NCBI GenBank assembly: GCA_015521735.1
Contig: WANQ01000023.1
Span: 127,169 to 167,191 of the forward strand
Source: Pyrodictiaceae archaeon
Lineage (GTDB): Archaea > Thermoproteota > Thermoprotei_A > Sulfolobales > WANQ01
DNA: 40,023 nucleotides
Reading direction: 5' to 3'
Part shown: piece after piece, positions 1 through 40,023 of the stretch
Position numbering within the stretch: the stretch's first letter is position 1
Layout: each line of letters starts with the position of its first letter
Notes under the pieces: generated by a model
Told to the model about the DNA's origin: nothing
The model's input: only the letters and a program-made list of their open reading frames with translations
Databases searched by the model: none
Position numbers and translations under genes: made by a program

Positions 1-713
1 TGGGGAGTGAGTTCTCCTCCCTCTAGTAATGCCTTTACTATTATCTTGTCACGTTCATCTACTATTCTCAACATTTTCCTCCTCCTAGTTCTTCTTAAAT
101 ACATTAGTAGGCCTACGCTAGCAGAAGCTATTGTTAGCGACGCGATAATGTACAATTGACTTGTACCTAGTACTCCTCCACTACTAGTACTTGTGGACTC
201 TGTCGTAGGTAATGGCACTATAAGGTACTTTACCTCAATAACTCCAGGCTTAAACCTAAACGCTACCTCATCACCAACAACTACAACGTCAAAGTCCTCT
301 GGTTCTACATAGTATACTAGTGAGTCATCTGGTAGGACAATAGTTGTATTCCAAGGAGATTCTACTCTAAAGGTCCATTCATATCCTTTCTTCCATGTAA
401 GATCACTTGTATAGTATATTATGTTGGCGTTATTTGATAGAATTGTAAGTGATACATGTGTTTCATTGTACTGTACTGGTATTGGCGTGTTATCTGAGTA
501 TGCTTCAATATAGTATGCTTTACCTAGTAATGGCAGTGTAAGTACTAGTGGAGTAGTGTTAGAGTAGATGCTGTAGACCACCTTAGCAGTACCATCATCG
601 AGTACCCATATAGTTACGTTAACACTTACACTATTCTGGCCAACACTAATTAAACAACAATGTATTAGAACTATTAATGCTAGCCAAGCATACGCTAATA
701 TTGTCCTAGTCAA
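1..713 (-). CDS. Membrane-anchored surface protein with cytoplasmic winged-helix start (partial)
   Basis: The reading frame runs from a TTG at 713 to the window edge, 237 codons with no stop, so the C-terminus is missing. It begins with a hydrophobic signal/anchor (about residues 4-26), followed by an extracellular beta-rich region with several N-glycosylation sequons (NVT, NTT, NET). A Ser/Thr/Gly linker leads to a second membrane helix (about residues 185-205), a basic stop-transfer stretch (RRTRRRK) and the motif DERDKIIVKALLEGG. That last segment is the usual first helix of an archaeal winged-helix domain. The layout (secreted domain, one membrane helix, cytoplasmic wHTH) is common in crenarchaeal membrane-bound putative regulators, which may sense something outside the cell and act on DNA inside. 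GGAG at 727-730 could serve the TTG, although the spacing is long (13 nt). The ligand and target are unknown. Confidence 0.75.
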   Translation of the reverse strand, partial: MTRTILAYAWLALIVLIHCCLISVGQNSVSVNVTIWVLDDGTAKVVYSIYSNTTPLVLTLPLLGKAYYIEAYSDNTPIPVQYNETHVSLTILSNNANIIYYTSDLTWKKGYEWTFRVESPWNTTIVLPDDSLVYYVEPEDFDVVVVGDEVAFRFKPGVIEVKYLIVPLPTTESTSTSSGGVLGTSQLYIIASLTIASASVGLLMYLRRTRRRKMLRIVDERDKIIVKALLEGGELTP

Positions 714-756
714 CGCTCAATCACTTCTCCTAGTAAGCTATTTAGAAGGTCTAGGG

Positions 757-768
757 AAAAAATATATT
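757..768 (-). promoter_or_regulatory. TATA-box candidate for the partial wHTH membrane protein
   Basis: On the minus strand this reads CCAATATATTTTTT. It lies about 50 nt upstream of the TTG at 713 and would give transcription starting near 738 with a leader of about 25 nt carrying GGAG. The T-run could also help terminate transcripts from the gene ending at 798. Confidence 0.4.
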
Positions 769-797
769 GGTTGTTGTATAGGGGATTGCTTATGTCT

Positions 798-2213
798 TCA
801 CTGTGGTGTAGGTAGGTTTGATAGTTGTTCATTGATCCATTCTACTAGTTTATTTATTTTCTCCAAGATCTTTTCTGGTGTTTTCGGGAGATTCTCTAGT
901 TTATTTTTAATGTTTTCTAGTAATTGCTTAATGTGTTGTAGTGAATCCCTATATTCTTCTACGCTAATCTTTCCTTCTTCATACATTTTCTTTAGTACGT
1001 GTAGTTTATGCTCTATTCTATTAATGAATATCATTAGGTCTATTGTTTTCTCTGCAATGATTTTGCCTAGTGTCTTACCTATAATTCTATGTATTTTCTC
1101 TGAGACTCTAGCAAGTACTCTAAGATGTACTGCTATGTCTTTGAACACTTCCTTGTTTTCTTTAAGTAGTGTTGTAAGCATGTTTACAGCAGTATCTAGC
1201 TCGTTTAGTGCTGATAAGGTTTCATTTACTCTAAGGTATTCTCCTGCCTTCAATAAGTGTTCTTCAACGCCTACTAGTGTGCTATGTATTTCTTCTAGTA
1301 GACTTGACACGTTTTCTAGCGACCTATTCTTTGAGATTGCTATTAGCTTACTAGTATAGTCTATTAGCCTGCTTGTAGCATTAGCAAGTCTATTTATGAT
1401 TGATAATGCTTTATCTACTTCACCTTTCTCTACTAGGTCTATGGAAACATTTATTCCTCTAACAAGTACTACTAGACTTCTAAGAAACCTATGATAAGCG
1501 TGTTCCATGAATACTATTCTATGCCAGGCTTTACCAGTATAGCTATACAATTCTCTCAGAATACTTGTAATAGTCGTGTCTACTCTATGTAGTATACCAT
1601 ATACTTGGCTTACACTATAGTTACCACTCCTAATAAGCTCCCTTGCTTGGGTTAGCAACTGCTTTGCTTCGTCTATTCTCCTCCATAGATTCTCGGGTGT
1701 GTTTACACTTTTATTGCTAAGCCATTCAAGTCTCTCTTCAATACTTCTTAGTAATACTTCTCTCCTAGCAATAGCGTTCTCTAATCTATTCTCCACTATT
1801 TCTCTTCTCTCATTGCTAGGCAGGGATCTTATGATGTATACTGCTATTGGCTTAAACTCCTTCATAGCTCTTAACGCAAGCTTTATGGCTTGTATAGGCT
1901 CCTTGTCTACTATTCTTGAAGCATTGGCTAGTAGGCTCTTTACTCTACTAAGTATATCCGTCATGTTATCTGGTATAGTAATGTTGTACTTCTCTGCTAG
2001 TCCCAGAATACCAGTAATTCTATCCTTTACTTTCTCTACAAGTATTTTTGCAACACAAACTATTCTATCATGGCCTTTAACACTTGATTTGCTCTCTAAA
2101 GACTCTTGTTGTGTACTAGAAGCATACACTAGTATTGACTCGCTTGGCACAATCAGTATTGATGCAACTATTAGTGCTAGTAGGGCCACTCCTAGAACTC
2201 TAACCTGCACCAT
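798..2213 (-). CDS. Secreted, glycosylated all-helical protein of unknown function
   Basis: A protein of 471 residues. An N-terminal hydrophobic segment (residues 5-24) looks like a signal peptide. The rest is almost entirely predicted amphipathic helix, rich in Leu, Ile, Lys and Glu, with heptad-like spacing. About nine N-glycosylation sequons (for example NMT, NAS, NKS, NYS, NVS, NAT, NET) suggest it lies outside the membrane. No C-terminal membrane helix is visible; the protein ends in a Pro-rich tail, LPTPQ. GGAGGG sits about 6 nt upstream of the ATG. The next gene on this strand (713-1) also codes for a surface protein, so the two may work together in the envelope, though each could have its own promoter. 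No catalytic motif is recognised; a structural S-layer-associated or spacer role is only a guess. Confidence 0.75.
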   Translation of the reverse strand: MVQVRVLGVALLALIVASILIVPSESILVYASSTQQESLESKSSVKGHDRIVCVAKILVEKVKDRITGILGLAEKYNITIPDNMTDILSRVKSLLANASRIVDKEPIQAIKLALRAMKEFKPIAVYIIRSLPSNERREIVENRLENAIARREVLLRSIEERLEWLSNKSVNTPENLWRRIDEAKQLLTQARELIRSGNYSVSQVYGILHRVDTTITSILRELYSYTGKAWHRIVFMEHAYHRFLRSLVVLVRGINVSIDLVEKGEVDKALSIINRLANATSRLIDYTSKLIAISKNRSLENVSSLLEEIHSTLVGVEEHLLKAGEYLRVNETLSALNELDTAVNMLTTLLKENKEVFKDIAVHLRVLARVSEKIHRIIGKTLGKIIAEKTIDLMIFINRIEHKLHVLKKMYEEGKISVEEYRDSLQHIKQLLENIKNKLENLPKTPEKILEKINKLVEWINEQLSNLPTPQ

Positions 2214-2407
2214 TCCACACCCTCCACGGTAAACCTAAGTTGTTCTATCTCTATTAGGGAGTCGATGATACAGTTAAGGAACTCTCTAGGAGCTTACTAG
2301 GTCTAGGGAAACGTTCCTACCCCATTATAGTCTAGGTGTCTACGAGTTTTATTTTGTAGAACAACAGCGTATTTATCTTGGTATACGGGTTTCTAGGTGT
2401 ATTGGTC

Positions 2408-3379
2408 TTGACTGAAATACTTGTTTTACCGGGTAAGGTCTTAGAGGATATTCTTAGCCCCAAACTACTCGTTGACGAGATTGCAAAGGCCTTCATAGCG
2501 TTCTCTGAAGGTAGGACAGTTACTCCTCCTAGAACTGTTATGTGGGTTGAAGGTAATTGGTGGGGTATAATGCAATCCTATGTACCAGGCTATGGTGTTG
2601 GAGTTAAGATAGTTAACGTTATACCATCTAATCCTAGTAGAGGTCTTCCAACAATACAGGCACTAGTAACATTATTTGACCCTGAAAACGGTTCACCTTT
2701 AGCTGTAATTGAGGGTGGGGTATTAACGGCTCTACGGACAGCTGCAGCATCAGCATTATCGGTTAAGTTAATGGCTCCTAGAAGTACTGGTGCAATAGCA
2801 GTTATCGGTACAGGTTATCAGGCTAGATATCAGCTAAAGTTCATATTAGAGTACTTTAAGCCAACCCATGTAAGAATATACGATATACGTAGGGAGGCGA
2901 TGGAGAAGTACAAGGAGTACGTAGAGAACCTAGGCTACGAAGTATACGTTGCAAGGGATCCTCGAGACGCTGTTAGGGAGGCAAGGATAGTAGTAGAAGC
3001 TACTACAACAAAAACACCAGTAATCTACGGTGATGCACTTGAACCACCAGTACACGTGGTTAGCATTGGAGCACACACTAAGGATGCAAGAGCACTAGAC
3101 GATGAAGTAATCCGCAAGGCTGAAGCAATAGTTGTTGACTCAAGAAACGCTGTGTTAGAGGAGACAGGTGATATAAGAATACCATTAGAGAAAGGGTTAA
3201 TCAAGCTAGAAGAAGTAGCTGAGATAGGTGAAGTAGCGTCGGGGAAGATGAAGGGTAGAGTAGGTGACGGTATAACAGTGTTTAAGAGTGTAGGCTTAGC
3301 CGTACAAGATGCTTGTGCAGCATATCTCGCGTATAAGTTAGCGGTAGAGAAGGGGCTTGGAATCAAGGTTGAAGTTTAG
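2408..3379 (+). CDS. Ornithine cyclodeaminase / alanine dehydrogenase (mu-crystallin family)
   Basis: A soluble NAD(P)-dependent enzyme of the ornithine cyclodeaminase/mu-crystallin family. Members convert ornithine to proline plus ammonia, interconvert alanine and pyruvate, or reduce cyclic imines such as pyrroline-2-carboxylate. Visible family features are the substrate-side block around VKIVNVIPSNP with the conserved Lys, then GSPLAVIEGGVLTALRTAAAS, and the Rossmann loop GTGYQA (residues 134-139 from this start). At 324 residues the length is typical. The frame opens further upstream with TTG at 2378, but TTG at 2408 starts the conserved MTEILVLPGK segment and has AGGTG about 10 nt before it. 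A possible TATA box (TTTTATTTT) lies near 2346. The downstream proline dehydrogenase genes favour ornithine-to-proline activity, but alanine dehydrogenase cannot be excluded from sequence alone. Confidence 0.85.
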   Translation: MTEILVLPGKVLEDILSPKLLVDEIAKAFIAFSEGRTVTPPRTVMWVEGNWWGIMQSYVPGYGVGVKIVNVIPSNPSRGLPTIQALVTLFDPENGSPLAVIEGGVLTALRTAAASALSVKLMAPRSTGAIAVIGTGYQARYQLKFILEYFKPTHVRIYDIRREAMEKYKEYVENLGYEVYVARDPRDAVREARIVVEATTTKTPVIYGDALEPPVHVVSIGAHTKDARALDDEVIRKAEAIVVDSRNAVLEETGDIRIPLEKGLIKLEEVAEIGEVASGKMKGRVGDGITVFKSVGLAVQDACAAYLAYKLAVEKGLGIKVEV

Positions 3380-3455
3380 CAAAAGTCTTGTTACATGGGT
3401 AGGTGGTACCAGTTCAAATGATAGCTATGAATTGTTTAGGTCTTAAGGTGTTGTT

Positions 3456-4505
3456 ATGGTCGTAAAAGTAGATGAACTTGTTGGTTTCTCGTCAATACCT
3501 TGTGAGGAAGAGTTGTTGAAGAAACTTGCTTCAGAATTCAATGGTGTTGTTGTTCTTGTAGAAGACTGGGAGCTATGTTATGACTTATCTTTCTGGAATA
3601 GTAGAGGAGTAGATGTATTATGGTATCCTGTAGAGGATTTTCGTTCACCAGGTATTGTTGGTTTACACAGAATAGTTGAATGGATTATAGGTAAAACTAA
3701 GCTTGGGGAGCGCGTACTAGTTCACTGTTATGGTGGGTTAGGTAGGTCGGGTGTAGTTGTTGCAGCATATCTAGTCTCTAAGTATGGTTATGGTTGGAGG
3801 GAAAGCATTGATTACGTTAGAAGTATTAGGCCTGGAGCAATTGAATCAATAGAACAAGTCTCAGTCCTTCGTGTTTACCATCATATTCTACGAGTTCTTG
3901 GTAGAAGAGTTCTTAGCAAGATAATATCTTTTGGCCAAAAATATAGGTGGGGAGGAGGTCTTTGGAATGAAAAACATGCTTCAAAGGTAGCTCAACTAGC
4001 GGTAAGGTTGTGGGAGGATATTAATCAGTACATGAATTTAGGAGAAGACTCTCTTAAGCCATTAGCTGTAGCAAGTCTCCTCCATGATATAGGGAGGAGT
4101 AATGAGGACGAATACATGGATCATGCGGTAACTGGAATGCATATTATAAGAAACTCAGAAGAGTTGAAGAAGATTTTAGATGAGGAAACTATTGCTATGT
4201 CTGCATGTTTAGTAAAACATCATAGAACTAAGCCTTTAAAAACACCATTAGAAGACTATGACTGCCCTAGTAAGCGAGGAATAAATGTACTAGCAGGTAT
4301 ATTGAAGATAGCTGACGGTTTAGACTATGCACTAAATCAATCAGTCTTAGAAGTATCAGTAAGGTTTAGTGAAGATAGCATGAAGGTAATTACGGTATGT
4401 AAGGATGATTGTATGATAAGCATAGAAAAAGCTGGTGAAAAAGCCTGGCTCTTAGAAAGAGCTTTAAATAAGAAGGTAAGGATACTACATCAAGATGTGG
4501 AGTAA
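3456..4505 (+). CDS. Dual-specificity phosphatase fused to an HD phosphohydrolase domain
   Basis: A protein of 349 residues with two enzyme domains. Residues 1-150 form a compact dual-specificity/tyrosine phosphatase: the P-loop is H90-C91-YGGLG-R97-SG (HCxxGxxRS), and D61 in PVEDFRSP is the probable general acid. Residues 165-345 form an HD domain with H174, H210-D211 (LLHDIGR), H223, H255/H256 and D287 in KIADGLDYA. That last block resembles the HD-like tail of exopolyphosphatase/GppA proteins. Both active sites look intact. AAGGTG lies 5 nt before the ATG. It follows the cyclodeaminase gene by 76 nt on the same strand and may share its transcript. The first domain would hydrolyse phosphoesters on protein or small molecules and the second a nucleotide or polyphosphate; substrates are unknown. 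Confidence 0.8.
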   Translation: MVVKVDELVGFSSIPCEEELLKKLASEFNGVVVLVEDWELCYDLSFWNSRGVDVLWYPVEDFRSPGIVGLHRIVEWIIGKTKLGERVLVHCYGGLGRSGVVVAAYLVSKYGYGWRESIDYVRSIRPGAIESIEQVSVLRVYHHILRVLGRRVLSKIISFGQKYRWGGGLWNEKHASKVAQLAVRLWEDINQYMNLGEDSLKPLAVASLLHDIGRSNEDEYMDHAVTGMHIIRNSEELKKILDEETIAMSACLVKHHRTKPLKTPLEDYDCPSKRGINVLAGILKIADGLDYALNQSVLEVSVRFSEDSMKVITVCKDDCMISIEKAGEKAWLLERALNKKVRILHQDVE

Positions 4506-4597
4506 TTGGTGTCCTATATTTGTTGCTTAGAGGTAGAGGTAATCATAGATGAACTATTAGTGAGAAACTATTTCTGTTGGGTATACTATACACTAAA

Positions 4598-4620
4598 TAG
4601 TTAAAGGCTTTAGCTAACTA
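4598..4620. repeat. Imperfect palindrome between phosphatase-HD gene and pdhA
   Basis: TAGTTA (4598-4603) pairs with TAACTA (4615-4620), and inside it TAAAG pairs with CTTTA around a single G. It lies about 95 nt after the upstream stop and 30 nt before the pdhA TATA box, so it could be an operator or a weak terminator stem. Confidence 0.4.
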
Positions 4621-4652
4621 TAGAGATATACAATATACGTCTACATGTAAAG

Positions 4653-4660
4653 TTTATTTT
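4653..4660 (+). promoter_or_regulatory. TATA box for the pdhAFXB operon
   Basis: TTTATTTT lies about 40 nt before the pdhA start and predicts transcription from about 4682, giving a leader of about 15 nt that contains TTGGGAT. It follows a 150-nt AT-rich gap. Confidence 0.45.
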
Positions 4661-4696
4661 CTTCCCCTAATACAATTATTGGTTGGGATTTAGTTA

Positions 4697-6208
4697 TTGC
4701 CGAATGTTTCTACTCGTGATAGACGTATTTGGGAGCATCCTATACTAGTGTTTAAGCGTGGTAGAAAGGTTAAGTTCTACTTTAACGGTATGGAGGTTGA
4801 AGCATTTGAAGGTGAGAGCATAGCTGCTGCATTATATGCTATTGGTGTTAACGTGTTTAGTAGGAGTATAAAGCTTGGAAGACCTCGTGGAGCTTTCTGT
4901 ATGATTGGTAAGTGTAGTAGTTGTTTTATGAAGGTTGACGGGGTTCCTAATACTAGGACTTGTATTGAGCCGGTGAGGGATGGTTTAAGAGTTGAGGTTC
5001 AGGAGGGTCTTGCAGATATTCCTCCGGATAAAGAGTTGGCTAGAGTTGAGGATGAGGAGGTCTTAGAGGATGTGGATGTATTGGTTGTAGGTGGTGGTCC
5101 AGCAGGGTTAGCGGCTACTATTGCGTTGGCGAAGTATGGGTTAAGTGTTGTCTTGGTTAATGAGCACTTTAAGCTTGGAGGCCAATTGGTTAAGCAGACG
5201 CATAAGTTCTTTGGCTCTAAGGAGCTTTTTGGTGGGCTTCGGGGATTCCAGGTTGGTGAAGAGCTTTCGAAGAAGGTTAGAGAGTATGGTAATGTTAGGG
5301 TGTTGTTGCAGACAACTGCTTATGGGGTTTTCCGTGGTGGATGGGTAGGATTAATGGGTAAGAACAAGCTTTACCGGGTTAAGCCTAGGTATATGGTTGT
5401 TTCTACTGGTGCAAGTGAGAGATACCTAGCTTTCCCGGGTAATGATCTTCCAGGTGTTATGGGTGCTGGTGGTGCTCAAACATTAATGAATGAGTACGGT
5501 ATACTTCCTGGTGAAGAAGTGCTTATTGTAGGTTCTGGTAATGTTGGCGTGATAGTAGCGTATCAATTATTGCAGGCTGGTGCTAGGGTTAAAGCTATTG
5601 TAGAGATACTACCACATATTGGTGCATGGTTTGTACATGCTGCTAAGATACGTAGGTATGGTGTACCAATACTAACAAGGCATACTATTAAGGCTGCTTG
5701 GGGCAGTGATAGAGTTGAGGGTGCAACAATAGTTCAGGTTGACGAGAGGTTTCAGCCAATACCTGGTAGTGAGAGGGATATAGCATGTGATTTAGTGTTA
5801 ATAGCTGTAGGCTTAACACCTGATACAAGATTGTTTGCACAAGCAGGAGCTGTTATGAAGTGGATACCAGAGCTAGGTGGACTTGTACCACTTAGAACAC
5901 GTTTCCTTGAGACAAGTGTTCCGGGAATGTATGTTGCTGGTGACGCGTCTGGTATAGAGGAGGCTACTACAGCTATAGTTGAGGGTGAGATAGCTGGATT
6001 AGACATAGTTGTACGTGAGAAAAACGTGGAGGAGGCACGTAGGCGTAGAGACAAGTTGTATAGATTCCTTTGGGATGAGTACCGTAAAGCTCCTGTTGTA
6101 GCTAGAGCTAGGGAGGGTAAGTTAAAGGCAACTGTTAGTGATGAGGAAATGGAGGAGCTTAGGAGGAAGTATCCTTCACCTATATTTACGCTACTTCAAG
6201 TTCACTGA
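4697..6208 (+). CDS. pdhA: Dye-linked L-proline dehydrogenase complex, alpha subunit
   Basis: A protein of 503 residues. The N-terminus is a [2Fe-2S] ferredoxin-like domain with C68, C73, C76 and C89. It is followed by a two-dinucleotide-fold flavoprotein disulfide reductase-type body: GGGPAG at 132-137 for FAD and GSGNVG at 279-284 for a second nucleotide, and a late FAD motif GMYVAGDASG. This matches the large subunit of archaeal heterotetrameric L-proline dehydrogenases and of the related HcnAB/opine oxidase flavoproteins. It would take electrons from the beta subunit and pass them to an acceptor. TTG 4697 is the first possible start, since an in-frame TAG lies at 4691. It begins a four-gene operon in the order pdhA-F-X-B known from Thermococcus. 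The substrate could also be another secondary amine such as sarcosine or hydroxyproline. Confidence 0.85.
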   Translation: MPNVSTRDRRIWEHPILVFKRGRKVKFYFNGMEVEAFEGESIAAALYAIGVNVFSRSIKLGRPRGAFCMIGKCSSCFMKVDGVPNTRTCIEPVRDGLRVEVQEGLADIPPDKELARVEDEEVLEDVDVLVVGGGPAGLAATIALAKYGLSVVLVNEHFKLGGQLVKQTHKFFGSKELFGGLRGFQVGEELSKKVREYGNVRVLLQTTAYGVFRGGWVGLMGKNKLYRVKPRYMVVSTGASERYLAFPGNDLPGVMGAGGAQTLMNEYGILPGEEVLIVGSGNVGVIVAYQLLQAGARVKAIVEILPHIGAWFVHAAKIRRYGVPILTRHTIKAAWGSDRVEGATIVQVDERFQPIPGSERDIACDLVLIAVGLTPDTRLFAQAGAVMKWIPELGGLVPLRTRFLETSVPGMYVAGDASGIEEATTAIVEGEIAGLDIVVREKNVEEARRRRDKLYRFLWDEYRKAPVVARAREGKLKATVSDEEMEELRRKYPSPIFTLLQVH

Positions 6209-6222
6209 GGTGATTGTATTCC

Positions 6223-6726
6223 ATGTCTATGCAAGATGTACCCGAGTATAAGAGGACAGGGATAATAACAGTTAATGAGCTAAAAAGGCTAGGACTATTA
6301 CCGTCAGAGGAGAGGCTTAGGAAAGGACCTGTAGCTATAGCTGAGTGTCCAGAACAGATACCATGTAATATATGTGTTGATGCTTGTCCATTCAAAGCTA
6401 TATCTATGAATACTATTAATGATATACCAAGGATTGACTGGGATAAGTGTATAGGTTGTGGTGTTTGCGTAGCAAAGTGTCCAGGGCTTGCCATATTCGT
6501 TGTAGATCTCTCTAGGAAAGATAAAGCACTTGTAACAGTACCTCATGAATTCCTACCAGCTCCTAGGAGAGGAGATGAAGTAGTTCTTCTGGGAAGAGAT
6601 GGTGGTAGGCTTGGTAGAGGTAGGGTTGTGAAGGTCTGGGAGTATAATAGGACATGGATTGTAACAGTAGAGGTACCTAGAGAACTAGCTATGGAGGTGA
6701 GAGCTATATGGGTGGAGAAGAAGTGA
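6223..6726 (+). CDS. pdhF: Proline dehydrogenase complex, 2[4Fe-4S] ferredoxin subunit
   Basis: A subunit of about 167 residues carrying two ferredoxin-type clusters. The first cysteine group is C-x5-C-x2-C-x3-CP (residues 42-55) and the second is C-x2-C-x2-C-x3-CP (76-86). A C-terminal region of about 75 residues forms a small beta-rich domain. The size (near 19 kDa) agrees with the gamma subunit of the Thermococcus complex. The frame is open from TTG 6214, but GAGGTGAT at 6207-6214 would touch that codon. ATG 6223 has the correct spacing of about 10 nt and was chosen; ATG 6229 is also possible. The gene begins 14 nt after pdhA and overlaps pdhX, pointing to one co-translated unit that moves electrons between the flavoproteins. 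Confidence 0.8.
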   Translation: MSMQDVPEYKRTGIITVNELKRLGLLPSEERLRKGPVAIAECPEQIPCNICVDACPFKAISMNTINDIPRIDWDKCIGCGVCVAKCPGLAIFVVDLSRKDKALVTVPHEFLPAPRRGDEVVLLGRDGGRLGRGRVVKVWEYNRTWIVTVEVPRELAMEVRAIWVEKK

Positions 6727-7028
6727 AGAAAAAGCATCCAGTAATAATATGTAGGTGTAGAGACATAACATTAGAAGATGTTGAGCAGGCATTAGAGGAG
6801 GGTATAACCGATCTAGAGACTCTTAAAAGAAGACTTGGACTAGGTATGGGGCCTTGTCAGGGTAGGACTTGTATACCATTAGTTTTAGGGATTATGGCTA
6901 GGAGGCTTAAGAAGAAGCCGGAAGAATTAATGATACCCACTATACGTGCACCAATAGTTCCCTTACCTGTAAACCTCTTGTTGAAATCAGTTGATGTGGA
7001 AAAGGATGTAGTAGGTGGTAGAGCTTGA
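6723..7028 (+). CDS. pdhX: Proline dehydrogenase complex, BFD-like [2Fe-2S] subunit
   Basis: A protein of 101 residues with a BFD-like (bacterioferritin-associated ferredoxin type) [2Fe-2S] domain: C10-x-C12 and C45-x4-C50, separated by two helices (ITLEDVEQALEEG and DLETLKRRLG). Such domains are found in the small subunits of dye-linked proline dehydrogenases and in the C-terminal part of HcnA/NirB-like proteins. An in-frame ATG lies at 6708, but GTG 6723 has GGAG 6 nt upstream and overlaps the pdhF stop as GTGA. That is the usual sign of translational coupling, so it was preferred. It lies between the ferredoxin and FAD subunits and probably bridges them electrically. Confidence 0.8.
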   Translation: MKKKHPVIICRCRDITLEDVEQALEEGITDLETLKRRLGLGMGPCQGRTCIPLVLGIMARRLKKKPEELMIPTIRAPIVPLPVNLLLKSVDVEKDVVGGRA

Positions 7029-8182
7029 TCAAAGCTAATGTGTTAATTATTGGTGGAGGTATATCGGGTTTATCAATAGCCTATAGCCTTGCTAGGAGAG
7101 ACGTAGAAGACATAATAATTGTTGAGAAAAGTTATTTGGGTGCGGGTTCTACTGGGAGATGTGCTAGCGGTATAAGAGCGTCGTTTACCTCTGAAGAACA
7201 TGTTGTGTTAATGAAGCATAGTATTGAGTTATGGAGAGAGTATTCTAGGGAGGAGCTAGGTAGGTATGGCCTATACTATGATCAAGGCGGGTATATTTGG
7301 ATAGCTTCTAGAGATGAAACAGCTGAAATGTTTGAGAAGCTAGTAAAACTACATAACTCGCTGGGGGTGCCTACACGTATAATAGACTTGGATGAGCTTA
7401 AGGAAAGGGTTCCACCAATAAGAATAAATGGTATTGTGAGTGTAATGTTTGATCCTACTGCAGGTAAATCTCATCCATTTGATACTTTGTTTGCATTCTA
7501 TAGGGCGTTAAAGAGTAGAGGTGTAAGAATAGAAACACGTACTAAGGTTAAGAGGATTTTAACTAGGAGTGAGAGAATAGTGGGAGTAGAGACAAGTAAG
7601 GGTGTTATTGAGGCTAATACTGTAGTTGTTGCAGCTGGGAGTGGTTCTAGAGACTTATTAAAACCCTTAGGCGTAGAGTTACCCATAAAGAATATGCCTA
7701 GGCACGTAATGCTTACAGAAGCGTATAGGCCAGCATTTAAGCCATTAGTTATAGATTGGGATACGCCTGGAGTACCATACATAGTGCAGACTAAGGGTGG
7801 GGGCTTCTTCATTGGAAGAGATATAGATGAGGAACCTGAGTTATCACTGTATTCTCAGAGAATAGACTTTATGGCTAAAGCAGTTAAACCCCTAGTAAGA
7901 TTCTTTCCATGGCTAAGGAATACTAGGATTCTTAGGTACTGGATGGGATACTATATCACAACACCAGATCACCACCCAATATATGGTCCAGTTAAAAACT
8001 ATGAAAACCTATACATAGCTACTGGGTATAGTGGACATGGCTACATGATGGGGCCTATAACAGGAGAGATCATAGCTGAATGGATAGTCAATGGTAGACC
8101 ACATCTACCTCAAGCAGAAAAACTGGTACTTGAGAGATTTGAGAAAGGTAAACTGATAAAGGAGTTAGCAGTAGTAGGCTAA
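7025..8182 (+). CDS. pdhB: Proline dehydrogenase complex, FAD-dependent catalytic beta subunit
   Basis: A protein of 385 residues of the D-amino-acid oxidase (DAO) flavoprotein family. GGGISGLS (residues 10-17) is the FAD dinucleotide loop, followed by GAGSTGRCASGIRA for FAD contact. Near the C-terminus GPVKNYENLYIATGYSGHGYM is the DAO-family closing motif. In the Thermococcus and Pyrococcus complexes this subunit oxidises L-proline to pyrroline-5-carboxylate with an artificial dye as acceptor; sarcosine and glycine oxidases share the fold. TTG 7025 overlaps the pdhX stop as TTGA. No membrane segment is visible, so the complex is probably cytoplasmic or peripheral. Substrate specificity cannot be read from the sequence. 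Confidence 0.85.
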   Translation: MIKANVLIIGGGISGLSIAYSLARRDVEDIIIVEKSYLGAGSTGRCASGIRASFTSEEHVVLMKHSIELWREYSREELGRYGLYYDQGGYIWIASRDETAEMFEKLVKLHNSLGVPTRIIDLDELKERVPPIRINGIVSVMFDPTAGKSHPFDTLFAFYRALKSRGVRIETRTKVKRILTRSERIVGVETSKGVIEANTVVVAAGSGSRDLLKPLGVELPIKNMPRHVMLTEAYRPAFKPLVIDWDTPGVPYIVQTKGGGFFIGRDIDEEPELSLYSQRIDFMAKAVKPLVRFFPWLRNTRILRYWMGYYITTPDHHPIYGPVKNYENLYIATGYSGHGYMMGPITGEIIAEWIVNGRPHLPQAEKLVLERFEKGKLIKELAVVG

Positions 8183-8256
8183 TAGCCAAGAACATGTTTT
8201 CAACTAGTCTCTTCCACTAAACAGTAGAAGTAGTATGTGAGTTAGCTTACTATGTG

Positions 8257-9252
8257 TTAAGCCTTTACTTTCTTGCCAGGAACAGTGTACACGTCTTCTA
8301 CTATTCTCGTTACCTCATTAATGTTTAGTGGTGGCTTATTCCTCTTATTCCATTCTAATAGTTTCTCCAGGCATTCATCCTTATTCAGCATTAGTATATT
8401 CCTATAGTATAGTGCTAGTTCTCGTGCAATCCTAGTTCTTAGCTCACCAACTACGCCCTTCAAAGCCTCTTTCAACAACTCTGGCTTCTCTAGGAATAAG
8501 AGCCAGTTAGCATTCTCTAATCTCATCTTCTTTCTCCTAGACCTCCTACGTTTCGTCTTAACTACTCCTAGCTCCTTAACCAATACTTCTACTTGTCTCA
8601 CCAGCTTTCTTGGTATAGGGTTAGACCAGTACTTCTGTAGATTTACTGATCCCGGTTCAACTGGTTTTAAATCCCTCTCATCTACCACCGTAGCAGTTAC
8701 TCCTGTCTTCTCGTGGACTGTGTATGGTGTTCTTGATAGCCTTGATACATCTCCCATAACTCTTTCGTCAAGCGAGCTTATCGGCGGTATATCTAGTTGT
8801 GCTACTATCTGCTCTAGCACTGCTTTCAAATACTCTTTATCACCCTCAACTACAGGGTTAACGTAACAGTACACGTGGTACCCCTTACCTCCACTAAACA
8901 CTACCAATGGTAGACACGTGGTTTCAAGTACTTCAACTAGCTTAAGTGTATCATTCTTAGCTTTCTCTAAATCCCCTGGAAAATCTATGTCAAAGAATAT
9001 TTTCTCCAAGGCCACTGGAGTACCAGGACTCCCCTTAACACCACTATAATAGTTTACTGAGAGAAAACAAGGCCTCCTTCTACTACTGCATCTCGCTAAC
9101 TCTCCTATGAATAAGTCAGGGTATAGTCCTGGAATAAACCTACGCTTCGGATCACCGAAATCTCTTCCCCAAAGCCTATCAGCTAACACATCGAATCCTA
9201 CTACACCAGTAAACCACTGCACATAGAATTCTCTAGCATCACTCAAATTCAT
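8257..9252 (-). CDS. Archaeo-eukaryotic primase with PriCT-like C-terminus
   Basis: A protein of 331 residues of the archaeo-eukaryotic primase superfamily. The catalytic FFDIDF (D88, D90), the SGGKGYH nucleotide-binding motif (120-126) and RLSRTPYTVHEKTG (171-184) are clear. Only about 30 residues separate DID from SGG, so the zinc stem of a normal PriS is absent. After a very basic linker (KTKRRRSRRKK), the C-terminus (about 245-325) has the helical pattern LLEWNKRNKPPL-NINEVTRIV. This resembles the PriCT-1 domain of plasmid and phage primases. It would synthesise primers or act as a primase-polymerase. GGAGG lies 6 nt before the ATG. It is convergent with pdhB and divergent from an ATPase. 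A chromosomal PriS role is less likely, although a divergent PriS cannot be excluded. Confidence 0.75.
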   Translation of the reverse strand: MNLSDAREFYVQWFTGVVGFDVLADRLWGRDFGDPKRRFIPGLYPDLFIGELARCSSRRRPCFLSVNYYSGVKGSPGTPVALEKIFFDIDFPGDLEKAKNDTLKLVEVLETTCLPLVVFSGGKGYHVYCYVNPVVEGDKEYLKAVLEQIVAQLDIPPISSLDERVMGDVSRLSRTPYTVHEKTGVTATVVDERDLKPVEPGSVNLQKYWSNPIPRKLVRQVEVLVKELGVVKTKRRRSRRKKMRLENANWLLFLEKPELLKEALKGVVGELRTRIARELALYYRNILMLNKDECLEKLLEWNKRNKPPLNINEVTRIVEDVYTVPGKKVKA

Positions 9253-9318
9253 ATTCAGCCTCCTAACCTAAAAGTTTAGGCCTAAGCATACTTGAATAAC
9301 ATTATTGCCGTAAACAGA

Positions 9319-9395
9319 GTAGCCTTGAAACAACTTGAGGAGAAACACTTATCTTCTCAGGAAGGCTACCCGTATCTAGAGGCGGGAACTCTAGA
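9319..9395. repeat. Nested and serial inverted repeats in the leader of the DUF234 ATPase
   Basis: GTAGCCTT (9319-9326) is exactly complementary to AAGGCTAC (9362-9369), and within the loop GAGAA (9340-9344) pairs with TTCTC (9354-9358). A second repeat, TCTAGAG (9375-9381) and CTCTAGA (9389-9395), has a 7-nt loop, ends on the A of the ATG and covers GAGG in its left arm and loop. The set could fold in the transcript and block ribosome access, or act as an operator between the divergent primase and ATPase genes. Confidence 0.5.
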
Positions 9396-10807
9396 TGCGG
9401 GCCCACATAATAGATAGGGCTAGTGAGTTAAAGGTTCTTGAACGTGAATGGTCTAGTAAAGGCTTTAGACTAATCATCATTTATGGTAGGAGGAGAATAG
9501 GTAAGACCTTCCTATTGAAATATTTTGTAAGTAGTAGAAACCATATATACTTTACAGCTATTGAAGCATCCAAAGACATACTATACAATGAGTTATCGAA
9601 GCTTGTTTCAGAGAAGTTTAATGTCCGCGTATTATTCAATAACATTGACGATATACTAGACTTTATAGTAAAGAATAGTAGGGATAGAATAGTCTTCGTT
9701 ATAGACGAGTTCCAATACCTCGTACACTCAGATCCAGAAGCCCCCTCAAGAATTCAGAGATTCATTGACGAGAACCCTAATGCCAACATAGTATTAGTGC
9801 TCTGTGGATCAGCTGTATCATTCTTTGAAAGAGAACTACTAGGCTACCGAGCACCATTATTTGGTAGAAGAACAGCAACACTAAGGCTAAAACCCATGAA
9901 ATTCCTAGATACATGGATGTTCTACCCCAGCTACAACGCCATAGACGCTATTAGAGCATACTCAGTATTCGGCCCTACACCAGCATACGCTAAATTCGTC
10001 GACGACTCCAAAACATTAATCGAGAACATAGTCGACAACATTCTAAGGAAAGGCTCATACCTATACAGTGAAGCCATAGACGTACTAAGACAGGAGGTTA
10101 GAGAAACATCAACTTACTCCTCAATACTAAACGCTATAGCACTAGGCTACACCAAGGTATCCGAAATAGCTAGCCTAGCAGGAGTATCATCTAAAACAAT
10201 ATCAAAATACCTACAACTACTAGAACAACTAGACATAATCGAGAGAACCAGATCTCTTGGTAGAAGAGGTGGTGAAGTAAGAGTAGAAATCATAGACCCA
10301 TACTTCCTCTTCTGGTACAAATACGTTAAACCAAACCTAAGCTACCTAGAACTAGAAATAGTAGACCCAGTAAAAGAGAGAATAGAAAAAGAACTAGACC
10401 TACACGTAGCAAGAGTCCTAGAAACACTTGTTAGAAGAGAACTAGTATTCGACATACTCATACCAAGAATAATAAAGCTAGACATAGTCGAAGTAGGTAA
10501 ATGGTGGTACAAGGATAAGGAAATAGACGTAGTAGTTAGAGGTACAGGCAAAACAGTATTCATAGAGGTAAAGTGGAGTAACGTAAACCTAGGAGAAGCA
10601 GAGAAAATATTAGATAAGCTAGAAGACAAGGCACTATCATCAAAACTACTTAAACCAGAAAACTACTACGTACTAGTAGCAAGAAGCATAGATGGCATAG
10701 AAAAACCAATAGAAGTACAAGAACACAGAATACTAGTAGACCTAGCAAAAACACTAGACAACATACATAAAACTAGGATAAACAAGAATACTACAAGCCA
10801 GCCCTAA
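9395..10807 (+). CDS. Archaeal AAA-type ATPase with DUF234 nuclease-like C-terminus
   Basis: A protein of 470 residues of the archaeal ATPase_2/DUF234 family. The Walker A motif is GRRRIGKT (31-38), Walker B is FVIDEFQ (D104, E105), and the sensor-like CGSAVSFFE and FGRR follow. Residues about 240-285 are a winged helix (ALGYTKVSEIASLAGVSSKT). The C-terminal DUF234 part contains EID (D378) and IEVKW (E391, K393), the core pattern of PD-(D/E)xK nucleases. The family is abundant in archaea and its role is not settled; DNA transactions, defence and toxin-like roles have been discussed. A paralogue of nearly equal length lies at 37583-39001. The first third of the gene uses mixed codons, while the remainder is A/C-ending. 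Its start is overlapped by an inverted repeat. Confidence 0.85.
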   Translation: MRAHIIDRASELKVLEREWSSKGFRLIIIYGRRRIGKTFLLKYFVSSRNHIYFTAIEASKDILYNELSKLVSEKFNVRVLFNNIDDILDFIVKNSRDRIVFVIDEFQYLVHSDPEAPSRIQRFIDENPNANIVLVLCGSAVSFFERELLGYRAPLFGRRTATLRLKPMKFLDTWMFYPSYNAIDAIRAYSVFGPTPAYAKFVDDSKTLIENIVDNILRKGSYLYSEAIDVLRQEVRETSTYSSILNAIALGYTKVSEIASLAGVSSKTISKYLQLLEQLDIIERTRSLGRRGGEVRVEIIDPYFLFWYKYVKPNLSYLELEIVDPVKERIEKELDLHVARVLETLVRRELVFDILIPRIIKLDIVEVGKWWYKDKEIDVVVRGTGKTVFIEVKWSNVNLGEAEKILDKLEDKALSSKLLKPENYYVLVARSIDGIEKPIEVQEHRILVDLAKTLDNIHKTRINKNTTSQP

Positions 10808-10927
10808 ACCCCTCACAGCATTAGGTCCAACAAGTAATCCCTAGACAACTAAGTATACCAAACGTAATACTCTCATTGCCCACCCTGATAGGATGTATTT
10901 TACTGCTAGGCCTCTGCTACTATACTA

Positions 10928-10949
10928 TTATACCATATACTTAATAAGG
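10928..10949 (+). promoter_or_regulatory. TATA-like promoter region for the Glu/Trp peptide
   Basis: Two overlapping AT-rich candidates (TATACCATATA and CTTAATAAGG) lie 60-80 nt before the ATG at 11009. They would start transcription near 10960 or 10970, before or after the left arm of the inverted repeat at 10956-10965. Confidence 0.35.
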
Positions 10950-10955
10950 TGGGAT

Positions 10956-11006
10956 ATCTGAGCCTTAAACACGTAGGATAACAGCTAGTTCGAAGGAGGC
11001 TCAGAT
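10956..11006. repeat. 10-bp inverted repeat enclosing the Shine-Dalgarno of the Glu/Trp peptide
   Basis: ATCTGAGCCT (10956-10965) is exactly complementary to AGGCTCAGAT (10997-11006), with a 31-nt loop. The right arm contains the last three bases of AAGGAGG (10993-10999) and ends 2 nt before the ATG. If the left arm is transcribed, the stem would hide the ribosome site. If not, it may be a DNA operator around the transcription start. Confidence 0.55.
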
Positions 11007-11008
11007 CC

Positions 11009-11104
11009 ATGGTTCTATTCCTCGAAGAAGAAGAGGAATGGTGGGAAGAAGAGGAAGAGGAAGAAGAGTGGTGGGAGGAGGAAGAGGAAGAAGAAGAATG
11101 GTAG
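11009..11104 (+). CDS. 31-residue Glu/Trp-repeat acidic peptide
   Basis: A small open frame of 31 codons plus stop, preceded by an ideal AAGGAGG 9 nt before the ATG. After MVLFL the peptide is only glutamate and tryptophan: E5-WW-E8-WW-E8-W, giving 21 Glu and 5 Trp with a 10-residue (30-bp) period. GAA and GAG codons are mixed, which argues against recent slippage and for selection on the amino acids. The TAG stop occupies the place where the second Trp codon of the third unit would be (one base from TGG). No family is recognised. The peptide would be strongly acidic with paired aromatic stripes; binding to metal ions, basic proteins or nucleic-acid-binding surfaces is conceivable but unproven. 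It stands alone between an ATPase gene and a convergent gene, with its own likely promoter. Confidence 0.65.
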   Translation: MVLFLEEEEEWWEEEEEEEEWWEEEEEEEEW

Positions 11105-11163
11105 CCTACCCTAATTTCTACTAGGTATTTTTCCTCCACTACTTTACTCAAAGCAAGCCGGGT

Positions 11164-11799
11164 TTAAGGGTAAATCTTTCTACCAAAACCTTCACGTGTA
11201 CTCGACTGATCATATATTTCCTCTACTACGAATACATATGTAGGATAATTACTCCTACCACGTCTAGGCCTATGATATAAGTCGTGGAGAGCATTCATAT
11301 ACCTTTTATAAGGATCTTCCTGCTCTTCATGTACCTCAACTCTACACCTAACTTCATAGCTAGTATCAGGTGGTGTGTAGAAGAGTAGTGTTGCCTTACC
11401 AGTAGCCCTAATATTCCACCACGAGTGATTAAACGCCATTTCCAGTCCACCAAGCTTTGTAAAATCAACTACTTCCTCACGGTAAAACTCCTCTAAAAGC
11501 ACTTTAGCTACCTCCCTCAACCCCTTCCTAGGAGCCTCGTAGGCATAGTACTCAGCTTTCCCAGCAAGCTCTTCAATATACTCGTTACGAGGTACTAGTC
11601 CAACCATTTTAACACTTCCACTTAAACCCCTAGGACCATAAGTAATAACAACTGGTGTAGTACGCGTAAACTCTACCATGAGCTTCTCAAAACTCAACTG
11701 CTCTCCACGAGCAATTCTCTCCAACAACCTCCTACGTGCATAAAACACGTAGTCTACATACTCTACTGGTAGCTTACCCAAAACCATACACCAAGACAC
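11164..11799 (-). CDS. Unrecognised 211-residue protein
   Basis: The product has no signal peptide or membrane helix. The N-terminal half is helical with basic patches (YARRRLLERIARGEQ), the middle has ARG/PRKGLREVAKVLLEEFYREE, and the second half looks beta-rich (ATGKATLLFYTPPDTSYEVRC) followed by an acidic helix and a His/Arg-rich stretch (LHDLYHRPRRGRS). I do not recognise a family; the beta region is faintly like flavin-binding split-barrel proteins, but there is no diagnostic motif. The start is uncertain: GTG 11799 has AGGT very close, while ATG 11787 (MVLGKLPVEY) is also plausible. It lies downstream of the NikR-like gene on the same strand, 82 nt away, behind a TACAC/GTGTA inverted repeat, so it may belong to the same metal regulon. 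Confidence 0.65.
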   Translation of the reverse strand: MSWCMVLGKLPVEYVDYVFYARRRLLERIARGEQLSFEKLMVEFTRTTPVVITYGPRGLSGSVKMVGLVPRNEYIEELAGKAEYYAYEAPRKGLREVAKVLLEEFYREEVVDFTKLGGLEMAFNHSWWNIRATGKATLLFYTPPDTSYEVRCRVEVHEEQEDPYKRYMNALHDLYHRPRRGRSNYPTYVFVVEEIYDQSSTREGFGRKIYP

Positions 11800-11858
11800 A
11801 TACCTAGGATCTATCCTGCTAGGTCTCCAGGGAGGAAGAGTTCAAGGTAAATTAACTA

Positions 11859-11880
11859 TACACACCCAGTAAACAGTGTA
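11859..11880 (-). promoter_or_regulatory. Candidate operator: TACAC-N12-GTGTA
   Basis: TACAC (11859-11863) and GTGTA (11876-11880) form an inverted repeat just after the NikR-like gene and before the 211-residue gene. Similar GTGTAC/GTGCAC words flank the TATA box between the transporter and ATPase genes at 14142-14179. The shared word is the only support for a common regulator. Confidence 0.3.
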
Positions 11881-11881
11881 C

Positions 11882-12283
11882 TTAGCGTGGGCTAGGTTTC
11901 TCCACGGGTACTGGCATGTATCTTACAGTACAACCAGTCTCCTCAGCCAATACCTTATGAAGCAATGCTATCTTATTAGAAGGCCCAGAAACAACCATAA
12001 ACTCTATACACTGTCCACTAACATGTAGGTGACTATAAGCATGGATTATATCCCGGTTCTCCTCTATTATATTAAGCAACTTTTCATGAGGAACCCTTCC
12101 AAGTATAACCATTACTCCCTGACACCTATGAGGTTTAAGGTAGTAGAGATGATCGTGAATATACTCTCTTAAAGCCTCCTCAACAATACTAGACCTATCA
12201 ACACTAAGCTTATCCGCCAATACATCAAGATCACGTGCTACCTCCTCTGAAACAGATACCCCAAACCTCTTCTTACCAGGCAA
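11882..12283 (-). CDS. NikR-like metal-responsive ribbon-helix-helix regulator
   Basis: A protein of 133 residues with the NikR arrangement. Residues 4-45 are a ribbon-helix-helix DNA-binding domain (KRFGVSVSEEVARDLDVLADKL...RSSIVEEALREYI), and residues 55-125 an ACT-like metal domain. In the latter, H85-L-H87 and C92 match three of the four nickel ligands of known NikR proteins; the loop before the Cys is one residue shorter, and the position of the fourth His is taken by Glu, with another His at 81. It would repress metal uptake genes when metal is plentiful. TTG 12283 follows the transporter stop by 2 nt, and AGGAGG inside the end of the upstream gene provides the ribosome site, so the two are translationally linked. 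The metal could be nickel, but zinc, cobalt or manganese remain open. Confidence 0.8.
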   Translation of the reverse strand: MPGKKRFGVSVSEEVARDLDVLADKLSVDRSSIVEEALREYIHDHLYYLKPHRCQGVMVILGRVPHEKLLNIIEENRDIIHAYSHLHVSGQCIEFMVVSGPSNKIALLHKVLAEETGCTVRYMPVPVEKPSPR

Positions 12284-12285
12284 GC

Positions 12286-14121
12286 CTACCTCCTCTTACC
12301 AATAATTAGCGCCACTATATAGGAGAATAAAAGCACCATACCAGTAACACCTGCAGGAGCCAACCCTAAAGCTACAGACAAGTATAAGCCTAAGAGACCA
12401 GCAATAAGACTAACATTCATGCTCAAAACCATTGCACTCCTAGCACTACGGGAAACACTTGTAGCAATAGCTGCTGGAAGCAGTACAAGTATATGCTCTA
12501 GTACAAAGCCAACAATCTTAATCAAAGCCACAGTCGTTAAAGCCAAGACAGTATACACTAATACATCATATAACTTCACGTTAACTCCTGCAAGCTCAAC
12601 ATAAACTCTATCAATACCAATACATATCTGTTCACGACACGTAAGCGTTAACACCAAAACACTAATAGAAGCTATAGCCAACGCGTAAACAGCATCACCA
12701 ACACTAGTAAGCAAGGGATCACCTATAATTATAGCCCAAACACTAGTCTCAACAGGAAACGACGTCAAAACATAGTATAATGCTAGAACACTAGCAGAAG
12801 AAGTAAATGCAACAAACAATGCAGTAGCAATATCAGCATCAACTCCACGGTAAATGAGATAGCCAACAAAGTAAACTAATCCCAACCCAATAACAATAGC
12901 CCACAAATACTCCCCACTAAAACCAGTCACATAAGCCAATGGAATAGACAATGTAGCAGCAAGCAATGCTGCATGAGGAGAAGCACTTGCAAGAAAGAAT
13001 AATCTACGAGAAGCTATTACCGGGCTAAGACTACCATAAGCAAGAGCAGCAGAAGCCATAACAATAACCCACACAGGATTAACATATAGTGCTGAAAAAG
13101 ATGCCACAGACATAGCAAACAATAACACACTCAAGCCCAGACCACGCTTAACTAGGAGCAAAACAATACCAGCAACAACAAGTACAACACCCAAAACAAT
13201 AGCTAAGAAGTTAGCAAATACACCTACGCCTACACCACGTTTTACTCCAATAATAGAGCTAATTCTCCTAAGCTGAATAGACACATTCTCAATCTTATCT
13301 ATAACCGGGGTAGGAGACATAGGAGATGGAACATATAGTACGGGTACACCATATCCACGAGCCAACTCTACTAGTTTACGAGAAGCAGGTGTCTTAGCTG
13401 GTGAAACAACAGCTACAAAACCAATACTACCATTACCTAGTAGCTCCTCAATTCTCCTAACATCACTTGGCGTAGCTGGTACACCATGCTCCCTTATAAG
13501 AAAGTCTACTACTCTAGCACCACTCCACTCAACAGCATACTGACATACAGGTACATCAGCAACAACACTAACATTAACTCTAGGAGCACTCTCAACCAAA
13601 GCATTAACCCTGCCTATAAGCCTTAAAGCATTCTCACGGTAAACACTAGAACAACTAGGATTAAGCTCACCCATAACCCTAGCCAAGTACTCTACAAACA
13701 CAACATAGTTACCAGGATCATATACTGGTAAGTGAAGATTAAAGTAGCCAGTAGCAGGATTAACCCTCAACCTAATACCAGGTATCCTAGGCAACTCAAC
13801 TAGTACAGCACTAATCCTACCCTCCTCTACAAGCCTACGTATAGATACCTCAAAAGGCGTATGCCCAAGCGACACAATCACATCAGCCCTAGACAACAAC
13901 TCATAGTCCTTAGCAGTTAACTGATAGCTATGAGGATCAACTCCAGGCGGAACAATAGACAAAACACTATCACCTTCACACACAATCTCCTCTACATCAC
14001 CTACAAGAGACGGTATAGTTACAACAACCACTAACCCATTATCACCAGCTAACCCTACAACACCCTGAACAAGCAATGACAATACTACAAAGCATATGAC
14101 TAGTAAAGCCCTCATCTCCAT
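12286..14121 (-). CDS. Fused metal-binding protein and ABC-3 permease (ZnuA-ZnuB-like)
   Basis: One 611-residue polypeptide holds two transporter parts normally separate. After a signal/anchor segment (residues 4-24), residues about 30-290 are a cluster A-I (ZnuA/TroA-type) metal-binding protein: PPGVDPHSY with H64, LHLPVYDPGNY with H130, and REHGVPATPSD with H212 in the usual ligand order. From about 300 to the end, eight or nine hydrophobic helices form an ABC-3 (ZnuB/MntB) permease, including GLVYFVGYLIYRGVDADIA. The binding domain would be tethered outside the membrane at the permease mouth. The ATPase partner is divergently encoded at 14195, and a NikR-like gene follows directly. AGGGGCT lies before the ATG. 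The substrate is probably a divalent metal; which one is not clear. Confidence 0.85.
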   Translation of the reverse strand: MEMRALLVICFVVLSLLVQGVVGLAGDNGLVVVVTIPSLVGDVEEIVCEGDSVLSIVPPGVDPHSYQLTAKDYELLSRADVIVSLGHTPFEVSIRRLVEEGRISAVLVELPRIPGIRLRVNPATGYFNLHLPVYDPGNYVVFVEYLARVMGELNPSCSSVYRENALRLIGRVNALVESAPRVNVSVVADVPVCQYAVEWSGARVVDFLIREHGVPATPSDVRRIEELLGNGSIGFVAVVSPAKTPASRKLVELARGYGVPVLYVPSPMSPTPVIDKIENVSIQLRRISSIIGVKRGVGVGVFANFLAIVLGVVLVVAGIVLLLVKRGLGLSVLLFAMSVASFSALYVNPVWVIVMASAALAYGSLSPVIASRRLFFLASASPHAALLAATLSIPLAYVTGFSGEYLWAIVIGLGLVYFVGYLIYRGVDADIATALFVAFTSSASVLALYYVLTSFPVETSVWAIIIGDPLLTSVGDAVYALAIASISVLVLTLTCREQICIGIDRVYVELAGVNVKLYDVLVYTVLALTTVALIKIVGFVLEHILVLLPAAIATSVSRSARSAMVLSMNVSLIAGLLGLYLSVALGLAPAGVTGMVLLFSYIVALIIGKRR

Positions 14122-14141
14122 TCAGCCCCTAAACCCCCTTT

Positions 14142-14179
14142 GTGCACAACTTTTTATAAGGTTTACGTAGAGTGTACAC
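14142..14179. promoter_or_regulatory. Shared divergent promoter with flanking GTGCAC/GTGTACAC sites
   Basis: TTTTTATAAG (14151-14160) reads as a good TATA box towards the transporter (minus) and can also serve the ATPase (plus). GTGCAC (14142-14147) and the perfect palindrome GTGTACAC (14172-14179) lie on either side, placed nearly symmetrically and close to the predicted transcription starts. This position suits repressor sites, plausibly for the NikR-like protein encoded in the same locus. Confidence 0.5.
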
Positions 14180-14194
14180 AAGGAGGAATAATAG

Positions 14195-14974
14195 ATGAGC
14201 AAGCCAGAAGTAATAGTCAACGACTTAACCGTAGGCTACGGTAAAGAAATAGTATTAGAAGACATGAACTTAGAGTTCAAGGGCCACGGCATAGTACAAA
14301 TACTAGGCCCAAATGGTGCAGGAAAAACAACACTACTCAAAACAATCATAGGAATAATAAAGCCATTCAAAGGAAAAATAATAGTCAACGGAGAAGAAGT
14401 CACAGGCAACCCCAGTAAAGCAGGTAAACACGTAGGCTACGTACCACAACTACTCACAACCACTACAGCCTACCCAGTAACACCATGGGAACTAGTAGAA
14501 TCATCACTACTAATGTACCGTAAGAAATGGCCTAGACTAATAGCAGACAAGAACACGCAGACAAGAGTAAGAGAAGTACTAAGACTAGTAGGACTACCCG
14601 AAGAAGCATGGAATAAAAGCTTCTGGGAGCTAAGCGGAGGCCAGAGGCAAAGAGTACTAATAGCAAGAGCACTAGTACACGACCCACCCATACTAGTAAT
14701 GGATGAACCACTAGCATCAGTAGACCCAGCAGGTAGAGCAGAAATAGCAGCACTAATAGGAGCACTATCATCTAAGAAACTAGTAATAGTAGCAAGCCAC
14801 GACCCCATGCTACTACTCCCATACACAAAACAAGTAGTACTACTAAACCGTAGAATATACATAGTAGGAAAACCATCAAAGGTACTAACACTAGAAAACA
14901 CACGCAAAATCTACGGCGAATCAGCACTATTCGTAAAAGAACACATACACATAAGCGACGCCCACATACCATAA
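14195..14974 (+). CDS. Metal ABC transporter ATP-binding protein (ZnuC/MntB-type)
   Basis: A 259-residue nucleotide-binding subunit: Walker A GPNGAGKTT (residues 39-47), Q-loop YVPQL, signature LSGGQRQR, Walker B ILVMDEP with the D-loop ASVD, and the switch His in ASHDP. Its closest resemblance is to the ATPases of zinc/manganese ABC-3 importers, which fits the fused binding protein/permease encoded divergently. AAGGAGGA stands 7 nt before the ATG. The C-terminal tail contains a His-rich stretch (KEHIHISDAHIP) that could bind metal, though such tails are not unusual in this family. It would power uptake from the cytoplasmic face. Confidence 0.9.
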   Translation: MSKPEVIVNDLTVGYGKEIVLEDMNLEFKGHGIVQILGPNGAGKTTLLKTIIGIIKPFKGKIIVNGEEVTGNPSKAGKHVGYVPQLLTTTTAYPVTPWELVESSLLMYRKKWPRLIADKNTQTRVREVLRLVGLPEEAWNKSFWELSGGQRQRVLIARALVHDPPILVMDEPLASVDPAGRAEIAALIGALSSKKLVIVASHDPMLLLPYTKQVVLLNRRIYIVGKPSKVLTLENTRKIYGESALFVKEHIHISDAHIP

Positions 14975-15083
14975 ACACACCATTAACCAATTACCAAGAC
15001 AAAGAACACCTCACCAATAAACCCTAATACCAATAACACTCCATAGAACACTAGGCTTAGAAGCAAACACGAGGTACAAGGAC

Positions 15084-15353
15084 ATGGAATACAAGTGCAC
15101 CATATGTGGTAAACCAGTAAACAGCAATGAAGCAATAGTATGCAGTGAATGCGGTGCACCAATGCATAAAGAATGCTTCGACGAAGAAATACTAAGCGAT
15201 GCCACAGGAACACCACTATGCCCAACATGTGCTCTAAGATCAGCAATAGACTGGGCAGACCACATACTATCACTCTACGCAAAATCCATAAAAGAACCAG
15301 CTAGAAGCGAACTAAGAGAAAGACTAAGAAACCTAGCAACAACACTAGAATAA
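15084..15353 (+). CDS. Small RING/PHD-like zinc-binding protein
   Basis: An 89-residue protein whose first 50 residues carry eight zinc ligands in a C4-H-C3 pattern: C5-x2-C8, C20-x2-C23, H28-x2-C31 and C46-x2-C49. This cross-brace spacing is that of RING/PHD or other treble-clef fingers. The last 40 residues form an amphipathic helix pair (AIDWADHILSLYAKSIK and ARSELRERLRNLATTLE). GAGGT lies 8 nt before the ATG. It sits 110 nt after the metal ABC ATPase and before the winged-helix/solenoid gene on the same strand. Function is unknown; protein-protein contact or a zinc-dependent regulatory role is possible, but there is no nearby ubiquitin-like or E2-like gene to suggest ubiquitin ligase activity. 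Confidence 0.75.
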   Translation: MEYKCTICGKPVNSNEAIVCSECGAPMHKECFDEEILSDATGTPLCPTCALRSAIDWADHILSLYAKSIKEPARSELRERLRNLATTLE

Positions 15354-15473
15354 ACCCCTCACACTCAACTACTTTAACAGTAGACCAGACTCCACACCAA
15401 CAGCAATGTGAACACTCCACAAAGACCTTATCCCTGTGGAACACCCAAACACTATAACGGAGGACCCCCAGAA

Positions 15474-16865
15474 ATGAACAACAAAAACAATAAGACAGCT
15501 AACGGAGAACTAGACTACATACTCCAAGCACTAGGACACCAAGTTAGAAGAAAAGTCATAGAAATACTAGCAGAAGAAGGACCCCAAACATACACAGAAC
15601 TAATGAGAAAAACAGGCGTAGAAGACTCAGGAACATTCGGCTTCCACCTACGCCGTATGCAGAAACTACTAGTAAAAAACAACCGCGGAGAATACGAGCT
15701 ATCAAACCTAGGATGGAAAGCATACAACATACTAAAACAATTGAAGGGAGAAGAACCAAAACCAAAAACTAGGAGAAAAGAAGAAACCATAGAAGAAGCA
15801 AAAGAGCTAACACCACTAGTAATAAGCGATAGATCAAGCTTCGAGCTAACAAGAGAAATAGCAGAATCATACCTAAGGAGAGGGCGAAGACTAGTAATAA
15901 CAGACATACTAAAAGTCACAATACACCCAATGCCAAGAGAAGTATTCGACAAAGTAGTAGAAAAAATATCAGACGTACTAACACTATACGCACCCAAAGA
16001 ACTAGAAGACCTAGTACACGAGAAAACACACGACGTATTCACAATAAAATTCTACAAAGACAAACCACCCAAAACACCACTAGACCTAGGAGGACTAATA
16101 GGAGGACTAGTATCAAGCATAGTATCCGGCGTAACAAGCCTAGTAACAAGCATAGTAGGAGCAACAACAGATAAAGCAATAATAATAGCAGGTAAAAACA
16201 AACTAGAACTAGTATCCGAAGAACCACTACCAGCAAAAGACTATAAGAAAATAACAGTAGACGTAAACGGAGGCATAGCCGAAATAAAACACGGCAAACA
16301 ACCAAAAATAAGAATATGGAAACCAAGAAACAGGATATCAGAAGCAATAGCAAACGTAGACATAGGAGACAAAGACATAGAAGTAGAAGTAGAAACAGGT
16401 AAAGTAGAACTAATACTACCAGAAAACACCAAGCCAGAAAAACTACTAGTAGACATAAACGGAGGAGCAGCAAACATAGAAGTAAACCAGCTAACACAAC
16501 TACAACTAAGCGTAAACGGAGGATGGCTCAAAACAAAAACAAACACAAGCAGAGAGAAACTATACGCCAGAATAGAAGTAAACGGAGGAGCACTAGAAAC
16601 AACCATAACAACAACCAAGAACACAAAGAACCAAGACATAGAACTAGAAGTAAACGGAGGAGTAGCAAAAATAACCCTAAACACACCAGCCAACACAAAA
16701 ATAAAGACAACAACAAGCATAGAAGGAGGAGTAGTAAACATGAAAACAAACGGACAAAGAATACCACCAACATACACTGAACCAGGATACGAAGAAGCAG
16801 AAAACAAGCTAACAATAACAACAGACATCATAGGAGGAGTAGCAACAATAAACATAAACCGCTAA
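15474..16865 (+). CDS. Winged-helix protein with C-terminal 'NGG' beta-solenoid (DUF4097-like)
   Basis: A protein of 463 residues from the preferred start. The N-terminal 85 residues are an ArsR-like winged helix (ILQALGHQVRRKVIEILAEE, then YTELMRKTGV). Next comes a mixed region, then a glycine-rich hydrophobic stretch (LGGLIGGLVSSIVSGVTSLV) that could enter a membrane or pack as helices. The final 200 residues contain seven strands with a VNGG/INGG/IEGG/IIGG turn about every 25-35 residues, the pattern of the DUF4097/LiaF-type adhesin-like beta-solenoid. ATG 15474 has CGGAGGA 10 nt upstream and was preferred over the in-frame GTG at 15408. The coding strand is extremely A-rich. It may be a transcription regulator with an unusual sensing or scaffolding tail; its ligand is unknown. 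Confidence 0.75.
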   Translation: MNNKNNKTANGELDYILQALGHQVRRKVIEILAEEGPQTYTELMRKTGVEDSGTFGFHLRRMQKLLVKNNRGEYELSNLGWKAYNILKQLKGEEPKPKTRRKEETIEEAKELTPLVISDRSSFELTREIAESYLRRGRRLVITDILKVTIHPMPREVFDKVVEKISDVLTLYAPKELEDLVHEKTHDVFTIKFYKDKPPKTPLDLGGLIGGLVSSIVSGVTSLVTSIVGATTDKAIIIAGKNKLELVSEEPLPAKDYKKITVDVNGGIAEIKHGKQPKIRIWKPRNRISEAIANVDIGDKDIEVEVETGKVELILPENTKPEKLLVDINGGAANIEVNQLTQLQLSVNGGWLKTKTNTSREKLYARIEVNGGALETTITTTKNTKNQDIELEVNGGVAKITLNTPANTKIKTTTSIEGGVVNMKTNGQRIPPTYTEPGYEEAENKLTITTDIIGGVATININR

Positions 16866-16866
16866 A

Positions 16867-16888
16867 CACTCAAGCATACTGAGTGCTT
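16867..16888 (+). terminator. Hairpin and short T-tract after the solenoid gene
   Basis: CACTCA (16867-16872) pairs with TGAGTG (16880-16885) round a 7-nt loop, directly after the stop codon. AAGCA/TGCTT is an alternative overlapping pairing. Only three T residues follow, so termination strength is uncertain. Confidence 0.4.
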
Positions 16889-17043
16889 TGTAAAATCAAG
16901 TATATCATAAACTAATACATAGCTAGGAGTGAAACGTAAACTACAAATCTACATATTAAATAAGAGGATTTATTAGTCTCTATTATAAACAATAAATTTC
17001 TTTCAATTACTTATATTACGTGAGATTAAGGTATATGACGATA

Positions 17044-17053
17044 AGCTTTTATC
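17044..17053 (+). promoter_or_regulatory. TATA box for the first subtilase
   Basis: AGCTTTTATCC lies about 50 nt before the ATG and predicts a leader of about 27 nt carrying AGGGTG (17089-17094), 7 nt before the start. The paralogous subtilase gene has the same ribosome site at the same distance. Confidence 0.45.
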
Positions 17054-17101
17054 CTAGTTAATAGTGTATTCAAGTTAGTAGGCTATCCAGGGTGTCCTCA
17101 A

Positions 17102-20062
17102 ATGAGTATATTAAGACTCTACGCTGTTATACTTCTTCTCGCCATAATTAGTGGACTACTAATACCAGTAAGCGTTACATCAGAACAAAAGATATTAATA
17201 CAAGAGCCTATTAAACCAAATAGAAGACTTGGAGCATACCCATTCTACACGTTAGTACCAGCTAAGGCTCCCACGAGAGCACCAGATATACGTCCACTAA
17301 AAGTTGACATAACAAGTGTTATCTCAAGGGTCGTAGCAAGACAGGACCCCAACAATGATCGTATAGAAGACCTACTAGTACAGAGAATTCTTAACGGATT
17401 CTACAAACCCAATGACACCATAACAGCACTAGTACTATTCAAAATGAACCCGCCAGCAGACGACATAGAAGCTAATATGAGGTTAAGACTATTACTAGAA
17501 GACATTAGCAGAAGGCTAGTAACACTCTACCCACAAGTAAAGGTGCTCAACACTTATACTTATGCAGTAGTTGGAATGAAGATACAGTTGCCAGCAAACC
17601 TAACACTCCTAAGAGAAGTAACAAGATACCTATCCACCATAGACTTAAACAATGATGGAATAGGAGACCTATGGCTAATAGAAGACACGAATAAGGAGAG
17701 AAGACTCTACAACTACTACTCGGGTAAAGCACTATACATAAGACCATGGATATACCAAGACTTCGGCATAAACGGTAGCGGTGTAACAGCAAGCGTAAGC
17801 GATACAGGAATAGACGACAGCCACGCCGCATTCCAAGGAAAACTACTAATGTACTGGTCACAGAACACCGGAGCTAATCTAACAGCAGCATATGACCCCC
17901 ACGGACACGGAACACACGTCTCAGGCACGGTAGCAGGATACTATGCTAGTACTGATGCCCAGGGAAGAGTAGTCGTGTCATGGGGCTTCTCATACGATTA
18001 CTCATCAAGCGGATGGTACTCTCTCTACGAAGCACCAATGTACGTTGATGCACCTGGAACAATAAACGTAACACTATACCAAACAGGCGGTGACGCAATA
18101 ACACGTATATGTTTATTCTATACTGGTGATGTAGCTAGATTCTATGCAGCAGTTAGCGGACTTGTACAAAACGTAACGTGTATAGATATAACCCAAGACA
18201 CATGGAATACGCTAACCTACGACGTAGTCAATTCTTCACAGTACGGATTCTACTATGTAAGATACTACATGCAAGCAGGTACAAGACCAGTAGATACGTC
18301 TAGTGAGTATTGGATACTTGCATGGCCAGTAAACTCTACATCACCTAACGGTATACCGTACTTTAGCGGTGTAGCTTATGGTGCTAAACTTGTTGTAGCA
18401 AACATATTCTACGACTATACCACTGATCCAACAGTTGATGCACTAAACTGGATAGTGTCCGTAAGGACGACGTATAACATTACAACACACAATATGAGCT
18501 GGGGCTACACTAATGGTACAGCAGCTGGAGTAGAAGCAGCAGTAACTCAGCTAGCAAACTCCGGTGTAATACCAGTTGTAGCGGCAGGCAACGATGGAGT
18601 ATACAACAATACTGCAGCTACAACATCACCAGCAGAAAACTGTTTCGCCATCACAGTGGCTGCACTAGATCAATGGACTCTTAACGTAACATCCTATAGT
18701 AGTGGTGGAGGAAATGCAACCGACTACCCAGGAACAGTAAAGCCTGACCTAGCAAGCATAGGTGGATGGGCTAATGGTATGGTCTTAAGCGCTGACACTA
18801 ATGATGCAGAAGACTATACACCAACTGGCAGTGAAGTAATAGTAGACGATACACAGCCAATGATGGGTACATCAATGGCAGCACCACACGTTACGGGTAT
18901 AATGACGCTTGCAAGTGCAGCTTATAGGCAATACCTTAACACCTATGTTGGCAGAGACTGGGATTGGAACAGCTCTAGAGATGTATTGTTCTTAAAGAAC
19001 CTAGCACTAATATCAACATTTGAAACTTATCCACTAACGGTATTAGATTTAGGCTCAACTGCAGAAAATGAAACAGCTTACTCGCCAACACTAGATAAAG
19101 GAGGCAAAGACACTACAGAAGGCTATGGTGTACTAGATGCTTACGCACTATTATACGCCATTATGACATTAAACGAACCATTAAAGCCTGGAGCAGTCGT
19201 AGAGGGTAAGTTCCGTGGAGGAACACTAGCTAAGGGAGGATCAACATACCCCAACATCTTCGACTATGGTCCAAGCGTCTATATCAGACTATTCATACTC
19301 AACAGGACAGTAACACTACCTAATGGCACAAGCTTTAACGTAACATACAAGTTCCAGCTAATACTAAACACAACCAATGTATCAGCAACAGACTTCGACC
19401 TATACCTATACAACTATACTGGAGAGTACACTAATACTTCAACACGCATAGTATGTGGAGAACCAATACTACTAGCTAGCAGTACCAATGGATTCGGAGC
19501 CAACGAAACAATAACATACACACCACCCAAAGATAACTGGCCAGTATGGGTAGTAGTAAAGAGAGCAAGAATGGATAGCATTGGAGGCAAATGGATACTT
19601 GTAACCTCACCTAGTGTTGAAGAATATGGTAGACCTTATCAAGGTGCTACGTTCAATGCTAGTAATGAGGCTTGGATTGGATGGCCTATAAAGATTAATG
19701 GTTCAATGACTAAGGATATAACGAGGGTTGTAGTAGAGATATTTGCTCAGAATGGTACAAGGCTTGCAAGACTTGACAGCGCTAACGGTGACATAACTAT
19801 TGTTGACCCAGCATACTATAGCACCTACAACACCACATGGCTTGTACCATTCGATAACAGCCTCGTAGGAACATACTTAACAGTCGTAGCATACTTCTAT
19901 GACTCAACTGGAACACTAGCTCAAGGACCAGTAGCAACACAGGTATACGTTAACCAAGCACCAGAGCCAATACCAGAACCAGTAATGTTGCCTATGTTAA
20001 TGGTTTCAGCATTAATAGTAGCATTAGTGGTAGTCATGGTTCTTAAACGCAATAAATTTTAG
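17102..20062 (+). CDS. Membrane-anchored pyrolysin-like subtilisin (S8) protease, copy 1
   Basis: A protein of 986 residues. A signal peptide (1-27) leads to a propeptide with two calcium-loop-like segments (DPNNDRIEDL and DLNNDGIGDL). The catalytic triad is complete: D234 (VSDTGIDD), H269 (HGHGTHVSG) and S591 (GTSMAAP), with the oxyanion Asn in AAGNDG. A long beta-rich insertion (about residues 280-425) separates His and Asn, as in pyrolysin-type enzymes. A C-terminal beta domain with many N-glycosylation sequons ends in PEPIPEP and one membrane helix (PMLMVSALIVALVVVMVL) with a basic tail. It would act outside the cell, digesting peptides or processing surface proteins. It is paralogous along its whole length to the next gene, from which it differs strongly in codon choice. 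Confidence 0.93.
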   Translation: MSILRLYAVILLLAIISGLLIPVSVTSEQKILIQEPIKPNRRLGAYPFYTLVPAKAPTRAPDIRPLKVDITSVISRVVARQDPNNDRIEDLLVQRILNGFYKPNDTITALVLFKMNPPADDIEANMRLRLLLEDISRRLVTLYPQVKVLNTYTYAVVGMKIQLPANLTLLREVTRYLSTIDLNNDGIGDLWLIEDTNKERRLYNYYSGKALYIRPWIYQDFGINGSGVTASVSDTGIDDSHAAFQGKLLMYWSQNTGANLTAAYDPHGHGTHVSGTVAGYYASTDAQGRVVVSWGFSYDYSSSGWYSLYEAPMYVDAPGTINVTLYQTGGDAITRICLFYTGDVARFYAAVSGLVQNVTCIDITQDTWNTLTYDVVNSSQYGFYYVRYYMQAGTRPVDTSSEYWILAWPVNSTSPNGIPYFSGVAYGAKLVVANIFYDYTTDPTVDALNWIVSVRTTYNITTHNMSWGYTNGTAAGVEAAVTQLANSGVIPVVAAGNDGVYNNTAATTSPAENCFAITVAALDQWTLNVTSYSSGGGNATDYPGTVKPDLASIGGWANGMVLSADTNDAEDYTPTGSEVIVDDTQPMMGTSMAAPHVTGIMTLASAAYRQYLNTYVGRDWDWNSSRDVLFLKNLALISTFETYPLTVLDLGSTAENETAYSPTLDKGGKDTTEGYGVLDAYALLYAIMTLNEPLKPGAVVEGKFRGGTLAKGGSTYPNIFDYGPSVYIRLFILNRTVTLPNGTSFNVTYKFQLILNTTNVSATDFDLYLYNYTGEYTNTSTRIVCGEPILLASSTNGFGANETITYTPPKDNWPVWVVVKRARMDSIGGKWILVTSPSVEEYGRPYQGATFNASNEAWIGWPIKINGSMTKDITRVVVEIFAQNGTRLARLDSANGDITIVDPAYYSTYNTTWLVPFDNSLVGTYLTVVAYFYDSTGTLAQGPVATQVYVNQAPEPIPEPVMLPMLMVSALIVALVVVMVLKRNKF

Positions 20063-20095
20063 AAGTAAAAAATAATGTTTTTGGCCTCTCAACAC

Positions 20096-20101
20096 TTTTT
20101 T
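20096..20101 (+). terminator. Oligo-T terminator candidate after subtilase copy 1
   Basis: Six T residues in a T-rich stretch (CACTTTTTTCATT) about 35 nt after the stop; archaeal termination often uses such tracts without a hairpin. Confidence 0.4.
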
Positions 20102-20193
20102 CATTAAAACCTTTCTCATTATGTTAATTAATGGCTTTGCTTCTGAATTGCTTGTACATACCTATTTATTGTGTTAAAATATAGTAGAAGTAA

Positions 20194-20205
20194 TTTTAAT
20201 ATACT
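20194..20205 (+). promoter_or_regulatory. TATA box for the second subtilase
   Basis: TTTTAATATACT lies about 50 nt before the ATG and would start transcription near 20225. AGGGTG at 20237-20242 gives a 7-nt spacing to the start codon. Confidence 0.45.
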
Positions 20206-20249
20206 GTTTACTTAGTAGTTATGACTTAGAGTGTGTAGGGTGCTGGGTT

Positions 20250-23126
20250 ATGCATAATTTCGTAGGTTTATTTAAGCTGATTTTCGCGTTAATGATACTG
20301 GTATTAGTGTTTGCATCACCTATAGTGCCTACTGTGATGTACGTTGAGGAGAGGGTTGTTTTAGAGCCAGAGTCTATTGGGAGTAGTGTTAGTAGTGGTT
20401 TTGAGCGTGTTATAGTTGAGATTGCTGCGAAGCAGGTTTATGGTAGTATTCCTCCTGCTAGGCCTAGGGCTAAGCCTTTTGATCCGTTGAGTGTTTTGGT
20501 TAGAGCTGCTAGGAGTGTTGATAGGGATGGTAATGGTATTAGTGATTCCTTGGAGCGTATGGTGTTGTCTGGGAGGTTTCCGGAAGATGTTGTATATGAT
20601 AACTCTACTGGTAGGGTTGCTGTTATAGTAGTATTCAATGTTACTCCTGCTAGAAGTGAGGAGGAGGCTAGGGTTCTAGGGCCTAGTGTTAGGAGGCTTA
20701 TGAGGCTCGTAGAAGCCAGTATACCGGGTGCTGAGATAAGGCTTGGGGCGTTCATTTATGGTGTTGTAGGTTTTGCTGTATGGGTTCCAGCAAACCTTAC
20801 GGTTATAGAGAAGATGATTAACCTCCTTAGACCAGCAGATCTTAATGGTGATGGTATAGGTGATGGAGTACTACTAGTGTATCCCGAAACATATAAGAAG
20901 ATAATGAACTACATGGCTTCACGACAGCTCTACATTAGGCCAGCAGTCTGGGTTAATTTAGGAATAGATGGAGCTAATGTTACTGTAGCTGTATCAGATA
21001 CAGGTGTAGATGACTCACATGCAGCTTTCATGTGGCCTCAGCCGAAAATAGTCTATTGGAATGACTTTGTAGGTGGACAAGCATCACCCTACGACGACCA
21101 CAGTCATGGTACGCATGTTGCTGGTACTATTCTTGGAGCATATACTACTGAGTCTACTGCTGGTAGTGGTAGACATGGAGTATACATTGATGCTGCTGGC
21201 TCTGGCTACTACTTTGGATGGCACGTGTTCCCAGAAGGTGTTGGTGGTACGATAGTAGCATCAACATCTGCTCTAATAGGACCTAGTACTAACATTTACT
21301 ACTCTGGTCAAGACCCATTATGGCTTGCTACTAAGAAGGGAACATTGCAGTTGATTACTAGTGGTAATCCTGTACAGATAACTGTTAATCAGTCTGGATG
21401 GTACTATGTTGAAGGTACTGGATTACTGGCTTCTAGTATTGAACTTGAGGTTCCTATAGAGAATCTTAATGATGGATACCCGTTTATGAGTGGTATGGCT
21501 CCTAAGGCAAGCCTGGTAATGTTTAAGGTATGTGATAATCAGGGTAGGTGTTCTAGTAGCGCTATACTTGGGTCTATTAATGAGTCTATTGCTGTTAGGC
21601 AAACCTATGGTATAAAGGTGCATAACTTTAGTCTCGGTGGAGGTTTTAATGCTACTGAGGATGCTTACTATAGTAATCTTGCTCATTCAGGTATTGTTGT
21701 TGTGGTAGCTGCTGGTAATGATGGTGCTGGCGCTAATTATGCTGGTACTGGTACTCCTTCAGCTAATATCTACGCTATAACTGTTGCTGCTGTAGATCAC
21801 TTCCCATTCAATATAACGAGCTATAGTAGTCAGGGTGGACCTAGCGATGCTGATGCAAGTGTAATTAAGCCTGACATAGCATGTGTTGGTGGTGGTGCTT
21901 ACTGGATGAACGGTACAGCTGAAATGTATAGTGCTGCTACAGTAGACGTGTATACAAACTATGGTAACTGGTCGTTGAATATGAGAGGTACTAGTATGGC
22001 CACACCATGTCTAAGCGGTGTTGCAGCTCTAGTAATACAAGCTTATGAGAAATACTTGTCAAGTATCAATGAGTCATGGAACTACTCTAGCTATGAGGAT
22101 GTAGCTATGGTTAAAAACATAATATTGATGACGGCTTATGAAACATTCCCATTACTTAGAAATCAGAATACGACAACTTATTCGCCAACACTTGATAAGG
22201 GTGGTAAGGATGTTCATGAGGGATATGGTGTTACTGATCCCTATGCTGCTGTTAAGGCAGCGTTATCGTTGAATAATCCCTATGCTCCTGGAACTGTAAT
22301 TAATGGTACCTTTAGGCGTGGAGCGATATACAATGGTAGTGTTACAAATGAGTTTGGTCCAAGTGTATGGGCTCACTTATTCTACTTGCCAAACAAGACT
22401 ATAACGTTACCTAATGGTACAAACTTTACTGTAACATATAAGTTCAAGTTATATATTAATACTAGTGATCCCGCTAGAACAGACTATGACCTCTACTTAT
22501 ACGACTTCGACGGTAATACTACTAATGGTGAACCAGTAATTAATGCTAGTAGTGTTAACGGTTTTGGATCAAACGAATCAATATCGTTTACACCAGCAGT
22601 AGATAGTGCCTACATATGGGTTGTTGCTAAGAGAGCTACTGAGAATAGTAGTGGTGGTCCATGGGTACTTGTTACTGGTCCTAGTATTGAACAGTATGGT
22701 CAGCCTTATGGTGGTACTGTACCTAATGAGAGTGGACAGGCTTGGATTGGATGGCCAATAAAGATTAATGGTACTACTACAAAAGATGTGTCTAGGATTG
22801 TAATTGAGATTTGGGCTAGTAATGGATCAAAGCTTGCTACTCTCGATAGTGCTGCTGGTGATATAACTATTGTTGACCCAGTATACCATAACTACTATGA
22901 GGCTGAATGGATAGTACCATTTGATAGCAACCTAGTTGGCCAGACACTGACTATTGTAGGATACTATTATGACAGTGCTGGTACGTTGACTGAGGGACCA
23001 GTAGCTGTAGCTAATGTTATAGTAAATGATGCACCAGAACCAATACCAGAACCGACGATACTGCCAATAATATTAGTGGTGACAATTGCATTGCTAGCTA
23101 TACTATACGTGTATAGGCGAACTTAG
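20250..23126 (+). CDS. Membrane-anchored pyrolysin-like subtilisin (S8) protease, copy 2
   Basis: A protein of 958 residues with the same plan as the gene before it: signal peptide, propeptide with calcium-loop-like DRDGNGISDS and DLNGDGIGDG, and a complete triad D250 (VSDTGVDD), H286 (HSHGTHVAG) and S582 (GTSMATP). The insertion between His and Asn differs in sequence and is slightly shorter. The C-terminal half is very similar to copy 1 (WIGWPIKING, PEPIPEP) and ends in a membrane helix. A Cys follows the active-site block (ATPCLSG), and others occur near KVCDNQGRC, so a disulfide is possible. The tandem pair probably arose by duplication, with the insertion diversifying substrate choice. 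Codons here are mostly T- and G-ending, unlike copy 1. Confidence 0.93.
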   Translation: MHNFVGLFKLIFALMILVLVFASPIVPTVMYVEERVVLEPESIGSSVSSGFERVIVEIAAKQVYGSIPPARPRAKPFDPLSVLVRAARSVDRDGNGISDSLERMVLSGRFPEDVVYDNSTGRVAVIVVFNVTPARSEEEARVLGPSVRRLMRLVEASIPGAEIRLGAFIYGVVGFAVWVPANLTVIEKMINLLRPADLNGDGIGDGVLLVYPETYKKIMNYMASRQLYIRPAVWVNLGIDGANVTVAVSDTGVDDSHAAFMWPQPKIVYWNDFVGGQASPYDDHSHGTHVAGTILGAYTTESTAGSGRHGVYIDAAGSGYYFGWHVFPEGVGGTIVASTSALIGPSTNIYYSGQDPLWLATKKGTLQLITSGNPVQITVNQSGWYYVEGTGLLASSIELEVPIENLNDGYPFMSGMAPKASLVMFKVCDNQGRCSSSAILGSINESIAVRQTYGIKVHNFSLGGGFNATEDAYYSNLAHSGIVVVVAAGNDGAGANYAGTGTPSANIYAITVAAVDHFPFNITSYSSQGGPSDADASVIKPDIACVGGGAYWMNGTAEMYSAATVDVYTNYGNWSLNMRGTSMATPCLSGVAALVIQAYEKYLSSINESWNYSSYEDVAMVKNIILMTAYETFPLLRNQNTTTYSPTLDKGGKDVHEGYGVTDPYAAVKAALSLNNPYAPGTVINGTFRRGAIYNGSVTNEFGPSVWAHLFYLPNKTITLPNGTNFTVTYKFKLYINTSDPARTDYDLYLYDFDGNTTNGEPVINASSVNGFGSNESISFTPAVDSAYIWVVAKRATENSSGGPWVLVTGPSIEQYGQPYGGTVPNESGQAWIGWPIKINGTTTKDVSRIVIEIWASNGSKLATLDSAAGDITIVDPVYHNYYEAEWIVPFDSNLVGQTLTIVGYYYDSAGTLTEGPVAVANVIVNDAPEPIPEPTILPIILVVTIALLAILYVYRRT

Positions 23127-23132
23127 ATTTTA

Positions 23133-24176
23133 CTAGTTTTTCTCTAACACTAGGTTTTCTTTGTTTTCTATTTCTAGCCATCTATGTGTGTATTTCGAGT
23201 AGGCTACTCTATCTAGTGTGCTTGTTGTTGTTAGCTGTCTTGTTGTTATCCATGTCTTGTATTTTTCTAGTATTTTGTCGTCTACTAGTTGTTGTAGTAG
23301 GTAGTATTGGTTTGTAATTGTCTCTGAGTTAGCTGACATTACTATTAGTGCTTTGTTTAGGTAGGGGTTTACGTAGATGCTTCTTACTAGTGGGTGGTGG
23401 TGGAATGCTGATGCTATTGCTAGGATGTCCTTGTCTTCTCTAGCTTCAAGTAATGCTACCGATATCAATGGCTTACTGATACTCCAAGGTGTTTCTGTTA
23501 GTGAGTACGAGAACATGTATTTTGATAGGTTCCTTAGCCTCCTATGTATTCTTGACTGCTTAACACCTATTTTCCTAGCTATTTGTTGTGGTGTTTGGAG
23601 GGCATCTTCTTCTAGAGCTGATAGTATTCTTATGTCTAGTTCGCTTAACGGGGTCTTATTGCTAATTAAGTGTTTGTCCATGGCTGTTCTCTCGAGGTCT
23701 CCTCTAGTAATGTTGTTGTAGAGTATGTCTAGGTCTAGGCTAAGTACTCCTCTATCGTAGTCGTAGTAGTCTAGTAGGCTTGGCTTAGAGCCAAGTATTA
23801 TTGTTGCTTCAAAGTATTCTTCTACTCTCCTACGTCCAAGTAGGTCAACTATTTCTTCAAGACCAGAGCCGTAGGGTAGGTAGTATGCTAGTAATTCTCC
23901 TCGTGGGAGTAGGCTCATCTTAGCCTTTAGGTTTTTCACGGGTTTAACTGGTGAAGGTTCTTCCAATAATATTATTGCGCATCCAAGACCTATTTTAGCT
24001 AAGTTTACATCCACCGTGAACTTAAATCCAAGTTTACGTACACGAGTTATTCTACGGTAAAGTGTTTCCTTATTAAGACCTAGTTTAGAGGCAATATTAG
24101 TTAGGATAAGAGGAGGCCTAGATGAAAGGATTACATCTACAAGCCTTATATCTACGTAATCTATACGATGTTCCAT
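23133..24176 (-). CDS. Two-HTH Lrp-like transcription regulator
   Basis: A protein of 347 residues with two similar halves. Each has a winged helix-turn-helix: residues 10-55 (ILTNIASKLGLNKETLYRRI) and about 175-225 (TPQQIARKIGVKQSRIHRRL), each followed by a region of about 80-100 residues that resembles the ligand-binding part of Lrp/AsnC proteins. No membrane segment is present. Duplicated HTH proteins of this sort are found in crenarchaea, and their targets are mostly unknown. AGAGGA lies before the ATG. The gene is divergent from the CorA-topology gene at 24405 and has a CCAGTA/TACTGG inverted repeat 22-45 nt before its start, which suggests autoregulation or control of its neighbour. It is convergent with the second subtilase, with only 6 nt between the stops. 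Confidence 0.75.
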   Translation of the reverse strand: MEHRIDYVDIRLVDVILSSRPPLILTNIASKLGLNKETLYRRITRVRKLGFKFTVDVNLAKIGLGCAIILLEEPSPVKPVKNLKAKMSLLPRGELLAYYLPYGSGLEEIVDLLGRRRVEEYFEATIILGSKPSLLDYYDYDRGVLSLDLDILYNNITRGDLERTAMDKHLISNKTPLSELDIRILSALEEDALQTPQQIARKIGVKQSRIHRRLRNLSKYMFSYSLTETPWSISKPLISVALLEAREDKDILAIASAFHHHPLVRSIYVNPYLNKALIVMSANSETITNQYYLLQQLVDDKILEKYKTWITTRQLTTTSTLDRVAYSKYTHRWLEIENKENLVLEKN

Positions 24177-24197
24177 TACTAATCCTCTGATTATAAC

Positions 24198-24221
24198 CCA
24201 GTAAACATGAGGTACTACTGG
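24198..24221. promoter_or_regulatory. Candidate operator CCAGTA-N12-TACTGG
   Basis: CCAGTA (24198-24203) and TACTGG (24216-24221) form a perfect 6-bp inverted repeat in the leader of the two-HTH regulator, downstream of its probable TATA box (TATATATAG on the minus strand near 24245). The rest of this 228-nt divergent gap is AT-rich and holds TATA candidates for the plus-strand gene near 24307 and 24357. Confidence 0.4.
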
Positions 24222-24404
24222 ATTTTTGGTGGAGAAACTACTATATATACTTTGTGTATAGAGAATTTCTACATAAGATTACCGTAAAACTTTAATATAG
24301 TTCAAAATTATAAATTTCAATTAATTAGATATGATGCTTCATGAGTAGAGGTAAACTAATATATTACTGTTTGGCCGGATCTTTTCAGGGGGATGTACTC
24401 GTAG

Positions 24405-26009
24405 ATGTCTAGGACTGGTGTTGAGTCTAGGCCTAGATTGCTTGTTACTGAGTACTCTGACTTATACTATGTTAGGGGTATTGATACGGGTTGTTCCTGT
24501 AGAGTTGACTATTTGGTTGAGAGGATTGTTGAACTGGTTTCTGAGAATAATTGGTGTGTTGGTGTATTCTATTCTCCTATTACACGTATTAGGGAGTTTA
24601 GGTCTAGGGGTTGGAGTATTCTTAGGAGCCTATCTCTATGGGTTAAGCCTGTAGCTTATAGTGTTAGGGATTATCCTAGTGATGTAGACTTACTTGTCAG
24701 GTCACGTGTACTAGTTGATACTGGGCTTTTCTCTGAGGAGTTTCTTGAGCGTGGAGAGTTTGGTAGGGTTATCCTAGGTGAAGTTTTCTTTGAGTTTTTG
24801 GAGGAGGTTGGTGGTGTTAAGAGGGTTAGGGGCTATATTGAATTACTGGTTCACTTTAACGGTGTATTTGTGTTAACTCTAAGTATACCATTGCATGGCT
24901 ACGAGTTGTCTTCTAGGGATTTGCTTAGGATTAGGTATTTACTTGAATCTGAGGGTGTATTAGTTGAGCTTCCTAGATGGGTTTATAGGGTTTGGAGTAG
25001 GCTTAAGAGGGGTAGTGTTGGCGAGGTAGTTGAGAGGTCTGAAGGAGTTGTACGTATTAAGGGTAAGGTTGTTGACGTGTTAGAGGCTTATTCTATCCTA
25101 GTAAAATACCTGGCTATGCGTATTAGGGGTAGGGAGCCTCAAAGCCTTGTTGAGCTCGAAGAATCGCTTAGGAATCCATGGGATACAGACTACTACATGG
25201 TTTTTACAGAGGTTTTGAGGAGTACTAGTAGTACGAGTGATCTTCTTAGAAAATACTCTATACAATTATACTCTATACTTCATGGTACTCGTAAGATTAC
25301 TTCTAAGCATGTTCTTGAGAGAATTATTCGTAGAGCATACCATTACGTACCCATAGCAGCTCTTGGTGAGGCAGGTTTCCCTAGTCCTCGTAGACTTGTT
25401 GTTAGCCGTGTAGTAGCATTAGTTACTGATACCGATACCCATGTAGTTGTTGTTACACGTAAGTATCTTGGCCCAAACGAGTATGGTTTAACTCTGAGAC
25501 TTAAGCATTTAACTGTTGTAGAACTAGTAGTGCATTTAAAGCAGACCTTGAGGGTCTTTGAATACTTGTTTACTAGGCGTAAGCTTAAGAGTATTGATGA
25601 GCTGATATCTCTTCGTGAAGACTATAGTAGGGTTGCAGACTACGTAGAGAACACCTACTTTATAGTTGACCGTGATATGAGGCAATTGTTTCAGCGTACA
25701 CGTAGAGCGTTAGAGATAGATAGGCTTAACAGTAATGTTGAACGTAAGCTAGAGACGTTGAACTATATTATAATGACTAGGTATCAGGATAGGCTTAACA
25801 AGATGCAGTTAGTGTTATCGATACTATTCGGTATATTTGGCGTACCATTCTTCCTCTTCTCATACTTCCAATGGTACTATGACTACGTAACACTGGGTAA
25901 GTCGCCTAACTTCCTACCAGTAACTATTGCTACTTGGGCTCCAACCATAAGTATATTGTTGATAACACTGGTACTGTACTTCTATTGGCAGAAAAAGATA
26001 TACGAGTAG
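24405..26009 (+). CDS. Large cytoplasmic-domain membrane protein with CorA-like topology
   Basis: A protein of 534 residues with no signal peptide. About 465 residues of soluble domain are followed by a coiled-coil-like helix (RALEIDRLNSNVERKLETL) and two C-terminal membrane helices (LVLSILFGIFGVPFFLF and WAPTISILLITLVLYFYW) joined by a loop of about 20 residues. A cytosolic domain, long helix and two terminal helices is the plan of CorA-type channels, but the GMN motif after the first helix is missing (FSYFQW instead), so ion transport is not established. The N-terminal domain was not recognised. ATG 24405 is preceded by CAGGGGG about 12 nt upstream; an earlier ATG at 24393 is closed by a stop. 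Codons are strongly T/G-ending. The divergent two-HTH regulator may control it. Confidence 0.7.
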   Translation: MSRTGVESRPRLLVTEYSDLYYVRGIDTGCSCRVDYLVERIVELVSENNWCVGVFYSPITRIREFRSRGWSILRSLSLWVKPVAYSVRDYPSDVDLLVRSRVLVDTGLFSEEFLERGEFGRVILGEVFFEFLEEVGGVKRVRGYIELLVHFNGVFVLTLSIPLHGYELSSRDLLRIRYLLESEGVLVELPRWVYRVWSRLKRGSVGEVVERSEGVVRIKGKVVDVLEAYSILVKYLAMRIRGREPQSLVELEESLRNPWDTDYYMVFTEVLRSTSSTSDLLRKYSIQLYSILHGTRKITSKHVLERIIRRAYHYVPIAALGEAGFPSPRRLVVSRVVALVTDTDTHVVVVTRKYLGPNEYGLTLRLKHLTVVELVVHLKQTLRVFEYLFTRRKLKSIDELISLREDYSRVADYVENTYFIVDRDMRQLFQRTRRALEIDRLNSNVERKLETLNYIIMTRYQDRLNKMQLVLSILFGIFGVPFFLFSYFQWYYDYVTLGKSPNFLPVTIATWAPTISILLITLVLYFYWQKKIYE

Positions 26010-26016
26010 CATAGTC

Positions 26017-26319
26017 CTATGTAGCAGCTAGTATTATCTTCTTAACTAGTTTATCTTCGCCTTGCTCTAGCTTCTTTAATGCTTCCTCAACTATTCCTGG
26101 TTCTTCTGCTAATGGTTGTAGTAGGTATTGGAGTACTAGTGTTGCTGAAGTCTTACTTCCACCTAGTACCTCGACTAGTAGCTTGTAGGCTACGGAGGGG
26201 TTGTCTACTAGTAGTTGGGTGAAGCGTTTACCGTGTTTTATCTTTGAGTGTGTGTCGAGGACTATTTCTAGTCCAGGCATATCTTTTAGCCTACTACGTA
26301 TTACTTCCTCAGCCTTCAA
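26017..26319 (-). CDS. Small all-helical protein, partner of the KaiC-like gene
   Basis: A 100-residue protein, predicted wholly helical, without membrane segments or metal ligands. Recognisable blocks are MPGLEIVLDTHSKIKHGKR and NPSVAYKLLVEVLGG. It resembles small archaeal proteins of unknown function, but I cannot name the family. TTG 26319 follows the KaiC-like stop by 5 nt, with GGTGA over that stop serving as ribosome site, so the two are translationally coupled and may form a complex. Confidence 0.7.
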   Translation of the reverse strand: MKAEEVIRSRLKDMPGLEIVLDTHSKIKHGKRFTQLLVDNPSVAYKLLVEVLGGSKTSATLVLQYLLQPLAEEPGIVEEALKKLEQGEDKLVKKIILAAT

Positions 26320-26324
26320 CTATA

Positions 26325-27740
26325 TCACCAGTGTGAGAGTATTTCGTATGGTCTAATCTTTATGGTTTTGAACTTATGTTTTGTTGGGTGTCTAAGCATT
26401 GTTATCTTATAGTATTCTTCTCCTTCCTCCTCTATTCTCTGTAGGTGTAGGACTATATCGTATATATCTATTCCTGGTATGCTTGAGGGTTTCCCTGAGT
26501 AAGTGTAGAATCCTGTTATACCTATTTTTCTCCTTAGTAATACGTTGTTTAAGTGGTGTGCTAGGTAGGTGTTGGTGCTAGGGTATAGTTCTAGTAGTAT
26601 GTTGATGCCGTGTATTCCTATGAATTTTGGCTTTATGCTTGCATCTACTCTTGAGTTTATGGAGGCTATTTCAGCTAAGCTTAGTGTTGTAGGGTTAAGT
26701 GATACTATTTCTACTTGGCCCATAACCTTGTCTACGTCTACTCCTAGATGTTGTGATATTTGTGCTATAAACCTCTTTATCTCGTCTGGTGACTTAGTAT
26801 AGCTACGTATTATTGCTGGTCCACCATATCTTGCAACAAGTGGTATTAGTGCTAGTAGCATTGGTGCTAGTGTGTCGAGTCCAGGTTCTGCTACTAGTAG
26901 TATTTGTGAGCCTTTGGGTATTGTTTCTAGTACCTTGTCTATCATTTCTACTCCTGTAACATAGTTTGTTTCAGCATCTATAGCTGGTATTTCGTGTGGT
27001 ATTATTGGTGTTTGTACGTGTATTACTGCTCCAGGTATTAGGGTGAATATTAGTTCTGATAACGGTATACTTGTTCCACGTGCCTTGAGTATCTTCATGT
27101 ATCTTACTATTTTACCGTACTCTATCCTATAGTTGAGCTCTATGACTGTGTCAGCTATGTATTCTTCTACGCTAACTTCTGCTTCAGTATAGCTTCTCGG
27201 CTTCTCAGCTATTAGTAGGGTTGTAACACCCATTTTCTTAAGCTCACGTAGTATTAGGCTTGTTATTATCTCTCTAGCCTTCTCGTACCCGAAAGTATGT
27301 ATTAGTACTGTTATACTGTCAATAGCTACTCTACGAATATTCTTCTCAGCTACATCCATTAATAGTCTTTCAAGTATTAGTCTAACAGCTTCCTCGTTAT
27401 GAACTGGTACTGCTTCAATAAAGTTGAATAATCCTCTAGCTTCTAGTTCGCTAAAGTCTAGTCCAAGCCTCTTCATGAATGAGTAGAATGATTCCTTGCC
27501 TTCAACAAAGCTTAAATATACTGCTTTCTCGCCATGCCTACATGCTTCGTAGACGAATTTTGCTGCAAAACTAGTTTTACCTGCACCTGGTGGTCCTTCA
27601 ACTAGTATAGTTGAACCACAGGGTACTCCTCCACCTAGTGCTTGGTCTAAGCCTTCTATACCTGTAGGACATATCTCTATTTCACGTTTACTAGGTATGC
27701 TTATTTCCAATCCTTCTAATATGGTCTCATTGGAGGGCAT
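26325..27740 (-). CDS. KaiC-like double-RecA ATPase with degenerate second domain
   Basis: A protein of about 471 residues with two RecA-like halves. The first has Walker A GPPGAGKT (49-56), the KaiC entry motif TGIEGLDQALGGGVP, and the Walker B-like VAIDSITVL. In the second half the matching loop reads AEPGLDTLAP, without the Lys/Thr of a P-loop, so only the first half should bind and hydrolyse ATP. KaiC-like proteins are frequent in archaea as signalling or motility ATPases; no circadian role is implied. The frame is open from TTG 27755, but the TATA box TATAAAAACC at 27780-27771 predicts transcription starting near 27750. ATG 27740, with GGGG 10 nt upstream, is therefore the better start. 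It is divergent from the mre11-rad50 region. Confidence 0.8.
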   Translation of the reverse strand: MPSNETILEGLEISIPSKREIEICPTGIEGLDQALGGGVPCGSTILVEGPPGAGKTSFAAKFVYEACRHGEKAVYLSFVEGKESFYSFMKRLGLDFSELEARGLFNFIEAVPVHNEEAVRLILERLLMDVAEKNIRRVAIDSITVLIHTFGYEKAREIITSLILRELKKMGVTTLLIAEKPRSYTEAEVSVEEYIADTVIELNYRIEYGKIVRYMKILKARGTSIPLSELIFTLIPGAVIHVQTPIIPHEIPAIDAETNYVTGVEMIDKVLETIPKGSQILLVAEPGLDTLAPMLLALIPLVARYGGPAIIRSYTKSPDEIKRFIAQISQHLGVDVDKVMGQVEIVSLNPTTLSLAEIASINSRVDASIKPKFIGIHGINILLELYPSTNTYLAHHLNNVLLRRKIGITGFYTYSGKPSSIPGIDIYDIVLHLQRIEEEGEEYYKITMLRHPTKHKFKTIKIRPYEILSHW

Positions 27741-27770
27741 AGTTTTGTGCCCCAAGATTAAGGGGATATA

Positions 27771-27780
27771 GGTTTTTATA
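27771..27780 (-). promoter_or_regulatory. TATA box for the KaiC-like operon
   Basis: TATAAAAACC on the minus strand predicts a start near 27750 and a very short leader before ATG 27740. It supports the shorter start of this gene. Confidence 0.55.
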
Positions 27781-27917
27781 GTAGGGTTTTCTACGTGGTA
27801 GCTACTTATAATCTCGTTGAAAAAGGGTTTAAAGTCTACGGGTTAACGTGTAGTTGAGGTCTTGGTACTAGGTATTTAGCAGTGTTATTTGTGGATTAAA
27901 AGGAGGAGCCTCTTGGG

Positions 27918-28031
27918 GTGCCGACTTCCACATTTACCTTATTGTTCGGTGCGGGCTACATAGCTTCTTCTGTCATCGGCGTAGTATGTATTTGGTTGGA
28001 GTGGTTAATCAGTATTACTTTTCTGTCCTAG
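27918..28031 (+). CDS. 37-residue single-helix membrane peptide upstream of mre11
   Basis: A GTG-started frame of 37 codons preceded by AAAAGGAGGAG, 11 nt from the start. The product is almost wholly hydrophobic (LLFGAGYIASSVIGVVCIWLEWLIS), enough for one membrane helix with a single Glu between two Trp residues near its end. It ends 73 nt before mre11 on the same strand. I know of no family; it could be a small membrane protein, a leader peptide, or chance. The Shine-Dalgarno match and hydrophobic run in one frame are the only support. A possible TATA box lies at about 27829 or 27872. Confidence 0.45.
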   Translation: MPTSTFTLLFGAGYIASSVIGVVCIWLEWLISITFLS

Positions 28032-28104
28032 TTGGTTAGGGCCAGTAGGTTTTACAAGGGGGGTTAAGCATATTGTTTAACTATGATGTGAGGGTTGGAG
28101 TTTA

Positions 28105-29250
28105 TTGCTTGTAGCTCATGTAAGTGATACTCACTTGGGTTTCCGGCAGTATAATCTAGATGAGCGTGAGGAGGATATTTACCGGTTATTTAATGAGTTT
28201 GTTGAGAAGGTTTTAGCTGAGAAGCCAGATGTAATTGTGCATACTGGTGACTTGTTTGATCAGCCACGCCCGCCTATTCAAGCTTTAAGGGTGGCTTATC
28301 ATGGGTTCCGTAGGCTTAGGGAGAAGGGTATTAGGGTTTACTGTATTCTAGGTGACCACGATATTCCTAAGAGGAGGAGTGAGCCTCCACACCTGCTTCT
28401 TAGGGAGCTGGGGGTTGTAGATGTTGTTGGTGTAGATCCTTTTAGGGAGGAGCCCTTTCGTGTAGTTAATGGAGTATTTGTTGCTGGTATACGTAGTTTG
28501 CCTAAGAAGTATTCTCATCAATTAATATCGCTACTTAACTCTTTAGCCAATAAGGCTAGAGGGTATGAGAGAGCTATCTTAATGCTTCACCAAGGTATTA
28601 GAGAGCACTTCCCATACTCCTATGAACTAGAGTTACAGCACATACCTAGTGGCTTCAACTATTATGCTTTAGGACACATACATATGAGGAAGTGGTTCTA
28701 CCTTCACGATGGTATTGTAGGGTATGCTGGTAGCATAGATGTTATAAGAATTGATGAGTGGGAGGAGTATCTTAGGAATGGGAAGGGATTCTACTTAGTA
28801 GACTTGTCTAGTAAGGAGCCGGTAATACATAGAGTTGACCTTGAGGGTATTAGGGAGCATATAGTATTGGAGGTAGACTATAGCCTAGTTGAGCAGAAGA
28901 TTAGAGAGCTTGCTAAGAATATTATGGGTAGTAGGCTTAAGCCAATACTACACTTAACTGTTAGAGGACGTAGAATAGATAAATCCCATGTGCAGAGACT
29001 GTTGTTGAGGCTATTGCAGGGTAGGGTGCTTACTTGGAGGCTTAGATTTGAGGAGGAGAAGAAGGTGCCTCCAAGTATTCGTGAGGAGAGGATAAGTATT
29101 GAGGGATTATTGAAGCAGGTATTAGGTGATGAAGAGGTTGTTGAACTTGCATTGAAATTGCTTGAAGCATTGTCTCGTGGAGATGTTAGTAGTGCTGTAA
29201 GGATTACTGAGGAGTACTATAAGTCTCTAGAGCAAAGTAGTAGAGGCTGA
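28105..29250 (+). CDS. mre11: DNA double-strand break repair nuclease Mre11
   Basis: A 381-residue manganese nuclease. Phosphoesterase motifs are all present: D8-x-H10 (SDTHLG), GDLFD with D49, GDHD with D84-H85, HQG, and the GHIHMR motif. In the third motif Asp replaces the Asn found in many Mre11 proteins. The C-terminal helices that bind Rad50 coils are also present. With Rad50 it processes DNA ends for recombination. TTG 28105 begins the conserved LVAHVSDTHLG, with GGAG or GAGGG just before it. The next gene is only 2 nt downstream, so the two are co-translated. HerA and NurA, which often share this operon in archaea, are not encoded in this window. Confidence 0.95.
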   Translation: MLVAHVSDTHLGFRQYNLDEREEDIYRLFNEFVEKVLAEKPDVIVHTGDLFDQPRPPIQALRVAYHGFRRLREKGIRVYCILGDHDIPKRRSEPPHLLLRELGVVDVVGVDPFREEPFRVVNGVFVAGIRSLPKKYSHQLISLLNSLANKARGYERAILMLHQGIREHFPYSYELELQHIPSGFNYYALGHIHMRKWFYLHDGIVGYAGSIDVIRIDEWEEYLRNGKGFYLVDLSSKEPVIHRVDLEGIREHIVLEVDYSLVEQKIRELAKNIMGSRLKPILHLTVRGRRIDKSHVQRLLLRLLQGRVLTWRLRFEEEKKVPPSIREERISIEGLLKQVLGDEEVVELALKLLEALSRGDVSSAVRITEEYYKSLEQSSRG

Positions 29251-29252
29251 TT

Positions 29253-31958
29253 GTGTTGATTATTCGTAGAGTAGAGTTAGAGAACTTCATTAGCCATAAG
29301 AATAGTAGGATTGAGTTTGAGCCAGGTATAACAGTTATTGTTGGCCCTAATGGTGCTGGTAAGACAAGTATTATAGATGCTATAATGTTTGCTTTATTCA
29401 AGGATCATACACGTGGAGGTAGACTAGTAAATCTCGTGAATCGTGGTAGTAGTAAGGCTAGGGTTAAACTGGTATTCAATGTTGGTGGGATAGACTATAT
29501 AGTTGAAAGGATAATTGTTAGGGAAACACCTAGTACTGCTAGGCAAGTAGAAGTATACCTATACAAGGATACTGGTAGTGGACCCATACTCATAGCACGT
29601 GGGGATAAGAAGGTTAGTGAAGAATTATCGAAGATACTAGGTGTAACACCTAAGACATATACTTTAAGTGTTTTCGTTAAGCAGGGAGAAATAGAGAACC
29701 TATTAACAGCTCAGCCAGCTGAGAGGAAGAAGGCTATTGGAGAACTACTAGGACTTGACAAGCTTGAGAAAGCATACGAGTATATGAGGGAGCTTATAAG
29801 CTACTGGTCGACTAAGGCTGCTATTATTGGTGCTGAAGCATCAAAGCTTAAGGAGAGAGAAGAGAGGCTGAGCAAGCTACAAGAATACTACTTGGGAGTT
29901 ACTGAGAAGAAAAAGAACATTACTAGTAAGTTGCTTAGGGTTAAGGAGGAGTTAGAGGAAGCTAAGAACAAGTTAAGGGTGTTGGAGGAGAAGAGGAAGG
30001 AGAAGATAAGATTAGAGCTAGAAGTAGCTCCTCGTGGGAGAGAAGTAGAATTCCTAGCCAGTGAGTTAGAGAGGCTTGAAAAAGAGTTAGCTGAAGCTCA
30101 GGAAGCTAAAGCATTGTTGTCTAAGAAGCTGAGTGAGCTTAAGAAACTAGTTGTTGTTGAGCAGGGTGTTGAAGCACTGCATAGACTAGAGGAGCTAAAG
30201 CCTAGTCTAGAGAAGCTAGGGGAAGTTGAGGAAGAGTTGAGGAGGCTTGAAGAGGAGAAGAATAAGATTCTACCAAAGATACAGGAGTACGTGAAGGCTA
30301 GGGAGCAGTTAAAGAGCTTGAAGGAGAAGATAAATGTAATGGAGTCTAGGCTTCGTGAAAAGAAGGCTTTAGAGGCAAGGATAAGTGAAGTTAAACAACA
30401 GGTTAATAGGGTTAAGCGTAGAATAGAGGCAATGATAGGGGCTATAGATCCTTCGAGGAAGGCTATGGAGCTAGAGTTAGAGCTAAGAGAATTAGAGGAG
30501 AAGAGGAAAACCTATGAGGAGATACTTAGTGGAATAGAAGTTGAGCTTAAAGCACTTAATAATAGGATTAGAGAGTTGGAGGAAAGGATTAGGTTTTTGG
30601 AGAGCATTGAATCTAATAGATGTCCCACGTGTGGGCAACCACTAACACCTAGTCTACGTAGAAGGCTAGTAGATGAAGCTAAACGTGAGCTAGGTAAGGT
30701 TAAGGATAGAGTAAGCGTACTTGAATCTGAGAAAAAAGAGTTAAAGAGCATGCTTAACAGAATAGTTGAGGAGCTATCCACTAAGAAGAACACTTATAGT
30801 AGGCTCACAGTCTTAGTTGAAGAGTTAAAGTCCTTGGAGGAAAAACTCCACTCATACGAGAAGAGACTTGAAACAATATCTAAGGAGACAGCTAGCTATG
30901 AGGAAGAGTACTCGAGGCTTAAGGTTCTTGAGGAAAAAGTTGAGGAGCTAGAAGAACACTATAAGGAGATGATAAGACTTGAAGCAAGAATACGTGAACT
31001 AGAAAAGTCTAGGAGAAAGCTATTAGAGGATACAGTAAGGGCTAAGAGACTTGAAGAAATAATTAGAGATGTAGAGGCAAAGCTAGGAGTTGGTAGAGAG
31101 AGATTTCGTGAGCTTAAGGAGAAACTAGATATTCTTAAGAGTGAGGTAAGAGTACTTGAAGAAAAAGCTAGTAAACTAGACAAGTTGAGGAAAGACTATG
31201 AGAAGGTTAAGTCCAAGCTAGCTAAGTCTAGGAAAACGTTATCGGAGCTTGAGGAGAAGCTGAGAGGACTAGAAGGTGTTGAGGAAGAGTACTCTAAGAC
31301 TAGGGGTAGAGTTGAGGAGTTAAACGAGGAGTACCGTAGGCTAAGTGAGGAGTCTTCTAGGCTAGCTGGAATAGAGCAGAGGCTTAGAGAAGAACTAGAG
31401 CATGCTAGGAGTGAGTATGAGAAGGCATTGAATGCTAGGAAGGAGAAGGAGAGAATAGATAAACTATTGAATACGTTGAAGAAGATAAGGGAAGCTTATA
31501 GTAAGGATGGTTTACAGAAGATAATAAGGTCTAAGGCCAAGGAGCTAGTTGAATACTATCTAAAGGAGATAGTATCAAGCTTTAACCTAAACATAAGCGA
31601 TGTATCCCTAGACGAAGACTTCAACATAACAGTTACTACCCCAATGGGAGAGCAACCAGTTGAAACAATAAGTGGTGGTGAAAGAGTAGCACTTGCAATA
31701 GCGTTGAGGCTAGCATTAGCTAAGGCCTTAGTTGGTAGAGGAGTAGAATCAATAATACTAGATGAACCAACCATACACTTAGATGAAGAGAGGAGGAGAG
31801 AACTAGTAAGAATACTTAAGACAAGCTTCAAGGGGGCAAGAGAGATAGTACCACAATTAATCATAGTAACACATGACCGTGAACTAGAGGATGCAGCAGA
31901 CACCGTGTACCAGGTTACGAGAACCAATGGATATAGCAGGGTTGTGAAAACAGCTTAG
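29253..31958 (+). CDS. rad50: DNA double-strand break repair ATPase Rad50
   Basis: A 901-residue SMC-type ATPase. Walker A is GPNGAGKT (31-38). About 690 residues of antiparallel coiled coil surround the zinc hook C457-P-T-C460 (CPTCGQPL), and the C-terminal lobe has ISGGER (signature) and Walker B ILDEPTIHLDEE. The hook dimerises two complexes through zinc, and the ATPase heads clamp the Mre11 nuclease. The length is typical for archaea. The start GTG at 29253 has GAGG 6 nt upstream; TTG 29256 is an alternative. No unusual residue was seen at the active site. Confidence 0.95.
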   Translation: MLIIRRVELENFISHKNSRIEFEPGITVIVGPNGAGKTSIIDAIMFALFKDHTRGGRLVNLVNRGSSKARVKLVFNVGGIDYIVERIIVRETPSTARQVEVYLYKDTGSGPILIARGDKKVSEELSKILGVTPKTYTLSVFVKQGEIENLLTAQPAERKKAIGELLGLDKLEKAYEYMRELISYWSTKAAIIGAEASKLKEREERLSKLQEYYLGVTEKKKNITSKLLRVKEELEEAKNKLRVLEEKRKEKIRLELEVAPRGREVEFLASELERLEKELAEAQEAKALLSKKLSELKKLVVVEQGVEALHRLEELKPSLEKLGEVEEELRRLEEEKNKILPKIQEYVKAREQLKSLKEKINVMESRLREKKALEARISEVKQQVNRVKRRIEAMIGAIDPSRKAMELELELRELEEKRKTYEEILSGIEVELKALNNRIRELEERIRFLESIESNRCPTCGQPLTPSLRRRLVDEAKRELGKVKDRVSVLESEKKELKSMLNRIVEELSTKKNTYSRLTVLVEELKSLEEKLHSYEKRLETISKETASYEEEYSRLKVLEEKVEELEEHYKEMIRLEARIRELEKSRRKLLEDTVRAKRLEEIIRDVEAKLGVGRERFRELKEKLDILKSEVRVLEEKASKLDKLRKDYEKVKSKLAKSRKTLSELEEKLRGLEGVEEEYSKTRGRVEELNEEYRRLSEESSRLAGIEQRLREELEHARSEYEKALNARKEKERIDKLLNTLKKIREAYSKDGLQKIIRSKAKELVEYYLKEIVSSFNLNISDVSLDEDFNITVTTPMGEQPVETISGGERVALAIALRLALAKALVGRGVESIILDEPTIHLDEERRRELVRILKTSFKGAREIVPQLIIVTHDRELEDAADTVYQVTRTNGYSRVVKTA

Positions 31959-31995
31959 CCCCGAGAAAGCTTATTCTCTAATAGTTTATGCGTAG

Positions 31996-32023
31996 ACATG
32001 TATACATGTAGTAATGTTTAAGT
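31996..32023 (+). promoter_or_regulatory. vapBC promoter with perfect 14-bp palindrome
   Basis: ACATGTATACATGT (31996-32009) is a perfect palindrome lying 6 nt before the TATA-like GTTTAAGT (32016-32023). Transcription would start near 32046, just before GTG 32059. The position fits an operator for the antitoxin, since VapB proteins usually repress their own promoter. Confidence 0.5.
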
Positions 32024-32058
32024 ATGTCTTCTACACTACCTTTAATTAGGGTTTAACG

Positions 32059-32316
32059 GTGAAGTACACTACTATAAGGATAAGTGTTAAGGATAAGGAG
32101 AGGCTTGAACGCTTAGCTAAGTTGCTTAAGCTTAATAGTTTAGCTGAAGCACTAAGATATGCGTTGAGTGTAGCTGAGCGGGAAGTTGATAGAGTTGAAG
32201 CTAGCTTAAACCAGGTATTATCATCTCTAAGATATGCTAGAGATATTGGTGAAACTAGTGCAGAGGAAGTAGACAAGTACCTGTATAGTGGAGGAGAAGA
32301 TGACGGTAATAGTTGA
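32059..32316 (+). CDS. vapB: VapB-type antitoxin
   Basis: An 85-residue protein. The N-terminus KYTTIRISVKDKERLERLAKLL has the beta-strand/helix pattern of ribbon-helix-helix DNA-binding antitoxins, followed by helix LNSLAEALRYALSVAER and an acidic tail suited to binding the toxin. It would neutralise the PIN nuclease encoded next and repress the operon. GTG 32059 is preceded by AGGG. The gene overlaps the toxin gene by 17 nt. Confidence 0.8.
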   Translation: MKYTTIRISVKDKERLERLAKLLKLNSLAEALRYALSVAEREVDRVEASLNQVLSSLRYARDIGETSAEEVDKYLYSGGEDDGNS

Positions 32317-32794
32317 TACCGGAGTATTCTTTGCTTTTTATAGTCTAAGGGATAGGTACCATCTAGATGCTTTAGGCCTTATATCACATATGGTTAAGGG
32401 TAAGTGGGGTAAAGCATACATAACAAACCATATACTAGATGAAACAATAAATATACTCAAATACAGGATAGCAGTTGAAACAGTAAAAGCATTCCTAAAC
32501 ACATTCATTGATAGTGGCTTAGTGGAGGTAATATATACTGACATGGACTTAGAGTTAGAAGCACTAAGAATACTTAGAGAAAACATTGAGAGAAGGGGTT
32601 TAAGCTATACTGATGCAGTAACAATAGCAGTGATAAGAGAACTAGGAATAGACTATTTACTCTCATTTGATTTAAGATCATTTAAAGGACTAGTAGACAA
32701 CATAGTAGGCCCCAGCTATTGGCAGACAATACCAGGTAGTGAGAAGAAACAAATACTAAGCTTAGCAAGAAAGTACTACACAGATAGGGGATGA
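32300..32794 (+). CDS. vapC: VapC-type PIN-domain toxin ribonuclease
   Basis: A protein of 164 residues of the PIN family. The acidic catalytic residues are visible: D in VIVDTGVFFAF, E in LDETINIL, D in SYTDAVTIAV and D in LLSFDLRSF. Such toxins cut RNA, often tRNA or rRNA, when not held by the antitoxin. The frame is open from GTG 32288, but ATG 32300 has GGAGG 5 nt upstream and gives the usual start just before the first strand. It follows and overlaps vapB. The stop overlaps the start of a small reading frame as ATGA. Confidence 0.85.
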   Translation: MTVIVDTGVFFAFYSLRDRYHLDALGLISHMVKGKWGKAYITNHILDETINILKYRIAVETVKAFLNTFIDSGLVEVIYTDMDLELEALRILRENIERRGLSYTDAVTIAVIRELGIDYLLSFDLRSFKGLVDNIVGPSYWQTIPGSEKKQILSLARKYYTDRG

Positions 32795-32880
32795 AGAAGT
32801 TTGCACGTCTCCGCACCCAAGAGACAAGGGGGATGCGGAACCTCCACCGGGTCAGACCCTTCTCCAATAAGGATGCGTAG
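32791..32880 (+). ncRNA. GC-rich structured element or 29-codon basic peptide after vapC
   Basis: Between vapC and the methyltransferase the base composition rises sharply: about 64% G+C over 32801-32860 by hand count, against roughly 40% around it. Possible pairings include GTCTC/GAGAC with a 9-nt loop, TCCGCA/TGCGGA, GGGTC/GACCC, and an outer AAGGG/CCCTT stem; some of these exclude one another. In AT-rich hyperthermophile genomes such islands often mark stable RNA. However, an open frame ATG 32791 to TAG 32880 also spans it, overlapping the vapC stop as ATGA and coding for a basic peptide (MKKFARLRTQETRG...). Its codons (CGC, CGG, CTC, CCC) are rare elsewhere here, which favours RNA. Tests for a tRNA cloverleaf failed. 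Confidence 0.35.
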
Positions 32881-32968
32881 ATAATACTATGAGCTAGTAT
32901 TTATGTGAAGGTACCTTAAAGAGATTATATTGATGCCCATGTAAGATTTTATATATGGCTGGGTCTAC

Positions 32969-33703
32969 GTGTTGAGTAGTTATGTAAAGTCTATGGTTTA
33001 TGAATACACTTGTAGACGTGGCCTAGTACTTGATGTAGGTTGTGGTTACGGTGGTTCAACAAAGCTAATTGTTGAACTCTGTGGTATGGGTACGTATGTA
33101 GTAGGCGTTGACCTGGACTTCGACAAGTTATTAAAATTGGAGACTCTTGTAAAATCTTATCCAGTTGATATTGTATGTTGTGATTTCTCTAGGCTACCGT
33201 TTAGGAGTGGAGTATTTGATTCTTCAACAATGTTTCTAGTACTTCATGAAGTAGAGGAGAGTCTTGTGGATAATGTTCTTGGCGAGGTATGGAGGGTACT
33301 TAAGTATGGTGGTATATTGTTCTTTGTAGACAAGATACTGTATTCAACGGCTAAGCCTAGTGAGAAGCTAACATTACTAGTTGAAGAGTTATATCATAGA
33401 GTAGTAGAGTATGCTTTAGGAGTTAAGCCTTGGGGTATAAGGGAGCCAAAGGAGTATATAAATAAACTAGTAGGACATGGATTCAAGATTGTAGTAGAAA
33501 GAGTAGTTCAAGGAAAATACATTAATGGTAGAACATTTCTTAGCAAATGGGGCAAGGAAACACTAAGGCTACTAAAACAAGTAAAAGATAAGTCTATGAG
33601 AGATGAGCTAACTAAACTAATAGACCAGGTAAAGAACATGGGTAAGACTTATGGTTATGGCCCAGCTAGGTTCATAGCTATAGTGCTGTGTAAAAGCAGG
33701 TAA
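32969..33703 (+). CDS. Class I SAM-dependent methyltransferase
   Basis: A protein of 244 residues. Motif I is VLDVGCGYGGST (about residues 20-31), followed by GVDLDFDKL (motif II), DIVCCDFSRLPF (motif III) and the post-motif block VWRVLKYGGILFFVD. This is the UbiE/COQ5-like methyltransferase 11 type; the acceptor is unknown. Past the core there is a helical extension (residues 125-244) with many Lys residues. The start is uncertain: GTG 32969, TTG 32972 or ATG 32993, since the TATA candidates at about 32926 and 32948 give different transcript ends. It follows the GC-rich element by about 90 nt. Confidence 0.8.
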   Translation: MLSSYVKSMVYEYTCRRGLVLDVGCGYGGSTKLIVELCGMGTYVVGVDLDFDKLLKLETLVKSYPVDIVCCDFSRLPFRSGVFDSSTMFLVLHEVEESLVDNVLGEVWRVLKYGGILFFVDKILYSTAKPSEKLTLLVEELYHRVVEYALGVKPWGIREPKEYINKLVGHGFKIVVERVVQGKYINGRTFLSKWGKETLRLLKQVKDKSMRDELTKLIDQVKNMGKTYGYGPARFIAIVLCKSR

Positions 33704-33807
33704 TTAGCTATAATAGACTGAAGATTTTACAGAGTATCATCATGGTACACGAATTAGTTCTCAGTAAACGAGGAGTTCTATTAAGTTTTCGTGTTGGCTC
33801 TTAGCCC

Positions 33808-33817
33808 TTCATAAATA
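33808..33817 (+). promoter_or_regulatory. TATA box for the DUF1122-like gene
   Basis: CTTCATAAAT lies about 60 nt before ATG 33870 and predicts a leader of about 30 nt, with AAGG just before the start. Confidence 0.4.
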
Positions 33818-33869
33818 GTCTTGTTTTTAGGGGTTTTCTGCAATAATAGTTACTTGGTGTTCTAAGGCT

Positions 33870-34541
33870 ATGAATTTAGGATTCCTAGATGTACTTAGTA
33901 ATGGCTTAAGTGTAGGTGATTATAGGGTTAAGGTATTAAGGTTTTCTCGTGGTAGGTTTAGAGAGGAGTTGAACGTTACCATAGGCTTAGTTTTAGGCAA
34001 CGATGTTAGTGAGCTACTCTATATGAAGGTTTTTACTGGTAGGCCTCCATTTTATAGGCCTTGGATTGAAGTATTTGGTATTAGAAGCATTATTAGGATT
34101 AGTGGTATTGAGTTAAGGTATTTTGATAGCCGAGTTGAGGATAAGTTTCTAGAACTAATATCTAGTGCTATTGAACCTGGTGATAGGTTATTCATAGAGT
34201 ACTATAATGATTATGAGACCTTAAAGGCTTTAGAACTGGGAGTTCCTCCAGTTGCTACTAGACTAGGATTTAAGTTATTTATGAATGGGTTTACTTGGTT
34301 TAAAGACTGGTATTATCCAGAAGGCTTCATGGAGGGTAATCCTAAACTACAGGCTGAGAAGCCTTTAACTCCTAGGGATAAGTTAAGGCACCTAGATGGT
34401 ATACGTAGAGAACTAAACGGCTTCATTAAATCGTATTCTAGTCTAGCGAAGATAGAGGTTATAGCTAAATCTATTAGTAGAGCTAAGAGAATCTTAGATG
34501 AAGTAAACTACATGGTTAGAAAGCACAGTAGTAATCCCTAG
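33870..34541 (+). CDS. DUF1122-like archaeal protein of unknown function
   Basis: A soluble protein of 223 residues. The central part ends in a strongly patterned block around GFTWFKDWYYPEGFMEG and KLQAEKPLTP, which I associate with the archaeal DUF1122 family. Before it, IEPGDRLFIEYYNDYETLKALELGVPP resembles an acetyltransferase-like or nucleotide-binding turn, but no catalytic residues can be assigned. A Lys-rich helical tail follows (REELNGFIKSYSS-type). The next two genes follow on the same strand. The family name is from memory of the motif and should be treated as probable only. Confidence 0.6.
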   Translation: MNLGFLDVLSNGLSVGDYRVKVLRFSRGRFREELNVTIGLVLGNDVSELLYMKVFTGRPPFYRPWIEVFGIRSIIRISGIELRYFDSRVEDKFLELISSAIEPGDRLFIEYYNDYETLKALELGVPPVATRLGFKLFMNGFTWFKDWYYPEGFMEGNPKLQAEKPLTPRDKLRHLDGIRRELNGFIKSYSSLAKIEVIAKSISRAKRILDEVNYMVRKHSSNP

Positions 34542-34600
34542 TATCATTAAGTTTATGTGTACTTAATGCTACATACTATCATAATAGGTGTGCTTGAGAC

Positions 34601-34834
34601 ATGGGTCTTAAAGTTAAAGAAGTCTTTAACGGGTCAAGGATAACCATATACTACGTCAGTATTGATGATTTTGTAGGTGATTTAGAGGATTTGGGTAGGT
34701 TTTTAGAGGAGGTTTCTAGTAAGGGTAGGATAATCTCGATTATACCTAATATTGGGTTAACGAAGACTAGCCTGCCTCTCGGTACTAGTTTTCAAGGTGT
34801 TAAGGGTTTTGCTGTAATTGTTGAGAAGAAGTAG
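34601..34834 (+). CDS. Small protein of unknown function (77 residues)
   Basis: The predicted pattern is beta-beta-helix-beta-beta: KVKEVFNGSRITIYYVS, then an acidic helix (VGDLEDLGRFLEEV), then IISIIPNIG and GFAVIVEKK. No cysteines or catalytic motif. An AGGTG about 10 nt before ATG 34601 supports translation. It stands between the DUF1122-like gene and the glucan phosphorylase gene, 44 nt upstream of the long frame of the latter. Confidence 0.6.
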   Translation: MGLKVKEVFNGSRITIYYVSIDDFVGDLEDLGRFLEEVSSKGRIISIIPNIGLTKTSLPLGTSFQGVKGFAVIVEKK

Positions 34835-34932
34835 TCTACTCTGCTTATCTTTTCCCACTGTTAGGGGACTGAGTTTTAGTGGCTAATACTATTTACTTAC
34901 TTTGCTTCTTCTTATGGGCTGGGGTTTGGTTC

Positions 34933-36465
34933 TTGGTAATTGTTAGCATTACACCTGATCTTGCTCTTGATGAAGGCTACACTTATGCTGGTGGACTAGG
35001 TGTTTTAGAGGGCGATAAATTCTATACTGCTGCTAGGCTTAGATTAGACTATGTTGTTCTAACTCTATATTATCGTGGAGGATACGTTGACTACGAGTTT
35101 AGCAGTGAAGACATTATTGCTAGACCTCAACGTCATCCTAGGAGTTTTATTGAGAAACTGTTTCCAGGGGAAGAGTTTACTGTTAAGCTTCGTGGCGAAG
35201 ACGTTATTGTAAAACCTTGGGTTTACCGTTATGGTACTGCTAAAGCAGTTTTCTTTGAAGCAGTATGTCCTATGTGGGCTCGTAAGCTAACTGATAGAAT
35301 ATACATTGAGGAGAGTGTTGAAGAGAAGTTCTATAAGTATACATTACTTGCTAAAGCTTCAGCATACTATATTGAAAACATTATAGGAGTAGATAACGTG
35401 GATTACGTTGACTTACAGGAAGCTTATACAGCTCTCCTAACACTACTATTACCGTTGAACCATAAGTACCGTATAATAATACATACACCTGGCCCATGGG
35501 GTCATCCAACGTTTCCAAGAGAATTCATTGAGAAAGAATTCGGGTGGAGTCTTACTACACCCCAAGTAGTATTAACTGAAATAGGTTTAACGCAGACAAA
35601 GGAAGCATTTGTTGTATCGAGGAAGCAACTAGATGTCATTAAACAAGTATTCCCACATCATGCTGGCAAGATTAGGTATGTTACTAATGGTGTTGACGTT
35701 GAACGATGGACTCATGAGGAGGTAAAGAAGGTTGTAGCTAAGGGTAGCTTTAGTGTTGACGAATTATGGAGTGCTCATGTCAGGGTTAAAGAGCAATTAC
35801 TAACATTGCTTGGTAAGTATAAGGATTTCCGCAAGGATCCTTCTAAAATGATAATTGTATGGGCTAGAAGGATTACTAGGTATAAGAGGCCGTACTTTAT
35901 TGCAAAGTTCATAGAAGAATATAGTGGAGATGACGTATTATTTGTACTTGCTGGTAAACCCCATCCTCATGATTCTGAAGGCTTGGAGATGCTTAAGTGG
36001 TTTAAGAAGCTCCACGAAGAGAACAGTAATGTTGTACTAGTACACGACTATGATGTATCTAAGGCTAAGCTAATACTTGCTGGTGGAGACCTACTCTTAT
36101 TCACACCCTTCTCTGGATGGGAGGCTTGTGGTACTAGCTATATGAAGGCTGGAATTAATGGTGTACCAACACTTTCATCTAGAGATGGGGGTGTATTAGA
36201 GTTAATAGAGGATGGAGTTAATGGCTGGCTTTTCGGTAAGGATTTAAGAGTATTCATAAACATCTACGAGGATCCACGTGCTAGGGAAATAGATAGTGAA
36301 GAGTATAGAGAGTTTAAAGACAAGCTAAAATCAATCATAAAGCTATACTATGATAAGCCTAGTGAATATGAGAGAGTAGGCTATGAAGCCTTTAAGACAT
36401 TTAGGAGTAGAGCTGATATCAAGAATACACTTAAAGGCTACTATCCGGATATGCTAGGAGAGTAG
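34933..36465 (+). CDS. Short archaeal alpha-glucan phosphorylase (GT35-like)
   Basis: A protein of about 510 residues. The N-terminus has the phosphorylase signature AGGLGVLEGDKFYTAARLRLDY followed by LYYRGGY. The C-terminal half has WARRITRYKRP, LAGKPHPHDSEG and EACGTSYMKAGINGVP, in which K423 of the longer frame matches the pyridoxal-phosphate lysine of glycogen phosphorylases. It would release glucose-1-phosphate from glycogen or maltodextrin. The frame opens at GTG 34879, but that adds a hydrophobic stretch (YLLCFFLWAGVWFL) strange for a cytosolic enzyme. TTG 34933, with GGGG 9 nt upstream, starts directly at the conserved VIVSITPDLALDEG and was preferred. It is shorter than bacterial enzymes (about 800 residues), as usual in archaea. 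A starch-synthase-type GT5 call is less likely. Confidence 0.75.
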   Translation: MVIVSITPDLALDEGYTYAGGLGVLEGDKFYTAARLRLDYVVLTLYYRGGYVDYEFSSEDIIARPQRHPRSFIEKLFPGEEFTVKLRGEDVIVKPWVYRYGTAKAVFFEAVCPMWARKLTDRIYIEESVEEKFYKYTLLAKASAYYIENIIGVDNVDYVDLQEAYTALLTLLLPLNHKYRIIIHTPGPWGHPTFPREFIEKEFGWSLTTPQVVLTEIGLTQTKEAFVVSRKQLDVIKQVFPHHAGKIRYVTNGVDVERWTHEEVKKVVAKGSFSVDELWSAHVRVKEQLLTLLGKYKDFRKDPSKMIIVWARRITRYKRPYFIAKFIEEYSGDDVLFVLAGKPHPHDSEGLEMLKWFKKLHEENSNVVLVHDYDVSKAKLILAGGDLLLFTPFSGWEACGTSYMKAGINGVPTLSSRDGGVLELIEDGVNGWLFGKDLRVFINIYEDPRAREIDSEEYREFKDKLKSIIKLYYDKPSEYERVGYEAFKTFRSRADIKNTLKGYYPDMLGE

Positions 36466-37467
36466 TTTTTGTAGGTGTTCTTCTATTTCGTTTATGTTTT
36501 TCTTTTCTAGTTCTCTTGCCTTCTCGTATAGTTTCCTAAATGTTGGTGATATTATTTCGTCTCCATTGTATGGTTTCTCAGCTATGTATTGTAGGCTCCA
36601 TGCATTGAATAGTGCTCTAGCAGTAAAATCGTTTACGAGGTCACTTAGGCTTAGCCTTAACTTTCCATTAAGTATTCTTAGATAATATTCTAGTCTAGCC
36701 CAGTCATCACCTGAAGTATACTTGGGTCCAAACCTTACCTTCCTACTACTAACATGTCTTTCACCTCTACCAGGTATAATGACTTTACCATAGGCTGCTT
36801 TCTGCCTCCATGTCATGGTGTCGGCGCTGTTTATTCCTAGGAGTCTAAGTATTGGTAGTACTGCAGGGCTTGCTAGTCCTAGTGCGTGTACTGGTTGTTC
36901 TACGAGTTTTCTTACTAGTGCTAGGAATACTACTGCTTTAAGCCTACTATGCTTTCCTGCTAACTGCATGAAGTATGGTACTAGTCCGCCAACGCATACG
37001 TAGTTTGCACTATGGTATTCCTCGTACTGTATCCTAAGGAGTTCTCTAGTTGATAAATGGTATACTGGTACAGTGTTTTCTATAGTCTTTGATAGCTCAC
37101 GGTAACTCCTTATACTCTTATATATCTTGAGGGCTCTAATCTCAATGCTGTCACGGGGGCTTGGAGGATAGTCTAGGCTTACATAGTAGTCTGCGTCAAT
37201 ACTAGAGTATATTCTAGCTATCCTGTCAACTGATACATCTACACCGTGTCTTAGAAACTGGTATCCACCACTATCAATCCACAACTCCACCTCATCGCCT
37301 AAGCCAAGTATTCTCCTAAGACCCCTACCCCTAACCCTCCACAAAAGATTCTTACTCAATATCTCGTAGGCATTAACCATAACAGCTCTAACCCTAACAC
37401 CATAAAGCCATGGATAAGGCTTCCCAATAATAGTCCCTAAAACAAGCTTAAACCTCAACCACAACAA
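36454..37467 (-). CDS. TGT-like (archaeosine/DpdA-type) protein without zinc site
   Basis: A 337-residue TIM-barrel protein of the tRNA-guanine transglycosylase superfamily. WIDSGGYQF (D65) is the general substrate motif, VSLDYPPSP lies in the usual place, and SADTMTW with D216 is the probable nucleophile. The Cys-x-Cys-x2-Cys...His zinc site near the C-terminus of ordinary TGT enzymes is missing, and no PUA domain follows. The DxxxW-like spacing around D216 is closer to short paralogues such as DpdA, which put 7-deazaguanines into DNA. RNA or DNA as target cannot be told from sequence. Its last 12 nt overlap the convergent glucan phosphorylase gene. TTG 37467 starts the frame, with other TTG codons close by, so the exact start is uncertain. 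Confidence 0.7.
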   Translation of the reverse strand: MLWLRFKLVLGTIIGKPYPWLYGVRVRAVMVNAYEILSKNLLWRVRGRGLRRILGLGDEVELWIDSGGYQFLRHGVDVSVDRIARIYSSIDADYYVSLDYPPSPRDSIEIRALKIYKSIRSYRELSKTIENTVPVYHLSTRELLRIQYEEYHSANYVCVGGLVPYFMQLAGKHSRLKAVVFLALVRKLVEQPVHALGLASPAVLPILRLLGINSADTMTWRQKAAYGKVIIPGRGERHVSSRKVRFGPKYTSGDDWARLEYYLRILNGKLRLSLSDLVNDFTARALFNAWSLQYIAEKPYNGDEIISPTFRKLYEKARELEKKNINEIEEHLQKLLS

Positions 37468-37553
37468 CCCTGTAGTACTATGTGAAGGAGGTAGACTATA
37501 AGTAATACTCTTAAGGCTATTTGATAGACGAGGATTAAACTTATCTAGCTACG

Positions 37554-37581
37554 CGTATCCAGTTACGCTTAGTGAGATACG
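37554..37581. repeat. Inverted repeat abutting the start of the second DUF234 ATPase
   Basis: CGTATC (37554-37559) is complementary to GATACG (37576-37581), one base before ATG 37583. The word CGTATCCAG here is nearly the same as CGTATCTAG at 9371-9379, which lies at a similar distance before the paralogous gene. Confidence 0.45.
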
Positions 37582-37582
37582 A

Positions 37583-39001
37583 ATGCAAGCAATACCATTC
37601 CTTAACCGTAGAATAGAGTTAGAGGTCTTAGAAAAAGAGTATAGTCGAAACGGGTTTAGCTTAGTAATTGTTTATGGTAGAAGAGGTATTGGTAAGACAA
37701 GGCTACTAATGGAGTGGTCTAAGCGTAAGCGTGGAGTACACTACATAGCTGCACAGTTATCATATGAGCAATTGTCTCGTGAGTTCTCTGAACTGGTTGG
37801 CTTAGAACTTGGAATATGGGTACCACAAGATATAGTTGAGGCTATTACAAGAATAGCTAGGATAGGAGAAAAAATAGTAGTAGTACTCGACGAGTTCCAG
37901 TACATTGTTGAAGCAGACCCATCAGTAACCTCAAGACTGCAAAGAACTATAGATAGAGAGCTAGTAAACTCTAACCTAAAACTCGTTCTAAGCGGTTCAG
38001 CTGTATCCTTCTTCGAGAAAGAATTATTAGGATACCGTAGCCCCATCTTCGGTAGAAGAACACTTACACTTAAGTTAAAGCAAATTAGGCTAACACATGC
38101 AAGAGAATTCCTATCAACAATGAATACAGTAGACGCTATTAGAACATACTCAATACTCGGTGGTAGCCCATCATATCTTAAAATAGCCTATGGTAAACCA
38201 AACATAAAGCACGTACTGGAAGAAATACTATCACCAGGTCATAGACTGCTAAGCGAAGCAGAGGAACTATTAAGACAAGAACTACGAGAACCAAAAACAT
38301 ATATGGCCATACTTAAAGCAGTAGCAGAAGGTAAAACCAAGCCAAGCGAAATAGCACAATCAGCAATGATAGATGTTAGAACAGTACACCACTACGTAAA
38401 CGTGCTAAGAGAACTAGAAATACTCGATACAGTTAAACCCCTAGGACAAAAGAGAGGCTCAAGGCTAAGATTCATAGACAACTACTTCCACTTCTGGTTC
38501 CACTGGATAGTAAAGCTACGTAGCCTAGTAGAAGCAGGCTTAACAGATAAGGCAATAAGCATAGTCCTAGATAGAATAGACGAGTATACAGCAAAAACAA
38601 TAGAATACACTATAGAAACCATTACACCAGAACTATACGAATACGAATACATCAAGACAAAACCAGTAGAAGTAGGGCCATGGTGGAAGGGAAAAGAAGA
38701 AATAGACCTAGTAGTAAGAGATCCTGGAAAATCAACAACATTCATAGAAGTGAAATGGACCGACATAACACTAAAAGAAGCAGAAAAGACACTAAACAAA
38801 CTAATAGAAAAATCTACTAAAACAGGACTAACATCACCACACAACCACTATGTACTAATAACACGTAGCATAAAGGAGCATGAAGAAACAGATAAAATAG
38901 AACTAGAAGACAATGAAACAATAATATCTCTACCGAGAGCATTAGAGAAAATATGGAGCAAAATACAGGGTACTAAGACAAGAACACTTACTAGTTACTA
39001 G
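37583..39001 (+). CDS. Second AAA-type ATPase with DUF234 nuclease-like C-terminus
   Basis: A protein of 472 residues, paralogous to the gene at 9395-10807 along its whole length. Walker A is GRRGIGKT (32-39), Walker B is VVVLDEFQ (D102, E103), followed by SGSAVSFFEKELLGYRSP and FGRR. A winged helix lies around residues 250-300 (KPSEIAQSAMIDVRTVHHYV). The C-terminal PD-(D/E)xK-like residues are D375 (EIDLVV), E389 and K391 (IEVKW). The family's biological role remains open. The 5' third has mixed codons, while the rest turns A/C-ending, as also happens in the first copy. The start has only a weak ribosome site and a small inverted repeat just before it. A sugar nucleotidyltransferase follows by 43 nt and may be cotranscribed. 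Confidence 0.85.
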   Translation: MQAIPFLNRRIELEVLEKEYSRNGFSLVIVYGRRGIGKTRLLMEWSKRKRGVHYIAAQLSYEQLSREFSELVGLELGIWVPQDIVEAITRIARIGEKIVVVLDEFQYIVEADPSVTSRLQRTIDRELVNSNLKLVLSGSAVSFFEKELLGYRSPIFGRRTLTLKLKQIRLTHAREFLSTMNTVDAIRTYSILGGSPSYLKIAYGKPNIKHVLEEILSPGHRLLSEAEELLRQELREPKTYMAILKAVAEGKTKPSEIAQSAMIDVRTVHHYVNVLRELEILDTVKPLGQKRGSRLRFIDNYFHFWFHWIVKLRSLVEAGLTDKAISIVLDRIDEYTAKTIEYTIETITPELYEYEYIKTKPVEVGPWWKGKEEIDLVVRDPGKSTTFIEVKWTDITLKEAEKTLNKLIEKSTKTGLTSPHNHYVLITRSIKEHEETDKIELEDNETIISLPRALEKIWSKIQGTKTRTLTSY

Positions 39002-39044
39002 CTAAAGAGTACTTATTGTAGAGGGACTAGTAGGTTGAAGAGAA

Positions 39045-40023
39045 TTGAGTATACGTAAAGCACTAATCCCCTTAGGAGGACTTGGTACACGGCTATACCC
39101 ATTAACAGTTGAGACATCTAAGGCTATGGTAAGATTCCTTAACAGACACCTAATAGACTACATATTAATGAAGCTAGCACAAAATAATGTAAAAGAAGTA
39201 TACCTAGGAGTAAGCGGCTTCTTTAACTATCGCGACCTTTACGATCACCTTGGAAGTGTATTCACCATACCCCTACCATCAGGAAAGAACCTCACGATTA
39301 GAGTAAGATACCAACCCAACATAAATAGTGTAGGAAACGCGCACTCAGTTAAAATACTAATGGAATACTACGATATAAGAGAACCAGTAATAGTAGTACA
39401 AGGAGACACCATTTTTGACATAAGAATAGAGGACATGTACAAGTTCCATGAAGAAAACAACGCGTTTATGACCATAGCCCTAAAACCCATAGAAGATAAA
39501 AAAGAGTTAAAACACTTTGGAGTAGCAAAGCTAGGAAAAGACAATAAGACAATAGAAGGCTTCATAGAAAAACCTAAGAAACCAGAAGAAGCACCATCAA
39601 ATCTAGTTAACACTGGAATATACATACTAAGCGAAGACTTTAGAAGATACCTAGAATCACCAATAATAGAAGAAAAGATTAAGAAAAAAGAAATGGACTT
39701 CGGCAAAAACATAATCCCAGATATAATATCACGTGGAAAACACGTAGTAGGATACATGGTTAAAGGATACTGGTTTGACATAGGAACACCTGAAAGATAC
39801 CTTGAAGCAACGTTTACTCTATTAAGAATACTCGAAGCCGATGAACTAGGAGTAACAACAATATACAATAAAGTAAAGATGCAAGGTAAAACACAACTAT
39901 CAAAACAATTACACGCAGACATTATTAGAAGAGATAAGGAGGGTAAGATAAAGCTCCTAGGAGACATACTACTTGGTAGACACATAAACATAGGAGAAAA
40001 CGTTGAACTAGACACAGTAGTAG
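39045..40023 (+). CDS. Sugar-phosphate nucleotidyltransferase (partial)
   Basis: A frame of 326 codons running off the window edge. The N-terminal Rossmann-like domain has LGGLGTRLYPLT (residues 10-21), the nucleotide motif of NDP-sugar pyrophosphorylases, then VQGDTIF with the metal-binding D121, FIEKPKKPEE and VNTGIYIL. Near the end the visible part enters a left-handed beta-helix-like segment (LLGRHINIGENVEL) as in GlmU or mannose-1-phosphate guanylyltransferases. It would make an activated sugar for glycosylation or cell-surface glycans. TTG 39045 was chosen as the only start before the conserved block, although the ribosome site is weak. The sugar and nucleotide cannot be specified. Confidence 0.8.
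   Translation, partial: MSIRKALIPLGGLGTRLYPLTVETSKAMVRFLNRHLIDYILMKLAQNNVKEVYLGVSGFFNYRDLYDHLGSVFTIPLPSGKNLTIRVRYQPNINSVGNAHSVKILMEYYDIREPVIVVQGDTIFDIRIEDMYKFHEENNAFMTIALKPIEDKKELKHFGVAKLGKDNKTIEGFIEKPKKPEEAPSNLVNTGIYILSEDFRRYLESPIIEEKIKKKEMDFGKNIIPDIISRGKHVVGYMVKGYWFDIGTPERYLEATFTLLRILEADELGVTTIYNKVKMQGKTQLSKQLHADIIRRDKEGKIKLLGDILLGRHINIGENVELDTVV

Follow-up and report, generated by a model that had tools for sequence, protein, structure and literature searches.

A conserved family of glutamate/tryptophan peptides in Thermoproteota, often encoded beside ABCE1

Introduction

Can an open reading frame that encodes almost nothing but glutamate and tryptophan be a gene and, if so, what might its product do? 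Such a frame lies within a 40,023-nt stretch of the genome of a Pyrodictiaceae archaeon (hereafter, the window). It occupies positions 11009..11104 of the plus strand, with an ATG at 11009, 31 sense codons and a TAG at 11102-11104, and it encodes MVLFLEEEEEWWEEEEEEEEWWEEEEEEEEW. After the residues MVLFL, the layout is E5-WW-E8-WW-E8-W, written in mixed GAA and GAG codons over an imprecise 30-bp repeat (81% matches by TRF). A Shine-Dalgarno (SD) motif, AAGGAGG (10993..10999, plus strand), stands 9 nt ahead of the ATG. A sequence-only reading had drawn attention to the composition, the ORF bounds and the spacing of this motif, and all are as it described them. We refer to the ORF and its product as EW.

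Results

EW is widespread in Thermoproteota. A GAR/TGG pattern detected EW in 29 of 59 relatives, while the same pattern read backwards, used as a control, had no match in any of the 59. A DNA search raised the number of carriers to 43 of 59. A slightly wider pattern, applied to 214 genomes from the window's order, found EW in 122, representing 53 of 78 genera and usually at one locus per genome; a stricter pattern matched 122 of 398 genomes sampled from Thermoproteota. The window's own genome has no second copy in the 2.03-Mb assembly searched. Since the patterns miss divergent members, these prevalence figures are a lower bound. The carriers comprise hundreds of genomes within this single archaeal phylum. 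Among the matches listed from a GTDB-wide scan are Ignisphaera, Pyrodictium, Thermogladius, Zestosphaera, Desulfurococcaceae and Thermofilum, together with Bathyarchaeota, Caldarchaeum, Wolframiiraptor, Brockarchaeota and Methanomethylicota. Family labels (f1-f68) are those assigned by the search tool, and counts are not corrected for phylogenetic non-independence; we read f11 as Sulfolobaceae-like.

EW ORFs share a common anatomy. Across 134 distinct ORFs, length ranges from 18 to 62 aa (median 31), with a composition of 68% E, 15% W and 3% F. The N terminus is short and hydrophobic (often MxF, MVLF or MKWL) and is followed by Glu runs split by W or WW. Successive aromatic residues are mostly 4-9 positions apart, with a distance of 1 in WW pairs. 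Members of f4, f5 and f11 also use F, L or D, and D, E, W and F occur mixed in Sulfolobaceae-like members. The C-terminal residue is W in 102 ORFs and F in 14 (116/134), against an aromatic share of 19% in the chain as a whole, and the terminal tripeptide is EEW in 101 and EEF in 14 of the 134. Stop codons are TAG, TAA and TGA in 57, 56 and 21 cases. The sequence-only reading had remarked that a single base separates the stop of the window's ORF from a Trp codon. This is literally correct (TAG/TGG), but it does not mark a truncation: a stop after Trp is found family-wide, which rules out recent truncation of a longer repeat. AlphaFold models EW as a single helix (pLDDT 94); this is weak evidence, because many Glu-rich peptides are called helical.

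EW resembles part of the amino-group carrier LysW, which has a short acidic tail and a Trp near its C terminus. EW lacks a zinc-ribbon domain, and the window ORF has no Cys. Only members of f33 (L284 5891-6157, minus strand; L270; L271) carry a LysW-like zinc ribbon (CPICD...CPSCG) with an EW-type tail, which suggests either a fusion of EW with LysW-like carriers or convergence.

Selection acts on the encoded peptide. The pairs in an earlier count of synonymous and nonsynonymous differences had been pre-selected by protein similarity; we therefore recounted with pairs picked by genus alone. These same-genus pairs differ by 237 synonymous and 19 nonsynonymous codon changes and by 50 whole-codon gaps; neutral mutation of an EW sequence would be expected to yield only 12-24% synonymous changes. 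Nearly all of the 19 amino acid changes fall in the N-terminal hydrophobic leader or are E/D exchanges. We regard the synonymous excess as strong, although we attach no formal test to it because alignment is biased toward matching codons and the pairs lack independence. The suspicion of protein-level selection raised by the sequence-only reading is thus upheld, with change in the Glu/Trp part almost exclusively synonymous and indels of whole codons. That reading would have been refuted if sister genomes had lacked a homologue with the ORF preserved; on the contrary, the ORF is intact across the phylum.

Expression signals are enriched ahead of EW. TATA-like hexamers occur at -65..-30 in 66% of 133 homologues, compared with 13% in shuffled sequences; for SD-like motifs at -20..-5, the shares are 50% and again 13%. 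Judged from these sequence motifs, the enrichment suggests that EW is transcribed from a promoter of its own, as a leadered message. For the window itself, a candidate TATA box, CTTAATAA (10940..10947, plus strand), is inferred 62-69 nt before the ATG.

A low-complexity GA-rich repeat, open by chance, could in principle produce such an ORF, given that the DNA is a simple repeat and the frame is short. It would not be expected to keep its frame phylum-wide, to change synonymously or to alternate its codons; nor would it account for the enrichment of promoter and SD motifs, the conserved position and the conserved end. Neighboring GAR codons match each other in a smaller share of cases than expected (0.43 observed versus 0.50), which argues against slippage, and a slippage or microsatellite origin is ruled out by this codon alternation together with frame preservation across the phylum. 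We therefore give the chance repeat next to no credence and consider it nearly certain that EW is a real and conserved gene, even without transcript, ribosome-profiling or proteomic data. We conclude that EW is a genuine micro-protein gene, transcribed independently and ancestral to much of Thermoproteota, with the reservation that transcript data are lacking.

EW peptides represent a previously undescribed family. No Pfam or NCBIfam family matches EW at E values up to 1, and PDB sequence and fold searches with EW returned nothing useful, in line with the sequence-only reading, which knew of no such family. We found no description of an EW family in the open-access literature; subscription journals were outside the scope of this search. 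Some public records may hold EW under an anonymous “hypothetical protein” label.

In the window, a 9-bp inverted repeat, ATCTGAGCC...GGCTCAGAT (10956..11006, plus strand), could form a 5' hairpin whose 3' arm overlaps the SD motif, and of three sister genomes in the window's family, two have a shorter predicted hairpin ahead of EW. There is no family-wide hairpin (mean z of homologue 5' leaders, -0.07), so the window's own is probably incidental. Rfam has no match at E values up to 1 within window positions 10700-11300; with no Rfam match at the locus and no hairpin common to the family, a structured RNA was rejected. An antisense Ser/His ORF (10906-11151, minus strand) was dismissed because the sense strand accounts for the conservation, without a separate test of antisense conservation. 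The upstream neighbor (9395-10807, plus strand) is an archaeal ATPase_2 gene with DUF234, typical of solitary archaeal ATPases. Convergent with EW is a gene for a 211-aa protein without a Pfam match (11164-11799, minus strand); its homologue lies ~2.8 kb from EW in a sister genus, so the family preserves part of the local gene arrangement.

EW is often encoded just upstream of ABCE1. ABCE1 is the ribosome-splitting enzyme, the ATPase of ribosome recycling. In a view centered on EW (49 neighborhoods, 27 families), it is the commonest neighbor: 12 of the 27 families have it downstream on the same strand, at distances of 28 to 1098 nt. In a view centered on ABCE1, 20 of 47 loci chosen regardless of EW contain the micro-ORF upstream, at most 1.2 kb away and in the same orientation. 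This second view added nine families (f12, f13, f26, f28, f40, f41, f42, f45 and f53), so that the arrangement is met in about 20 families in total. A relaxed composition scan gave at most one match per locus in 60 neighborhoods (759 kb in total); because no second match arises in any of them, the adjacency is not due to chance. The identity of ABCE1 is confirmed by a Fer4_RLI match for two of the downstream genes, from the distant families f20 and f11.

The pairing belongs to a larger and ancient gene cluster. A Zn_ribbon_RPB9 gene lies between EW and ABCE1 in loci of f16, f43 and f55, and a CGI-121 (KEOPS) gene is part of the same cluster. We read other members as S17e-like, MoaD/ThiS-like, phosphoribosyltransferase, FBPase and TIM genes. 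Since the neighbors also include CGI-121, S17e-like, phosphoribosyltransferase and Zn-ribbon genes, the linkage of EW to ABCE1 can reflect the inheritance of an old operon.

EW and ABCE1 are not always linked. In the window's own genome, EW is on contig 23 and ABCE1 on contig 26, and the two are likewise unlinked in the window's family, f4, f5, f22, f31, f35 and others; in f9, EW is intact and ABCE1 divergent. Four families (f15, f47, f51 and f64) have ABCE1 without an EW found beside it. For f51 and f64, no whole-genome pattern match to EW was seen, and for f15, a match in four genomes may be the tail of an unrelated membrane protein. No EW-ABCE1 (“Rosetta stone”) fusion was found in the ABCE1 proteins inspected, including those of lineages without linked EW.

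A candidate C/D-box sRNA is also found near ABCE1. At L304 (5054-5111, plus strand; G000, contig 26), it lies on the strand opposite ABCE1, 88 nt upstream of that gene. The candidate occurs in 21 of 58 other relatives, with one copy per genome and a conserved guide (ATGATGAGTGGTGACGGC...CTGA). Many copies adjoin ABCE1; in f2, f7 and f10, the candidate is placed between EW and ABCE1 on the opposite strand. Its Rfam matches (sR17, sR1 and sR11) are all sub-threshold.

Discussion

The EW product most likely functions in trans, as a protein, since the gene stands alone in the window's genome and in several other families. Its separation from ABCE1, its apparent own promoter and the intervening C/D-box sRNA candidate all argue for a trans-acting protein, while the recurrent adjacency, the strongest lead to function, points to a role connected with ribosome recycling or with ABCE1 itself. 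We tentatively propose, somewhat short of an even chance, that EW is a trans-acting acidic-aromatic helical peptide that serves ABCE1 or ribosome recycling; this mechanism is inferred, without binding data. The Glu runs, spaced Trp residues and C-terminal Trp would suit a peptide whose Trp residues slot into hydrophobic pockets with basic surfaces around them. The product would thus be a short, strongly acidic and probably helical peptide, whose regularly spaced and C-terminal Trp residues may dock in such pockets while the Glu runs touch basic surfaces on ABCE1, on the 30S subunit or on a factor for ABCE1 maturation. The outcome might be help with ribosome recycling or re-initiation, or with the loading or handling of ABCE1.

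Two eukaryotic systems offer functional analogies. In eIF3j/Hcr1, which binds eIF3b, an N-terminal acidic motif centered on Trp docks in a hydrophobic pocket (PMC2824034), and eIF3j/Hcr1 is cited as assisting ABCE1 in ribosome recycling (PMC7196836). EW is likewise an acidic segment with conserved Trp, a likeness of composition only: eIF3j/Hcr1 is a larger eukaryotic protein with further domains, whereas EW stands alone as a peptide of ~31 aa in which Trp recurs, with only ~5 N-terminal residues beyond its E/W part and no detectable homology. In Lto1, a C-terminal Trp (Phe in some organisms) is essential and recruits the CIA targeting complex for Rli1/ABCE1 (PMC4523923). EW shares the acidic-aromatic end and the ABCE1/Rli1 link, although Lto1 and CIA are a eukaryotic system. 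Against the CIA targeting tripeptide, [LIM]-[DES]-[WF] (PMC10623007), the second-last residue of EW fits and the third-last, Glu, does not. Measured by these features, EW fails defining characters of both systems.

Several other readings of EW must be weighed. The sequence-only reading had offered, as guesses, a binder of metal or protein or a nucleic acid mimic. EW could be a cis leader, whose Glu-rich nascent chain destabilizes the ribosome and tunes downstream ABCE1 as a feedback on recycling capacity. Acidic N-terminal nascent chains are known to abort translation in bacteria and eukaryotes (intrinsic ribosome destabilization; PMC9718836), and EW resembles MgtL-type leaders (PMC9718836) as an acidic short ORF upstream of a function-matched gene, on the same strand and within 28-500 nt in many families. 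The model is attractive where EW precedes ABCE1, but it cannot explain unlinked EW genes. Unlike MgtL-type leaders, EW persists without the downstream gene, which means that cis action is not required: EW is intact where ABCE1 lies elsewhere, as in the window's genome and in f4, f5, f22, f31 and f35, or where ABCE1 is divergent, as in f9. In f2, f7 and f10, the sRNA candidate separates the two genes, and TATA-like sequences follow the EW stop. A strict C-terminal Trp would be unexpected in a leader, and Pyrococcus furiosus proteins show no avoidance of D/E (PMC9718836). We consider cis action quite unlikely. Very unlikely, in our judgment, is a Lto1-like adaptor that helps insert the Fe-S cluster into ABCE1. 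The EEW/EEF ends (116/134), the ABCE1 adjacency and the precedent of Lto1, where W (or F in some organisms) is needed for Rli1 maturation (PMC4523923), speak for it. Besides the mismatched Glu, however, the internal Trp residues of EW are equally regular, no GX3 repeats and hence no deca-GX3 motif of Lto1 occur in EW family sequences, and the tripeptide is reported to be absent from archaeal Fe-S proteins (PMC10623007).

A broader role is unlikely but keeps more weight. EW could be an acidic hub, Dss1/Sem1-like or a nucleic acid mimic, that binds basic surfaces or OB folds beyond ABCE1 (in chromatin, repair, RNA polymerase or the proteasome), with its ABCE1 neighborhood merely historical. Dss1/Sem1 is very small and acidic with spaced aromatic residues. 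EW shares these traits, with D, E, W and F combined in Sulfolobaceae-like members, and it is retained when unlinked from ABCE1. Yet EW consists almost only of Glu and Trp and matches no Pfam family, hence no curated acidic-hub family, and the adjacency common to most families is to ABCE1 rather than to repair or chromatin genes. Our preferred reading, held with less than even confidence, remains that EW is an undescribed, phylum-wide TACK translation factor, a partner of ABCE1 in recycling or in ABCE1 maturation, which annotation missed because of its small length and low complexity. If this is true, a protein of ~30 residues made almost entirely of two amino acids, under purifying selection throughout a phylum and positionally linked to ABCE1, would constitute a conserved component of a new kind, probably one that belongs to the translation machinery. 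Little is known of the partners of ABCE1 in archaea; EW provides a specific candidate that is easily tested in cultivable Sulfolobaceae. It also warns that conserved genes can be hidden by low-complexity filters and length cut-offs.

EW-like sequences outside the main set are of several kinds. The strict pattern gave one match in 2.9 million viral contigs, and a viral origin was rejected. Among the matches listed from the GTDB-wide scan, bacterial ones are mostly acidic tails of longer proteins. Nitrosopumilus-type long membrane proteins (L096, L099, L105, L171 and L175) end in LEEEWEEEEEL straight after a transmembrane segment; these tails are EW-like in composition but probably unrelated. 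The matches listed also include two looser look-alikes, one from a Thermococcus MAG and one from an Asgard-labelled MAG. The former is a 74-aa ORF (L091 4675-4899, plus strand) with an E/D/W/F stretch at its end; it lies close to a Cdc48-like gene and is a possible euryarchaeal counterpart of EW. The latter is a stand-alone ORF, MPVIDREPYEEDEEEDWE...EDW (L150 7547-7705, minus strand), adjoining genes that we read as acyl-CoA carboxylase subunits.
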